Both the position numbers and the translations under genes were made by a program. 56,955 nt of DNA from an uncultured Cellulophaga sp. (lineage in GTDB: Bacteria > Bacteroidota > Bacteroidia > Flavobacteriales > Flavobacteriaceae): the NCBI GenBank assembly GCA_947491225.1, contig CANLIE010000020.1:1-56955 (forward strand), read 5' to 3'. The first letter of the stretch is position 1; each line of letters begins with the position of its first letter. Positions 1 to 56,955 of the stretch are shown in pieces. Below the pieces are notes generated by a model that saw nothing but the letters and a program-made list of their open reading frames with translations, was not told where the DNA came from and did no database searches.

Positions 1-81
1 TCTTTTTTAGATGCAAAACCAAGTATTAAAATTCAAAGATTTTTGCCTAATATCGCAATAGCTTAAATCGAACTCACGTTA
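1..81 (+). mobile_element. 3' end of a probable IS transposase gene plus element end (partial, cut by window)
   Basis: The first 63 bases read in one frame as the C-terminus of a protein (ending KIQRFLPNIAIA) with a TAA stop at 64-66. A short tail follows, ending in AACTCACGTTA at 81. The same segment occurs inverted at 22921-23000, where the match also stops exactly at this CGTTA end and then meets an interrupted GLPGLI gene. A shared segment with one sharp boundary, covering the 3' end of a coding frame, is what an IS end looks like. I do not recognise the transposase family, and the rest lies outside the window. A non-IS gene fragment that was duplicated is the alternative. Confidence 0.5.
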
Positions 82-428
82 AAATAATTTTACGTTATAC
101 CATTAAAAGTTAAAAATTAGGTTCAGAGACTGAGAATTGTATTAGCAATTTCTTTACCTTTTTTTGTTTGTCACGTTTGGGTGGTCAGCCCTTTTTTGAC
201 CGTTGCTGTTTTTTTAGCCTTGTTGCCAACTATTTAATAAACCAATTTATTGTGCTTATATTTTTAATGCGAATTTTCATCAAAAATATTTATTTTTTTC
301 ATAAAAAGTAAGATTTTAATACATATTTTGTTAGTAAATATAGAGTAAAATATGTAGTTTTTATAAATTTTTAAACGACTACAAATAATTACAACCGAAA
401 GTAAATGCTTTGCAACCGAGTGTAATTA
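82..428. other. Intergenic stretch without recognisable gene
   Basis: AT-rich spacer between the element end and the ssb promoter region. It contains a short inverted repeat GGTCA...TGACC near 192-212 and T-rich runs. I see no ORF with codon structure, tRNA or clear terminator here. Confidence 0.5.
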
Positions 429-439
429 ATGTTCCGTTT

Positions 440-447
440 TATGTTTG
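440..447 (+). promoter_or_regulatory. Probable -7 promoter element of ssb
   Basis: TATGTTTG matches the Bacteroidetes TAnnTTTG -7 consensus and lies 59 nt before the ssb ATG at 507. A TTG at 410-412 is too far upstream for the usual -33 spacing, so only the -7 half is supported. It argues against the in-frame ATG at 429 being the translation start. Confidence 0.45.
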
Positions 448-506
448 CAGTGTCAGGGATTAAAAACTCTGATTGCATTAACTGTTTAATATTAAAATTT
501 AAAATT

Positions 507-842
507 ATGAACGCACTTAGAAACAGAGTACAGTTGATTGGAAATTTAGGTAACGATCCAGAAATCATTAATTTAGATGGAGGAAAAAAACTAGCAAAAT
601 TTTCAGTGGCTACTAATGAATCGTACAAAAACACGTCAGGAGAAAAAGTAACAGACACACAATGGCACAATGTTGTTGCTTGGGGTAAAACCGCAGAAAT
701 AGTGGAGAACTATTTAACCAAAGGAAAAGAGATTGCCTTAGAGGGGAAATTGGTAAGTAGGACATACGAAACCAAAGAAGGAGAAAAAAAATACATTACA
801 GAAATTAATTGTAATGAAATTTTAATGCTTGGCAAAGGGTAA
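507..842 (+). CDS. ssb: Single-stranded DNA-binding protein, short form
   Basis: 111-residue OB-fold SSB that binds single-stranded DNA during replication, recombination and repair. The N-terminus MNALRNRVQLIGNLGNDPE and the later WHNVVAWGKTAE are hallmark SSB segments. The ATG at 507 is chosen over the in-frame ATG at 429 because the extra 26 residues resemble no SSB and overlap a promoter-like element. The protein ends right after the OB fold (EILMLGKG). It lacks the glycine/proline-rich linker and the acidic DDDIPF-type tip that recruits partner proteins in replicative SSBs, so it is probably an accessory SSB, with the main one elsewhere in the genome. A bidirectional terminator follows. 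Confidence 0.93.
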   Translation: MNALRNRVQLIGNLGNDPEIINLDGGKKLAKFSVATNESYKNTSGEKVTDTQWHNVVAWGKTAEIVENYLTKGKEIALEGKLVSRTYETKEGEKKYITEINCNEILMLGKG

Positions 843-866
843 CAATACCAAACTTAACCATAAATT

Positions 867-903
867 AAAAAGGCTTTCTAAACCAGTATAGAAAGCCTTT
901 TTT
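867..903. terminator. Bidirectional intrinsic terminator between ssb and tex
   Basis: Stem AAAAAGGCTTTCTA / TAGAAAGCCTTTTT with an A-run on one side and a T-run on the other. It sits between the convergent ends of ssb (842, plus) and tex (907, minus), so it can end transcription from both. Confidence 0.9.
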
Positions 904-906
904 ATG

Positions 907-3030
907 TTATATATTTTTATGCAATGCTAATTGAATACGCTTGCGAGTAACATCTACTTCAAGCACTTTTACTAATATTTGTTGGTGTAAACTAACGTGT
1001 TCATTTACATCTTTTACAAATGTATCAGACAGGTTAGAAATGTGTATTAAACCACTTTCTTTTATGCCTATATCCACAAAACACCCAAAATTAGTAATGT
1101 TATTTACAATGCCAGGAAGTAATTGTCCTAGTGTAAGATCTGTAATGGATTTTATATTTTGGTTAAAAGCAAAAACTTTTGCTTTTTCCCTTATGTCTAA
1201 TCCAGGTTTTTCTAATTCTTTTACAATGTCTTGTAAGGTAGGTAAGCCAATAGTATCTGAACAATATTTTTCTAAAGTTACTTTATGTAATGCTTCTTTA
1301 TTGCCAATTAAATCTTGAATAGATATTTTTAAATCTTTTGTTATTTGTTCTATTATGTTATAACTTTCTGGATGTACTGCAGAATCATCTAACGGATTTT
1401 TTGCATTTTTTATGCGCAAAAACGCAGCACCTTGTTCAAATGCTTTACCCCCTAAACGTGGTACTTTTTTTATAGCCGTTCTACTGGTAAATGCGCCATT
1501 CTCATTTCGGTAACTTACAATGTTCTCTGCTAGCTTTGACCCAATTCCTGATACATAACTTAATAAAGATGTACTTGCAGTATTTATATTTACACCAACC
1601 GAATTTACACAACTTTCTACTGCAATGTCTAAAGATTGTTTTAGTTTAGCTTGATCTACATCATGCTGGTATTGCCCAACACCAATAGATTTAGCATCTA
1701 TTTTTACCAATTCAGCCAATGGATCTTGCAATCTGCGGCCAATAGAAACTGCTCCGCGTACAGTTACATCATAATTTGGAAACTCATCTCTTGCAATTTT
1801 AGAAGCTGAGTATATGGATGCACCAGCTTCACTTACCACAAATACTTCTATTGGGTTTTTAAACTGAATGCGTTTTACCAAGTGTTCAGTTTCCCTAGAT
1901 GCTGTTCCATTACCAATAGCAATGGCTTCTATTTTGTAGGCATCTGCTAATGAGCTTATTTTTTTAATTGCTTCTGTACTTTTATTTTGAGGTGCGTGCG
2001 GATAAATGGTTTCATTGTGTAATAAGTCTCCTTGAGCATCTAAACATACTAATTTACAACCTGTTCTAAAACCAGGATCTAAAGCCAAAATTCTTTTTTC
2101 ACCTAACGGTGATCCCAATAATAATTGTTTTAGGTTTTTAGAAAATACAGCGATAGCTTCTATATCTGCTTTTTCTTTGGCATTTTTTAAAAGCTCATTG
2201 GACAAAGAGGGTAGTAGTAGTCTTTTGTATGCGTCTTGTATAGCAAGTTCTATTTGTTTACCACAGGCATTATTACTTTTTATAATTCTGTTTTCAATTT
2301 TATCTAAAGCTCTATCGTTGTCTATCTCTATTTTAACACGAATAAAACCTTCTTTTTCGGCTCTTAAAATAGCTAGCAATCTGTGGGAAGGACATCGTTT
2401 TAATGCTTCACTCCAATCAAAATAGTCTCTAAATTTTTGAGCCTTTTCATCTTCTTTTTTTATGCCAATAACTTTGGTTGTTATAATAGCGTAATTTTCA
2501 AGCTGGAAACGTATGCCGCTTCTAATATCGCTACGCTCATTAATCCATTCAGAAATAATATGTCTGGCTCCTTCTAAAGCTAAATCTTCATTAATAACAA
2601 CATCATTTAAATACTTAGATGCAGTGTATTCAATTTCATCAGTACGCTGCGCCATTATCATTTTAGCAAGTGGTTCTAGACCATTTTTGATAGCGGTCTC
2701 AGCCTTTGTCTTACGTTTTTTCTTAAAGGGAAGGTAGATATCTTCTAGAGAAGTAAGATTGTCTGTTGCGGTTATTTTGCTTTTTAATTCAGGAGTTAGC
2801 ACCTCTTGTTCTTGCAATGCCTTAATAATGGCAGTTTTTCTTTTTTCTAAGGTTTCAAACTGTGTTTTATAGGTGACTATATTACCTAATTGAACTTCGT
2901 CTAAATTCCCTGTTTTTTCCTTACGATATCTAGATATAAAAGGTATGGTGCAATCCTCGTTTAAAAGTTCTATGGTATTTTGTACACTACGCTCTGGTAA
3001 TTGTGTGTGTTTTACTATAAATTTTATCAT
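907..3030 (-). CDS. tex: Tex family RNA-binding transcription accessory protein
   Basis: 707 residues, near the usual 700-780 for Tex. The order visible is an N-terminal helical region, a YqgF/RuvX-like RNase H fold (ILALDPGFRTGCKLVCLD near residue 315), helix-hairpin-helix repeats (SLLSYVSGIGSKLAENIVSYR) and a C-terminal S1 RNA-binding domain (PGIVNNITNFGCFVDIG). Tex proteins are nucleic-acid-binding factors linked to transcription and stress tolerance; the exact role here is inferred from the family. The ATG at 3030 is preceded within 6 nt by the hairpin and T-run that end the ompA transcript, leaving almost no room for a conventional leader. Confidence 0.93.
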   Translation of the reverse strand: MIKFIVKHTQLPERSVQNTIELLNEDCTIPFISRYRKEKTGNLDEVQLGNIVTYKTQFETLEKRKTAIIKALQEQEVLTPELKSKITATDNLTSLEDIYLPFKKKRKTKAETAIKNGLEPLAKMIMAQRTDEIEYTASKYLNDVVINEDLALEGARHIISEWINERSDIRSGIRFQLENYAIITTKVIGIKKEDEKAQKFRDYFDWSEALKRCPSHRLLAILRAEKEGFIRVKIEIDNDRALDKIENRIIKSNNACGKQIELAIQDAYKRLLLPSLSNELLKNAKEKADIEAIAVFSKNLKQLLLGSPLGEKRILALDPGFRTGCKLVCLDAQGDLLHNETIYPHAPQNKSTEAIKKISSLADAYKIEAIAIGNGTASRETEHLVKRIQFKNPIEVFVVSEAGASIYSASKIARDEFPNYDVTVRGAVSIGRRLQDPLAELVKIDAKSIGVGQYQHDVDQAKLKQSLDIAVESCVNSVGVNINTASTSLLSYVSGIGSKLAENIVSYRNENGAFTSRTAIKKVPRLGGKAFEQGAAFLRIKNAKNPLDDSAVHPESYNIIEQITKDLKISIQDLIGNKEALHKVTLEKYCSDTIGLPTLQDIVKELEKPGLDIREKAKVFAFNQNIKSITDLTLGQLLPGIVNNITNFGCFVDIGIKESGLIHISNLSDTFVKDVNEHVSLHQQILVKVLEVDVTRKRIQLALHKNI

Positions 3031-3036
3031 TAAAAA

Positions 3037-3066
3037 AGACCTTATAAATTTAGTTTTATAAGGTCT
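3037..3066 (-). terminator. Terminator-like hairpin directly before the tex start codon
   Basis: On the minus strand a 12-bp stem AGACCTTATAAA / TTTATAAGGTCT is followed by a T-run, TTTTTTA, and then the ATG of tex. It has the form of an intrinsic terminator for the upstream OmpA-type gene, whose stop is at 3118. Because it abuts the tex start it would also fold in any transcript reading through into tex. Confidence 0.75.
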
Positions 3067-3117
3067 CTAATATATTTAACTCAATTGATTTAATCGAATT
3101 TCTATGCTATAAATTTT

Positions 3118-3825
3118 CTAGTTTTCTCCAGACTGCATTTTAGCTTCTTTAATCATTTTCTCATTTGGTAAGATAGCAACATTTACCCTTCTGTTTTTTG
3201 CTCTTCCTTCAGCTGTGCTATTATCATTGGTTGGTTGTTCTTCACCAAACCATTCTGTTGTAAATCTCCCAGCCAATAACCCTTTGCTAATTAGGTAGTT
3301 TGTAACGGCATTGGCTCTGTTTTTAGATAAGGTCATATTGTAGGTAGCTGATCCAGAACTATCAGTATGCCCAACCACTAAAATTTTTGTATCAGGGTAT
3401 TCCATAAAAACATCAGCCAATTTGTCTAAAGATGTTTTTGATGCTGAATTGATATTATATTTTTCAGAGTCAAAAAACACACCGCTATTTTCATCAAAAG
3501 TAATAATGATACCATTGTCTACACGTTCTACTTGAGCTCCTGGTATTTCTTCTTCAATTTTTTGAGCCTGTTTGTCCATTCTGTTACCAATAAGTACTCC
3601 TGCACCACCACCAACAACACCACCAATTACAGCACCTAATTCACTGTTGCCGCCTTTACCAATGTTGTTACCAAGTATAGCACCTAAAAGTGCACCACCA
3701 GCAGCACCAATAGCAGCTCCTTTTTGTTTGTTATTAGCATTTTTAACAGCTTTACAGTTGGTAAAACTTGCAATTAATACCAGTGCAAATGCACCAGTTG
3801 CTATTTTTTTTAATATAGTTTTCAT
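3118..3825 (-). CDS. OmpA-family lipoprotein with glycine-zipper segment
   Basis: 235 residues. The signal peptide ends at a lipobox-like SFTNC (Cys24), then comes a glycine-zipper region (GAAIGAAGGALLGAILG, about residues 36-90), then a C-terminal OmpA/MotB peptidoglycan-binding domain. That domain has ILVVGHTDSSG, LSKNRANAVTNYLISKG and the closing NRRVNVAI. It probably sits as a lipoprotein in the outer membrane and holds the peptidoglycan, as E. coli YiaD does. It lies upstream of tex on the same strand, separated by a terminator hairpin, and follows a lipocalin-like lipoprotein gene. Asn at -1 of the lipobox is unusual, but Bacteroidetes lipoboxes are loose. Confidence 0.9.
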   Translation of the reverse strand: MKTILKKIATGAFALVLIASFTNCKAVKNANNKQKGAAIGAAGGALLGAILGNNIGKGGNSELGAVIGGVVGGGAGVLIGNRMDKQAQKIEEEIPGAQVERVDNGIIITFDENSGVFFDSEKYNINSASKTSLDKLADVFMEYPDTKILVVGHTDSSGSATYNMTLSKNRANAVTNYLISKGLLAGRFTTEWFGEEQPTNDNSTAEGRAKNRRVNVAILPNEKMIKEAKMQSGEN

Positions 3826-3871
3826 ATGTTTATTTTAAATAAGATTAATACGTATTACGCTAAGTCAATTA

Positions 3872-4345
3872 TTAATTTTCTTTTGCAAAGTTCATTGAAA
3901 TTGTAAATGGTTTGCCATCCACTGATAATGTTTGTTCCCATACCATATTACTTTCTGTTAGTAATGTTAGTTTAAGCCTAAAACCAACATTGTTTTGACT
4001 TTTTCCTTTACTATCAGTTGGTTTTAAAAGGAAATCATACAAACCAGTTACGGGATCTATTTCTTGAATAGTAAAAATAAAATTACGATCTCCTGTAGCA
4101 CAATTTGCATTGTTAATACTGTATTTTCCAGTATTATTATTTGGGATAAAAGACCAAGCACTTCCTTTAAAGCAATCTTTAGACACGTCATTTAAAAGTG
4201 TAACATTATAAGTGCCAACTTCACTGTAGGAAATAGTACTTAGCGTCCATTCTCCCTTAATTACTTTTTTAGATGTTCTAACTGTTTTTGATGCTCCGCA
4301 AGAAACCAAACTTACGGCTAGTAGTAGTACTATTAATTGTTTCAT
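3872..4345 (-). CDS. Lipocalin-like lipoprotein
   Basis: 157 residues. A clear lipoprotein signal (MKQLIVLLLAVSLVSCG, lipobox VSC with Cys16) is followed by a small beta-rich domain beginning IKGEWTLSTISYSE and containing AWSFIPNNNTGKYSI. This fits the lipocalin-like family often annotated in flavobacteria. Two further cysteines (in KDCF and NANC) could pair. It lies 47 nt upstream of the OmpA-type gene on the same strand, so the two may be co-transcribed. Ligand and function are unknown. Confidence 0.75.
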   Translation of the reverse strand: MKQLIVLLLAVSLVSCGASKTVRTSKKVIKGEWTLSTISYSEVGTYNVTLLNDVSKDCFKGSAWSFIPNNNTGKYSINNANCATGDRNFIFTIQEIDPVTGLYDFLLKPTDSKGKSQNNVGFRLKLTLLTESNMVWEQTLSVDGKPFTISMNFAKEN

Positions 4346-4514
4346 AATATTTATTTGTTTTTGTATATACGAAATAACTTAAAATTTAGACTATACTGTA
4401 ACTCATATGAATTAAATGGTAATGCATATAAAATGAGTTTAATTTTACAGTAAAGATACTTGAAGCAGTATTAACTAGATGAGAAAAATAGTAATTTATT
4501 TGAAACGCAAGGCT

Positions 4515-4688
4515 TTACGCAACTTTTTTAAGCAAATCAAAACAAGGGCATTTCTTGCAACGTTTGTTTTCTGATTTCTTATATTTTTTACAGCATTTAC
4601 TTTTTACTTTATTAGCAACGTTAGAAGCAGCCTTTTCTAATTTTTTTAATGCCTTTTTCTCTTTCTTCTTATCTTTTTTTATACCCAT
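4515..4688 (-). CDS. Small Cys/Lys-rich protein (57 aa), unknown function
   Basis: Starts ATG at 4688, stops TAA at 4515-4517. The N-terminal half is a very lysine-rich, probably helical stretch (MGIKKDKKKEKKALKKLEKA). The C-terminal half carries five cysteines: a CC pair at 32-33, then C44, C47 and C49 in RCKKCPCFDLL. The CC...CxxCxC arrangement could bind a metal or iron-sulfur cluster, and the positive charge suggests nucleic acid contact; both are inference. It lies upstream of the ferritin gene in the minus direction's downstream side, between ferritin (4764) and the lipocalin-like gene (4345), same strand. No family recognised. Confidence 0.6.
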   Translation of the reverse strand: MGIKKDKKKEKKALKKLEKAASNVANKVKSKCCKKYKKSENKRCKKCPCFDLLKKVA

Positions 4689-4763
4689 AACTATGTATGT
4701 CTAAAAATAGTAAGACAAAAATAGTTATTTTAAATTAATCTAAATAAATTTATTTTGTTAAAC

Positions 4764-5282
4764 TTATTGAGGGTTATTTGCTGCTGCGGTAGAAACTGTT
4801 ATTTGCTGTATATCTCTATCAAACAAATATAGTCCACCCTTATCATCACCAATAAGATTTATTTTATCTAGAATAGTACGGGCCATTGCTTCTTCTTCTA
4901 TTTGCTCAGAAACATACCATTGTAAGAAGTTATGTGTTGCATAATCCTTTTCTTGAAGGCTAATGTGTACAAGGTCATTAATACTATTAGAAACAAAAAC
5001 TTCATGTTCAAATAATTTTTCAAACATTTCTTTAAAAGAAGAAAATGTTACGTTGGGTGCGGCAAGTTCAGATATTTGTGCATGTCCGCCACGCTCATTA
5101 ACAAATTTTATTAGTTTAAGCATATGGTCACGCTCCTCATTAGACTGATCGAACATAAAACCCGCAACACCCTCTAAACCTTTAACTTCTGCCCAACAAG
5201 CCATTGCTAAATAAATTTGAGAAGATTCTGCTTCAATTTTTATCTGATTGTTAAGCGCCTTTTCTATATTTTTTGATAACAT
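4764..5282 (-). CDS. ftnA: Ferritin (FtnA-type, non-heme)
   Basis: 172 residues, typical of bacterial ferritin, a 24-subunit iron-storage shell in the cytoplasm. The ferroxidase ligands are all present: Glu17, Tyr24, Glu50, His53, Glu94, Gln127 and Glu130. Glu49 and Glu131 lie beside them. The C-terminus extends past the fourth helix as a short tail rich in Ala, Asn and Thr. It follows metG on the same strand after a 23-nt gap, which allows read-through from metG. No Fur-like site was evident by eye. Confidence 0.95.
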   Translation of the reverse strand: MLSKNIEKALNNQIKIEAESSQIYLAMACWAEVKGLEGVAGFMFDQSNEERDHMLKLIKFVNERGGHAQISELAAPNVTFSSFKEMFEKLFEHEVFVSNSINDLVHISLQEKDYATHNFLQWYVSEQIEEEAMARTILDKINLIGDDKGGLYLFDRDIQQITVSTAAANNPQ

Positions 5283-5305
5283 ATTTTTTTTTATAAAATT
5301 ACAAT

Positions 5306-7384
5306 TTAATTTATTGTTTTACCACTATTTACATTATCTTCATCTGGGTTTACAAAAACCAGTTTTCCATCTGCATTTTCAGTCATTAAAATCATTCCTT
5401 CACTGTCTACCCCTCGTAATGCTCTTGGTGCTAAGTTTACTAATACAGTTACTTTTTTGCCTATAATTTCTTCAGGAGTAAAGCTTTCTGCTATACCAGA
5501 AACTATGGTACGAGTATCTAAGCCTGTATCTACCTTTAAAACCAATAATTTTTTGGTTTTAGGCATTTTTTCCGCTCCAATAATAGTACCAACACGCATA
5601 TCTAGTTTTGTGAAATCATCAAAAGTAATAGTGTCTTTTTGTGGTGTAACCTCTTTGTTCATTTGTAAGTTTACTTTTTTAGTAGCTTCTAATTTTGATA
5701 ATTGTGCTTCAATTTCTTGGTCTTCAATTTTTCTAAATAAAAGTTCAGCTTTATTTATAGTATGGCCAGCTGCTAAAAATACATCTAATGTAGCAATAGT
5801 ATCCCACTGTAGAGTTATATCTGAAGCGCTTGCATTTAAAATATTCTTTAGTTTAGCTGATGTAAATGGTAGAAAAGGCTCGCTTAAAACTGCTAAAGCA
5901 GACGCTATTTGTAAAGCTATATACATAATAGTTTTTACGCGTTCTTCATCTTGTTTTATTACTTTCCAAGGCTCTTCATCTGCCAAATATTTGTTCCCAA
6001 GTCTAGCAAGATTCATTAATTCTTGGCCAGCTTCTCTAAATCTATATCGTTCTAAAGAACTAGAAATTATTTCTGGGTATTTTTTTACTTCTGCTAAAGT
6101 AGTAGCATCTATTTCAGAAAATTCAGCAGGAGTAGGTAAAACGCCACTGTAATATTTGTTTGTTAATACAACAACTCTATTTATAAAGTTACCAAAAATA
6201 GCAACCAACTCATTATTATTACGAGCCTGAAAATCTTTCCAAGTAAAATCGTTATCCTTGGTTTCAGGTGCGCTTGCAGTTAATGTATAGCGCAATACAT
6301 CTTGCATATTTGGAAAATCTTCTAAATATTCATGCAGCCAAACAGCCCAATTTTTAGAGGTTGATAATTTATTTCCTTCTAAGTTTAAGAATTCGTTTGC
6401 AGGCACATTTTCAGGTAGAATAAAATCTCCGTGTGCTTTTAACATACTAGGGAAAATAATACAGTGAAATACAATATTATCTTTACCAATAAAGTGAAGC
6501 ATTTTAGTGTTTTCATCTTTCCAATAGGGTTCCCAATCTTTACCTTCTCTGGCAGCCCATTCTTTGGTAGCCGATATGTAACCAATGGGAGCATCAAACC
6601 AAACATATAAAACTTTACCTTCTCCTCCAGGAACAGGAACAGGGATTCCCCAATCTAAATCTCTAGTTACAGCACGTGGTTTTAAACCATCATCTATCCA
6701 AGATTTACATTGTCCGTATACGTTAGGCTTCCAATCGTTTTTGTGTCCTTCTAAAATCCATTCTTTTAAAAAATCTTCATATTTGTCTAAAGGTAAGAAC
6801 CAATGTTTTGTTTCTTTTAAGGAAGGGATGGCACCAGATATAGTGGATTTTGGATTTATTAATTCTGTAGCACTTAAGGTAGAACCACAATTCTCACACT
6901 GATCACCATATGCTTCTTTATGGCCACATTTAGGGCACGTACCAATTACAAACCTATCTGCTAAAAACTGTTTTGCATCTGCATCGTACAATTGTTCAGT
7001 AGTTTCTTCAATAAAATTACCTTTGTCATATAAATTTTTGAAAAATTCTGAAGCTGTATCGTGATGTACTTTTGCTGAGGTACGTGAGTAATTGTCAAAT
7101 GTAATTCCAAAATCCACAAAAGATTTTTTTATTATAGAGTGATACTTATCTATAACTTCTTTAGGTGTAATGCCTTCTTTTTTTGCTTTCATAGAAATAG
7201 CGACACCATGCTCATCACTACCACAAACAAAAGCAACATCTTTGTTTCTGCCTCTTAAATAGCGTGCGTAAATATCTGCTGGAATATATACACCTGCTAA
7301 ATGACCAATATGAATTGGACCATTTGTATAGGGTAATGCTGCTGTAATTGTATATCTACTTGGGGTTTTGGTTTTCTGCGCCAT
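5306..7384 (-). CDS. metG: Methionyl-tRNA synthetase with C-terminal tRNA-binding domain
   Basis: Class I synthetase charging tRNA-Met. From Met at 7384 it is 692 residues: HIGH motif in PIHIGHLAG (about 23-31), knuckle with CPKCG...CENCG (about 150-170), KMSKS counterpart in KLSTSKNW, an anticodon-binding helical domain, and a C-terminal EMAP/Trbp111-like tRNA-binding domain ([16 protein letters not shown]). An upstream in-frame ATG at 7405 would add MRLNPTL, but a TAnnTTTG element lies on that position, so 7384 is the better start. The gene is followed closely by ferritin. Confidence 0.96.
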
Positions 7385-7402
7385 TAAAGTTGGATTAAGT
7401 CG

Positions 7403-7410
7403 CAAAAATA
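7403..7410 (-). promoter_or_regulatory. Probable -7 element of metG
   Basis: Minus-strand TATTTTTG fits TAnnTTTG and ends 18 nt before the ATG at 7384. It overlaps the alternative start at 7405, which supports the shorter metG. No convincing -33 TTG was found. Confidence 0.5.
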
Positions 7411-7454
7411 AAGATTTTTATGGCGGAGGTAGATAGAAATGAATGAAAAAATAA

Positions 7455-7486
7455 AAGCCTTCAAGATTTATAAAGATTGAAGGCTT
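7455..7486 (-). terminator. Intrinsic terminator after the DUF1800/DUF1501 pair
   Basis: 10-bp stem AAGCCTTCAA / TTGAAGGCTT followed on the minus strand by TTTATTTTTT. It lies 25 nt after the DUF1501 stop and upstream of metG, separating the two transcription units. Confidence 0.85.
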
Positions 7487-7510
7487 GCTTAGTTATAGTT
7501 TTATTGTTGA

Positions 7511-9223
7511 TTATGCCACCATAACAGATTTGCTCATTTTTTGATTTTTGACACTAATTCTGTAAATATACTTCCCTGTGGCAAGGTTTACAGGTATGCG
7601 TTCTCTAATGTTTATTTCTTGAGTCCCTTCGGTTGTCATAGCATTGTATATAGTTCCTAGGTTCTGACCCAATATATTGTATAATTGAATGTCTACGTGC
7701 GCAGTAAAGGGCATTTCTAAGTGTATATGTGGGTTACCATCTGTTGGGTAATACGGTTTATGGACAACTGCATTTTCTAACTGTGGATTTGTAGGGTCTG
7801 TACCCCCGTCACCATCTGGTGGTCCTGGTAAGTCTGGCTTACCATCACTATAGACTATGTCAGGAAAATCCATACCACTACAGCCAAATCCTAAATTGAC
7901 TGGCACATACGTTTTTCCTAACAAGTGCTGCTCTACTTTTTCTACTGGAACACAAAGCCATTCTGCTAATACTGTACCATATAAATCCCTAAAATCCATT
8001 GTGTATTCCAGATTTCCTCTACCATCTGGGTCTTCAAGAGAAGGGTGGTCACCAACAAAGGCACTACCATTAAGTCCTGATCCAAAAAATAATGTTGGTG
8101 CAGCTTTTCCATGATCTGTTCCGTTAGAACCATTTTCATAAATCCTACGGCCAAATTCTGAGAAAGTCATACTTAAAACTTTTTCATCTTGGTCTGTACA
8201 AGCAAGATCTTTGTAAAAATCGTTAATAGCAACAGACAAATTTGTCATTAAACGTTCGTGAACTAATGGTTGGTTTCCGTGAGTGTCAAAACCAGACATA
8301 GATATCATATATACTTTTGTGCCTAAATTGCCTTTTATAAGTCTAGCTACTACTGCTAATTGTTTTGCAAAATAATTGTTTTGGTATTCTATGCCGCAAT
8401 CTAAGTTTTTACCACGCTCATATGCAGCATGAATTTTACCTGAATATTCATATGTAGTATTGGCAACACCTCTTAAAAATCGTAATTGATCACTGTACAT
8501 ACAATTATCAAAAAGCGAAGGGTCTAAAGCGTAATTTTCTCCAGTTTCTGCTATTTGCTCTAGCTGGTCTATGTTACTAGTAACAAAGGCATAGTTAGTT
8601 TCTTCTCCTTGAAAGACTAAACTACCAAATTGTCCAATTTGTATGGCTGCTGGAGCTTCTGGCGGATTCATTAAATAATCAGGGAAGCAATCTTCAAAAT
8701 GCCTGCCCATCCAACCAGTGTTTTCTCTTATAAAAGGGTTTGGCGGATCTAATTCTGTATTTGCAAAAATATCAGATCCTGTAAAGTGTGATAAACTTTG
8801 ATTCTCATACCCAACACCATGAACTGCTTTAAACTGGCCCTCTCCCCACATAGCTTCTAAAGATTGCATATATGAAGGTACACCAAATTCATTGGTTAAT
8901 TTTAATACTTTACTTTCAGGAATATAGATGTTAGGTCTTGCATTAGCGTAGGCATCATACTGCTCTATGGGAATAACAGTACTAAGACCATCATTACCAC
9001 CAGCAAGCCTTATTAGTATTAATATTTTATCAGATTCTGCATCAGCAATGGCACTGGATAATGGTGAAGGAGCAGATGCACTAACCAAGTTGCTACCTAG
9101 CATTATTGAACCGGAACCTGCTATTCCCATTGCTTGTAAAAAAGAACGTCTGTTCCATGATTTATGTTCTAAATCATGAGCATCTTTATCTTTATGTTGA
9201 ATTTTTGGGTGAGTATTGCACAT
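7511..9223 (-). CDS. DUF1501 family protein with Tat-like signal and T9SS sorting domain
   Basis: 570 residues. The N-terminus has a twin-arginine motif (NRRSFLQAMGIAGSG, about 24-38) before a hydrophobic stretch, as is usual for DUF1501. The body carries DUF1501 features (LAGGNDGLSTVIP, GFDTHGNQ, SEFGRRIYENGSNGTDHG), a sulfatase-like fold of unknown activity. After a Pro/Gly/Asp linker near residues 470-485, the last 75 residues (VDIQLYNILGQNLG... LATGKYIYRISVK) look like a type A T9SS C-terminal domain. It follows its DUF1800 partner after 10 nt, almost certainly in one operon. A Tat signal joined to a T9SS domain is uncommon because most T9SS cargo uses Sec. Confidence 0.9.
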   Translation of the reverse strand: MCNTHPKIQHKDKDAHDLEHKSWNRRSFLQAMGIAGSGSIMLGSNLVSASAPSPLSSAIADAESDKILILIRLAGGNDGLSTVIPIEQYDAYANARPNIYIPESKVLKLTNEFGVPSYMQSLEAMWGEGQFKAVHGVGYENQSLSHFTGSDIFANTELDPPNPFIRENTGWMGRHFEDCFPDYLMNPPEAPAAIQIGQFGSLVFQGEETNYAFVTSNIDQLEQIAETGENYALDPSLFDNCMYSDQLRFLRGVANTTYEYSGKIHAAYERGKNLDCGIEYQNNYFAKQLAVVARLIKGNLGTKVYMISMSGFDTHGNQPLVHERLMTNLSVAINDFYKDLACTDQDEKVLSMTFSEFGRRIYENGSNGTDHGKAAPTLFFGSGLNGSAFVGDHPSLEDPDGRGNLEYTMDFRDLYGTVLAEWLCVPVEKVEQHLLGKTYVPVNLGFGCSGMDFPDIVYSDGKPDLPGPPDGDGGTDPTNPQLENAVVHKPYYPTDGNPHIHLEMPFTAHVDIQLYNILGQNLGTIYNAMTTEGTQEINIRERIPVNLATGKYIYRISVKNQKMSKSVMVA

Positions 9224-9233
9224 AATAAATAGG

Positions 9234-10733
9234 TTATTTTAATTGAAATTCTGGTTGTCTTATAATGTGTAGTAGTAAAAAATATACTTGTTGTTTAGAA
9301 GAATCTGCATAATTATATAACGACCAGGATCCATCTCCTTCTGGGGCAGCATAATATTGTGTTAGGGATTCATCCCTGAAAACATCATATGCATTTTGTA
9401 GTTGATCGTCTGCAATTCCTTTTGGCAGTAGCTTATCTAAAATTGCTTTGGTCACAACATCTGGATTGTTTTCTGCAGTAGGATTAGGGGTTACTGCTAT
9501 GGCAAAATCTAAGAATTCATCTGAGTTATTATTCCAAAATAGTCCCAAAAACATTTCAGATGATAACCATCTTCCAATCATAAAATTAGTGTTAATCCAA
9601 GTTCTGTCTCTGTACCAGCCTTCTACACCTGGCGGATTAAACATCTCTTGTCCTAATAATCTTGAGGTATTACTAATATTGGATATTATAGTTTCATCAT
9701 AAGTGAAATTAGTTTCATTTATGAGGTTTAGATATACGTCAAACGGACTTTTAATAATTACACCAATGGCTTCATCATTAAAAAAATGTTCACTTTTAAA
9801 AAGTTGAGACAACACTGGAACTATTTCAAAATTATTAGATCTAAAAGTCAATGCAAGTTCATCTATAACTTCTTTTGCCGTTCCATTATTTTCTTCATCA
9901 TCTGAATCTGGATGAACAAAAAACTCATATAATTTTTTACAAATAAACCAACTTATTTCTGTTGTACGTTGATCAAAAAGGTTATTTATAACCCCATCAT
10001 AATCAAAATTAGCAGTTTGTCCAAAAATGGTTTTACTCCCACTATTATGTTTGGTTGCATCAAAAGATACAGGTGAGCATCCAATATCACTTCTCTCTAC
10101 ATAACCACTTAAAGCTTTTGCAGTTTCTACTATGTCTTCTTCTGTATAGTTGTTTCCTTCACCCAATGTAAAAAGCTCATATAATTCTCGTGCATAATTC
10201 TCGTTGGGATTTTTACCATTGTTAAAAACGCCATCCAGATAATAAAGCATTGCATTAGTTAGCCCTATTTCACTTACAAATGTTTTAAAATTACCTAAGG
10301 CATTGCGTTGTAAACAGTTTGTATAATAGTACAAAAAGGAATTACAACGATATATTCTGTATTCAGTTACAAAGTGATTGCTCCAAAAAAAGCTTAAACG
10401 ATCTCTAAGATTATTAGTTAGTAAACCATTGATGTATCCATTGTGCCATTGCTTTCGCTGATCATTTTGTAGTTGATCTCTAGCGTCATCATCAGCTGGG
10501 TAATTGGCTTCTGTCCAATCTGCCCAAGTAGGAGCAGCTTGTGGAGCCATGTTTACAGCTTCTGCTATTAGGTCATCTATAAGAGGAGAGACGTTTTTGC
10601 CAATAGCTTGATTTATAGTGTCTACAGAAGCACTAAAGCCTAGTCTTCTATACAAGTGTTCTGCTTTTTGTTTGTCTAGCGGCGTAGTATAGAGCCTAAG
10701 TGTCGCTGTATTGCAATTTGCAAAATATTCCAT
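9234..10733 (-). CDS. DUF1800 domain-containing protein
   Basis: 499 residues spanning the DUF1800 fold: KAEHLYRRLGFSAS near residue 24, LRDRLSFFWSNHFVT, ENYARELYELFTLGEGNNYTEEDI and FNPPGVEGWYRDRTWI are conserved-type segments. DUF1800 genes are usually paired with DUF1501, as here. The function is unknown; secreted or periplasmic roles are usually assumed. No signal peptide is visible at its N-terminus, so it may be exported with its Tat partner or remain cytoplasmic. Nothing marks a different start. Confidence 0.9.
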   Translation of the reverse strand: MEYFANCNTATLRLYTTPLDKQKAEHLYRRLGFSASVDTINQAIGKNVSPLIDDLIAEAVNMAPQAAPTWADWTEANYPADDDARDQLQNDQRKQWHNGYINGLLTNNLRDRLSFFWSNHFVTEYRIYRCNSFLYYYTNCLQRNALGNFKTFVSEIGLTNAMLYYLDGVFNNGKNPNENYARELYELFTLGEGNNYTEEDIVETAKALSGYVERSDIGCSPVSFDATKHNSGSKTIFGQTANFDYDGVINNLFDQRTTEISWFICKKLYEFFVHPDSDDEENNGTAKEVIDELALTFRSNNFEIVPVLSQLFKSEHFFNDEAIGVIIKSPFDVYLNLINETNFTYDETIISNISNTSRLLGQEMFNPPGVEGWYRDRTWINTNFMIGRWLSSEMFLGLFWNNNSDEFLDFAIAVTPNPTAENNPDVVTKAILDKLLPKGIADDQLQNAYDVFRDESLTQYYAAPEGDGSWSLYNYADSSKQQVYFLLLHIIRQPEFQLK

Positions 10734-10928
10734 AATTATAGTTGCATTAGTATGTAGGTTTTTGGGTAATGTGTTTACTTTTAACGTTAAAATATGGCAT
10801 ACAGTATAATAACCATAAAAAAAACATTAGAAGCAGTTTACAATTTACGTTAGAACCTTTGATTTAGATGGTAAAATGCGTATTTTTTCGATGAAATACC
10901 AATTTTTTGAATCAAATAAGTATCATTT

Positions 10929-11288
10929 ATGGCTATTCACAATGACTTTGGAAATAAAGGAGAGCAGTTGGCTGCAAGTTTTTTGCAAAAACAAGGGTAC
11001 ACAATATGTTGTAAAAATTACAGATACTTAAAAGCAGAAATAGATATTATTGCTAAAAAGGGAAATGTATTGGTTATTGTAGAGGTAAAGTCTAGAAGTA
11101 GTAAGTTTTTAGAGAATATTGCGGAAACGGTAACAAGTAAAAAAATTAAGCTTTTGGTAGTAGCTACAGATCATTATATTGTTGAAAATGATTTGGATGT
11201 TGAAGTGCGTTTTGACATTATTACAGTTTTTAAAAAGCAAAATAAAATAGAGATAGAACACTTAGAAAACGCATTTTACCACTTTTAG
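10929..11288 (+). CDS. yraN: YraN family protein (UPF0102, endonuclease-like fold)
   Basis: 119 residues, the family's usual size. It has the restriction-endonuclease-like core: GNKGEQLAASFLQKQGY, then AEIDIIAKKGNVLVIVEVKSRSS, which supplies the acidic D...ExK catalytic-like set, and a closing VRFDIITV. The family is widely conserved near ribosome and rsmI genes in other phyla; its biochemical role is unsettled. It runs divergently from the DUF1800 gene (195 nt apart). Confidence 0.92.
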   Translation: MAIHNDFGNKGEQLAASFLQKQGYTICCKNYRYLKAEIDIIAKKGNVLVIVEVKSRSSKFLENIAETVTSKKIKLLVVATDHYIVENDLDVEVRFDIITVFKKQNKIEIEHLENAFYHF

Positions 11289-11324
11289 GGATAAAGTAGT
11301 TTTGGTTTTTGATAAAAATATTTT

Positions 11325-11355
11325 TTGTTTTATATATAACAATTTGTTAATTTTG
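11325..11355 (+). promoter_or_regulatory. Promoter of the ACT-like gene
   Basis: TTG at 11325-11327 and TAATTTTG at 11348-11355, with a 20-bp spacer, match the Bacteroidetes -33/-7 pair. The gene starts at 11419, giving a leader of roughly 55-60 nt. Confidence 0.6.
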
Positions 11356-11418
11356 ATGCTTTATTACAATTTTTAGTGTAAAAAATAGCAATCAAGATAC
11401 AAACTAAAAAGAAGTGAG

Positions 11419-12078
11419 ATGAAAACTATAGCATCAGTTGTGGAGCAGTATATTAGAAAGAAGCCTTTTTTGCAAAGTGCTTTAGCACAGAGTATCATTA
11501 ATCTAACTTCTTTGTCTAGAATTATTAAGCCAGAAATAGAATCTGAACTTGGTAAGAACATTAGAAATGGTGCAATTGTAATGGCATTAAAACGCTTATC
11601 TGATGATATGGAGTTTAGGGCTACGCATAAAATTATTAAGGTCTTAAAAAATATTGGTGAAATAACCGTAAGGTCTTCTTTAACAGATTTTACTTTTTTA
11701 GTTTCAGATTCTATTTTAGAAAACCAAACTTATCTATTAAAAGAGGTTAATAAAAACAAAGATGTTTTTTATACGTCATCTAGGGGAGTAAATGAGCTTA
11801 ATATTGTAGTAAATAATAGCTTAAATGCTACAGTAGAAGAGTTGTTTAAGAGCGAAAGGTGTACACAAAAGGCAGAAAATTTATCGTCCATAACGGTAAA
11901 ATTACCATCTGAAAATGTATCAGTTCCTGGAATTTATTATTTTATTTTTCAACGATTGGCATGGGAAGGTATCATATTATATGAAGTTATATCTACAACA
12001 AATGAGTTTACTATTTTAGTGGATGATGAACAAGTAGATGTTGCCTTTAAAACCATTAAGGACTTAAAAGCACTATAA
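11419..12078 (+). CDS. ACT-domain-like conserved flavobacterial protein
   Basis: 219 residues without a signal peptide or membrane segment. It has an N-terminal helical part (SVVEQYIRKKPFLQSALAQSIINLTSLSRIIKPEIE) resembling a winged-helix or regulator-like segment. Two beta-alpha-beta repeats follow that resemble ACT modules of aspartate kinases (around 95-145 and 155-215, e.g. SVPGIYYFIFQRLAWEGIILYEVISTTNEFTILVDD). No kinase catalytic domain is present. Such proteins are sometimes labelled aspartate kinase; here it can only be an amino-acid sensor or regulator, which is inference. It follows yraN on the same strand but has its own promoter. Confidence 0.65.
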   Translation: MKTIASVVEQYIRKKPFLQSALAQSIINLTSLSRIIKPEIESELGKNIRNGAIVMALKRLSDDMEFRATHKIIKVLKNIGEITVRSSLTDFTFLVSDSILENQTYLLKEVNKNKDVFYTSSRGVNELNIVVNNSLNATVEELFKSERCTQKAENLSSITVKLPSENVSVPGIYYFIFQRLAWEGIILYEVISTTNEFTILVDDEQVDVAFKTIKDLKAL

Positions 12079-12153
12079 GTTTGATTTTAGATATAAGGAA
12101 TTTAGCTTTTTTATGCTGAATTTGCGCTCGCTTTTATATTTTAAGTTAGTTAC

Positions 12154-13470
12154 TTATTTTTTCTTAAAATATTCCATAACACTTTTGTATGTTTCTGGTT
12201 TGGCAACAATTCTTTTGTCTTTATCTAATATAAAATAAGTTGGTGTAGATGAAATGTTGTATAGGTTAGCATATTCACTATCCCACTTTCCTAAGGATAA
12301 GGCGTGTGTGAAGCCATTTAATTTTTTAGATTCTTGTTTCCAATCTTCTTCCCTATCTTCTAGTCCAACAGCAAGTACCTTTATGTTTTTAACTGTTTTT
12401 AAGGCAGAATGCAACAATGGCAATTCTTCAAGGCAATGAGAACAAGAGCTGCTCCAAAACACTATTACATAGTTTTCTGATGGTGCTAGGGAACTTAAAC
12501 TATTTTTATTGTTGTTCCATTTTATTTCAGGAGCTTTAGCACCAAACCTTAACCTTGTGTGCGTCTCTACTTCTTTAACTAATTGTTGATTGTTGGTTGT
12601 GTTTCCTAAGTTTTTAAGGTGGTTTTTGTAAATATAATCTGATGTCTTATTGTATGTGATGCCGGCAGCATATAACCATAAGTCATAATACAAAAGGAAC
12701 TTATAATTGTCAGAAACACCATTTAATTTGCTTGTTACTTCTTGTATGTTTTTTTGTACTATTTTCTCTGTGGCATCTTTTGATATTTTATTTAAAGGGA
12801 GAGAGGTAAATACATAGTTTATTGTTTTATCGGTTAAAAAAGAAGAAGCTTGCAATTGAATGTTTTTATAATCTAAATATGTAAAGTAATTTTCTTTTTT
12901 CTTTTTTACATAATCATATACAGATTCATAAGATTTTGCAATATAGGGTTTGTTGGCTTTAATGAAATTATTTGAAAGCAGTCCATTAGATTCGTTTTCA
13001 TACTTTGCTTGCTTGTTGTTAAGCTTTGTATATAAACTAGCTAATTCACTTTTATTAGAACTGTTAGATGTGTAAAAATCAATGATTTGTTTTTGAAGAG
13101 CGTTGATTTCTAAAAAATAATTGGTTAGTAATTGATTGTCTTTAGATTGTGTGTAAGTTGCTCCGTCTTGTGCGTTGAAGTTAACTACAACATCTTCTTT
13201 GCCATTATACAATACATCAAAATTATATTCTTCTTGCGGTACTGCATATACCAATCTATACGTGCCAGGAGAAGCGTTTGGGGGCATTTTTAATGTGAAC
13301 TTACCTTCTTCTATTTTACTATCTGCAATATATACTTGCGAACTAGGCATAACTTTATATGCAATTACCCATGTATAGTCTTTAGAAGGAGAAAATGTGC
13401 CAGATATTGTATGTTGTGCATTCATACTTACCATAGTAAGTACAAGTAAAAACGCTATTATTTTTTTCAT
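12154..13470 (-). CDS. TlpA-type thioredoxin-like disulfide protein with N-terminal DUF4369-like domain
   Basis: 438 residues. A Sec signal peptide (MKKIIAFLLVLTMVSMNAQ, about 1-19) is followed by a beta-rich domain of the DUF4369 kind (HTISGTFSP... GTYRLVY). A long helical middle comes next, then a C-terminal thioredoxin fold with WSSSCSHC (active-site CSHC near residue 340) and cis-Pro in ISSTPTYFI. It should act in the periplasm as a disulfide reductase or isomerase, a common type in Bacteroidetes. It is convergent with the ACT-like gene, stands alone, and does not show which substrate it serves. Confidence 0.88.
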   Translation of the reverse strand: MKKIIAFLLVLTMVSMNAQHTISGTFSPSKDYTWVIAYKVMPSSQVYIADSKIEEGKFTLKMPPNASPGTYRLVYAVPQEEYNFDVLYNGKEDVVVNFNAQDGATYTQSKDNQLLTNYFLEINALQKQIIDFYTSNSSNKSELASLYTKLNNKQAKYENESNGLLSNNFIKANKPYIAKSYESVYDYVKKKKENYFTYLDYKNIQLQASSFLTDKTINYVFTSLPLNKISKDATEKIVQKNIQEVTSKLNGVSDNYKFLLYYDLWLYAAGITYNKTSDYIYKNHLKNLGNTTNNQQLVKEVETHTRLRFGAKAPEIKWNNNKNSLSSLAPSENYVIVFWSSSCSHCLEELPLLHSALKTVKNIKVLAVGLEDREEDWKQESKKLNGFTHALSLGKWDSEYANLYNISSTPTYFILDKDKRIVAKPETYKSVMEYFKKK

Positions 13471-13555
13471 TTTTTGTGCTTAATCAATTAACAGACTTTA
13501 ATGTATAATGTGTATTTTCAAAAACCGAACCAAACTTACATATTACATTAAGGTT

Positions 13556-16500
13556 TTAATATTCAGAAAAAGGTTTTAAACTAGTCAATGCTTTTTCTAC
13601 GGTAGTTATTTTGTCAAAAACCAAAAGTAAACGTAAACCACTGCGAGTTTGTTTTTCTTTCATCTTACAGATAGAATTATACGCCTGTACAAATTGTAAT
13701 ACTTTTGTAAAAATAGGGCTTTGATAAAAACCAGATTGTTGGTCTGCGATAAAATACCCAATCATTTTACCTTTTTTAAGTATTATTTTTTCTAGACCAA
13801 TGCTGTTTGCTATCCATTTTATACGAACAGAGTTAAGTAAATCTTCAACTGGACTAGGAATTTCTCCAAAACGATCTATTAACTCTTTTTCAAATTTAGA
13901 TAAACCTTCTTCTGTGGTTAATTGGTTTAATTGGGTGTATAAGTTTAATCGTTCTGTAACATTGTTTACATAATCATCAGGAAATAAAAGTTCAAAATCA
14001 GAATCTATTTGGGTTTCTTTTACAAACACTTTGTTTTTTCCTTCTACTTCTTCATACAGTTCTTTAAACTCGTTTTCTTTTAACTCTTCAACTGTTTCGG
14101 CTAATATTTTCTGGTAGGCATCAAAACCAATTTCATTAATGAATCCGCTTTGTTCTCCTCCTAAAATGTCACCAGCTCCACGAATTTCCAAATCTTTCAT
14201 TGCAATGTTAAATCCACTTCCTAGTTCTGTAAATTGCTCTAAGGCTTGTATTCTTTTACGGGCATCATTACTCATAGAATCGTACGGGGGCGTTATAAAA
14301 TAACAAAATGCTTTTTTGTTGCTACGCCCAACTCGTCCACGCATTTGATGTAAGTCACTTAATCCAAAATTATTTGCGTTATTAATAAAAATGGTATTTG
14401 CGTTGGTAACATCTAAGCCACTTTCTATAATGGTTGTAGAAACTAAAACATCAAACTCACCATTCATAAAAGCAAGCATTAGGGTTTCTAGTTTTTTTCC
14501 TTCCATTTGGCCGTGACCTATGCCAATTTTGGCATCTGGTACTAGACGTTGAATCATACCAGCTACTTCTTTAATGTTTTCTATGCGGTTGTGAATAAAA
14601 AATACTTGTCCGCCTCGCTGAATTTCATAGGATATAGCATCTCTAATAATTTCTTCACTAAAGCGAATAACGTGGCTGTCTATTGGGTATCTGTTTGGTG
14701 GTGCGGTATTTATGACAGATAAATCTCTTGCTGCCATTAGGCTAAATTGTAAAGTTCTAGGAATAGGGGTTGCAGTTAGTGTAAGCACATCCACATTTTC
14801 TTTTATGGATTTAAGCTTGTCTTTCACGGCAACTCCAAATTTTTGTTCTTCATCTACAATCAGAAGCCCCAAATCTTTAAATTTTACATTTTTGTTTACC
14901 AACTGATGTGTACCAATAATAATATCTACTTTACCAGTTTCTAAACGTTCTAAAGTGTCTTTTTTCTCTTTTGCAGTTCTAAATCTATTTAGATAGTCTA
15001 CCGTAACTGGCATATCTTTTAAGCGTTCTGTAAACGTTTTATTATGCTGAAAAGCCAATATGGTAGTTGGTACCAAAACTGCAACTTGTTTACCATTATC
15101 AACTGCTTTAAATGCAGCTCGTATGGCTACTTCTGTTTTTCCAAAACCAACATCACCACAAATTAAACGATCCATTGGACGTTCATTTTCCATATCATTT
15201 TTAATGTCTTCGGTAGCCTTGCTTTGGTCAGGTGTGTCTTCGTAAATAAAAGAAGCTTCTAGTTCATGTTGTAAATAACTGTCTGGGGCGTATTGGAACC
15301 CTTTTTTTAATCTTCTATTGGCGTAAACCTTAATAAGGTCAAACGCAATTTTCTTGACTCTAGATTTGGTCTTCTGTTTTAGTTTTTTCCAAGCACCAGA
15401 ACCCAGTTTGTATACTTTAGGTGGCTTGCCATCTTTGCCTGTAAATTTAGATATTTTGTGCAAAGAATGTATGCTTACATATAAAACATCTCTTTCTCCG
15501 TAGGCTAGTTTTATGGCTTCTTGTTTTTTGCCTTCTACATCTATTTTTTGGAGTCCACCAAATTTACCAACTCCATGATCTATGTGCGTAACATAATCAC
15601 CAATTTCTAGTTTGGTAAGTTCTTTGAGCGTAATAGCTTGTTTTTTGGCGTAGCCATTTTTAAGGTGAAATTTATGGTAACGTTCAAATATTTGATGATC
15701 TGTGTAGCACGCAATTTTTAAATCGTCTAAAATAAAACCTTGGTGGAGCGGAAAAACTACCGTTTGGTAATGCACGTCTTGCTCTACTTCGTCAAAAATG
15801 TCATGAAAACGTTTTGCTTGCTGTTCTGTGGCGCAAAAAATATAATTTGTATAGTTGTTAGAGTGATTTTGGTTTAGGTTTTCAATTAATAAATTAAACT
15901 TTTTATTGAAAGAAGGTTGGGGTTTAGACTGAAAAGAAATCGTATTTTCAGTTGCTTTCTGATTTATGTTTATAACACTGAATTCTTGAAATTCTTTTTT
16001 TAATTGATCAGAATTTACAAATAACTCGTTTGGTTTTGCGTGTTTTAATTCGCCCAGGAGCCTTGTAAAGGCATCTTTTGCTTTGTTAAAAAGAGAATCT
16101 AACCTGCTATATAACAAATCTGTATTCTTGGAAAAAACAGCGGTATTTGCTGAAATATATTTTAAGAAACTCTCTCTAGATTCATTTAAAAACTTATTTT
16201 CAACATTAGGAACAATGGTAATTTTGGTTACTTTTTCTGTAGATAATTGTGTTTCTACATCAAAAGTTCTTATGCTATCTACCTCGTCACCAAAAAACTC
16301 AATTCTGTAGGGGACATCATTAGAAAAAGAAAATACATCTACAATGCCACCACGAACAGAAAATTCACCTGGCTCTGTAACAAAATCTACACGTTTAAAC
16401 TTATATTCAAATAAAACTTCGTTTAAAAAATCTAGGCTAATAGTGTCATCAATCTTAATTTTTAGTGTGCTTTTATCTAGTTCTTTTCTAGTAACAACTT

Positions 16501-16954
16501 TCTCAAACAATGCATCTGGATACGTTACTAATAATGCTGGTTTTTTACGAGAATTTATTCGGTTTAAAACCTCTGCACGCAAGAGTACATTAGCATTATC
16601 TACCTCATCTATCTGGTACGGTCTACGATAACTGCCAGGGTAAAAAAAAACATCATTTTCGCCAACCAGTTGTTCTAAATCATTTAAGTGATAAGCAGCT
16701 TCTTCTTTGTCACTAAAGACAACTAAAAAAGGAACATTTGTTTGCTTAAAAGTTTCAGAAATTATAAAAGATAGAGCAGAGCCAGTTAAACCAGTAAGTG
16801 AGTTCTGGTTTTCATTATTGGCAATAGCTATTTGCAGTTTCTGCATTTGCGGAAGCTGTGCAAAAGATTTTAGAATGAGGGATTTTCCCAAAAGGCGATA
16901 AAATTTTTGCAAATATAATACCATTTTTAGTATAAAATTCCGTAAATAAAACAA
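13556..16954 (-). CDS. mfd: Transcription-repair coupling factor Mfd
   Basis: 1132 residues, normal for Mfd. It removes RNA polymerase stalled at lesions and recruits UvrA. Domains in order are a UvrB-like damage-recognition module (about 40-330), the RNA-polymerase-interacting CarD-like domain (YVTHIDHGVGKFGG near 455), a RecG-like helicase with Walker A GDVGFGKTE near 598 and DEEQ, helicase motif VI in HQMRGRVGRS, and a C-terminal TRCF domain. The start is uncertain within ten residues: a second Met (MVLYLQKFYR) follows the ORF's first. The last 20-30 residues of the annotated N-terminus are not conserved in the family. Confidence 0.95.
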   Translation of the reverse strand: MFYLRNFILKMVLYLQKFYRLLGKSLILKSFAQLPQMQKLQIAIANNENQNSLTGLTGSALSFIISETFKQTNVPFLVVFSDKEEAAYHLNDLEQLVGENDVFFYPGSYRRPYQIDEVDNANVLLRAEVLNRINSRKKPALLVTYPDALFEKVVTRKELDKSTLKIKIDDTISLDFLNEVLFEYKFKRVDFVTEPGEFSVRGGIVDVFSFSNDVPYRIEFFGDEVDSIRTFDVETQLSTEKVTKITIVPNVENKFLNESRESFLKYISANTAVFSKNTDLLYSRLDSLFNKAKDAFTRLLGELKHAKPNELFVNSDQLKKEFQEFSVININQKATENTISFQSKPQPSFNKKFNLLIENLNQNHSNNYTNYIFCATEQQAKRFHDIFDEVEQDVHYQTVVFPLHQGFILDDLKIACYTDHQIFERYHKFHLKNGYAKKQAITLKELTKLEIGDYVTHIDHGVGKFGGLQKIDVEGKKQEAIKLAYGERDVLYVSIHSLHKISKFTGKDGKPPKVYKLGSGAWKKLKQKTKSRVKKIAFDLIKVYANRRLKKGFQYAPDSYLQHELEASFIYEDTPDQSKATEDIKNDMENERPMDRLICGDVGFGKTEVAIRAAFKAVDNGKQVAVLVPTTILAFQHNKTFTERLKDMPVTVDYLNRFRTAKEKKDTLERLETGKVDIIIGTHQLVNKNVKFKDLGLLIVDEEQKFGVAVKDKLKSIKENVDVLTLTATPIPRTLQFSLMAARDLSVINTAPPNRYPIDSHVIRFSEEIIRDAISYEIQRGGQVFFIHNRIENIKEVAGMIQRLVPDAKIGIGHGQMEGKKLETLMLAFMNGEFDVLVSTTIIESGLDVTNANTIFINNANNFGLSDLHQMRGRVGRSNKKAFCYFITPPYDSMSNDARKRIQALEQFTELGSGFNIAMKDLEIRGAGDILGGEQSGFINEIGFDAYQKILAETVEELKENEFKELYEEVEGKNKVFVKETQIDSDFELLFPDDYVNNVTERLNLYTQLNQLTTEEGLSKFEKELIDRFGEIPSPVEDLLNSVRIKWIANSIGLEKIILKKGKMIGYFIADQQSGFYQSPIFTKVLQFVQAYNSICKMKEKQTRSGLRLLLVFDKITTVEKALTSLKPFSEY

Positions 16955-17040
16955 AGTTGCTTTTTTGGTCTATGACGCTGTAAGTGTTTTGCATAGCCAT
17001 AGTTATGGAAATTATGAATAATAAAATAGACCAAAAATGA

Positions 17041-17057
17041 ACACGCTTAATGCGTGT
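17041..17057. other. Short hairpin after the outer-membrane barrel gene
   Basis: Stem ACACGC / GCGTGT with a 5-nt loop, 42 nt after the barrel gene's stop on the minus strand. The following tract is only moderately T-rich, so it is a weak terminator candidate. Confidence 0.4.
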
Positions 17058-17098
17058 ATTGTATAGTTAAATTAGTATAAAACTACAATTTAAAACAG

Positions 17099-19795
17099 CT
17101 ATAGTTTGTAACTAATTTTAAAGAGTACAATTCTAGGTAGAATAAAGGTTTTACTGTCACTAATTAAAAAAGCATTAAAAGAGTTGTCTTGTTTAAACTG
17201 TGTGTCAAATAGATTAGTCGCTTTAATTTCAAAACCCCAAGGACTATCTTCTTGTTGGTAAAAAAGAGAAACCATAGCATTGTCAAAACTATTATCTATG
17301 TTTTGGTCTTTATTCACATAATTATCAAAATTATATTCTGCTTTTAAGGTAAAATCTTCTAGAAAAACATAATCTAAATAGGTAAAAAAATTGGTATTTC
17401 TATACTTGTTTTTCCCTACTGAAGTGTTGTAGTTACTATCGGTTTGTGTGTAGCCAACCTCTAAATTTGGGCCTTTTTTAAAAACAGTCTCTAGGCTTAC
17501 GGTATTTGAGAATCTCCCAGAAGTATTTTTTTGTGTCTCTGAGTTTACAACCTGATAAAAATTACTGTAGTTGTATGAGCCTCTGTATTTAGCCCTTATT
17601 TTTTTTATTCTCTTATTAAAATTGCCACTAAAGTACCAGTCGTCTTCTGGTTGTTTAAATAGGATTAAAGAATTAAACTGGTTAATGCCTTGCAACTGTG
17701 TTTCTCCTTTTAACTGCTCTGTTTTTTTATTGTATCTTATATTTAGGTTGTAAAATAAGCCGCGCAATAAACTTCTTTTAAAGTAATTAAAATTTGTGGT
17801 ATGAAAAAACTCATTTTCTAGGTTGGCATTGCCTCTAAAAACCGAATTAAAATTACGGAGTATAAAATTACTTGCTAAATTGTTTACAGAAGGGAAACGA
17901 GCATTTACTTTGTATTTAAAATTTGCTTTAGCACCATTTTTAAATTTAATTTCTGTAGTAAACTCTGGTGTAAGTACCGTTTTTGTGTTGGTTGTTTTTG
18001 TTTGTAACTGATGTAAAGACCAATTAAAATAATGTTGGTATACGGCAGGTTTAAACGTAAAAATACCAGTTCTAAATTTGTATTCTACTCCAATGTAAGT
18101 GTCTATAAAATTATGCTGTAGGTTGTTGCCAAAATCAGCGGTATTAAAATTGTTTATTTCTCCGCTACTTAAGAGCTGTACATCTTCATTTATAAACGAG
18201 TTAAAGGTTGAGTTTACACCCAAACTAAAATACAAGTGGTTGTAGTTGTTTAACACCCAATAGTCTTTTACAATGGCATTTACACTATGTGTTTTTACTT
18301 CTTTTGTTTGCTGTATGTTATATACATCATCTGTCTGTAACGGAATTAATCCTTGTAGTATTTCTTTATCTGTTTGCCAATTTGTGTTGGGCTTGTCTAT
18401 GGTATAACTGTGCGTGGCCTCTAAAGTACCGGTATGGTTGTCTGTTAGTTTACGACTGTACGATACATTTTGTTTTACCGTTAGTGCATCTATATCATTA
18501 GCGGTACGTATGCTATTAGTGTTTGTTGGGCTGTTTGTATTAATAGTATTTAAACCATTGTTGTTGGTTAGTTTTACAAACGTATTAAAAGCAAAATCTT
18601 CTTTGTATGTTGGGTTATAATCTAGGGTTATTTTACCAATAGTAAAAAAGTTATTTGCGTTGCTAGTAGTTGTTCTGTTTTCTGTAAAAGGATCGTTGTT
18701 GTTTTGGTAAAGATTTTCGGTTTGGTTTTCTGTATTGGTGTCTGTTTTAGATGCAATAACATAACCACTAATATCTGTTTTGTTGTTTAATGTTTGGCGT
18801 ACATTAAGTGCTCCAAATTTTTGACTACGCTCTTTAAAATCGTTGTTGCTTAAAAACTGGCTAAAGTCTGATTGGAACAAGCTAGACATACTACCAGAAC
18901 TAGCCAATATTTTGCTAAAACCACCTTCAAACTCCATATAGTCACTAAACGTAAAAGCTTTTTCTCCAGTGTTATTTACGTCACCTATAAAATTAATGTT
19001 GGTTTTAAGGCTGTAGTAAAACACATTTGGGTGTATAGAGTATCTATCTTTATGACCAGCAGCAACGTCTAAATCTCCAAATAAAAATTGTTTTTTATCT
19101 TTTTTAAGCTTAATGTTTAATGCCATTTTATCTGTGTTTTGCAACCCTTTTAGCATTGCAATTTCACTATAGTTGTCTATAATCTCTATTTGGTCTACAA
19201 CATTGGCGGGTATGTTGTTTACAGCCATTTTTGTATTTCCTGTAAAAAAGGGTTTGTTGTCTACCAAAACATTGGTAATTTTTTTGCCGTTAGAGGTTAC
19301 ATTACCTTCCCTGTCTACGTCTAAACCAGGCAATTTTTTTAAGGTTTCTCGTAGTTTGCGTTCTTTGCCATTGGTAAAGGCATCTGTATCATAAACGGTA
19401 GTATCTTCTTTAACCTCTATAGGTATTTTATAGGTAAGCTCTACACCGTCTAAAGTGTTTACGTCTTCTTGTAAAACAAAGTTTTTAGTAGTTTTTTCTG
19501 TAGCAATGGTTTTAAAAACAAGTTTTTTATATCCTAAATAACTAATGTTAATTTGGTAGGTGTAACCTTTTTGCAAACGTAATATGTAATTGCCTTTTTC
19601 ATTGGTTATGGCAAAGGTTGTTTCTGCATCATCACTATCTGGAAAAGCTAAAATATTGGCAGAGGGTAATGGGTTTTTTAGACTGTCTTGTACAATGCCT
19701 TTATATACGATTTCTTGACTGTAGTTACTAAGATAAGTTAGCATAAATATAATACCTAAATATGTGTTTAGGCTTAGAAGAAAAGTCTTAAGCAT
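17099..19795 (-). CDS. Outer-membrane beta-barrel protein of cassette 1 (CarboxypepD_reg / TonB-receptor-like)
   Basis: 898 residues. After a signal-like N-terminus, a carboxypeptidase-regulatory-like beta sandwich (IVYKGIVQDSLKNPLPSANI, about 30-110) precedes a plug-like segment (LRETLKKLPGLDVDREGNV, KITNVLVDNKPFFTG). About 600 residues of alternating strands follow, ending in FKISYKL as outer-membrane barrels do. No TonB box was recognised. Its ATG overlaps the stop of the GLPGLI gene by one base (TAATG), so translation is probably coupled. This gene type is usually found downstream of GLPGLI genes; what it transports or binds is not known, and the peptide encoded two genes upstream is a candidate. 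Confidence 0.85.
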   Translation of the reverse strand: MLKTFLLSLNTYLGIIFMLTYLSNYSQEIVYKGIVQDSLKNPLPSANILAFPDSDDAETTFAITNEKGNYILRLQKGYTYQINISYLGYKKLVFKTIATEKTTKNFVLQEDVNTLDGVELTYKIPIEVKEDTTVYDTDAFTNGKERKLRETLKKLPGLDVDREGNVTSNGKKITNVLVDNKPFFTGNTKMAVNNIPANVVDQIEIIDNYSEIAMLKGLQNTDKMALNIKLKKDKKQFLFGDLDVAAGHKDRYSIHPNVFYYSLKTNINFIGDVNNTGEKAFTFSDYMEFEGGFSKILASSGSMSSLFQSDFSQFLSNNDFKERSQKFGALNVRQTLNNKTDISGYVIASKTDTNTENQTENLYQNNNDPFTENRTTTSNANNFFTIGKITLDYNPTYKEDFAFNTFVKLTNNNGLNTINTNSPTNTNSIRTANDIDALTVKQNVSYSRKLTDNHTGTLEATHSYTIDKPNTNWQTDKEILQGLIPLQTDDVYNIQQTKEVKTHSVNAIVKDYWVLNNYNHLYFSLGVNSTFNSFINEDVQLLSSGEINNFNTADFGNNLQHNFIDTYIGVEYKFRTGIFTFKPAVYQHYFNWSLHQLQTKTTNTKTVLTPEFTTEIKFKNGAKANFKYKVNARFPSVNNLASNFILRNFNSVFRGNANLENEFFHTTNFNYFKRSLLRGLFYNLNIRYNKKTEQLKGETQLQGINQFNSLILFKQPEDDWYFSGNFNKRIKKIRAKYRGSYNYSNFYQVVNSETQKNTSGRFSNTVSLETVFKKGPNLEVGYTQTDSNYNTSVGKNKYRNTNFFTYLDYVFLEDFTLKAEYNFDNYVNKDQNIDNSFDNAMVSLFYQQEDSPWGFEIKATNLFDTQFKQDNSFNAFLISDSKTFILPRIVLFKISYKL

Positions 19796-20487
19796 TATTT
19801 CCTTTTGCGAGGTGGAGGATTTAAATTGTCATATTCTTTTTTTGATATTTTTTTCCCTTTAGTAAGTTTTTGTATAGTTTTTTTCTTATTAGAAGATAGA
19901 TTTATCTCTGTGGCAGAAAATAATAGTTTATCGTCTTGTAACTCTAAAATCATTCCTGGTAAGCCAAAATAACCATGAGGGCCAAAATTCCCCTTTATTT
20001 CTGGAGTATACCAAGCTGTTACTAATTTATTAAAACTGCCTTTACTGTTTACTGTGGTGTATGTTGTTGTAGCCTTGTAGCATATATATTTTCCTATTTT
20101 TTTAGCTTCCTTGGTTAATACCCATTTTGGTTTGTTTAGAGTAACAAGGTATAAATCTCCGTATGCCAAAGATTGAAGAATAAATTTACTGGTGGATAGG
20201 TTAATATAATACTTTTTTGACGCACCATAAAAAATGTTAGCTATTTTATTATTGATACTGTCATCTAAAAGTTCATCTAACTCATATAAAGATTCATTAG
20301 TATTAAAAGTTAATTTAAAATCTAATGTTGAGTTTAGTAATATATTGTTAATATCACTTAGTGTACCGTTTTTAGAACCATCCTTAAGCATTTTTGTTGT
20401 AGAAGCATTATATTTTATTGTATTATTTTGAGAGTAAATTCCAATTGAGATAGAAAGTAGAAATAAAATTAATATTTTTTTTTGCAT
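19795..20487 (-). CDS. GLPGLI family protein of cassette 1
   Basis: 230 residues with a Sec signal (MQKKILILFLLSISIGIYSQ). The naming motif appears as FGLPGMILELQDDKLLFSA near residue 170, preceded by the family's AWYTPEIKGNFGPHGY. The C-terminus is basic (NLNPPPRKRK). GLPGLI proteins (TIGR01200) are exported proteins of unknown function, typically next to barrel genes, as here. The gene begins 61 nt after the small peptide gene, with an 11-bp hairpin in the gap, and is coupled to the barrel gene by TAATG. Confidence 0.93.
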   Translation of the reverse strand: MQKKILILFLLSISIGIYSQNNTIKYNASTTKMLKDGSKNGTLSDINNILLNSTLDFKLTFNTNESLYELDELLDDSINNKIANIFYGASKKYYINLSTSKFILQSLAYGDLYLVTLNKPKWVLTKEAKKIGKYICYKATTTYTTVNSKGSFNKLVTAWYTPEIKGNFGPHGYFGLPGMILELQDDKLLFSATEINLSSNKKKTIQKLTKGKKISKKEYDNLNPPPRKRK

Positions 20488-20506
20488 AATATTTTTAAAG
20501 ATTAGT

Positions 20507-20537
20507 AACAGGAGATCATAATTAAAGATCTCCTGTT
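20507..20537 (-). terminator. Intercistronic hairpin, peptide 1 to GLPGLI 1
   Basis: Perfect 11-bp stem AACAGGAGATC / GATCTCCTGTT, 9-nt loop, lying 11 nt after the peptide stop. On the minus strand it is followed by a mixed AT tract rather than a clean T-run, so it may be a leaky terminator or an RNA-stabilising hairpin. Matching hairpins of unrelated sequence occupy the same place in cassettes 2 and 3. Confidence 0.75.
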
Positions 20538-20548
20538 TAATTTAATGC

Positions 20549-20770
20549 CTATGGCAACAATAGGCATAATTGATATATTGCTTCTGATAATTCATAAGCC
20601 TCTTGTTTAGTTGCACCAGCTTCTTCAGCTGCATCATCAATGTCATGTGCTAGTTGATCACAATCGATTTCAACACTATTGGATTCATTTATTACTGTAT
20701 AATTTTTAGCACTTAAACTTGCACCTACAAATAATACAACAGCAACAATACTAAATATTTTTTTCTTCAT
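20549..20770 (-). CDS. Small secreted Cys-containing peptide of cassette 1
   Basis: 73 residues. A canonical Sec signal (MKKKIFSIVAVVLFVGASLSA, cleavage likely after Ala21) leaves a mature peptide of about 52 residues. It is acidic and helical-looking, with two cysteines at 37 and 69 that could form one disulfide. No lipobox. The signal is nearly identical to that of the broken peptide gene at 22078-22323, while the mature parts differ. It is first in an operon with GLPGLI and barrel genes. I do not recognise a named family; the function is unknown. A bacteriocin-like, signalling or structural role would each be speculation. Confidence 0.8.
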   Translation of the reverse strand: MKKKIFSIVAVVLFVGASLSAKNYTVINESNSVEIDCDQLAHDIDDAAEEAGATKQEAYELSEAIYQLCLLLP

Positions 20771-20784
20771 AACATTAAATTTTA

Positions 20785-20807
20785 GACCTTTTTTATTTTT
20801 TAAGGTC
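20785..20807 (-). promoter_or_regulatory. Leader hairpin just upstream of peptide gene 1
   Basis: GACCTT / AAGGTC stem with an A/T-only loop ending 15 nt before the ATG at 20770. The identical element precedes the broken peptide gene at 22338-22360. It may affect translation start or mRNA stability; this is inference. Confidence 0.5.
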
Positions 20808-20825
20808 AGTTAATACTCATTTTAC

Positions 20826-20950
20826 TACAAAGTCTAAAACATACAAAGTTTATTTACAAAGCCAAATGTTACTTACAAAGTATAAAATAAAAACCAACGT
20901 TGGTTAAGGGATTACCCATTGTCTAAAAATCAGAATTAGAGGACTTTGTA
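20826..20950. promoter_or_regulatory. Iterated ACTTTGTA motifs upstream of peptide gene 1
   Basis: On the plus strand TACAAAGT occurs at 20826-20833, 20842-20849 and 20874-20881, with one variant TACAAAGC at 20855-20862. An opposite-facing ACTTTGTA lies at 20943-20950. The words start 56 nt upstream of the peptide ATG. They could be operator sites or part of repeated -7-like elements (TAnnnTTTG on the minus strand). No regulator gene lies next to the cassette. Confidence 0.45.
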
Positions 20951-21242
20951 AAACTCATTTTCTTTTTTTATGACACAGCTAATGTAAGAAAATATGTTTT
21001 AATAATGGGGGGGGTATTTTTTAATTTAACACAATGTTAACAAGATGTGTATTTAAAATACTACACATTTTTAACTATTAGTTAAAAAATAGTTTTGTGA
21101 GTTTAATAAACAGCTTTTAGGAAGACTATTTTTCTTATGATGAAATTTAAATTTTTCCTAAAACTTAACTTGTAAATTTAATGAGTACTAATAAAATTAT
21201 GATGTTGTAATTACTACTTGAATTCACCATAATATATATATT

Positions 21243-21258
21243 CATTTTAATTAAAATG
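21243..21258. repeat. 16-bp perfect palindrome in R1
   Basis: CATTTTAATTAAAATG. The same palindrome recurs at 22738-22753 in R2, 29-30 nt after the remnant GLPGLI stop on the minus strand. It is either a protein-binding site or a weak transcript-end structure. Confidence 0.5.
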
Positions 21259-21341
21259 TTAAGAGTGGTGAGTTGTTAAAATAATTCTACTTTCTCTCTT
21301 TTTTTAGTTTGTTATAATATTCATCACCAGCTTTTTTATAT

Positions 21342-22031
21342 TCACCTTTTGTCAAAGAAGTTTTTAAATTTTTCTCTGAAATCTTTTTCACTCATTCTTT
21401 TTCCTTCAAGATTTTTTTCTATTTGGATATAATTATCAGATATAAAAATTTGAGTAGCTTTGTATATGAACTTTCCTGTATTTAACTCTAAGATAACCCC
21501 TGGTAGACCATTATAATCTTTTGGGCCATAACTTAGAGGAATGTCTGTTGTAAACCAAGCGCTTATAGATGTTTGTTCGTTTTTTGAATCAAGTAAAAGT
21601 GCTTTGACACAACTATATTTTCCTATTTTCTTGGATTGATTTAAAATTTTCCAGTTTTTTTTATTGATTTCAATAATGAAATTATCTCCTCCTAACGACA
21701 TTTGTTTTTCTGTTTTTTTATTATTGTTATTATAATAAAACACATTGCTACCACCAGATCCGGTTTTAACGATGTTTAATTTAGATTTACTGTCATTTTG
21801 AATTGACTCTACTATTTCATATTTTGATATATTGTTATCAAAAATTAAATTATATAATACAGGGTCTGCATTTTCGATTATAAATTTTAGTTTTGGATTA
21901 TCATCAATTGCCTTTTTATTCAACAATTTTTTATTCAGGTCTACTTCGTAAGTTATTTTGCCTGATATTTTGTTTATAGGTTGAAAGTTAATACTTTGAA
22001 AAAGTATAAATATAAGAGTGATGTATTTCAT
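21342..22031 (-). CDS. GLPGLI family protein of cassette 2 (altered C-terminus)
   Basis: 229 residues, signal peptide at the N-terminus, and the motif as YNGLPGVILELNTGKFIYKA. The C-terminus ends REKFKNFFDKR. Directly after, out of frame, lies a GLPGLI tail (TKGEYKKAGDEYYNKLKKERK, stop at 21287-21289) that matches the in-frame tail remnant at 22782-22919. So the 3' end looks recombined or frameshifted, replacing about 20 residues with 4-5. Its peptide gene upstream has lost the start codon and no barrel gene follows, so it may no longer work with a partner here. Confidence 0.85.
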   Translation of the reverse strand: MKYITLIFILFQSINFQPINKISGKITYEVDLNKKLLNKKAIDDNPKLKFIIENADPVLYNLIFDNNISKYEIVESIQNDSKSKLNIVKTGSGGSNVFYYNNNNKKTEKQMSLGGDNFIIEINKKNWKILNQSKKIGKYSCVKALLLDSKNEQTSISAWFTTDIPLSYGPKDYNGLPGVILELNTGKFIYKATQIFISDNYIQIEKNLEGKRMSEKDFREKFKNFFDKR

Positions 22032-22044
22032 AATATATTTTTAT

Positions 22045-22071
22045 AAAGGGATAGTTGCGAACTATCCCTTT
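22045..22071 (-). terminator. Intercistronic hairpin, peptide 2 to GLPGLI 2
   Basis: Perfect 12-bp stem AAAGGGATAGTT / AACTATCCCTTT with a 3-nt loop, lying 6 nt after the peptide stop and 13 nt before the GLPGLI start. It has the same position as, but no sequence in common with, the cassette 1 and 3 hairpins. Confidence 0.8.
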
Positions 22072-22077
22072 TGTGTT

Positions 22078-22323
22078 TTATTGAGTGTAGCAATCCATAT
22101 AAATTGCATCATAAACTGCTAGATAAAAGTCTAAATCGTCATTTGGTTGTTCATCAAATGCTGCCGCAATAGCATACGTTCTTGATCTTGCCTCTCTAAC
22201 ACAATCAGAAGCTCTTCCATCTTCTACTTTAGCTTTAGAAACTTTATTAATTGTGTCATTCGCACTAAGACTTGCACTTGCAAACAGAACAACAGCAACT
22301 ACACTAAATATTTTTTTCTTAGT
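22078..22323 (-). pseudogene. Small secreted peptide gene of cassette 2, start codon lost
   Basis: An 81-codon open frame parallels the cassette 1 peptide: KKKIFSVVAVVLFASASLSA signal, then a mature part with two cysteines (codons 41 and 77) ending MDCYTQ. The codon in the place of the ATG is ACT, and the flanking bases otherwise match peptide gene 1 (TTTAACGTTACTAAG against TTTAATGTTATGAAG). No ATG, GTG or TTG occurs in frame between an upstream TAA and codon 76. The frame is otherwise intact, which suggests recent inactivation, or an assembly error in the start codon. Use of a non-standard start cannot be excluded. Confidence 0.75.
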
Positions 22324-22337
22324 AACGTTAAATTTTA

Positions 22338-22360
22338 GACCTTTTTTATTTTTTAAGGTC
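22338..22360 (-). promoter_or_regulatory. Leader hairpin upstream of the broken peptide gene 2
   Basis: GACCTT / AAGGTC stem identical to the one before peptide gene 1 and at the same distance from the start position. Confidence 0.5.
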
Positions 22361-22737
22361 GGTTATACATAATTTTACTACAAAGTCTATTTACAAAGCC
22401 AAATGTTACTTACAAAGTATAAAATAAAACTAAATATTGGTTAAGGGGTCACCCATTGTCTAAAAATCAGGATTAGAGGACTTTGTAAAACTCATTTCCT
22501 TTTTAGGATACAGCTAATGTAGGAAAAAATGTTTTTTAAAAAATGGGGTGTTTTTAATTTAGTATAATATTAACAATAAGTATATTAAAAATAGTTTTGT
22601 AAGTTTAATAAAACAGCTTTTAGGAAGACTTTTTTTCTTATGATGATTTTTTTCCCTAAAACCTAACTGCCTAAATTTAATGTGCACTTATAAAATTATG
22701 ATGTTGTAATTACTACTTGAATTCACCATAATATATT

Positions 22738-22753
22738 CATTTTAATTAAAATG
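22738..22753. repeat. 16-bp perfect palindrome in R2
   Basis: CATTTTAATTAAAATG, identical to the copy at 21243-21258. Confidence 0.5.
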
Positions 22754-22781
22754 TTAAGAGTGGTGAGTTGTTAAAATAATT

Positions 22782-22919
22782 CTACTTTCTCTCTTTTTTT
22801 AGTTTGTTATAATATTCATCACCAGCTTTTTTATATTCACCTTTTGTCATAGTTTTAATGTTTTTTGGCCAGTTTATAATAACTTCTTTTTTAGGGTTTA
22901 TTATTATTTCTTTTGCTAA
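22782..22919 (-). pseudogene. C-terminal remnant of a GLPGLI gene
   Basis: A 45-codon open frame begins LAKEIIINPKKEVIINWPKN, continues through TKGEYKKAGDEYYNKLKKERK and stops at 22782-22784. It resembles the region after the GLPGLI motif in this family, where a lysine-rich tail closes the protein. Upstream it is cut at 22920/22921 by the IS-like segment, so the motif region and signal peptide are gone. Confidence 0.7.
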
Positions 22920-22920
22920 A

Positions 22921-23000
22921 TAACGTGAGTTCGATTTAAGCTATTTCGATATTAGGCAAAATCTTTGAATTTTAATACTTGGCTTTGCATCTAAAAAAGA
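22921..23000 (-). mobile_element. IS-like 3' fragment, inverted copy of window bases 1-81
   Basis: Reverse complement of 1-81 with a few substitutions and one base missing from a T-run, which breaks the reading frame of the transposase-like C-terminus. The edge TAACGTGAG at 22921 joins directly to the GLPGLI remnant. Beyond 23000 the match cannot be followed because the other copy leaves the window. Upstream in frame (LTAYSFLDAKPS) a TAA appears near 23017, so this is a short decayed remnant. Confidence 0.6.
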
Positions 23001-23147
23001 ATAAGCTGTTAATTAGTTATGATTATTTTGAAATTGAAATAGCAGTCAATTCAGTTTCTTTATTGGTATACTTAATGATTGGTTAAAATCAGTTGTTTAC
23101 CATCTTACAAATTAAACAATTTCTACAAAATAAATCTAAAGGTCTTT

Positions 23148-25778
23148 TTATAGTGAAAATCTAACCTTAAACAATACTTGTGTAGGTCTTAATCTAAAAT
23201 TAGATTCCAAGTAACTAAAATTGTCAATATTTACAGTTTTATAATTTTCTGTGTTAAAAATGTTATTCCATTGTAAATCAAAATCAATATTTTTCTTTTT
23301 CCAAGTGTAACGATATACTAAATCTGTAAATAAATATTTGGTAGTTTCAGAGAATAAATTGTTTTTAATAAATTCTGTTTTTAGACTTAAGTATTGATTC
23401 TCTTTTGGATAGATGTTTAGATTGAATTTATGAAATTGTTGAGCTATTATTTGATTTTTTTGTTCTTGAATTTGATTGTTTGAAAACTGAAAATTAGATG
23501 TCAATTCTGTATTTAACCATTCAGTAATGTCAATGTCTAACTTTCCATTAAAACCCCAATTTTGACTTGAAATATTAGTGATTTCAGCATTCAATATTTG
23601 CTCAAAATTCTGTAAAGTATAATTGGTGTTTATAGTAATATTAGTATTTATTGAACTAATATAGTTACTACATTTAGCAGAAAAATTATGAGATTTTCTT
23701 TCATTATTTTGTTCAATAGCTTGAAAATTAATTGAACCATTATCTAAAATTTGTGAGTTGTAAAGTAAATTATTATTAGTTGCTGTGTTTAAATAAGATA
23801 AGTTAAAAAATAATGCTTTAATAGGATTTCTATATCCAATAAACATAGAATAACTAATGTTTTGTGTTTCAGGCAAAGGAGCATCTATACGTTGTATGTT
23901 TCTGTAATTTAGTAAGATGTAATTATAATATACTTGATTTATACTGCCAAATTGATTGCTTAAGCTTATTGATGAAGCAATATGCCATAAATTAGTAATA
24001 TCATAATTTAATAATAATTTAGGTTCAAAAGTGAGTCTATTTAGGTTTTGGTTGCGTTGTAATGGTTTATCCTCTAATTGATAATTATAAAAATTAATTG
24101 GAGTTTTTAATTCCATCCGTAATTTCTCTTTTTTGTATTGTGATTGTAAATTAAAATAGAATTTAGTGCGTAACCAATCTAAATTATTTTCAAAATTTTT
24201 AATTGTGTTTTCAGATGTTAAAATAGCACTTTCTAAATTCTGTTTTTCAAACTGAAAACCAACTTTAGGGCTAAAACTAAATTGTTTCCACCCTTTTGTA
24301 AAACCTAAAGAATTGTTAGTGTAAAATGTATTAAGTTCTAAGTTTTGAATAACTTCAGTATAATCATTACCATTATTTAATAAGTCATTAAACTGACCAG
24401 GATTTACTGTTAGCGATTGTGGTGTACAATTAAAACCTAAATAAGAATTTAATGTAGCAATTTGTTTACCAAATGGAAATAGCACTTTAAACTTATTTGA
24501 TAGTTTAAAGTAGTTATTACTTAAATTTTGACTAATATCATCATTATTAAGTTGAATATTACCTTGTTGATTATCCCAAAACCCTTGAAATTGAGTACTA
24601 TTTTTTAAAAAGTTTTTATCCGTATTTTTTTGAAGTGTCAGATTAGTTTCTAAAGTATTTGTGTAGAGTTGGTTATACTTTTTTTCAAATAAACTAATAG
24701 TGTCATTTGCGATAAAAAATTGCGTATTCGTAAATCCTTTTTGTTGTTGATAATCATTTAGATAAGATATGTTTAACCGAAATTCATAATCATTTTTTAA
24801 CTTTTGTAAGTAATTGGTAGTAATTAGATGAATATTATTGTCTAACCAACGTTGTTTTGTAAAATTAGGTATTTGTAGTTTTTGAATAGATAACCAATCT
24901 TGTTTCTTATCATTTTTTTCAAATTGCCCCAATAAATCTTCAATGGTTAACGATTTTAGCTGTGAAGCTACATCATTTCCTGTATTATTGGTTTGATAAG
25001 AACTCAATATTTGTTTTTGCTTTGAAAATAACATAGGCGTTATATTAACATCCCAAAGCAAAGGAGATAATCCACTACCAATTTCTGCCTGACCTGTAAA
25101 AGTGTAACTATTTTTAAGTTTTATGTTAATAGCAGCTTGGTCTGAATAGATTAAGCTATCCAACATTTTTATGGGTTGATGATTTTCTAAAACTTGTACT
25201 TTAGTAACTTCTTTGTGTGGCAAATTCTTATTCGCCAAACTGTATTTGCCTTCTAATAAATCTAACCCTTCTATATAATATTTATTAATAGGTTTTCCTT
25301 GGTACAATATTTTTCCATTATTTAAAACTTCAATGCCTGGCATATTCCTTAAAACATCTGCAATAGTCCTATCTTCTTGTTTAGAGAACGCACTTACAGA
25401 ATAATTTATAGTATCACCTTTACGAGTAATTGGGGTAGATTTTACAATAACTTCTTCCAATTCTGTTATTTCTTCTTCTAAAATAAAATTTAAAGTTTGG
25501 GTTTTATTTTTAATAGTTTTAACAACAGTTTTAAAACCCATTGATCTTATATTAAGCTTTAATTTTTCATTTTTATTATTTAGTGTAATTGAAAACTCTC
25601 CTTTATTATTAGAGATATTATAGTTTAAAATATTATCTGTGTTTATTTCTCTTACTGTAACAGTAGCTCCAGAGATTAACTTATTATTTAAATCTTTTAA
25701 TACACCGCTAATTCTGATTTGAGAAAAACTATAAAAAGAGAAAAAAAATGTAAAAGCTAAAATTAAAAGTTGCTTCAT
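23148..25778 (-). CDS. Outer-membrane beta-barrel protein of cassette 3 (CarboxypepD_reg / TonB-receptor-like)
   Basis: 876 residues. A Sec signal (MKQLLILAFTFFFSFYSFSQ) is followed by a carboxypeptidase-regulatory-like domain (IRISGVLKDLNNKLISGATV, about 21-105), a plug-like part (IADVLRNMPGIEVLNNGKILYQGKPINKYYIEG) and a long barrel rich in Asn and Gln ending LFKVRFSL. It has the same plan as the cassette 1 barrel, though the sequences have diverged. Its ATG overlaps the GLPGLI 3 stop (TAATG). It probably lies in the outer membrane; the substrate is unknown, and the cassette's secreted peptide is a candidate. Confidence 0.86.
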   Translation of the reverse strand: MKQLLILAFTFFFSFYSFSQIRISGVLKDLNNKLISGATVTVREINTDNILNYNISNNKGEFSITLNNKNEKLKLNIRSMGFKTVVKTIKNKTQTLNFILEEEITELEEVIVKSTPITRKGDTINYSVSAFSKQEDRTIADVLRNMPGIEVLNNGKILYQGKPINKYYIEGLDLLEGKYSLANKNLPHKEVTKVQVLENHQPIKMLDSLIYSDQAAINIKLKNSYTFTGQAEIGSGLSPLLWDVNITPMLFSKQKQILSSYQTNNTGNDVASQLKSLTIEDLLGQFEKNDKKQDWLSIQKLQIPNFTKQRWLDNNIHLITTNYLQKLKNDYEFRLNISYLNDYQQQKGFTNTQFFIANDTISLFEKKYNQLYTNTLETNLTLQKNTDKNFLKNSTQFQGFWDNQQGNIQLNNDDISQNLSNNYFKLSNKFKVLFPFGKQIATLNSYLGFNCTPQSLTVNPGQFNDLLNNGNDYTEVIQNLELNTFYTNNSLGFTKGWKQFSFSPKVGFQFEKQNLESAILTSENTIKNFENNLDWLRTKFYFNLQSQYKKEKLRMELKTPINFYNYQLEDKPLQRNQNLNRLTFEPKLLLNYDITNLWHIASSISLSNQFGSINQVYYNYILLNYRNIQRIDAPLPETQNISYSMFIGYRNPIKALFFNLSYLNTATNNNLLYNSQILDNGSINFQAIEQNNERKSHNFSAKCSNYISSINTNITINTNYTLQNFEQILNAEITNISSQNWGFNGKLDIDITEWLNTELTSNFQFSNNQIQEQKNQIIAQQFHKFNLNIYPKENQYLSLKTEFIKNNLFSETTKYLFTDLVYRYTWKKKNIDFDLQWNNIFNTENYKTVNIDNFSYLESNFRLRPTQVLFKVRFSL

Positions 25779-26629
25779 TAATCAATAATTTCTATTGGGT
25801 TATAGGGTATTTTCTTAAACTTACCCACACCTCTTACGATATCGTTTTGTAAAAATATTTCAGGTTTTTCGTGAAAATTTCTTTCTGCTTTGAAAAAGTC
25901 TTTTTTTGATGTTTTTACTATTTTTTTCTCAACTCTTTTATAAATTTCTTTTTGTTCATTATCTATACCAATAGCTATAAAATGGAAGTTTTTTTTATCA
26001 TCATACAATTCTAAAATTAAACCAGGTAAACTACCAAAAACATAAGGGCCTAAATTTATTGGTATTTCTTCCGTATACCAAGCTATCCAATTTCTGCCAC
26101 CATAATTAACCATTGCTTTTTTAACGTTGTATTTCAAAATTTTCTTGCTATTATTTTTAAGTTGCCAATTTAAATTAGAAACTTTTTCTTCAAATTCATA
26201 TTTAGTGCTTAATACTTTTCCTTGTGTTGTAAATAAATTATTTTGATAGCTATTAAAAATACTTTTTTTGAAACTAATTTTTCTTTTTATATTGATTTGT
26301 TGATTAGCTTCTTTACTACCTATGGTCTTTGAAACACTATGTTTCTTTTGTAAAGAATCAATTTTTAATGTATTTGTATCAACAAATTTTGAAATTTTTT
26401 TTCCTATTTGTAATACTGTTATAGAATTTTTAATTTTATTATCATCATTTGGGTTTATTAAGTGTGTATAATTATAATATATATTTTGTTTTGTTTTATC
26501 AAGTTCTATTTCTTTATATTCTCCAGGGGGTAGATTAAAGTTGCCTTTTAAAGTAAATTGTCCATTTAAATTACTTATTTTAAAAAGTATTAGTATTACT
26601 ACTAATATAGATATATTGTTTATTCTCAT
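25778..26629 (-). CDS. GLPGLI family protein of cassette 3
   Basis: 283 residues, longer than the two paralogues (229-230) because of extra sequence before the motif. N-terminal hydrophobic signal (NISILVVILILFKISNLNG). The motif reads FGSLPGLILELYDDKKNFHF near residue 200, preceded by AWYTEEIPINLGPYVF. The C-terminus is KIPYNPIEIID. It starts 52 nt after the peptide gene with a long hairpin in between and is coupled to the barrel gene by TAATG. Confidence 0.92.
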   Translation of the reverse strand: MRINNISILVVILILFKISNLNGQFTLKGNFNLPPGEYKEIELDKTKQNIYYNYTHLINPNDDNKIKNSITVLQIGKKISKFVDTNTLKIDSLQKKHSVSKTIGSKEANQQINIKRKISFKKSIFNSYQNNLFTTQGKVLSTKYEFEEKVSNLNWQLKNNSKKILKYNVKKAMVNYGGRNWIAWYTEEIPINLGPYVFGSLPGLILELYDDKKNFHFIAIGIDNEQKEIYKRVEKKIVKTSKKDFFKAERNFHEKPEIFLQNDIVRGVGKFKKIPYNPIEIID

Positions 26630-26643
26630 AATTTAATTATTTA

Positions 26644-26675
26644 TTGCTTCCACATAATTAATTATGCGGAAGCAA
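26644..26675 (-). terminator. Intercistronic hairpin, peptide 3 to GLPGLI 3
   Basis: A 16-bp inverted repeat (TTGCTTCC... / ...GGAAGCAA around a central AATTAATT), with a single mismatch that becomes a G-U pair in the minus-strand RNA. It occupies most of the gap between the peptide stop (26682) and the GLPGLI start (26629), as in the other two cassettes. Confidence 0.8.
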
Positions 26676-26681
26676 GTAAGT

Positions 26682-26894
26682 TTAACATTTTATTTCTGCA
26701 AAATATTCTGCTCGGTCAATCATTTCTTCTGTAGCTTCATATTGATCTGAACAAAGCCAAAAATCATTACCACAATCTGTCTTTACTTCAACCCAATTAC
26801 CACAAACAAATTCTTCTGCTACTGTTTCTTTAACATCAGTAGTTCCACTAAAAGATGCTAATAAAAATGTTAATCCTAAAAATAAACTTTTCAT
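26682..26894 (-). CDS. Small secreted Cys-rich peptide of cassette 3
   Basis: 70 residues. A Sec signal (MKSLFLGLTFLLASFSGT, cleavage around 18-20) leads to an acidic mature peptide of about 50 residues with four cysteines: C31, C41, C48 and C70. That could form two disulfides; the last residue is Cys. It is unlike peptides 1 and 2 in sequence but shares size, signal, Cys content, acidity and position ahead of a GLPGLI gene. No family recognised; function unknown. Confidence 0.78.
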   Translation of the reverse strand: MKSLFLGLTFLLASFSGTTDVKETVAEEFVCGNWVEVKTDCGNDFWLCSDQYEATEEMIDRAEYFAEIKC

Positions 26895-27090
26895 AGTTTC
26901 TAAAATTTAATTGCTCCATTAAAGGTTTTTAACGTTAGTTTTCGACCACTTATTGGGTTTAATTTTTACTTTTAATCAGATTTTTAATTCCTTTTTTGTT
27001 TTAACTACTTAAGCAGGATTGTCTTAAATTCATTCTATTTCTTAGCTCAAATAACTACCAACTTTTTCTTTTTTAAAATCATTTAACTTA

Positions 27091-27360
27091 TTTTACTACA
27101 AAGTCTATTTATAAAGCCAAATGTTACTCATAAAGTATAAAATAAAATTAAATATTGGTTAAGGGGTCACCCATTGTCTAAAAATCAGGATTAGAGGACT
27201 TTGTAAAACTCATTTCCTTTTTAGGATACAGCTAATGTAGGAAAAAATGTTTTTTAAAAAATTGGGGTGTTTTTAATTTAGTATAATATTAACAATAAGT
27301 ATATTAAAAATAGTTTTGTAAGTTTAATAAAACAGCTTTTAGGAAGGCTTTTTTTCTTAT
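27091..27360. repeat. Repeat copy R3: partial upstream-region copy beyond cassette 3
   Basis: About 270 bp matching R1 and, more closely, R2 from TTTTACTACAAAGTC to the CAGCTTTTAGGAAG block. One intact TACAAAGT (27097-27104) and the inverted ACTTTGTA (27198-27205) remain; other copies of the word have mutated. It stops about 200 nt upstream of the cassette 3 peptide start, so it may be the relic of another cassette or the distal promoter region of cassette 3. The bases between 26895 and 27090 match neither R1 nor R2 by eye. Confidence 0.75.
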
Positions 27361-27433
27361 AATAAAAGTAGAGCAACTATAATCCTAAAATTTGGATACT
27401 TTTAATGAATACAACAAAATAACTTTTAAAAAG

Positions 27434-27465
27434 TTGAAATTGTACAATTCAAAAAATTATCTTTG
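27434..27465 (+). promoter_or_regulatory. Promoter of the TerB-like gene
   Basis: TTG at 27434-27436 and TATCTTTG at 27458-27465, separated by 21 bp, match the Bacteroidetes -33/-7 pair. The ATG follows 24 nt later. Confidence 0.65.
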
Positions 27466-27489
27466 TTGTTTAAATAAAAATAGAAAATT

Positions 27490-27912
27490 ATGTCTTTTGT
27501 AGATTTATACGATAATAGTGAGCATAGGAGAAATGTAGCTCATTTTGCTTCCATAGCATCTTTAGCGAGTGTAGATGGTGAGGTAAATGAAGAAGAAAAA
27601 ACATTATTGAACCGTTTTGCATATAAACTAGGTATTACTGATGCAGAATATAAGGAGGTAATGAAAAATCCAACAAAGTATCCTATTAACCCTCCTGTAA
27701 ATTCAGAAAGACGTTTAGAACGTATGTTTGATTTGTTCAAGATTATTTTTGCAGATCATGAGATAGATGATGAAGAGCGTGTTTTAATAAAGAAATATGC
27801 TATTGGTTTAGGTTATTCTAGTGACTCAGCTGATAAGGTAATATCAAGATCTATCATTATTTTTAGCGGTAAACTAAATTTTGATGATTATGCTATGCTA
27901 GTAAGAAAATAA
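27490..27912 (+). CDS. TerB-like protein
   Basis: 140 residues, all-helical, with two TerB-type segments: HFASIASLASVDGEVNEEEKTLL (about 18-40) and LFKIIFADHEIDDEERVLIKKYA (about 81-103). Each has an acidic loop (DGEVNEEE, DHEIDDEE) that in the family is thought to bind metal. No signal peptide, so probably cytoplasmic or membrane-associated. TerB domains occur in tellurite-resistance and stress systems, but no other ter gene is nearby, so a stand-alone role is likely. It has its own promoter and terminator. Confidence 0.8.
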   Translation: MSFVDLYDNSEHRRNVAHFASIASLASVDGEVNEEEKTLLNRFAYKLGITDAEYKEVMKNPTKYPINPPVNSERRLERMFDLFKIIFADHEIDDEERVLIKKYAIGLGYSSDSADKVISRSIIIFSGKLNFDDYAMLVRK

Positions 27913-27933
27913 AACACATTACTTTATAGATAT

Positions 27934-27960
27934 AAAAAAAGAGGCTATTGCCTCTTTTTT
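27934..27960 (+). terminator. Terminator after the TerB-like gene
   Basis: AAAAAAGAGGC / GCCTCTTTTTT stem with a 4-nt loop and flanking A and T runs, 22 nt after the stop. Confidence 0.9.
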
Positions 27961-28092
27961 ATTTTAATATATTATTAAACTGTTGTTCATCTTGAAGGAA
28001 AATAACATTAAAATATCAGTTCAAGTAATTATGAGGAACGAAAAAATTGTATGAAGAACTGATTAATGAGCTACAATTCTTATTCCCTATAC

Positions 28093-28122
28093 AAATTTCA
28101 CTCATTTTAATGAGTGAAATTT
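28093..28122. repeat. 30-bp near-perfect palindrome between terB-like and fbp
   Basis: AAATTTCACTCATT, two T, AATGAGTGAAATTT. It lies 47 nt beyond the fbp stop in the minus direction, between two convergent genes that already have a terminator on one side. With no T-run after the stem it is not a standard terminator. Confidence 0.7.
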
Positions 28123-28168
28123 ACTCGAATCTACAGAATTTTATCAAAATGTATAACAAGTATTGTTA

Positions 28169-29179
28169 TTATTTAAGTGCCTTAGCAATAAATTCTTCTG
28201 CTTTTTCTACCATTTTAGCACTACCACAGAAAAAAGGTACACGTTGGTGTAGTTCTGTTGGTTTTAATTTCATAATACGGCTACGGCCATCACTAGCTTT
28301 ACCATTTGCCTGTTCTGCTAAAAATGCCATTGGGTTACACTCATACAATAAACGCAATTTGCCGTCTGATGCTATACTGCTTTTAGGGTACATATAAATA
28401 CCACCTTTAATCATATTTCTATGAAAATCTGATACTAAGGAACCTATATACCTAGATGTATATGGTCTGTCCCCTTCTTCTTGTTGGCAATATTTTATAT
28501 AATCTTTTACGCCTTGCGGAAAATGTATATAATTACCTTCATTAACAGAGTAAATTTTACCAGTTTCTGGAAATTGCATATTTGGGTGAGACAAGTAAAA
28601 TGTGCCAATTGCAGGATTTAATGTAAAACCATTTACACCATCACCTGTAGTGTATACTAACATTGTAGAAGTACCATAGACAATATAGCCAGCAGCCACT
28701 TGGTTTTCACCAGGTTGTAAAAAATCTTCTATAGTTACAGGAGTACCAACAGGAGTTACCCTTCTGTAAACGGAAAAAATGGTTCCAACAGATACATTCA
28801 CATCTATGTTAGATGAGCCATCTAACGGATCAATTAAAACAATATACTTGTTTTGATTTTGCTCATCATTACTATTTATACTAATAAAATCATCTTCTTC
28901 TTCAGAAGCAATTCCGCATACAATTTCTCTATTTTTTAATGTCTGAATAAACTTTTCATTAGCAAGAACATCAAGTTTTTGTTGGTCTTCTCCTTGTATG
29001 TTAGTGTCGCCAGCTGTACCAAGAATATCAATCAATCCAGCTTTGTTAACTTCATGATTTACTACTTTTGCAGCTAAACGAATTGCATTTATTAACTTAG
29101 AAAGTTCTCCAGAAGAATATTGAAATGAAGATTGATTCTCAATTATGAACTCTCCTAAAGTCTTATTTTTTTTGTCCAT
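28169..29179 (-). CDS. fbp: Fructose-1,6-bisphosphatase, class I
   Basis: 336 residues, typical of class I enzymes, which hydrolyse fructose 1,6-bisphosphate in gluconeogenesis in the cytoplasm. The metal-binding [20 protein letters not shown] (near residue 115), EEDDF upstream of it, and the substrate-binding MYPKSS...[14 protein letters not shown] at the C-terminal side are all present. It is divergent from the GNAT/aspartate kinase operon. Confidence 0.97.
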
Positions 29180-29264
29180 TAATAATTGGTGTTTATTTTA
29201 AATGCAAATATCGATAATTTTGTGATACTACAACGTTTTAGAACCATAAAGTCGCTCAATGGTG

Positions 29265-29272
29265 TAACTTTG
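29265..29272 (+). promoter_or_regulatory. Probable -7 element of the GNAT-lysC operon
   Basis: TAACTTTG fits TAnnTTTG and ends 20 nt before the ATG at 29293. No TTG was found at the right -33 distance. Confidence 0.45.
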
Positions 29273-29292
29273 TATGTCATTAAAAAAATAGA

Positions 29293-29772
29293 ATGAATTA
29301 TTTAATTAGAGAAGCCAAAAAAGAAGATATGAAGCAGGTGCTGAGCCTAATTCAAGAATTAGCTTTGTTTGAAAAAGAGCCAAATGCTGTTGAAGTAACA
29401 GTGAATGACTTAATTGATGATGGTTTTGGAGATAAGAAATTATTTCACTGCTTTATTGCTGAGGTAGATAATACCATAGTTGGTACAGCTTTAGTTTACC
29501 AAAGATATTCTACTTGGAAAGGACCAGTATTGCATTTAGAAGATTTAATAGTAACCAAAAAAATGCGTGGTATTGGGTTAGGAACATTATTGTTAAATAA
29601 AGTTGTTACGTATGGTCATAAACTTGGTGTAAAACGTATATGTTGGGAGGTTTTGGATTGGAATGACCCAGCAATTAGTTTTTATGAAAGTAAAGGAGCA
29701 GATGTTAAGAGAGATTGGGATGTTGTACATTTAAATGAAAAAGGAATACAAAATTTTATTAAAAATATATGA
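29293..29772 (+). CDS. GNAT family N-acetyltransferase
   Basis: 159 residues of a single GNAT fold: N-terminal IREAKKEDMKQVLSLIQELA, beta-strands with HLEDLIVTKKMRGIGLGTLLLNKV (the acetyl-CoA pyrophosphate loop RGIGLG near 97-102), and the closing WNDPAISFYESKGA. The overall pattern resembles spermidine/diamine N-acetyltransferases (SSAT-like), but the substrate cannot be assigned. Its stop overlaps the aspartate kinase start (ATGA), so the two are translationally coupled. Confidence 0.9.
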   Translation: MNYLIREAKKEDMKQVLSLIQELALFEKEPNAVEVTVNDLIDDGFGDKKLFHCFIAEVDNTIVGTALVYQRYSTWKGPVLHLEDLIVTKKMRGIGLGTLLLNKVVTYGHKLGVKRICWEVLDWNDPAISFYESKGADVKRDWDVVHLNEKGIQNFIKNI

Positions 29773-31019
29773 GGATTTTTAAATTTGGTGGGGCTTCTGT
29801 AAAAGATGCTACTGGTGTAAAAAACGTAGTACGTGTTTTACAACAAATGGGGCACAGTAATACGCTGGTTGTAGTTTCTGCAATGGGCAAAACCACAAAT
29901 GCAATGGAAGGTGTTGTAAATGCTTATTTTACTGATAAAAACAAATTATCAGAAACAATACAATATGTTATTGATTTTCATACGACAATACTAAATAATC
30001 TTTTTCCTAACACACAGCATGCAGTTTACAATAAAGTAAAAGTATTGTTTAACGAGGTTCAAGGATTTTTAGTCTGGAATAAGTCTCCTAAACCAAGTTT
30101 TGTATATGACCAGGTTGTTGGGTATGGGGAACTAATATCTACCACCATTTTAAACGAATATCTTAATGAAGTCAATATAAAAAGTAACTGGTTAGACATT
30201 AGGGACTTTATTAAAACTAACGATAATTATAGGGATGCCACAGTAGATTGGGAAAAAACTCAGGAAAGAATTTTTACAGGAATAGATAAAACTAAACTAA
30301 ACATTACACAAGGTTTTTTGGGGAGTGATGATAATAATTTTACAACAACTTTGGGTAGGGAAGGATCTGATTATTCTGCAGCAATCTTAGCCTATTGTTT
30401 AAATGCTACGGAGGTTACTATTTGGAAAGATGTACCAGGAGTTTTAAATGCAGATCCAAGGTATTTTGAAAATGCAGAATTGTTAAATAATATATCATAC
30501 AGAGAAGCAATAGAATTAGCTTTCTATGGAGCATCAGTTATTCACCCAAAAACGTTACAACCGCTACAGCGTAAAGAAATACCATTACATGTAAAGTCTT
30601 TCTTAAATCCATTAGACCCAGGAACAACTGTAGGAAAAGGAGTTGGTATAGAGCCTAAGATACCGTGTTTCATTGTTAAAAAAGATCAGGTACTAATGAA
30701 ATTGTCTTCTTTAGATTTTTCATTTATTGTAGAGGATAGCATTAGTGAATTGTTCAAATTGTTACATGATTATAAAATGAAAGTGGATCTTATTCAAAAT
30801 TCAGCCATTAGTTTTTCAGTATGCGTAGATAATAAGTTTGATAGGCTTCCAGATTTATTGAAAATCCTAAAAGGAAAATTTAAAGTAGTTTACCAAGAAG
30901 GTGTTTCTCTTTATACAATACGTCATTTTAACTCAGAAGCAATTACCAGTATACAAAATGGTAAAGAGATTTTACTAGAACAACGTGCCAAAGAAACAGT
31001 GCAACTGGTGGTTAAATAA
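29769..31019 (+). CDS. lysC: Aspartate kinase (monofunctional)
   Basis: 416 residues. Phosphorylates aspartate at the start of the lysine, threonine and methionine pathway. The KFGGASVKDATGVKNV N-terminus, GREGSDYSAAILAY and VTIWKDVPGVLNADPR are canonical. A shortened ACT-like region follows (about 300-416, LSSLDFSFIVEDSISELFKLLHDYK), which would carry feedback control. No homoserine dehydrogenase domain is fused. It overlaps the GNAT gene by 4 nt. Confidence 0.93.
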   Translation: MRIFKFGGASVKDATGVKNVVRVLQQMGHSNTLVVVSAMGKTTNAMEGVVNAYFTDKNKLSETIQYVIDFHTTILNNLFPNTQHAVYNKVKVLFNEVQGFLVWNKSPKPSFVYDQVVGYGELISTTILNEYLNEVNIKSNWLDIRDFIKTNDNYRDATVDWEKTQERIFTGIDKTKLNITQGFLGSDDNNFTTTLGREGSDYSAAILAYCLNATEVTIWKDVPGVLNADPRYFENAELLNNISYREAIELAFYGASVIHPKTLQPLQRKEIPLHVKSFLNPLDPGTTVGKGVGIEPKIPCFIVKKDQVLMKLSSLDFSFIVEDSISELFKLLHDYKMKVDLIQNSAISFSVCVDNKFDRLPDLLKILKGKFKVVYQEGVSLYTIRHFNSEAITSIQNGKEILLEQRAKETVQLVVK

Positions 31020-31070
31020 TTGGATTCTATTTTATGTAAAGTACACTGTCTTACATTAAAACTAATAAAC

Positions 31071-31078
31071 TATATTTG
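31071..31078 (+). promoter_or_regulatory. Probable -7 element of the OlsF-like gene
   Basis: TATATTTG fits TAnnTTTG and ends 18 nt before the ATG at 31097. The -33 region is not clear. Confidence 0.45.
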
Positions 31079-31096
31079 TTTATTACAAAATAATTT

Positions 31097-32902
31097 ATGG
31101 GATTAGTTACAGCAAAAGAAGTTGCACAAGCCATTAAAGTAGATAAGTATGGCTTTATAGGTACTTTTATAGGTTGGGTGTTAATGAAAGTAACTAAAAT
31201 ATCTAGTATAAATACTTTCTATAATGGACACAAACATTTAAGTGGTACAGATTTTTTAGATGCAATAATAGAACACTATCAGATAAATTTTGAAATTCCT
31301 GAAGAGGATTTTAGAAGGCTTCCTAAAAGTGGTGCGTATATAACAATTTCTAACCATCCTTTAGGAGGTATAGATGGGGTATTATTATTAAAACTATTAC
31401 TACAGCATAGGCAAGATTTTAAAATAATGGCAAATTTTTTATTGAATAGAATAGAGCCAATGTCACCATACATATTACCAGTAAACCCTTTTGAAAGCAG
31501 AAAAGATGTTAGAAGTAGTTTAGCCGGATTTAAAAATGCAATGTTACACATAAAGAAAGGTCATCCGCTTGGAATTTTTCCTGCAGGTGAGGTGTCTACG
31601 TACAGAGATGGAAAGTTGATTGTAGATAAACCTTGGGAAGAAACTGCCTTAAAGTTAATTAAAAAAGCAGAAGTGCCTGTAGTTCCTATCTATTTTCATG
31701 CAAAAAACAGCAGGTTGTTTTATAGGTTGTCTAGAATTAGTGATGTTTTTAGAACAGCTAAGTTACCATCAGAAGTTACTACTCAAAAAAACAGAATAAT
31801 AAAAGTAAGAATTGGGAAACCCATAAGCGTAGAAGTGCAGAAAGAGCAAAAAACACTTTCTGATTTTACTGATTTGTTGCGTAAAAAAACATACATTTTA
31901 TCCAACGCATATGAAAAAGAAAGGTTAATAGATAAAGTGCCTACAACGCTAAAAATACCAAAGACTCCTAAAAAAATTGCTACACCTATTAGTAGAGAGC
32001 TTATACAAAACGACATAGAACAACTGCGTAAAAAAGGGTGTAGACTTCTACAAAGCAAATCTTATGAAGTTTTTTTTGCAACGGCAGATGATATGCCTTC
32101 TATTTTGCAAGAAATTGGTAGACAAAGAGAGGTTACTTTTAGAGCTATAGGAGAAGGAACCAATAATGCCATAGATTTAGATGAATTTGACAATTATTAT
32201 CACCATTTATTTTTATGGGATGATACAGATAAAGCCATAGTTGGCGCTTACCGTATGGGAATGGGAGCAGAGATTTTTGAGAAATACGGTATAGATGGCT
32301 TTTATGTTCAAGATCTTTTTAGACTAGAACCAGAATTATATGGTATGATGAAGCAAACCATAGAAATGGGAAGAGCTTATATTGTAAAAGATTATCAACA
32401 AAAGCCAATGCCTTTATTTTTATTATGGAAAGGTATTGTACATACAACGTTAAGACATCCAGAGTATAAATATTTAATTGGAGGAGTAAGTATTAGTAAT
32501 CAGTTTTCTAATTTTTCTAAGTCTTTAATGATAGAGTTTATGAAATCTCATTATTGGGATCCATACGTAGCACAATACATAAGACCAAAAAAAGAGTTTA
32601 AGGTAAAGTTAAAAGATGCAGACAAAGAATTTGTTTTTGATGCTACTGAGGCAGATTTAAATAAGTTTGATAAAATAATAGATGAGGTAGAACCTGGAAG
32701 TTTACGTTTGCCAGTTTTAATTAAGAAGTACATAAAGCAAAATGCCAGAGTAGTGGCATTTAATGTAGATCCATTGTTTAATAATTCTGTAGATGGTTTA
32801 ATGTATATAAAAATTGCAGACCTTCCAGAAAGTACTGTAAAGCCAGTTATGGAAGAGTTTCAAGCAGAATTGGAACAAAAACTTCATAATGGACAAAATT
32901 AA
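31097..32902 (+). CDS. OlsF/GlsF-like bifunctional aminolipid acyltransferase
   Basis: 601 residues with two parts. The N-terminal PlsC-like lysophospholipid acyltransferase domain (about 60-265) has TISNHPLGGIDG (His90) and GIFPAGEVSTY. The C-terminal GNAT-like domain (about 320-590) of the OlsB type contains FRAIGEGTNNAIDLDEFDNYY and YRMGMG. In the OlsF family, known from Serratia and with Flavobacterium homologues, such a fusion makes ornithine lipids by N- and then O-acylation; related enzymes make glycine lipids. Which amino acid is used here cannot be told. The catalytic His and Asp are separated by five residues rather than the canonical four. The following gene starts 12 nt later. Confidence 0.85.
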   Translation: MGLVTAKEVAQAIKVDKYGFIGTFIGWVLMKVTKISSINTFYNGHKHLSGTDFLDAIIEHYQINFEIPEEDFRRLPKSGAYITISNHPLGGIDGVLLLKLLLQHRQDFKIMANFLLNRIEPMSPYILPVNPFESRKDVRSSLAGFKNAMLHIKKGHPLGIFPAGEVSTYRDGKLIVDKPWEETALKLIKKAEVPVVPIYFHAKNSRLFYRLSRISDVFRTAKLPSEVTTQKNRIIKVRIGKPISVEVQKEQKTLSDFTDLLRKKTYILSNAYEKERLIDKVPTTLKIPKTPKKIATPISRELIQNDIEQLRKKGCRLLQSKSYEVFFATADDMPSILQEIGRQREVTFRAIGEGTNNAIDLDEFDNYYHHLFLWDDTDKAIVGAYRMGMGAEIFEKYGIDGFYVQDLFRLEPELYGMMKQTIEMGRAYIVKDYQQKPMPLFLLWKGIVHTTLRHPEYKYLIGGVSISNQFSNFSKSLMIEFMKSHYWDPYVAQYIRPKKEFKVKLKDADKEFVFDATEADLNKFDKIIDEVEPGSLRLPVLIKKYIKQNARVVAFNVDPLFNNSVDGLMYIKIADLPESTVKPVMEEFQAELEQKLHNGQN

Positions 32903-32914
32903 ATTACTTTGCGG

Positions 32915-33934
32915 ATGAGGGTTAAGATTTTATTTCTATTTGTGTTCTCATTTACTGTGGTACAATCTCAAATTACAATTACAGGTACCATTTTAGACGA
33001 AAAAACCAAAGAGCCTCTAGAAGGGGTTTCTGTTTTTTATGATGGCACAACCATAGGAACAATAACAAATACAGAAGGTAATTTTTCAATAGCATCACCA
33101 AAAAGAATAACAGCTTCTTTAGTAATAAGCTACATTGGCTTTAGGAATAAAGTGTATAGTAATCTTACTACAGGAGGATCACTTGGAAACATTTTTTTAA
33201 AAGAAGATGCTGTAGAATTGGATGAGGTAATTTTAAAACCAGATACTTGGAGTAGAGAAAAGAAGCTAGCTATTTTTATAAGGGAATTTTTAGGAGGTAC
33301 ACCAATTGCAGCTGAAAGTAAAATTTTAAATGAAGAAGATATTCGGCTGTATTATAGTAAATCAGACAATGTATTATATGCTTACGCAAAAAAGCCCATA
33401 CAAATTGAGAATAAATTCTTGGGTTACAACTTAACTTATAATTTGGTTGATTTTGAAGTGAGATATCATAAAAATATTCACAGGTTTAACACGGTAGAAT
33501 CTATATATTATGCTGGCACAACTTTGTTCAAAGAAATAAACGACAAAAAAGTTAAGCGCAAGCATAAAAAAAACAGAGAAAAGACTTATTATGGTTCCAC
33601 TGTACATTTTATGAGAGCTTTGTCTGCAAAAAGATTACATCGAGAAAATTTTAGAATTTTTAAAGGAAAGTATGAAGTGGATCCATATATGTATTTAAAA
33701 GTTTATAAAGTAGAAAGTAGTGTAGTTGTAGAACAGACAGCTGAAAAGTTAAATATTTTATATGATAGGTGGCTAAATTCTTATATTGTTGTTAAGGACA
33801 ATACGTTTTATATAGATGATTACGGTAATCATTCACCCGTAGACAATATAATGTTTGGAGGTGCTATGGGATTGCAAAGGGTGGCTAGTATTTTACCTTT
33901 AGACTATGAACCACAAAAAAAAGCTGAGAAATAA
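32915..33934 (+). CDS. Secreted protein with carboxypeptidase-regulatory-like domain
   Basis: Sec signal (MRVKILFLFVFSFTVVQSQ) from the ATG at 32915; a TTG at 32909 in frame is a less likely start. Residues 20-110 form a CarboxypepD_reg-like sandwich (ITITGTILDEKTKEPLEGVSV...TNTEGNFSI). The remaining 230 residues, rich in charge and aromatic residues (GYNLTYNLVDFEVRYHKNIHRF), are conserved in flavobacteria but have no named fold I recognise. No barrel follows, so it is not a TonB receptor. It is likely co-transcribed with the OlsF-like gene (12-nt gap). Confidence 0.8.
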   Translation: MRVKILFLFVFSFTVVQSQITITGTILDEKTKEPLEGVSVFYDGTTIGTITNTEGNFSIASPKRITASLVISYIGFRNKVYSNLTTGGSLGNIFLKEDAVELDEVILKPDTWSREKKLAIFIREFLGGTPIAAESKILNEEDIRLYYSKSDNVLYAYAKKPIQIENKFLGYNLTYNLVDFEVRYHKNIHRFNTVESIYYAGTTLFKEINDKKVKRKHKKNREKTYYGSTVHFMRALSAKRLHRENFRIFKGKYEVDPYMYLKVYKVESSVVVEQTAEKLNILYDRWLNSYIVVKDNTFYIDDYGNHSPVDNIMFGGAMGLQRVASILPLDYEPQKKAEK

Positions 33935-33969
33935 TTCATCAGCTTTCTATTAATTAGCTTTTATTTAGT

Positions 33970-34377
33970 CTAAAACCATGGTTTTTTACCTACTTGGTAT
34001 GTATTGTAGAACTCTTCATCAGATTTAGTCAGATATATGATGCCTTCTATTACGCCAATAACCCATGTAGCCATAAGAAATAAATATCCAATTATGAAAC
34101 AAGCAGTAATCCACCCTACCAATGTAATTGCAAGCAAGATAATACCTTCCTGATTGTATCCTAAAATAAATTTATGTACTCCAAATCCACCAAGAACTAT
34201 AGCAAGAATGCCTGCTAATATTTTTTTGTTTTCCCCAGATGCGTTTAAGCTTTTAGCACCTTCTTTAAACTCAGAAGCTGTTTCTCTTGCTTCTTCTGTA
34301 AATTCTTTTGTTGTTTCTTTGGCTCCCTCAAATGCTTCGTTAGGTTTATCTCCTAAGTCTTTATTTTCTTCTGACAT
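33970..34377 (-). CDS. TM2 domain membrane protein with charged N-terminal segment
   Basis: 135 residues. The first 45 are a charged, probably helical stretch (EENKDLGDKPNEAFEGAKET...EFKEGAKS). A TM2 domain follows: KKILAGILAIVLGGFGVHKFILGY, then a second membrane pair around LLAITLVGWITACFIIGYLFLMATWVIGVIEGI. TM2 proteins are small inner-membrane proteins of unknown function. Convergent with the preceding gene. Confidence 0.88.
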   Translation of the reverse strand: MSEENKDLGDKPNEAFEGAKETTKEFTEEARETASEFKEGAKSLNASGENKKILAGILAIVLGGFGVHKFILGYNQEGIILLAITLVGWITACFIIGYLFLMATWVIGVIEGIIYLTKSDEEFYNTYQVGKKPWF

Positions 34378-34453
34378 AGTTATTTGTATTGGTTAAATAT
34401 TAGATAAAAGTAGTATTTTTTTTAATATTATAGAAATGCTTTAAAAAGGGTTC

Positions 34454-34803
34454 CTATAAATTTAACTTATTGTCTTCAGCATCTAAGATCCAACCAAATT
34501 TTCCATAGCTATACTCTCCAATATTACCAATAACAGTAACTCCTTCGATTTAATAAGTTTACTAAATTTTCTGCTCTAAAGTTTATCAAAAAACTAAACT
34601 CACTAGTTTTAAAGTAATTGGTGTCTTTCTTCATAAGATTGCATAGTGTAAAGCAATCTTTCCTCTTTTTGTTTTCCCATTAGAAGGGGTCGCCATATTC
34701 ATAAGTATTGAGGCCTAGTTTGCATTTACGCCATTCTTTTATTTTGTCAGGGTTTTTGGTCTTAAAAAAAGAATTCGCCTATATCTGCTACCCTGCTTTT
34801 CAT
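34454..34803 (-). pseudogene. Decayed VOC/glyoxalase-like gene
   Basis: Piecing frames together gives a VOC-type protein: MKSRVADIGEFFF, a 7-T run that shifts frame, then KTKNPDKIKEWRKCKLGLNTYEYGDPF, an in-frame TAA where Glu is expected, KKDTNYFKTSEFSFLINFRAENL, a second frameshift, then GVTVIGNIGEYSYGKFG WILDAEDNK and a stop at 34454-34456. These parts in this order are the glyoxalase/bleomycin-resistance fold found in many flavobacteria. At least two frameshifts and one nonsense codon show it is not functional. Confidence 0.8.
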
Positions 34804-34810
34804 AACTATT

Positions 34811-35268
34811 TTATTTTTTTGTATTCTTCTCGTATATTGTTATCCAATCTTTTGGACTCATTTTAGAGGCAAGTTCTCCTATTAAATCATAAGGAACATT
34901 ATTCATTTTCTTAAATCTAATACAGCTTTTTTCCATATCTAATTTGTATTTACAATGTTTAGGGCATTGTGTTGTAAACAAATTTAAAAGATTAGTGTCT
35001 GTATATATACCTGAGTGGTATACGGCAATGCAGTTTTTTTTGTGATGTTAAGCTCATAAAAGGTAATGGTAATTTTGGATCGCAATGGCAACCATTAGGG
35101 TAAATGGAGTGTGGCACTACATACCCAAGCATTTCATAGTTCATTACTTCTTTAAAGCCTTTTAGAAGATTTTAAGTATGGTTACCCTTAATTTAGAAAT
35201 AACACCTGTCTTTCTTCTGGTAATTCCAGAATATATTGTTCATATGTATTTGCTTTAGATTGTGTAGT
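34811..35268 (-). pseudogene. Decayed DUF1801-like gene
   Basis: Fragments in three frames read TQSKANTYEQYILELPEERQ, VISKLRVTILK, LKGFKEVMNYEMLGYVVPHS, PNGCHCDPKLPLPFMSLTSQ, and after another shift TNLLNLFTTQCPKHCKYKLD and a C-terminal KMSPKDWITIYEKNTKK with TAA at 34811-34813. This is a DUF1801 (YdhG-like) sequence with at least three frameshifts and no initiation codon. It lies 8 bp from the VOC remnant and just downstream of an intact dehydrogenase gene. Confidence 0.8.
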
Positions 35269-35302
35269 TTAATAGGTATTATGTAAAATGAATCTACTAA
35301 AG

Positions 35303-36241
35303 TTACAAAAACTTTGCTTTTATTTTATTTACTATGGTTTGGGCTAATTTTATTTTACTTTCTACAGTCCACCCTGCTACGTGTGGGCTAAGTAATACCT
35401 TATCTGAAGCAATTAGATATTTAAAAGCATCTGGTAGGTCATTGTCAGAAAACATATTTTCAAAAGATGCCTTTTCATATTCCAGAACATCTAACCCAGC
35501 TCCTAAAATTTTTCCAGTTTCTAAAGCAGAAATCAAAGCCACTGTGTTTATACATTTGCCTCTTGCCGTATTAAATAACCAAAACGATTTTTTAAATGAA
35601 TTTATGAATTTGTTTGTAACCATATTCTTTGTTTCTTCGGTTTGTGGTACGTGCAAGCTTACTACGTCTGCTTTTTGTTGTAGTTCATATAAAGTTACTT
35701 GTTTTGCGTCTTTATTGCCAACATTGTCTTTAATGTCATAGCAAAGTACTTCAACATTAAAACCACGTAGTTTTTTAGCAAAAGCTTTGCCCATATTGCC
35801 ATACCCAATAATACCTACAATTTTACCATCTAACTCAACACCTCTATTACCTTCCCTGTCCCATTTTCCATCACGAACCTCTTTATCGGCTTTATTTAAT
35901 TTATTAAATAGCGATAAAATCATCCCTAAAGTGTGTTCACCAACAGCATTTCTGTTTCCTTCTGGTGCAGATGCTAAGAAAACTCCTTTTTTAATAGCAT
36001 AATCTAGATCTATATTTTCTAAACCAGCACCTAATCTTCCTATAAATTTTAGATTTTTGGCCTTATCTAAAAAGGTCTTGTCTATTGAAAACCTACTACG
36101 TATAATAATACCATCATACATATGTATTTTGTTTTCTATTTCTTGCTTGTTAGCATTGTAATCAATGTCATTAATAAAACCAAAACTATTGAATTGTTCA
36201 ATGATTAATGGATGGTTTTCATCTATGTGCAATACTTTCAT
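35303..36241 (-). CDS. D-2-hydroxyacid dehydrogenase (SerA-like family)
   Basis: 312 residues, NAD-dependent. Rossmann motif GIIGYGNMGKAFAKKL near residue 143; catalytic residues visible as Arg in FNTARGKCINT, Glu in LDVLEYEK and His in SPHVAGWT. The family includes phosphoglycerate, glyoxylate/hydroxypyruvate and lactate dehydrogenases. No C-terminal ACT domain is present, so it is not the long form of SerA, and the substrate is open. It follows a cupin gene by 3 nt and probably shares its transcript. Confidence 0.92.
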   Translation of the reverse strand: MKVLHIDENHPLIIEQFNSFGFINDIDYNANKQEIENKIHMYDGIIIRSRFSIDKTFLDKAKNLKFIGRLGAGLENIDLDYAIKKGVFLASAPEGNRNAVGEHTLGMILSLFNKLNKADKEVRDGKWDREGNRGVELDGKIVGIIGYGNMGKAFAKKLRGFNVEVLCYDIKDNVGNKDAKQVTLYELQQKADVVSLHVPQTEETKNMVTNKFINSFKKSFWLFNTARGKCINTVALISALETGKILGAGLDVLEYEKASFENMFSDNDLPDAFKYLIASDKVLLSPHVAGWTVESKIKLAQTIVNKIKAKFL

Positions 36242-36244
36242 ATT

Positions 36245-36610
36245 TTATATTTTAGGATACATAGTTTGTGTTTTTTTATGAACCACAGTTCCTGTATGCG
36301 CCGTTGATAGTTTTTCAAACAACAATAACTCTACAACTTCATTATTTTCGGTTTTAGGACAATGTTCAACACCTTTTGGAACAACAATTATTTCTCCTTC
36401 TTTTACTATTTCTGTTCTGTCTCTAAATTGCATATATAAAGTGCCTTTTAGTACCTGAAAAAGTTCATCTTCATTTTTATGCGAATGCCAAACAAATTCT
36501 CCTTTTATTTTGGCTAGTAATACTTGCATATTGTCTACAACTGCAATTTGGTGTGGATGCCATTGGTTGGTAAATTTCTGATGTTTCTCTTTTAAATTTA
36601 TAGGTTTCAT
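36245..36610 (-). CDS. Small cupin-domain protein
   Basis: 121 residues from the Met at 36610 (MKPINLKEKHQKF). An in-frame Met at 36643 would add a tail overlapping the AhpD-like pseudogene's end and is less likely. A single cupin barrel contains WHSHKNEDELFQVLKG (metal ligands His, His and Glu expected) and IVVPKGVEHCPKTE (third His). Substrate unknown; small cupins often act in sugar or small-molecule metabolism. Three nt upstream of the hydroxyacid dehydrogenase. Confidence 0.88.
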   Translation of the reverse strand: MKPINLKEKHQKFTNQWHPHQIAVVDNMQVLLAKIKGEFVWHSHKNEDELFQVLKGTLYMQFRDRTEIVKEGEIIVVPKGVEHCPKTENNEVVELLLFEKLSTAHTGTVVHKKTQTMYPKI

Positions 36611-36617
36611 ATATGTT

Positions 36618-37159
36618 TTATTGATGGTTCCAATTAGGATCATCTCTGTTATTTGGAGAGAGTCCTAAAATGTTTCCTGTAGTGTTTACGTTAGGGCCAA
36701 TAACTATTCTGTTAACATACTTAAAACAACTAGTAACTTGGTTTATTTCTAGGATTTCTCCATCAGAAAAGTCTAATGCTGTTAAGTTTTCAATACCATT
36801 CTTTGTAATGTTCTTGTGTTCTAAAGTTAATTTCTTAGAGTAGTTTGCTCTTTTTTAAGTATTTTTCATCAAAAAAGATAAAGGCTATTACTTTTCATAG
36901 CTGTAAAAAAACAAGCTGCTTTATTATCATCTTGCAGTAATTTTTTAAGACCAGCAAAGTGATAATCTAAACAATAATCATATTTATTAAAATAACTTAC
37001 ATAAATACCAAGTCTTTCTAGGCACCGCTTTAGGAGTTACATTATTGGAATTGTGCAAAATACATTACCAATAGTATTTTTAGATTCTATTACCCTACCA
37101 TATATTTTATTTAGTTTAGGATTTGCTTTATTTTATTTTGAAAATTATATCCAACTCAT
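36618..37159 (-). pseudogene. Decayed AhpD-like (carboxymuconolactone decarboxylase family) gene
   Basis: From ATG at 37159 the frame reads MSWI, TAA, and later pieces NKANPKLNKIYGRVIESKNT, LERLGIYVSYFNKYDYCLDY, HFAGLKKLLQDDNKAACFFT and TLEHKNITKNGIENLTALDF appear in different frames. The C-terminus EILEINQVTSCFKYVNR... GLSPNN...NWNHQ is intact, with the stop at 36618-36620. These are parts of a peroxidase-related AhpD-like protein. The CxxC-type site region survives only partly (DYCLDYH), and an internal section is missing. Several stops and frameshifts show inactivation. Confidence 0.8.
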
Positions 37160-37168
37160 AATTATTTC

Positions 37169-38839
37169 TTAGTATCCAATGGCTCCTCCATCTGGGCTAG
37201 AAGAGTCTGAGGCTCCTACATAAACTTTATTTTTTGTGTCAACGGTTATACCCATTAAGCGTCCTAAGTTTTGTCGTCCTATAAGTGTATGTCCCATAGC
37301 TTCTAGAGCTTTTTTAGTATCTGGCGATAGTAAATCTTTTTCGTATAAAATACGATCTGGTAACCATTGGTGATGTATTTTCATTGCTTCTATGGCTTTA
37401 TGTATGGGCATATTAAACTCTACTACATTTAATACAGTTTGAAAAACAGTGTTAATAATGGTTCTACCTCCTGGACTACCTATAATAAGTATTGGTTTGC
37501 CATCTTTAGCAACAATGGTAGGTGTCATACTAGAAAGCATTCTTTTTTCTGGTACTATTATGTTAGCTGGTGAACCAATTAAACCTTTACTATTGGTGTA
37601 ACCTGGTTGTGGATTAAAATCACCCATTTCATTATTAAATATGAAGCCTAGCTTAGGAGACCCTAATCTAGACCCGTAGGAATGCTCTAATGTATATGTT
37701 AGAGAAACTGCGTTTCCATCTTTATCTATTACTGAAAGGTGGGTTGTGTTTGTGCCATCATAAATTTGTCCAAACTTAGTAGAATCACTAACTGATGCTT
37801 TTTGCCAATCAATATTGTTGTATCTGTTTTTAGCAAATTCCTTAGATGTAAGTTTTTTTAATGGCATATTTAAATTAAAGTCAGGATCACCAAGATGTTC
37901 TGCTCTGTCCGCATATGCTCTACGCATAGCTTCAGCCACTATATGTACATAAGCAGTAGAGTTAAATTGTGCGGTACTGAAATCTACAAGCTCCATTATG
38001 TTCATCATTTCAAGTAAAGCTACTCCTCCTGAACTTGGTGGCGCCATTACATATATGTCGTGGCCTTTGTATGTTCCGTGTACAGGCTCTCTTTCTACGG
38101 CCTCATATTTTTCTAAATCTTTTAATGTGATAATACCACCGTTTTCTTTCATAAAACGAGCAATTTCTTTAGCAATCTTACCTTTGTAAAATCCGTCTTT
38201 ACCTTTGTCTCTAATACTTTTAAGTGTTTTTGCTAAGGCGGGTTGTTTCCATATTTCGTTCATTTGTAGCAGATTACCTTTCTCGTTGTTAAAGTAATTT
38301 GCCATAAATTTGGAATCACCTTTTTTGTATCTCAGTGCGTGCTGGTATAATGTAAAAGAAAGGGGAACTCCTTTTTCTGCCAAATCTAAGGCAGGTTGTA
38401 CTAAAGTTGCCCACGGTAGCTTACCGTATTTTTTATGTGCTAGATACAAACCAGCAACTGTACCAGGAACGCCAACAGATTTTAATCCGCTATGGTTAGA
38501 GCCTTGTATTAGTTTGCCATTTTCATCCATAAACATAGATGTGGTAGCCTTTAAAGGGGCTTTTTCCCTAAAATCTATTGTAGTTACCTTATTATTTGTA
38601 TTCATAAATACTAAAAATCCACCGCCACCAATATTACCAGCTTGCGGGTGTGTTACTGCCAAAGCTAATGCTGTAGCTACAGAAGCATCTATGGCATTAC
38701 CTCCTTTTTTTAGAATAGCTGTTCCTACTTTAGATGCTACTTTATTATCTGATACCACCATACCGTTCTTTGCGTAAGTTTGTGCATTGGCAACGCTATA
38801 AGCGAATAATGTAATTAAAATAAGGAGATTGGTTTTCAT
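37169..38839 (-). CDS. ggt: Gamma-glutamyltransferase, secreted
   Basis: 556 residues, with a Sec signal (MKTNLLILITLFAYSVANAQ). Ggt is autoprocessed at a conserved Thr in GTNTTHLSVIDKDGNAVSLTYTL (near residue 365) into large and small subunits and transfers or hydrolyses gamma-glutamyl groups, for example of glutathione. Substrate-site segments GNIGGGGFLVF, LSSMTPTIV and GSPGGRTIINTVFQ are present. It acts in the periplasm or outside. The AhpD-like pseudogene starts 10 nt downstream. Confidence 0.95.
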   Translation of the reverse strand: MKTNLLILITLFAYSVANAQTYAKNGMVVSDNKVASKVGTAILKKGGNAIDASVATALALAVTHPQAGNIGGGGFLVFMNTNNKVTTIDFREKAPLKATTSMFMDENGKLIQGSNHSGLKSVGVPGTVAGLYLAHKKYGKLPWATLVQPALDLAEKGVPLSFTLYQHALRYKKGDSKFMANYFNNEKGNLLQMNEIWKQPALAKTLKSIRDKGKDGFYKGKIAKEIARFMKENGGIITLKDLEKYEAVEREPVHGTYKGHDIYVMAPPSSGGVALLEMMNIMELVDFSTAQFNSTAYVHIVAEAMRRAYADRAEHLGDPDFNLNMPLKKLTSKEFAKNRYNNIDWQKASVSDSTKFGQIYDGTNTTHLSVIDKDGNAVSLTYTLEHSYGSRLGSPKLGFIFNNEMGDFNPQPGYTNSKGLIGSPANIIVPEKRMLSSMTPTIVAKDGKPILIIGSPGGRTIINTVFQTVLNVVEFNMPIHKAIEAMKIHHQWLPDRILYEKDLLSPDTKKALEAMGHTLIGRQNLGRLMGITVDTKNKVYVGASDSSSPDGGAIGY

Positions 38840-39010
38840 AATTAATATTGGTTTAAGTAACTTGTGATTAAGAATTATAAGGTATAAATATCGTTAATTT
38901 CTGCAATACTATATTCATTTTTTTTGATAAGCTTTACTTTTAGACTTCCTAAATAAATCATTAAAGTACTCTTTTAACTTGAGTTTGGTCTTAGAATTTG
39001 ATTAAAAAAA

Positions 39011-39090
39011 AGCTGTCATATTGAGTTATTTTTCATAGTAAAACTAATAAAAATTGTATCGCCCTTTCGGCAAGCTCAAGATGACAAAGC
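39011..39090. repeat. Imperfect inverted repeat in the ggt-hdc spacer
   Basis: TGTCATATTGAG and CTCAAGATGACA, extended by AGCT at both outer ends, about 48 nt apart, with CCCTTTCGGCAAG in between. This TCAT(a)TTGAG...CTCAA(g)ATGA form is a recurrent intergenic element in Bacteroidetes. Nothing else was identified in the 340-bp gap 38840-39180, which otherwise is AT-rich spacer. Confidence 0.6.
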
Positions 39091-39180
39091 TTTGGGTTTA
39101 AAATTTACTTACCTTCTATACAATTTTCTATCGAAAATCACTCAGCTGACATAAATTTTCTTATATAGAACTCAGGTTAA

Positions 39181-40332
39181 TTAAAAATCTAATTCAAATT
39201 CTTCTTCTTCGTTAGTCTTGCAATTAACCATATCTTCAATAAATTCATCTATTTGTACTTTGGTTACATTAGGCATACAAATTACATGTGCTACATCTCC
39301 TTCTGTAGCTAGTTGCCATTTTTGTTTAATTTCATTAGATGTTTTAGGAAGAACCACAGTTATAGCATTAGGATTAGACCAAGCTTTAACACCTATTTCT
39401 TTTAATTTCTTTTCACAATAGATTGCTGTATCTAAACTATGTTCATATCTTTTTTTTAACCCTTCCACACCTAATTTTTTTAATGCGTACCATAAAAATA
39501 ATGCACTGTGTCCGTTTCTTGATCCAGTAATAGTTGTGTCTAAAGAGCCAATATATGATATTCCTTTTGCTATTCTATCTCTATTGGAACGTTTGGTAAT
39601 AATTACACCAGATGGAATAGGAGAGCCAATAAATTTATGCCCACTTATAGATATACTATCTGCTCCATCCTTAAAATCAAAAGGAACACGTGGTTCCATA
39701 AAAGCACCATATGTTCCAGAAAGGGCAGCATCACAATGTATGTAATGATCATAGATGGCTAGATGTTTTAAAATTTGTTTAATTTTGGAAACATCATCTT
39801 TAGCTTCTTTCATAGTAGTACCAAAAGTAGTAAGTACAATGGCAGGTTTATGACGGTTCATTTTTACAGTATTCTCAAAATCTTCATAATCTATTTCCCC
39901 ATTTTCTTGAGAACGTATTATAATGCTAGGGATATTAAGCAAGTGAATATTTTTACGTACACTATAATGTGTAGATTCTGAGTAGTATACCATTGCTTTA
40001 GGATATAATTCCCTAGCTAGGTAAAGACCGTAAAGATTACTCTCTGAACCACCATTTGTAACATACCCCCAGTAATTGTTTGGTTGTGCTCTGAACAATT
40101 TTGCAAAAAAGGAAACTACTTCTTTTTCCATTTCGTGGGTTTGTACTTTGTATGTACCATCTTCAAAAGGATCTCCTAAATTGTTAATGGGATAGCTAAG
40201 AAAATCATTTAGCTCAGAATAATCAAAATCTTTAGAAACGGGATACCCTAAGAATGTATTTGTGGCTTGTTCTATATTATGCTTTAATTTTAAAAGGCGT
40301 TCATTGTCTTTTGCTATTATTTTATTACTCAT
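39181..40332 (-). CDS. hdc: PLP-dependent histidine decarboxylase
   Basis: 383 residues, matching the short, roughly 380-residue bacterial PLP enzymes that turn histidine into histamine and CO2 (Morganella type). The PLP lysine is Lys233 in SISGHKFIGSPIPSG, the same place as in that family; NGGSESNLYG, STHYSVRK and HCDAALSG (Asp binding the pyridine nitrogen) are also present. The N-terminal FLGYPVSKDFDYSEL is typical. The C-terminus has an acidic tail (EEEEFELDF). Divergent from an Lrp-type regulator gene. Other group II decarboxylases (glutamate, aromatic amino acid) are longer. Confidence 0.88.
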   Translation of the reverse strand: MSNKIIAKDNERLLKLKHNIEQATNTFLGYPVSKDFDYSELNDFLSYPINNLGDPFEDGTYKVQTHEMEKEVVSFFAKLFRAQPNNYWGYVTNGGSESNLYGLYLARELYPKAMVYYSESTHYSVRKNIHLLNIPSIIIRSQENGEIDYEDFENTVKMNRHKPAIVLTTFGTTMKEAKDDVSKIKQILKHLAIYDHYIHCDAALSGTYGAFMEPRVPFDFKDGADSISISGHKFIGSPIPSGVIITKRSNRDRIAKGISYIGSLDTTITGSRNGHSALFLWYALKKLGVEGLKKRYEHSLDTAIYCEKKLKEIGVKAWSNPNAITVVLPKTSNEIKQKWQLATEGDVAHVICMPNVTKVQIDEFIEDMVNCKTNEEEEFELDF

Positions 40333-40488
40333 TTTAAATAGTTTTTTATTCTGTAAAATTATATTATTCAGTTATTATATCTTTACAATATTATTAATTA
40401 GATAAATTATTCTTTAATTTGTGTATATTGTAGTTTTTAAAATTGTTTGTGACATATGTAGTGATGAAAAACAAAAAAATATACTGAG

Positions 40489-40941
40489 ATGGATAGTATA
40501 GATAAGAAAATTTTAATGCTTTTGCAGAAAAATGCAAAACAGAATACAAAAGAAATAGCAGATAAAGTTGGGTTAACGGTATCACCAACCTTTGAACGGA
40601 TTAAAAAACTAGAACAACAAAATTACATACGGGGTTATGTGGCATTACTTAATGCAGCGAAATTAGAAAAGGCAATAATTGTATATTGCCAAATATCCTT
40701 AGCCGTACATTCTAGGGAATTAATTGATAATTTTAGAAAAGAAATTACTGACTTACCAGAGGTAATGGGATGTCATCATGTGTCTGGTAATTATGATTTT
40801 TTATTAAAAGTTGGTATTGGTGATATGAATCTATATCAACAGTTTGTTGTGGAAAAACTATCTGTAATTGATGGAATATCAAAAGTAGAAAGTTCTTTTG
40901 TTCTTGAAGAAATAAAGAATGATACTAGTTATGTTCTTTAG
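40489..40941 (+). CDS. Lrp/AsnC family transcriptional regulator
   Basis: 150 residues. N-terminal helix-turn-helix (MDSIDKKILMLLQKNAKQNTKEIADKVGLTVSPTFERIKKLEQ, residues 1-45) and C-terminal RAM/ACT effector domain (VYCQISLAVHS... VMGCHHVSGNYDFLLKVGI). It runs divergently from hdc across 156 nt, the arrangement in which Lrp-type factors commonly control their neighbour in response to an amino acid. Regulation of hdc by histidine or another amino acid is inference. Confidence 0.93.
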   Translation: MDSIDKKILMLLQKNAKQNTKEIADKVGLTVSPTFERIKKLEQQNYIRGYVALLNAAKLEKAIIVYCQISLAVHSRELIDNFRKEITDLPEVMGCHHVSGNYDFLLKVGIGDMNLYQQFVVEKLSVIDGISKVESSFVLEEIKNDTSYVL

Positions 40942-40953
40942 TATTAAGGTTTT

Positions 40954-42303
40954 TTATAAAAATAGTTTAGCGATGGAAAAATAAATAAGTATTCCAAAAA
41001 TGTCATTGCTGGTTGTAATAAAAGGACCTGTGGCAATGGCAGGGTCTATGCCTCGTTTGTGCAAAAATAAAGGTACAAATGTTCCTATTAAACCAGCAAC
41101 TATGATAACTGCTACTAAAGAAACAGAAATGGCCAGTGCTATATTTATCTTACCTTCGTAAAACCAAACAAACAAGAATAAGAAGATTGCTAGAATAACT
41201 CCATTTAGAGCAGCCAAAAGCATTTCTTTTACAAGTCGGTTGCTTATGCTTCCTTTTAAGTCATCATTAGCGAGACCTTGTACAATAATGGCGCTAGACT
41301 GTACACCTACATTACCTGCCATTGCAGCAATTAAAGGAGTGAAAAAGAAAATTACAAATTCTTCTTTTTTAAATGCATCTTCAAAACCACCCATAATTAA
41401 GAAAGCACCTATACCACCAATTAATCCTAAAATTAGCCATGGTAAGCGGGCTTTGGTAAGATCTAGGATACTATCATCTGCCTCTACATCTTGTGAGATA
41501 CCAGCAGCCATTTGGTAATCTTTTTCTGCTTCTTCCCGTATTACATCTACAATGTCGTCAATAGTAATTCTACCAACTAACCTGCCTATTTCATCTATTA
41601 CGGGTATTGCTTCCAAATCATACTTGGACATAATTTTAGCAATTTCTTCAGGTTTTTCGTTTACGGAAACTGAATCAACCTTTGGAATATAAATTTCTTT
41701 TATATGTGTTTTTGTTGAGGTGGTAAGCAAATCTTTTAAAGATAACCTTCCTTTTAACTTTTCTTCATCATCAACTACATAAATAGAATGTACTCTGGTT
41801 ACGTTTTCTGCTTGTGCACGCATTTCTTTAACGCAAGTAAGTACATTCCAATTTTCATTAACTTTTACCAATTCTTTAGCCATTAAACCACCAGCAGAGT
41901 TCTCATCATAGCGTAAAAGATCAACAATGTCTTTAGCATGTTCTCTATCTTCTAATTCAGATATTACCTCTTCAACAATTTCTTGTGGCAATTCTGCTAT
42001 AATATCTGCAGCATCATCCGTATCTAACTCATCTAATTCTTCTGCAATTTCTTTTGTGGAAAGATTACTTAAAATAGACTCTCTAACGTCTTCGTCTAGT
42101 TCTGTTAATATATCAGATGTTTTGTCGCTATCTAGTAACTTTATAAGGTATGTGGCATTCTCTGTGTGTAGTTCATTTACAATTTCAGCAACATCAGCAT
42201 AATGAATTTCGTTCAATAGTAACTGTAAGTCAGTATCTTTTTGATTTTCTATTAGTGCTTCTATATGTTCTAAGAACTCGTCTGTTAGTTTAAACGGTGT
42301 CAT
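40954..42303 (-). CDS. mgtE: Magnesium transporter MgtE
   Basis: 449 residues. The N-terminal acidic helical domain (about 20-130), two CBS domains (about 135-255; [47 protein letters not shown]) and five C-terminal membrane helices with [23 protein letters not shown] form the MgtE plan. It is a Mg2+ channel in the inner membrane gated by cytoplasmic magnesium. It overlaps rsmA by 14 nt. Confidence 0.96.
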
Positions 42304-43150
42304 TGGCTATCATTTTTGCAAGTGCTACAAAATCTGCAACTGCTAATTGTTCTGGGCGTTTGTCAAAGATAGTATCTTCTTTTAAATTATTGGAAAGCTC
42401 AAATGTTTTTAAACTATTTCTTATTGTTTTCCTACGTTGATTAAATACTGCTTTTACAACTCTACGCAATAGTTTTTCATCTACACCTAATTCTAAACTT
42501 TCTTTTCTGGTTAACCGTAATACTCCAGAATCTACTTTTGGAGGTGGATTAAAAACAGTAGGAGGTACTGTGAATAGGTATTCTGCCTCATAAAAAGCTT
42601 GAGTTAAAACTGATAAAATACCGTATGTTTTACTGCCTTCTTTGGCACAGATTCTTTGCGCAACTTCTTTTTGAAACATACCTGTGAATTCAGGTATTTG
42701 CTCCTTGTTTTCCAGCATTTTAAATACTATTTGGGTAGAGATATTATATGGAAAATTACCTGTTATAGCGTATTGTTCTCCGCTAAAAAAAGTGTCAAGA
42801 TCTTGTGTTAAAAAATCAGCTTCCACTACTTTAAAACTTCCTTTGCGTTGTAATAGAGTAGGGTTTTCCAATAAGAAGTTTTGGTTTAAATATGCAATGG
42901 ATTCTTTATCTAAATCCATTGCTACCAAGTCTACATTGTTTTTTAGTATGTATTTTGTTAATACTCCGGTTCCTGGACCAATTTCTAGGATATTTTTATA
43001 GTTTTTAAGTGTTAGCGTTTCTGCTATTTGTTGCGCAATAGCTTCATCTGTTAAAAAGTGCTGACCTAAGTGTTTTTTTGCTTTAACAGGACTTTCTTCT
43101 CTTCTTTCAGCTTTGTTTTGCTTAAAGATTTGCTTTTTCTTTTTGGACAT
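42290..43150 (-). CDS. rsmA: 16S rRNA (adenine1518/1519-N6)-dimethyltransferase
   Basis: 286 residues. Dimethylates two adjacent adenines near the 3' end of 16S rRNA during ribosome assembly. SAM motif [16 protein letters not shown], and catalytic [16 protein letters not shown] (NFPY motif, a variant of NLPY). QHFLTD at the N-terminus is typical. A 24-residue lysine-rich extension precedes the conserved [12 protein letters not shown], so the true start may be further in. Its end overlaps mgtE. Confidence 0.95.
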
Positions 43151-43198
43151 TTGCGGAAACTATTAGAATTAAAAAACTGGACAGTTAACAATGATTGC

Positions 43199-43534
43199 CT
43201 ATTTTTTGTTTGTTGGTGTTAGTATGGCTTCCCCTATTATTTCTAGTTCTGTCCTAAACGTCACAAATTTCCCCGCAAAGAGTTTGTTCGCTTCTTGGCG
43301 TAATCTGTCAGCATCTTCAGTATAATATACCTCTAAAGTCTCTTTGTTTGGTGTTTCATATTGTACGGAATAGGTAACTCCGCCCATTTCTTCTTCTATA
43401 AGAACTTTACACATCTTTGCCTTTGTAAACTTCCCTGTCGCTAACATATCTGGAATATGGGTTTCTTTCATCCAAACCAACCATTTATCGTGTACAGCTT
43501 CTTCTACATTAATGGTAACGTTATATATGTACAT
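43199..43534 (-). CDS. DUF4286 family protein
   Basis: 111 residues, cytoplasmic. The N-terminus MYIYNVTINVEEAVHDKWLVWMKETHIPDMLATG and the later YSVQYETPNKETLEVYYTEDADRLRQEA are the core of DUF4286, a ferredoxin-like fold of unknown function often encoded beside rsmA or serS-linked genes in Bacteroidetes. It lies 48 nt upstream of rsmA on the same strand. Confidence 0.85.
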   Translation of the reverse strand: MYIYNVTINVEEAVHDKWLVWMKETHIPDMLATGKFTKAKMCKVLIEEEMGGVTYSVQYETPNKETLEVYYTEDADRLRQEANKLFAGKFVTFRTELEIIGEAILTPTNKK

Positions 43535-43610
43535 AGTGTTTTTTTAAATTTGGGTCTATTGTTTAAAATGCAAAAATAGGTAATACCATTTGCTATTACG
43601 ATAAATTAGA

Positions 43611-45470
43611 TTAGTTTATAGTATCTCCTCTAAGTTTCCTAAATTCTTTTCTTGCTAATGGAAAATAATAACTGTCTTGATAGCTGTATATTATTCGTTC
43701 ATAATGATATTTTGCCTTTTCAGGATTAAGCAATTCACTATTGTATAAGTTTCCTAATGCATAATGAGCATTGTCTGCTAAAATTCCATCACCATAAAAC
43801 TCAACTATTTTTTGGTAGTTAAGTTCTGCTTCTTCATATCTTTTTTGTTTTTCTAAGAGTTCGCCTTGTTTTAAAAGTGCTTCATCTTCAATCTTTTCTC
43901 CTTTGTGGTTTTTTAAAATATCACCTAAGGCAGTAATTGCTTCTGTATTTTTGTTTTGATATGCCAACAAATCTGCAATAGCATATTTTTTTAAGGCTGT
44001 TTGAGTAGAATCTTGTAATGAATTGTCAGAAATTAATAAACTTAGTTGCATTGCATCGTTGGCAATGAGTTGTGATGTGGAGCTACGTAATACTTTTAAT
44101 TGACTTAAAGCCCAATTAAAATCCCCTTTATAAAAACTAACTTGAGCTACTTTGTATCGTGCGTTTTGCCCTAAGACATCATTTTTTAAGTCTTTCTGAA
44201 TTTGAGAAAAATAGATTAAGGCTTCATTAAATTTTTTATCATAAACCAAAATATCTCCCAATGCCATTTTTACATAAGCTTTACCATATTTGTTGAGGGG
44301 GAGATTTAGGCTCTTTTTTAGGATATCTATGGCTGGTTTTGGAGTTTCTTTTTTAAAGGTTAAAAAGTTTGCATAGGCTATTTGTAATTGTAAGCTATTA
44401 GTTTGGTAGCCGTATGTTTCTAATAACGCTTCGTAAGATTTCTGAACCTCATCTAGTTTTTTATTATTTGATAGTTCTAAATCAATATCTAAAATTTGTA
44501 ATTGAGCATCTAAATTAACGCTACTAACTACACTATTTTGTGCAATGTAACTAAAGATGTCTTTTGCAGTTTCTTTTTCTCCTTCTTCTAGCGCCAATTT
44601 TCCTAACACTTGTAATCTGTTTGGGTTGGTATCTTCAGATCTTTTGTATATGGCTTTTTCTTGGTTAAAAGCACTATTGAACTGTTTTTGTTGCATAAAC
44701 AACCAGCTAAGCAATTCATTCCAAACCAAATTGGGGTTGTTTTGGGCTTCCTTTAATAATATTCTTTTAAGTTTTATATTATTTTTTGCCTGCGCATCTG
44801 ATGAAATAAAATCATCTAGGCTACGTATTACAGTTGGTAGTTTTTTGTTGTCTTTGGTCACAAGCCTTATATAACTGGTAAACATTTTTTCTATATCACC
44901 TTGTTCTCCATATATGCGCGCTAGTTGAAAATTAAAATCTAATTGGGGATTTAATTCCATTGCTCTTGTATATGTTTTTGAGGCATATTTTAATAATGAG
45001 TGTTCTTGAAATCGGTGTCCTATTCCATATGCGTTGTTTGGGTTTTTTTCTACGTAACTATAGGCTAAATCATAATTTTTGGTTGCTTCAGACTCTTTAT
45101 CTTGCAAAGTATAATTATGTCCTAACTCAATATAATAAACAGGGTGGGAGTTGGGTTCTTCTAGTTTTTTTATAATTATTTTTTCAGCATCGTCATAGCG
45201 TTCCAATTGTTGGTAACATCTAATAAGGGAGGTATGATAGTCTGTTCGTCTGGGGTTTTCTTGTACTAGTTTTTCATAGAAAACAACAGCCTTATCAAAA
45301 TCACCATCATCAAAATACTGTTTTGCTAAAAAACTATTTTGTGCAATGAGACACTGTCCAAAACAAAAGATTAATATAAATACAACTACTTTCAAAAGAG
45401 TTTTCTTTTTTGTAAAGATACCAAGAATATGTGTAGTTGTATTTAAATGGACTCTAATCAATCTTATCAA
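43611..45470 (-). CDS. Secreted tetratricopeptide-repeat protein
   Basis: 619 residues. An N-terminal segment before a signal-like hydrophobic stretch (LLKVVVFILIFCFGQCLIAQN, about 26-46) is followed by TPR repeats over most of the length: AKQYFDDGDFDKAVVFYEKL, ALIYFSQIQKDLKN, AELNYQKIVEFYGDGILADNAHYALGNLY. It probably acts in the periplasm or at the outer membrane in protein complexes. Its start overlaps the end of serS by 17 nt. The first 25 residues may not be real; no other ATG precedes the signal. Confidence 0.85.
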   Translation of the reverse strand: MIRLIRVHLNTTTHILGIFTKKKTLLKVVVFILIFCFGQCLIAQNSFLAKQYFDDGDFDKAVVFYEKLVQENPRRTDYHTSLIRCYQQLERYDDAEKIIIKKLEEPNSHPVYYIELGHNYTLQDKESEATKNYDLAYSYVEKNPNNAYGIGHRFQEHSLLKYASKTYTRAMELNPQLDFNFQLARIYGEQGDIEKMFTSYIRLVTKDNKKLPTVIRSLDDFISSDAQAKNNIKLKRILLKEAQNNPNLVWNELLSWLFMQQKQFNSAFNQEKAIYKRSEDTNPNRLQVLGKLALEEGEKETAKDIFSYIAQNSVVSSVNLDAQLQILDIDLELSNNKKLDEVQKSYEALLETYGYQTNSLQLQIAYANFLTFKKETPKPAIDILKKSLNLPLNKYGKAYVKMALGDILVYDKKFNEALIYFSQIQKDLKNDVLGQNARYKVAQVSFYKGDFNWALSQLKVLRSSTSQLIANDAMQLSLLISDNSLQDSTQTALKKYAIADLLAYQNKNTEAITALGDILKNHKGEKIEDEALLKQGELLEKQKRYEEAELNYQKIVEFYGDGILADNAHYALGNLYNSELLNPEKAKYHYERIIYSYQDSYYFPLARKEFRKLRGDTIN

Positions 45471-46725
45471 ACCCGCAATATGGAACTAATACTTTGGGTA
45501 TTATAATACCATCTTTTGTTTGGTAGTTTTCTAAAATACCAGCCAAGACACGTGGCAATGCTAATGAGCTACCATTTAAGGTATGTGCAAATTGACTTTT
45601 ACCGTTTTCATCTTTATAACGTAATTTTAGTCTATTAGCTTGGTAAGCTTCAAAATTAGAAGCAGAGCTAATTTCTAACCAACGGTCTTGTGCTGTTGAA
45701 AACACTTCAAAATCAAATGTAAGTGCGGCCGTAAAACCAAGATCGCCACCACAAAGACGCAAAATACGGTATGGTAATTTAAGTTCTCTTAAAATATCTT
45801 TTATATGTTCTACCATCCCATCCAAAGCTGCATATGAATTGTTTGGATGTTCTACGCGTACAATTTCTACTTTGTCAAATTGATGCAATCTATTTAGACC
45901 TCTAACATGGGCACCATAACTACCAGCTTCTCTTCTAAAACAAGGTGTGTAACCCGTATAACATATTGGAAAATCTTTTTCATTTACAATGGTGTCTCTA
46001 AAAATATTGGTAACGGGAACCTCAGCAGTTGGTATTAAGTATAAATCATCTGCGGTGATATGATACATTTGCCCTTCCTTATCTGGTAATTGTCCTGTTC
46101 CGTAGCCAGATGTTTCATTGACCAAGTGTGGTACTTGCATCTCCGTATAACCAGCTTCAGTATTTTTATCTAAAAAATAAGCGATAAGTGCACGTTGTAA
46201 TCTGGCACCTTTTCCTTTGTATACAGGAAAACCAGCACCAGCTATCTTTACACCTAGTTCAAAATCAATAATATCATATTTTTTGGCTAACTCCCAATGC
46301 GGTAAAGCATTTTCTGCTAGCTTAGGAATATCTCCTTCTCTAAAAATTTCTTCATTATCTTCATCTGTGCTTCCTGAAGGCACGCTAATGTGTGGTACAT
46401 TAGGTATTTGGTATAATAAAGTTTGTAATTCTTCTGTTACAGTGTTTAATTCGTCTTGAAAGGTTTTTGCTTCTTCTTTTAAAGAACCCGTGCGGGCTTT
46501 TAAATCATTTGCTTCTTGTGCTTTTCCAGACTTAAAAAGCATACCAATTTCTTTAGATAATTTGTTGCTTTCTGCAAGTATACCATCTAATTTAGTTTGG
46601 ACATCCCTACGTTTTTCATCTAAAGAAAGAACGTTGTTCAACAAAGAAGTTGCATCTATATTTCGCTTTTTTAGGGCTATTATAATATCATCTTTTTGTT
46701 CACGAATAGTTTGAAGCTGTAGCAT
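45454..46725 (-). CDS. serS: Seryl-tRNA synthetase
   Basis: 423 residues. N-terminal antiparallel coiled-coil arm that grips tRNA-Ser (about 30-110), then a class II catalytic core: motif 2 in PCFRREAGSYGAHVRGLNRLHQF and motif 3 in SLALPRVLAGILENYQ. Charges serine onto tRNA. A TAnnTTTG element lies 18 nt upstream. It overlaps the TPR gene. Confidence 0.97.
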   Translation of the reverse strand: MLQLQTIREQKDDIIIALKKRNIDATSLLNNVLSLDEKRRDVQTKLDGILAESNKLSKEIGMLFKSGKAQEANDLKARTGSLKEEAKTFQDELNTVTEELQTLLYQIPNVPHISVPSGSTDEDNEEIFREGDIPKLAENALPHWELAKKYDIIDFELGVKIAGAGFPVYKGKGARLQRALIAYFLDKNTEAGYTEMQVPHLVNETSGYGTGQLPDKEGQMYHITADDLYLIPTAEVPVTNIFRDTIVNEKDFPICYTGYTPCFRREAGSYGAHVRGLNRLHQFDKVEIVRVEHPNNSYAALDGMVEHIKDILRELKLPYRILRLCGGDLGFTAALTFDFEVFSTAQDRWLEISSASNFEAYQANRLKLRYKDENGKSQFAHTLNGSSLALPRVLAGILENYQTKDGIIIPKVLVPYCGFDKID

Positions 46726-46742
46726 TGTTTTTTATTTAATAG

Positions 46743-46750
46743 CAAATTTA
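46743..46750 (-). promoter_or_regulatory. Probable -7 element of serS
   Basis: Minus-strand TAAATTTG fits TAnnTTTG and ends 17 nt before the ATG at 46725. Confidence 0.45.
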
Positions 46751-46860
46751 GAATTAAATGTTGAAAGTCAGAAAAATTGAATGTCTAAAGTCTATATCAA
46801 AAGAAAAGATTTTTTTAAGACATTAGAAAATTTAGATTTATATTTTAACCATTACTTTTT

Positions 46861-48177
46861 TTAATGTTTATTATCACTCGGAAGAATCCAATTGTGGTGT
46901 TTAAAATGATACCATTTTTCATTGGCCAAATCCACATTAGGGTCTATAAAAGGTTTTAAGGGCTTACCATTTACACTAACACTAGATTGCACAAAAACAG
47001 AAATGTTTTGGTTATTTTTTAAAGCTTCTTTCTTTAGATATTGTGCAAATTGCCAAATAAAATCTGGATATGCTCCAATTCTTCTATGTTGCTTTTTGGT
47101 AAGGTGTTCGTATAGGTTTACTTGTTTTTCTTCTTTTGTTTCTTTGTTTATAGTCTTAAATGTTATAACACCGTTTCTAGAGCGCAACATCATTCGCCAA
47201 CTAAGTCTATGTCCCTCTTCCGTCCATAAAACATCATCTTTAAAAAAATGATGCCGTATAGGCAATCCAATTTGGAATATGAAATAAATAATCCAACCAG
47301 TTATAATCCAATTTTTTAGATTTGGATTTTTAGGATCAATGTAGGTATGAGCTCTTTTTTTTCTAAAAAATATGTTCCGTAATGTTTTAGGCTCCAAAAA
47401 GAATGTGGTAAAGGCAAGTGCTAAGTATGGAAAAATACCAATTTGAAAAACAATAGAATTAAATAAGTGAAAGAATAGAGCAAAAATAAAAGCAATCTTG
47501 CGGCTGGGTTTCCAAAGTAGGGCTGGTACAATTAAAAGATCAAATAAAATACCAAATACCGCAATTATTTTATGAATCCAAGTCTCTTGTAACAATTTAC
47601 CTATTACATAATAATTGGATTTACCTTGCATTAATACTTTAATAAATCCAAAGTCTAGCCAATCTGCATATAATTTGGCAACGGAAGCATAAGTGTAAAC
47701 TATGATTAGTTGAAGTACAATAATCCATTTAAAATAGGCATACATTGTATTGCTACGTAATGTTGGGTTATGTTTGGCGTCTAGTGAATAATCTGCGTTT
47801 GCTGGAAAAAAACACATTATTCCGGAAATTAGAAGTAATAAGTAATAATGATTGTTGTAAGACGTTTTTTGCATAAGATATACGCCTGCCCACATAATTG
47901 TAAATGCAAACATACTATACCTGTACCTGTAACCAATTGAAATAAGTATGCCCAATGTACCCATAATAAAGAAATAAGCATACATTCCGTTTCCTGTTAA
48001 AACAGTAAGCCATTCAAAACCAATGAAGGAAAAATTAAATTTTGGCTCTATTAAGTTACTTTTAACCCAACCTGTGAGTATAGCTCCATAACATTCTAAA
48101 CTAATAAGGATTCCAAAGAATATTCGGAAAAGAATTAAACCAATATTATCTATTTTTTTAAATAGAAAAGCGTTCAT
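46861..48177 (-). CDS. HTTM (vitamin K-dependent gamma-carboxylase-like) membrane protein
   Basis: 438 residues with several membrane helices in the first 300 (e.g. GLILFRIFFGILISLECYGAI, YYLLLLISGIMCFFPANADYSLD, IIVYTYASVAKLYADWLDFG). A soluble C-terminal domain follows (WTEEGHRLSWRMMLRSRNGVITF). This plan and YTYASVAKLYADW match the HTTM/VKGC family, homologues of animal gamma-glutamyl carboxylase. Whether it carboxylates a protein here is unknown. It overlaps ribF by 4 nt. Confidence 0.85.
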   Translation of the reverse strand: MNAFLFKKIDNIGLILFRIFFGILISLECYGAILTGWVKSNLIEPKFNFSFIGFEWLTVLTGNGMYAYFFIMGTLGILISIGYRYRYSMFAFTIMWAGVYLMQKTSYNNHYYLLLLISGIMCFFPANADYSLDAKHNPTLRSNTMYAYFKWIIVLQLIIVYTYASVAKLYADWLDFGFIKVLMQGKSNYYVIGKLLQETWIHKIIAVFGILFDLLIVPALLWKPSRKIAFIFALFFHLFNSIVFQIGIFPYLALAFTTFFLEPKTLRNIFFRKKRAHTYIDPKNPNLKNWIITGWIIYFIFQIGLPIRHHFFKDDVLWTEEGHRLSWRMMLRSRNGVITFKTINKETKEEKQVNLYEHLTKKQHRRIGAYPDFIWQFAQYLKKEALKNNQNISVFVQSSVSVNGKPLKPFIDPNVDLANEKWYHFKHHNWILPSDNKH

Positions 48178-49103
48178 AATTGATTAATTATTTGTATTGC
48201 TGTTTCTTGGTCTTTTATAAGTTGTTTTTTTAAACTATCCAAGGAATTAAATTTATGTTCGTCCCTTATACGTTCTATAATATCTATTTGTATTTTTTTA
48301 TCATAAAGATCTGCATTAAAATCAAAGAAATGAATTTCTATACTTTTCTCTTTACCATTTACAGTAGGGTTAAATCCAATGTTCATCATTCCAAAAACGG
48401 TCTTATTGTCCAAGATAGATTTTACAACATAAACACCATTTTTTGGAATTAATTTATAATTTTCTTCAATAAAAAGATTGGCGGTTGGGTAGTTAATTTG
48501 CCTTCCAATACCTTTTCCTTTTTTAATTATTCCGGTGAGCATATACTCATATCCTAAGTATTTGTTTGCTTTAGAAACATTCCCTTCTGCTAGTGCTTTT
48601 CTAATTTTTGTTGAACTTACAGAAACATCATCTATTTCTTGGGCAGTAATTTCTTCAACACTAAAATCAAAAGTAATTCCATAGTTTTTAAGATCGTTTA
48701 TATCTGCATTTCGATTTCTGCCAAACCTATGATCATAACCAATGATTATTTTTTTTATGCCTAATTTATTTATTAAAATATCCCTCACAAACTCTACAGC
48801 ACTTAACCTAGAAAATTCTTTTGTAAAGGGATGAACAATAAGGTAATTAAGCCCTAATTCTTCAAGTATTTTTACTTTTTCATCAATTGTGTTTAACAAT
48901 CTAATATCACTATCTTGTTGCAGAACCATTCTAGGATGCGGAAAAAAAGTAAGTAGGGTAGCGTTTATTTCTAGTAGTTTGGCACTATTTGTGAGGCGTT
49001 CAAGTATCTTTTTGTGTCCAATATGTACACCATCAAAAGTACCAATGGTAATAACAGAAGGGTGCGTTTTATCGAATTTGGAAATGCTTTTAATCGTTAT
49101 CAC
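48174..49103 (-). CDS. ribF: Bifunctional riboflavin kinase / FAD synthetase
   Basis: 309 residues. N-terminal FAD synthetase with VITIGTFDGVHIGHKKIL (GTFDGVHxGH) and, later, ITAQEIDDVSVSSTKIRKAL; C-terminal riboflavin kinase with GKGIGRQINYPTANLFIEE and FNPTVNG. Converts riboflavin to FMN and FAD. The predicted start at 49103 is a GTG. It is divergent from the metalloprotease gene, with the two promoters in about 48 nt. Confidence 0.95.
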   Translation of the reverse strand: MITIKSISKFDKTHPSVITIGTFDGVHIGHKKILERLTNSAKLLEINATLLTFFPHPRMVLQQDSDIRLLNTIDEKVKILEELGLNYLIVHPFTKEFSRLSAVEFVRDILINKLGIKKIIIGYDHRFGRNRNADINDLKNYGITFDFSVEEITAQEIDDVSVSSTKIRKALAEGNVSKANKYLGYEYMLTGIIKKGKGIGRQINYPTANLFIEENYKLIPKNGVYVVKSILDNKTVFGMMNIGFNPTVNGKEKSIEIHFFDFNADLYDKKIQIDIIERIRDEHKFNSLDSLKKQLIKDQETAIQIINQL

Positions 49104-49125
49104 GGTACTAAAATAATAAAAAGAC

Positions 49126-49133
49126 TATTTTTG
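49126..49133 (+). promoter_or_regulatory. Probable -7 element of the metalloprotease gene
   Basis: TATTTTTG fits TAnnTTTG, ends 18 nt before the ATG at 49152 and overlaps the longer in-frame ORF from 49014, supporting 49152 as the start. Confidence 0.5.
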
Positions 49134-49151
49134 ATATATAAATCGCTTTGT

Positions 49152-52100
49152 ATGATTACAAAACTACGCCTTGTTTTTTCAATTACCATATTATTTGGAA
49201 GCTTTTCTAGCCTAGCACAAGATAATTATTGGAAAACGAAGCCTTTACAATATTCTACAATGGCTAAATCCGTTCAGGATTTAGATATGAATAAGGTAAA
49301 ATCTTTTGTTTTGGATAAAAGTGCTTTTTCTAAGGCTTTAGCAGCTGATACCAAAAATAAGGGCTTTCGGATTGTATATTTTCCTGATAATGAAGGAAAA
49401 CTACAGGCTTTTAGTGTGAAAGAGCATGCTGTTTTTGCTCCAGAATTATCTAAAAAATATCCAAAAATAAAGTCTTATGTAGGTTATGGTTTAACAAATA
49501 AGGAGAATCGTATTCGTTTTAGTGTTTCACATAAAGGAATACAAAGTATGATTGTTCATGGAAAGCAGAAGCAATCTACTTTTATGCAAAAGGCAGGCAA
49601 AGAAGAAGATGTTTATGTGGTATATGATAGAGATGCGAAAAGTGTTGAGGAAGAATTTATATGCGATACTAAACCCATCTTGGGAAAAAGTAAAGGGGCT
49701 AGTGCACTAAAAATGGTAGATGATAAAATGTTGCGTACATACAGAGTGGCCATTTCTGCATCTGGTGAATATACTACATACCATGGAGGAACTGTAGCAG
49801 ATGCTTTGGCGGCAATAAATGCAACACTTACAAGGGTCAATGAGATTTTTGAAACTGATTTAGGTATACGATTGGAACTTATTGCAAGTACAGATCAGGT
49901 TATTTATACTGATGCGGCTACAGATCCTTATGGAGGAAGTTTAAATTCTGAAGCTCAAAATACTTTTACTACGGTTATAGGTTCTGCAAATTATGATGTA
50001 GGGCATCTTTTTCATCAAGGGCCAAATGGTGGTAATGCGGGTATTGTAGGTTCAGTTTGTAATAATGATTGGAAAGGCAGAGCATATTCATCACGTGGAG
50101 TGCCAGAAGGAGAATTGTTTGACATAGATTTTGTTGCACATGAAATGGGGCATCAATTTGGAGCAAATCATACTTGGTCTTTTGATTCTGAAGGCACGTT
50201 GGTACAGGTAGAACCTGGTAGTGGAACCACTATAATGGGTTATGCAGGTATTACTGATGGAAATAATGTTGCAATGAACGGAGATGGTTATTTTCATTAT
50301 TATAGTGTTTTTCAGATATCAGAATACATTAATGCTATTGGCTGTGGAGTATCTAACACTATAGCGAATAATCCGCCAGTAGTATCTCCATTAACAAACT
50401 ATACAATACCTAAATCTACAGCGTTTGTACTAAAAGGAGAGGCGACTGACCCTGATGCCACCGATATTCTTACCTATACATGGGAGCAAATAGATAATGG
50501 TGTTGTTACTAGGGCTAATTTTGGTCCTAATAATCCTAGTGGAGCCAATTTTAGGTCGCTGAAGCCAACTACAAATTCAGAACGCTATTTTCCAAAACTG
50601 GAACGAGTTTTACAAGGTTTTTTGACACAAACGGACCCCGCAGAGGGTTCCCCGTGGGAAACAGTTTCCGATGTAGAAAGAGATCTTAATTTTGCACTAA
50701 CGGTTAGAGATAATGTTGCAGGTGGTGGGCAGGTATCATCACAGACAATGAACATACGTGTTGTAAATGCGGCAGGACCATTTGTGGTTACTTCGCAAGC
50801 AACAAACGTTATATATGAATCAGGTTCTAGTCAAGAAGTAACATGGGATGTTGCCAATACTAACAGTACTCCAGTAAATGCGCAAACGGTAGATATATAT
50901 TTGTCTACAGATGCAGGAATGACATTTAACACAATTTTAGCAAGTAATGTTGTGAATGACGGTTCCCAGATGGTGCAACTGCCAAGTGTTGCAACAGCAA
51001 CAGCAAGGATAAAAGTTAAAGCTAGCAACTCTATCTTTTATGCAGTAAATTCATCTGATTTTACTATTAATATGGCAGATGTAGAACTTCAATTTACAGA
51101 AATTGAACATTCCGTTTGCCAGCCTAGCGATTTAGTGACCTCTTTTGTTTACAAAACAAATAATGGATTTAGTGAAACTTCTACCTTTAGTGTTTCAGGA
51201 GCTCCAGCAGGATTGGGTGTAAGTTTTTCTTCTGCCACAGCCAATACAAATAATACAACTGTAGATTTAACATTTTCCAATACTTCAGCAGTAGCTACAG
51301 GAAATTATGAACTGACAATTTTATCTACATCACAAAACAATACTATTCCTGTAGCTATAAATTTAACAATTGGTAATACTAGTTTTGCAGATGTACTATT
51401 ACTCTTTCCCCAAGATGCTTCTGCTGAGGTAAGTATAAATAGACCACTGGTATGGCAAGAAAATAATGAGTATACTTCATATGATGTGGAAATAGCTACG
51501 GATGCTTCATTTTCCAATATTGTTGAAACCACATCCACTACTTTTATATCATATACCCCTACTTTTTTACAACCAGAAACAACGTATTATTGGCGGGTAA
51601 AACCAAAAAATGATTGTGGAGAAGGTACTTTTGGTCCAGCTTTTAATTTTACAACTACATTGGTTAGTTGTACAGATAAAGATGCTGTAGATTTACCAAG
51701 AGAAATACCTAATGTTGGCACTTCTACAATACAATCTAAGATTACCTTTTTAGATGATTTGCCAATTACTGACGTTAATGTAACCCTTAACTTGAAGCAT
51801 TCGTTTTTGTCAGATCTAACTATTAGCTTGTTATCTCCCCAAGGAACCAGAGTGGTTTTAACGTCTAATTCTTGCGGAGATTACCAAGATATAGACGCTG
51901 TATTTGATGATAATGGAGTAAGTTTTGTTTGTGCTAGTGGTAGCGGAGCAGCAATTAATGGTACAGTAAGACCATTAGGGTCACTAGCTTCTTTAATTGG
52001 AGAATCTGTTCTGGGAGAGTGGATTTTGGAAGTAAAAGATGGTGCATCATCAGACGGAGGTACAATTTTAGATTTTGGTTTAAATATATGTGTAGAAGGT

Positions 52101-52916
52101 AGTTTAAGACCAGATGCAGATAATGATGGTGTTTTTGATGATGGAGATGATGCTTGTTTAGGAACGCCACAAGGAGCAGAGGTAGATGTAAATGGTTGTG
52201 CTATACATCGTTTTCTACCAAATAATTTTTCAATTTTAGTTAATAGTGAATCTTGTAGTAACTCCAATAATGGAGAGGTGTTTATTGATGCTGTAGAAAT
52301 AATGGATTACACTGTTAGTATTTCTGGGAATACAACCAATTTTACAGATACAGTATCCTTGACAGGTTTAGATGCAGGTACTTACACAATCTGTATAACA
52401 GGATCCAATGGTAGCATAACTTATGAAGAATACTGTGTTGATGTTGTTATAAAAGAGCCTAATGATTTAGGAGTGTCCTCTAAAATTTCTTTAGATGGTA
52501 AACAAGTAGATTTGGAATTAATAGGAGCTAGCTTATATAATATTGAGCTAAATGGAGTTTTGCAACAAACTGCCAATAGTAATTATAAAATTAACCTTAA
52601 AAACGGGTTAAATATGTTAAAAATTTATACAAGCTTAGATTGTCAAGGTGTATATGAAAAACGCTTTTTTATATCTAGTAAGCCAATAATTATATACAAT
52701 TTGACTAATGATGTAACAATGGCACATATTGGTAATGTTTCTGGTGTTATGGAAGTAATGATTTACACAATTGAAGGTAGTTTGGTTCAGCAAAAGAGAT
52801 ACAATGCTATTAATGGACAAATAGAATTAGAATTGTCTGATTTATCTAAAGGACTGTATATCATACATTTTGATGGGAAACAAATAAAAGGTGCAACCAA
52901 ATTAATTAAAAAATGA
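49152..52916 (+). CDS. Secreted reprolysin-type zinc metalloprotease with P-domain and T9SS C-terminus
   Basis: 1254 residues from the ATG at 49152 (signal MITKLRLVFSITILFGSFSSLAQ). A propeptide-like region precedes an M12B-type catalytic domain with HEMGHQFGANH (zinc ligands His330, His334, His340; Glu331 catalytic). Later come Ig/fibronectin-like repeats (about 747-836, ETTYYWRVKPKNDCGEG), a proprotein-convertase P-domain (about 838-985), a Ca-binding thrombospondin type 3-like DADNDGVFDDGDDAC and a final T9SS-type domain (LSKGLYIIHFDGKQ). It is probably secreted or surface-bound through the T9SS. Its stop overlaps the next gene by 4 nt. Confidence 0.92.
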   Translation: MITKLRLVFSITILFGSFSSLAQDNYWKTKPLQYSTMAKSVQDLDMNKVKSFVLDKSAFSKALAADTKNKGFRIVYFPDNEGKLQAFSVKEHAVFAPELSKKYPKIKSYVGYGLTNKENRIRFSVSHKGIQSMIVHGKQKQSTFMQKAGKEEDVYVVYDRDAKSVEEEFICDTKPILGKSKGASALKMVDDKMLRTYRVAISASGEYTTYHGGTVADALAAINATLTRVNEIFETDLGIRLELIASTDQVIYTDAATDPYGGSLNSEAQNTFTTVIGSANYDVGHLFHQGPNGGNAGIVGSVCNNDWKGRAYSSRGVPEGELFDIDFVAHEMGHQFGANHTWSFDSEGTLVQVEPGSGTTIMGYAGITDGNNVAMNGDGYFHYYSVFQISEYINAIGCGVSNTIANNPPVVSPLTNYTIPKSTAFVLKGEATDPDATDILTYTWEQIDNGVVTRANFGPNNPSGANFRSLKPTTNSERYFPKLERVLQGFLTQTDPAEGSPWETVSDVERDLNFALTVRDNVAGGGQVSSQTMNIRVVNAAGPFVVTSQATNVIYESGSSQEVTWDVANTNSTPVNAQTVDIYLSTDAGMTFNTILASNVVNDGSQMVQLPSVATATARIKVKASNSIFYAVNSSDFTINMADVELQFTEIEHSVCQPSDLVTSFVYKTNNGFSETSTFSVSGAPAGLGVSFSSATANTNNTTVDLTFSNTSAVATGNYELTILSTSQNNTIPVAINLTIGNTSFADVLLLFPQDASAEVSINRPLVWQENNEYTSYDVEIATDASFSNIVETTSTTFISYTPTFLQPETTYYWRVKPKNDCGEGTFGPAFNFTTTLVSCTDKDAVDLPREIPNVGTSTIQSKITFLDDLPITDVNVTLNLKHSFLSDLTISLLSPQGTRVVLTSNSCGDYQDIDAVFDDNGVSFVCASGSGAAINGTVRPLGSLASLIGESVLGEWILEVKDGASSDGGTILDFGLNICVEGSLRPDADNDGVFDDGDDACLGTPQGAEVDVNGCAIHRFLPNNFSILVNSESCSNSNNGEVFIDAVEIMDYTVSISGNTTNFTDTVSLTGLDAGTYTICITGSNGSITYEEYCVDVVIKEPNDLGVSSKISLDGKQVDLELIGASLYNIELNGVLQQTANSNYKINLKNGLNMLKIYTSLDCQGVYEKRFFISSKPIIIYNLTNDVTMAHIGNVSGVMEVMIYTIEGSLVQQKRYNAINGQIELELSDLSKGLYIIHFDGKQIKGATKLIKK

Positions 52917-53593
52917 AAAAGATAACTCTTTTATTTTGTTTAGTGTTGCTGGCAGCATGTTGTAAAAAATCACCTAAACCGCCTACTGCAGCACAATTAG
53001 TATATCCTTTAAAAAGCTCAGAATGCACAACTGGTGTAGATGTGTCAAATACAAATACGAGTGAGGTAGAGTTTAAATGGAATGCTTCTAGCAGAACAGA
53101 TTTATATGAACTTAAGATAACCAATCTTAGTACCAACCTTACACAAACATTAACTACGACTCAAACAACTTTAAAAGTAGTATTACAAAAGGGTTTGGCA
53201 TATTCTTGGTTTGTAACATCTAAAAGTAGCGAGCTTTCTGAAACTGCAGCAAGTGATATTTGGAAATTTTATAATGCTGGTACAGAAACAACATATCCTC
53301 CTTTTTCGGCAGAGATAATAGCTCCTAAATCTGGGCAAACTGTGTTCAAGGATTTAAATAATGAAATTAAGTTAGAATGGTCTGCTGTTGATGTGGATGA
53401 TGACTTGGCAGAGTATAAGGTTTATTTTTCTAGTACAACGCCACCTTCAGTTTTAATTGCAACTAATACACCAGAAAATACAACAACAAAGGTGTCAGTT
53501 TCTGCAAATACGGTTTATTATTGGAAAGTATTGGTAAAAGATGCAGAAGGAAATACTTCAGATTCTGGAATATACCAGTTTAAGGTATATTAA
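52913..53593 (+). CDS. Lipoprotein with two fibronectin/Ig-like domains
   Basis: 226 residues. Lipoprotein signal with lipobox LAAC (Cys16), then two beta-sandwich repeats: KWNASSRTDLYELKITNLST...AYSWFVTSKS and LEWSAVDVDDDLAEYKVYFSS...VYYWKVLVKDAEGNTSDSG. The second resembles fibronectin III modules. Overlap (ATGA) with the metalloprotease gene indicates one transcript, so it may anchor or assist that enzyme at the cell surface; this is inference. Confidence 0.85.
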   Translation: MKKITLLFCLVLLAACCKKSPKPPTAAQLVYPLKSSECTTGVDVSNTNTSEVEFKWNASSRTDLYELKITNLSTNLTQTLTTTQTTLKVVLQKGLAYSWFVTSKSSELSETAASDIWKFYNAGTETTYPPFSAEIIAPKSGQTVFKDLNNEIKLEWSAVDVDDDLAEYKVYFSSTTPPSVLIATNTPENTTTKVSVSANTVYYWKVLVKDAEGNTSDSGIYQFKVY

Positions 53594-53702
53594 TTAGCTG
53601 TTTTCATTATTAAACTAGTTCTTGATAGAGCTTTTTATATCCAAAAACATTCAAACTAATATCTAGCAGGCTTATTCTATTTAAAAACGTGCAATAGATT
53701 AA

Positions 53703-54269
53703 TTAAGTATTGTTAAAAGTATTCATAGTATTCTTTATACCAGCTAAGACAAAAGATTTTATTAATTCAATAGATTTGTTTAAACGTTCAGGTAGTTTAT
53801 CTTTTTCCTCATCATTCCATTCACCTAAAACATAATCTACTTGTCTGCCTTTTCCAAAATCTGATCCAACTCCAAATCTATACCTATTGTATGTAGTAGT
53901 TTGTAATGTGTTTTGAGTGTCTTTTAAGCCATTGTGTCCACCGTCACTGCCTTTGGTTTTCACTCTTATAGTGCCAAAAGGGAGGTTAATATCATCAGTT
54001 ATGACCAACAAGTTTTCTATTGGTATATTTTCTTTATCTAGCCAATATCGTATGGCTTTTCCGCTTAAATTCATATAGGTAGAAGGTTGTAAAAAAAGAA
54101 TAGTACGTCCTTTTATTTTATAGGTAGTAACAGCTCCTAATTTTTGAGTTTCAAAAGTTAAAGATTCACTTTTAGCAAAAGCATCTAAAATTTTAAAACC
54201 AATATTATGGCGTGTTTCTGCATATTCTGAGCCAATGTTTCCTAGGCCAACCACTAAAAATTTTTTCAT
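53703..54269 (-). CDS. pth: Peptidyl-tRNA hydrolase
   Basis: 188 residues from the Met at 54269 (MKKFLVVGLGNIGSEYAETRHNIGF); the longer frame to 54338 adds residues not in the family. Active-site His in TRHNIGF, Asn in STYMNLSG, Asp in ITDDINLPFG and GGHNGLKD are all present. Recycles peptidyl-tRNA released from ribosomes. Follows rplY after a terminator. Confidence 0.96.
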   Translation of the reverse strand: MKKFLVVGLGNIGSEYAETRHNIGFKILDAFAKSESLTFETQKLGAVTTYKIKGRTILFLQPSTYMNLSGKAIRYWLDKENIPIENLLVITDDINLPFGTIRVKTKGSDGGHNGLKDTQNTLQTTTYNRYRFGVGSDFGKGRQVDYVLGEWNDEEKDKLPERLNKSIELIKSFVLAGIKNTMNTFNNT

Positions 54270-54363
54270 AATATCTTGTTCTTTTAAAATGGGTAATGAT
54301 TTTTTGCAAAAAAACGATTTAAGAAATTGTAGTGTCATAATTACAACTAAAATTTAAAAATAC

Positions 54364-54409
54364 AAAAGCATCCTAAAACTTGGTATATTTTCCAAGGCAG
54401 GATGCTTTT
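54364..54409 (-). terminator. Terminator between rplY and pth
   Basis: Outer stem AAAAGCATCCT / AGGATGCTTTT and inner stem CTTGG / CCAAG. On the minus strand a TTTTGTATTTTT tract follows. It separates rplY from pth. Confidence 0.85.
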
Positions 54410-54428
54410 AGGTTGTATTTGTAAAAAA

Positions 54429-55046
54429 TTATTCAGCAGATTCAGCAGCAGGTGCTTCATCAGCTCCTTCTTCTTCCTCATCATCATCTGCAGAAACCAC
54501 GTTACGAGATGATTTAACCTGTACAACAACAGTATTGTCAGGATGTAAAATTGTAAAATCATCATTTAATAAAGATGAAACAGCTATGTTACCACCAATC
54601 TTTAATTTAGAAATATCTATATCAAAGAAATCTGGTAGTTTTGCTGGTAATGCTTTAATAGCAAGTTTTCTTTTTCTAAATAACAATCTACCACCATTTC
54701 TAACACCAGGAGAACTACCAACTAAACGCACTGGAATATTCATTGTTACTACTTTGTCATCAAATAATTGATAAAAATCAACATGAATTATCCTGTCTGT
54801 TACTGGGTGAAACTGAACGTCTTGTACAACGGCATTCAATTTTTCTCCGTTTTCCAAATCTATCACAACGGTGTGCGCGTTTGGAGTGTACACTAAATGC
54901 TTAAACGCTAGTTCTGGCGCTGAAAAGTGTAGTGGCTTATCTCCTCCGTATAACACGCAAGGAACCATTTCAGCATTACGTAAGGCTTTTGTTGCTTTTT
55001 TGCCTACGCTTTCTCTTTTTGATCCTTTAATTGTAATTGACTTCAT
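54429..55046 (-). CDS. rplY: 50S ribosomal protein bL25/Ctc
   Basis: 205 residues, the long CTC form: an N-terminal L25 5S-rRNA-binding domain ([28 protein letters not shown]) and a C-terminal beta domain ([19 protein letters not shown]). The tail is highly acidic ([19 protein letters not shown]). Lies between prs and pth, a common order in Bacteroidetes. Confidence 0.95.
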
Positions 55047-55101
55047 TATATATATTTAATTAATATTCAAATTATAATCTTCTTATTTTTCAAAGAAAAA
55101 T

Positions 55102-56043
55102 TTACATTAAAAATTTAGAACTAATAGAGGTGTTGTTATGCACTCTATTCATTACATCTGCAAATAAATCTGCAGAACTCAGTACTTTAACTTTAGGGCT
55201 TTCTTGTTTTAACGGAATTGAATCTGTTACAATAAGCTCTAATAATTTAGATTTTCTTATTTTTTCATAAGCATTCCCAGATAACAATGCGTGTGTGGTA
55301 ACTGCTCTAACACTTAAAGCACCTCTTTCCATCATTAAATCTGCTGCTTTTGTTAAAGTTCCTGCGGTATCTACCATATCATCTACTAGAACAACATTTT
55401 TACCCTCTACGTTGCCAATAAGTTCCATATGAGAAATTACGTTGGCTTTTTCTCTTTGCTTGTAGCAGATAACTACATCACTTTCTAGTGCTTTAGAATA
55501 TGCATAAGCCCTTTTAGAACCTCCCATATCTGGAGAAGCAATAGTTAAGTTATCTAATTTTAAACTTTGTAGATATGGTAAGAATAAAGTTGACGCAAAT
55601 AAATGATCTACTGGTTTTTCAAAAAAACCTTGTATTTGATCTGCATGTAAGTCCATTGTAATAATTCTAGTAGCACCTGCAGTTTCTAACATTTTAGCTA
55701 TTAATTTAGCAGCAATAGGGACTCTAGGTTTGTCTTTTCTATCTTGTCTTGCCCAACCAAAATAAGGCATAACTGCTGTAATGTGTCTAGCAGACGCTCT
55801 TTTTGCGGCATCTAACATCAGTAGCATTTCCATTAAATTTTCTGAACTAGGGTTTGTAGATCCTATGATGAAAACTCTTGCGCCACGAACAGATTCTTCA
55901 AATGAAGGTTGAAACTCACCATCACTATATCTTGAAAATTTTACCTTCCCAAGGTCTGTACCAAAGGATTTAGCAATTTTTTCTGCTAAAATAGTACTTT
56001 GTGTGCAAGCAAAAATTTTAGGTTCGGGAACTGAGTATAACAT
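55102..56043 (-). CDS. prs: Ribose-phosphate pyrophosphokinase
   Basis: 313 residues. Makes PRPP from ribose 5-phosphate and ATP. The N-terminus, PEPKIFACTQSTILAEKIAKSFG, differs from the usual start but the core is standard: FSDGEFQPSFEESVRG-like RYSDGEFQPS, RQDRKDKPRVPIAAKL, the MDLHADQIQGFF site and the PRPP loop VVLVDDMVDTAGTL. Upstream of rplY and pth on the same strand. Confidence 0.96.
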   Translation of the reverse strand: MLYSVPEPKIFACTQSTILAEKIAKSFGTDLGKVKFSRYSDGEFQPSFEESVRGARVFIIGSTNPSSENLMEMLLMLDAAKRASARHITAVMPYFGWARQDRKDKPRVPIAAKLIAKMLETAGATRIITMDLHADQIQGFFEKPVDHLFASTLFLPYLQSLKLDNLTIASPDMGGSKRAYAYSKALESDVVICYKQREKANVISHMELIGNVEGKNVVLVDDMVDTAGTLTKAADLMMERGALSVRAVTTHALLSGNAYEKIRKSKLLELIVTDSIPLKQESPKVKVLSSADLFADVMNRVHNNTSISSKFLM

Positions 56044-56157
56044 AATTATATGATTGTTTTCTATCTAGGCCGCTATCAGGATGTTAAAACCTCCTTTTTA
56101 AGGAGGTGCAAATTTAAAAAATTATTTGTCATGCTAAAGGATATTTGTCCATATTTT

Positions 56158-56189
56158 TTGCTAAAAACAATAAAATTATTTTATTTTTG
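56158..56189 (+). promoter_or_regulatory. Promoter of the tRNA-Leu gene
   Basis: TTG at 56158-56160 and TATTTTTG at 56182-56189 with a 21-bp spacer. The tRNA begins 17 nt later. Confidence 0.6.
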
Positions 56190-56206
56190 CAAACTAAATA
56201 TAAAAT

Positions 56207-56286
56207 GCTCGAGTGGCGGAACTGGTAGACGCGCTGGATTCAAAATCCAGTTCTTAGGAGTGTGGGTTCGATTCCCACCTCGAGTA
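56207..56286 (+). tRNA. tRNA-Leu (anticodon CAA)
   Basis: Acceptor GCTCGAG pairs with CTCGAGT (terminal G-U), the D-loop has GGTAGACG, the anticodon loop is TTCAAAA between CTGGA and TCCAG, giving anticodon CAA, and the T-arm is GTGGG-TTCGATT-CCCAC. A variable arm lies between the anticodon and T-arms, as expected for Leu. The discriminator is A and CCA is not encoded. The boundaries are assigned by eye. Confidence 0.95.
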
Positions 56287-56449
56287 CAAGAAAAATCCTC
56301 AACTATTTAATTTTTAATAGATTGAGGTTTTTATTTTTAGACAATATTTAAACATACGCACTACAGATTAATACTCTTTATAACACCTGTATTTATTGGT
56401 CTTTGAGTTTTATACGCCACTTAGAAACATTATCATTTAATATCCTTTG

Positions 56450-56935
56450 TTAATTCTTAATTTTAACCTTAATTGGTTTTGATTTTAATTCTTGACCTTC
56501 AACATTAATTTGAACAGATGGTATTTTTAGCGTTCCCTTTTTATCAGCTTTAAGTAAAATTAAAATTGCACCCCATTCTACACCTTTATTAATTTCATCT
56601 ATATAAGCTGTTTCCCAAATTTTATAAGGATCAAAGCTAATTTTTTTAACATCAGTATAATCATTTAAGAAGTTTTTATTTAATTCAAACACTACTCTTA
56701 TGGTGTCTTTTAGTGAGTACTTTTTCTTATCTGTCCAAACTATGAATTCTAGGTGTTGGTTTTCTTTTTCTAAACGGCTATTAATAGTCGTAAGCTTCCG
56801 TTGATTCTCATAGTATTTTTTTCTGGCTATATCTCTTTGTATTCTTTCCTTTACTAATTTGATTGAATCATATTTAGAATATTCCTTTTTTGGTTTGCCC
56901 TGTACAGCTAGATAACGAGATATAACAACATACAA
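56450..56935 (-). CDS. BatD-like (oxygen-tolerance type) domain protein
   Basis: 161 residues. The N-terminal half is charged (KPKKEYSKYDSIKLVKERIQRDIARK), with a coiled-coil-like stretch. The C-terminal half has an Ig-like strand pattern that resembles the repeat of BatD: FIVWTDKKKYSLKDTIRVVFELNKNF... GTLKIPSVQINVEGQELKSKPIKVKI. No signal peptide or membrane segment is visible from this start, though an in-frame TAA lies only 18 bases upstream, so this start is the only ATG-based one. It stands alone at the window edge; a full BatD would be longer, so it may be a fragment or small relative. Confidence 0.5.
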   Translation of the reverse strand: MYVVISRYLAVQGKPKKEYSKYDSIKLVKERIQRDIARKKYYENQRKLTTINSRLEKENQHLEFIVWTDKKKYSLKDTIRVVFELNKNFLNDYTDVKKISFDPYKIWETAYIDEINKGVEWGAILILLKADKKGTLKIPSVQINVEGQELKSKPIKVKIKN

Positions 56936-56955
56936 AAATCAGAAATTTAGTTATA

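What the first reader, a model, noticed from the sequence alone, without database searches (positions are those of the whole stretch)
17099..26894. Repeated cassette: secreted Cys peptide, GLPGLI protein and outer-membrane barrel
Two complete and one partial copy of the same order occur on one strand within 10 kb: small exported peptide (50-60 mature residues, 2-4 Cys), GLPGLI protein, and large CarboxypepD-type barrel. Spacing is regular (peptide to GLPGLI 46-61 nt, GLPGLI to barrel TAATG overlap). Repeated co-duplication suggests the parts work together. The peptide may be exported, processed or sensed by the pair, or the pair may build a dedicated route for it. GLPGLI proteins have no known function, so this layout is a lead to their role. 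This is inference from arrangement.
Basis: partly seen in the sequence, partly recalled or inferred. Interest (0 to 1): 0.75.

Follow-up and report, generated by a model that had tools for sequence, protein, structure and literature searches.

The report
Exchangeable peptide, GLPGLI and transporter cassette
A small exported disulfide peptide gene, a GLPGLI gene and an outer-membrane transporter gene form a recurring, swappable cassette in the bacterial phylum Bacteroidota, which gives the mysterious GLPGLI proteins a likely partner and a test of what they do.

Summary
On the minus strand lie two complete cassettes (peptide, GLPGLI, barrel of 876 or 898 aa) and one decayed one (no barrel; its peptide frame has no start codon). 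The genus is Cellulophaga.

The layout recurs. Of 246 distinct GLPGLI genes with sequence upstream, 54 have a small exported ORF with at least 2 Cys just before them, against 0 of 454 other genes in the same loci. Peptides fall into two types (helical hairpin, beta-beta-alpha), labelled before any tree was made. Both the barrel tree and the GLPGLI tree separate the types with a single change.

At one syntenic Cellulophaga locus the barrel is 97% identical between two species while peptide and GLPGLI are replaced together; breakpoints lie near the starts of the peptide and barrel ORFs. Mature peptides look under purifying selection in four orthologue pairs. The GLPGLI model matches PNGase F-II and LolA; the barrel matches TonB-dependent transporters.

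Best guess (0.4): a kin-discrimination or bacteriocin-like system: the peptide enters kin through a shared transporter and the cognate GLPGLI neutralises it in the periplasm. Function is inferred; that the parts form one system is strongly supported.

The parts
26682..26894 (-). unit A: small exported peptide, 70 aa, 4 Cys in the mature part, classed beta-beta-alpha
   Evidence: ORF; crude signal-peptide rule met, 52 nt before GLPGLI; class by eye, strand-minus-helix score 0.05
25778..26629 (-). unit A: GLPGLI protein, 283 aa
   Evidence: TIGR01200 169.8 bits, cut-off 50; PNGase_F-II_N 34.9 bits, cut-off 27.6
23148..25778 (-). unit A: TonB-dependent-transporter-like barrel, 876 aa
   Evidence: CarbopepD_reg_2 42.5 bits; barrel tree, clade with L170
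22078..22323 (-). unit B: decayed peptide frame, no start codon, helical-hairpin class, 2 Cys
   Evidence: frame read; core 72% identical to a peptide in another Cellulophaga MAG, L041, dN 0.23 against dS 1.24
21342..22031 (-). unit B: GLPGLI protein, 229 aa, without barrel
   Evidence: TIGR01200 131.9 bits
20549..20770 (-). unit C: small exported peptide, 73 aa, 2 Cys, helical-hairpin class
   Evidence: ORF; 61 nt before GLPGLI; alignment A5
19795..20487 (-). unit C: GLPGLI protein, 230 aa
   Evidence: TIGR01200 148.3 bits
17099..19795 (-). unit C: TonB-dependent-transporter-like barrel, 898 aa
   Evidence: Pfam CarbopepD_reg_2 39.2 bits, Plug 19.5 bits (below 23.9); AlphaFold2 pLDDT 82.8, Foldseek best hit Cir 4.7e-17
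22788..22931 (-). C-terminal remnant of a lost GLPGLI gene
   Evidence: profile match 6.1e-7; 99% repeat 22731-22852 / 21236-21357
27063..27363 (-). shared upstream element of unit A
   Evidence: query positions 28-328; 95% to unit B; alignment A7
22343..22644 (-). shared upstream element of unit B
   Evidence: 95% to unit A
20790..21145 (-). shared upstream element of unit C
   Evidence: 74% to unit A

Best explanation
Shown: the three genes recur together, match in class and are exchanged, as parts of one heritable system. Inferred: the peptide leaves the cytoplasm by Sec (in two relatives a double-glycine-type leader takes the place of the signal peptide), forms one or two disulfides and reaches the outside. 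A TonB-dependent transporter of the matching class, nearly constant among related species, takes it into the periplasm of kin. There the cognate GLPGLI protein, a LolA-like bowl, binds it. The likeliest purpose is kin discrimination or competition: the peptide harms cells that have the shared transporter but lack the matching GLPGLI, so GLPGLI is immunity, extra GLPGLI paralogues are protection against other peptides, and peptide-GLPGLI pairs are exchanged under a fixed transporter. Which step harms the cell is unknown, and no killing has been shown.
For: Association: 54 of 246 GLPGLI genes against 0 of 454 controls (Fisher p 4.5e-27). Genus survey with the public profile: 8 of 54 GLPGLI genes, in 6 of 18 Cellulophaga genomes. 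Class matching: H against B peptides need 1 change on the barrel tree (36 rows) and 1 on the GLPGLI tree (54 rows); 198 of 200 shuffles shown gave 8-15 and 13-20. Exchange: L031/L032 barrel 97% identical, peptide 40% overall, last GLPGLI 36%; homology stops 42 nt inside the peptide ORF and resumes 50 nt inside the barrel ORF. Elsewhere a barrel pair 85% identical goes with GLPGLI 33% and mature peptide 18% (L140/L148). Five unit pairs with GLPGLI at 50% or more (one of them a duplicate within one locus) have mean mature-peptide identity 67, against 23 for 1453 pairs under 35%. Runs of 4-6 GLPGLI genes without a peptide found before them in L031-L033. Real genes: dN/dS 0.06-0.38 in four pairs, dS near saturation in three. 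Double-glycine-type leaders at L169 and L089, resembling NF047798 'bacteriocin-like' at 15.2 and 10.8 bits, under its cut-off of 23.5. Folds.
Against: No toxic activity, secretion or binding is shown. 192 of 246 GLPGLI genes have no such peptide, and a long GLPGLI plus barrel pair without peptide is present in 15 of 18 Cellulophaga genomes, though not found in the window's own, so the ancestral role of the pair need not involve peptides. Peptide-GLPGLI pairing is not strict: unit B and L041 peptides are 72% identical over the core but their GLPGLI only 38%, and L042 has the GLPGLI of L041 (99%) with no peptide found. Pairs without an adjacent barrel occur. Class matching could be deep common descent of whole cassettes rather than recognition. 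Rank correlation of peptide identity with barrel identity (0.24) is higher than with GLPGLI identity (0.14) over 630 non-independent pairs. The AlphaFold run gave no interface measure.
Confidence: 0.4

Rival explanations
1. Dedicated export route: the peptide reaches the periplasm by Sec, GLPGLI acts as a LolA-like carrier that hands it to the barrel, and the barrel brings it to the cell surface or outside.
For: LolA similarity of the GLPGLI model; the peptides show only a Sec-type signal and would need some way over the outer membrane; barrel nearly constant while its clients change; class matching.
Against: The barrel has the fold of TonB-dependent importers; runs of GLPGLI without peptides would be carriers without cargo; peptide-GLPGLI pairs without adjacent barrel.
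Confidence: 0.2
2. Peptide as signal or scavenger: it is released, carries a message or captures a nutrient, and is taken back by its transporter and bound by GLPGLI in the periplasm.
For: Importer fold and peptide-free GLPGLI-barrel pairs in 15 of 18 Cellulophaga genomes fit an uptake system; class matching.
Against: Replacement of the peptide under a near-constant barrel is odd for a carrier whose receptor must know it; I noticed no sensor or sigma factor gene inside the window cassette (not searched by profile).
Confidence: 0.2
3. The peptide is a periplasmic subunit or regulator of the transporter and does not leave the cell.
For: Small size, Sec-type signal only, fixed place in the operon, class matching with the barrel.
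Against: Pairs without an adjacent barrel; extreme divergence, with only two Cys (and in B the start Met) invariant in alignments of 29 H and 16 B peptides; double-glycine-type leaders in two relatives.
Confidence: 0.12
4. Chance ORFs or untranslated leader ORFs upstream of GLPGLI.
For: Small ORFs are common; unit B lacks a start codon.
Against: 0 of 454 control genes, and 1 of 454 for any small exported ORF; invariant Cys; dN below dS in four pairs.
Confidence: 0.02

Closest known systems
GLPGLI family (NCBIfam TIGR01200, Pfam Porph_ging)
   Same: All three window proteins pass the curated cut-offs.
   Different: The family name carries no function. The held library mentions it in 3 papers, in the passages seen as names in tables of regulated genes, in one discussion of regulons, and in a remark on annotation; none of those passages speaks of exported peptides.
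N-terminal bowl-like domain of PNGase F-II (4r4x, 7zgn) and LolA fold
   Same: The AlphaFold model with a GLPGLI protein matches these entries best (8.8e-7, 9.8e-7; LolA 9azz 3.1e-4).
   Different: No glycosidase domain is in these 229-283 aa proteins. [quoted passage not shown]
Bacteroidetocins
   Same: Small Bacteroidota peptides with several Cys; two related loci here have double-glycine-type leaders, one beside thioredoxin-like genes.
   Different: Bacteroidetocins have 15-16 aa double-glycine leaders, an ABC exporter with peptidase, and no obvious immunity protein (PMC6671954, passages seen). Window peptides A and C have Sec-type signals and a GLPGLI-barrel pair.
Microcin or colicin systems with TonB-dependent receptors (Cir, FhuA)
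   Same: Barrel fold; the adjacent GLPGLI could be immunity; a shared receptor with variable toxin-immunity pairs is the pattern expected (recalled).
   Different: Here the receptor-like barrel is in the same operon; no killing known; the partner is GLPGLI, exported and so probably periplasmic.
SusCD-type uptake systems
   Same: Large barrel with carboxypeptidase-regulatory-like N-terminal domain (SusC resemblance recalled).
   Different: No SusD match among the seven cassette proteins scanned.

Membership tests
GLPGLI family TIGR01200 | profile score above curated cut-off of 50 bits | tested here: met
   148.3, 131.9, 169.8 bits
TonB-dependent transporter | barrel-plus-plug fold | tested here: met
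   Foldseek Cir 4.7e-17, then FhuE, FoxA, FpvA, FhuA, for the unit C barrel only; TM-scores by query 0.29-0.41 in the 50 rows shown
TonB-dependent transporter | Pfam Plug domain above gathering score | tested here: not met
   19.5 and 12.7 bits, cut-off 23.9
TonB-dependent transporter | TonB box | tested here: inconclusive
   consensus LxEVVI before the plug-like region in alignment A4; the motif is recalled and was not tested
Bacteroidetocin | double-glycine leader of 15-16 aa | tested here: not met
   window peptides A and C meet a crude Sec signal rule instead; no NCBIfam or Pfam bacteriocin match
Bacteriocin with immunity protein | toxin gene and cognate partner adjacent and exchanged together | tested here: met
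   exceptions
Bacteriocin with immunity protein | killing, and protection by the partner | not testable with these tools
   needs bench work
Known anti-phage defence system | PADLOC model match | tested here: not met
   6 of 7 proteins without a hit at 0.1; one weak hit, 14.8 bits, E 0.0065
SusCD system | SusD-like surface lipoprotein beside the barrel | tested here: not met
   no SusD match among 7 cassette proteins at E up to 1

The most novel reading that the evidence does not exclude
GLPGLI proteins of this type are a large, unrecognised family of periplasmic immunity (or peptide-receiving) proteins with a LolA-like fold. Each is paired with its own exported disulfide peptide, and pairs are swapped under a class-matched TonB-dependent transporter as type-switching, self-recognition loci across Bacteroidota.
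Probability: 0.4. Interest if true: 0.88.

Novelty: categorically new. Interest (0 to 1): 0.78.

Why it matters
GLPGLI proteins are common in Bacteroidota (121 of 149 genomes sampled from the window's family have a match to the profile A1) and have no known function. A recurrent peptide partner, class matching with a transporter and visible exchange of pairs turn the question into a small set of direct tests. If the toxin reading is right, it is a new variant of peptide bacteriocin system with its own entry port; if the export or uptake reading is right, it is an undescribed peptide route across the outer membrane. No known family or described system that I found covers the whole, which is why it is rated categorically new rather than filed under one of these; the literature search behind that is narrow.

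Tried and rejected
Co-duplication inside the window: rejected, coding parts are old paralogues. Peptides as Pfam, NCBIfam or PADLOC members: of the peptides scanned none reaches a cut-off. Orphan peptides: profiles A5 and A6 over 18 Cellulophaga genomes gave full-length matches only at GLPGLI loci, most of which were rows of the models; the other hits match the signal part or lie in long frames (two regions looked at), so sensitivity is limited. A run of small exported proteins in G010 proved unrelated, no Cys. RNA family in window 17000-27600: none at gathering score; promoter and terminator scan uninformative (70 and 2 found, 64.8 and 2.8 expected). Interface between peptide and GLPGLI: the tethered AlphaFold model gives no interface score, so nothing is claimed. 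VIA-align library absent. ABC peptidase exporter near the double-glycine peptide at L169 (about 18 kb on each side) or in L089: not found by simple motifs, which is not a profile search. One dN/dS row (L086/L087 GLPGLI) was out of frame and is dropped.

Limits: the 246 GLPGLI genes come partly from a profile built mainly of peptide-linked members, so 54 of 246 is not a prevalence; the figure from the public profile is 8 of 54 in the genus. There a further exported ORF with 4 Cys, 220 nt before the GLPGLI of L045, resembles a metal-binding protein and is not counted. The signal-peptide rule is a crude script, not SignalP. H and B labels were set by eye before the tree; an independent strand-minus-helix score separates them well (35 H, one of them a duplicate, and 21 B; Mann-Whitney p 3.5e-9) but with overlap. 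Trees are FastTree only, with some long branches.
Full report
What is in the window. The minus strand from 26894 to 17099 holds unit A (peptide, GLPGLI, barrel), unit B (peptide frame without a start codon, GLPGLI, no barrel) and unit C (peptide, GLPGLI, barrel). On one side lie a short plus-strand gene and an FBPase-like gene, on the other an Mfd-like gene (these names are by recall from the sequence). The GLPGLI proteins pass TIGR01200 and the barrels carry CarbopepD_reg_2. Peptides A and C match nothing above a cut-off in Pfam or NCBIfam. A fourth cassette lies elsewhere in the genome (L043). One genome of the genus set (G014) has a contig of the same length, with GLPGLI and barrel ORFs at the same places, as a public MAG contig of Cellulophaga sp. 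(L041 and L090), and the C. fucicola contig of L093 has the length of G004's contig and the same peptide (L032), so the genus is Cellulophaga.

Array history. About 300 bp upstream of A, B and C are 95% (A-B) and 74-77% (with C) identical; among the 40 of 183 candidates scored in the genome nothing else matches comparably. A GLPGLI remnant at 22788-22931 and a 99% repeat of its tail at the 3' end of GLPGLI B suggest that the array was cut down by recombination. The coding parts are not recent copies: GLPGLI A and B are 24% and 32% identical to C, barrels 19%.

Is the layout more than chance? In 18 Cellulophaga genomes TIGR01200 gives 54 genes in 17 genomes. In the fetched surroundings 8 of them, in 6 genomes, have an intact small exported ORF with 2 or more Cys within 100 nt upstream; a ninth (L041) is cut by a contig end and unit B is the decayed tenth. 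Over 251 distinct GLPGLI ORFs from genus, family and named loci, 246 had 350 nt upstream; 54 have such a peptide (61 any small exported ORF), against 0 (1) of 454 other genes of 200 aa or more in the same loci. Named carriers are Allomuricauda sp., Muricauda lutisoli, Allomuricauda profundi, Flavobacterium tibetense, F. cheniae, Mesonia aestuariivivens and C. fucicola. In loci from order and class samples 10 of 62 GLPGLI genes have one, including two families besides f1 in the order sample (L214 in f5, L217 in f2) and one in the class sample (L232 and L238, f54). In a later fetch 17 of 59 did, partly the same genes. In the four genomes of family f5 there (G169, G183, G249, G275) 8 of 34 had a peptide and none of these 8 a barrel directly downstream. 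In the Saprospiraceae and Chitinophagaceae loci read, the barrel often precedes GLPGLI and no peptide with 2 Cys was found by the script.

Two peptide classes. Class H has the pattern C-x3-A ... Y-x2-C, with exceptions, and is predicted in one case as two helices (pLDDT means 79-90 for residues 21-60 of the tethered model); class B has beta-beta-alpha character by eye. I set the labels before building trees; a strand-minus-helix score over 25 residues from the first Cys agrees with some overlap (35 H, 21 B, p 3.5e-9). On the barrel tree of 89 rows, 20 of 20 H rows lie in a 32-row group (local support 90) with no B, and 14 of 16 B rows in a 25-row clade (support 100) with no H; the other two B rows are long branches elsewhere. 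With peptide-less rows ignored, H and B need one change on the barrel tree (36 rows) and one on the GLPGLI tree (54 rows). At operon level 23 of 32 and 14 of 25 barrels of the two groups have a peptide by the script. Reading the upstream frames of 18 places without one shows further class-consistent candidates at L153, L151, L156 and L143, and a double-glycine-type peptide at L169; the others showed none I would call.

Exchange. L031, L032 and L033 are the same locus in three species, after the FBPase-like gene as in the window. Barrels are 96-97% identical and the array GLPGLI genes that correspond are 79-95%, but the last peptide and GLPGLI before the barrel are replaced. Between L031 and L032 homology ends 42 nt inside the peptide ORF and returns 50 nt inside the barrel ORF, so the mature peptide, the GLPGLI and the start of the barrel are replaced as a block. 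The window's unit C barrel is 92% identical at DNA level to that of L031 from 72 nt inside its ORF, and 87% to L033 over GLPGLI plus barrel, where L033 has no peptide. Among pairs of complete units with barrels of 69-85% identity, GLPGLI are 27-37% and mature peptides 14-30% identical, apart from L086/L087 (81, 85, 72). Where GLPGLI is conserved the peptide is too (five pairs, mean 67 against 23). The clear exception is unit B and L041: peptide core 72%, GLPGLI 38%.

Peptides look like real genes: dN and dS are 0.19/0.49, 0.11/1.75, 0.39/1.75 and 0.23/1.24 in four pairs; three of the dS values are near saturation.

Folds. The tethered model, whose larger part is a GLPGLI protein of F. tibetense, matches PNGase F-II and the plant-glycan PNGase 7zgn (8.8e-7, 9.8e-7), then LolA (3.1e-4). 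By sequence the GLPGLI profile also finds 7zgn, itself deposited as 'Glpgli family protein' (0.0043). The barrel model matches TonB-dependent transporters.

Mechanism. Shown: recurrence, class matching, exchange, signs of purifying selection. Inferred: release of the peptide, entry through the barrel, binding by GLPGLI, harm to non-kin. The toxin-immunity reading is preferred because it accounts together for a near-constant barrel, swapped peptide-GLPGLI pairs, and GLPGLI runs without peptides (4-6 genes in L031-L033). Double-glycine-type leaders at L169, L335 and L089, similar to a 'bacteriocin-like' leader model but under its cut-off (15.2, 18.0 and 10.8 bits against 23.5), point the same way, weakly. 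Against it stands the peptide-free long GLPGLI-barrel pair found in 15 of 18 Cellulophaga genomes, which suggests an older role, perhaps uptake; the toxin system would then be a derived use of it.

Literature. Four terms for the family gave 3 papers in the held library; in the passages seen none describes peptides. Searches for bacteriocins with TonB-dependent receptors in Flavobacterium or Flavobacteriaceae gave nothing relevant by title and abstract start, and a six-term search on secreted peptides in Bacteroidetes gave no paper. One Bacteroidales peptide-mining paper was searched for four terms and holds neither GLPGLI nor TonB (PMC10352776). Bacteroidetocins were read in passages only (PMC6671954); their target BamA comes from the listed title and abstract start of PMC8546649. 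The library holds open-licence papers only, so absence there is weak evidence.

Noticed in passing
window 27063-27363, 22343-22644, 20790-21145: The shared upstream element carries two or three ACTTTGTA-like boxes and one inverted copy (TTACAAAGT) in each unit, a possible operator; the stretch before and into the peptide ORF is also 92% conserved between L031 and L032.
   Followed up: partly
L169:3297-3518, L335:825-1037, L089:3987-4175: Double-glycine-type leader peptides with several Cys instead of Sec peptides near GLPGLI; at L169 two thioredoxin-like genes flank the cassette and L335, just downstream, holds a second peptide with nearly the same leader and a different core.
   Followed up: partly
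L031, L032, L033: Arrays of 5-6 GLPGLI paralogues with at most one peptide found and one barrel at the end, downstream of the FBPase-like gene.
   Followed up: yes
L060, L065, L066, L075, L207: A different exported protein of about 116-123 aa with 0-2 Cys lies directly upstream of long GLPGLI genes; it could be a counterpart of the peptide in the core system.
   Followed up: no
L088:2862-3588: A GLPGLI gene split into two overlapping frames behind an intact-looking peptide in Mesonia aestuariivivens: a decaying unit.
   Followed up: no
L332:3771-6666: Five tandem exported proteins of about 100 aa without Cys in another Cellulophaga genome, not near GLPGLI.
   Followed up: partly
L034 and L035: Very close barrels on the tree, one with an upstream peptide and one where none was found: a recent gain or loss.
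   Followed up: no
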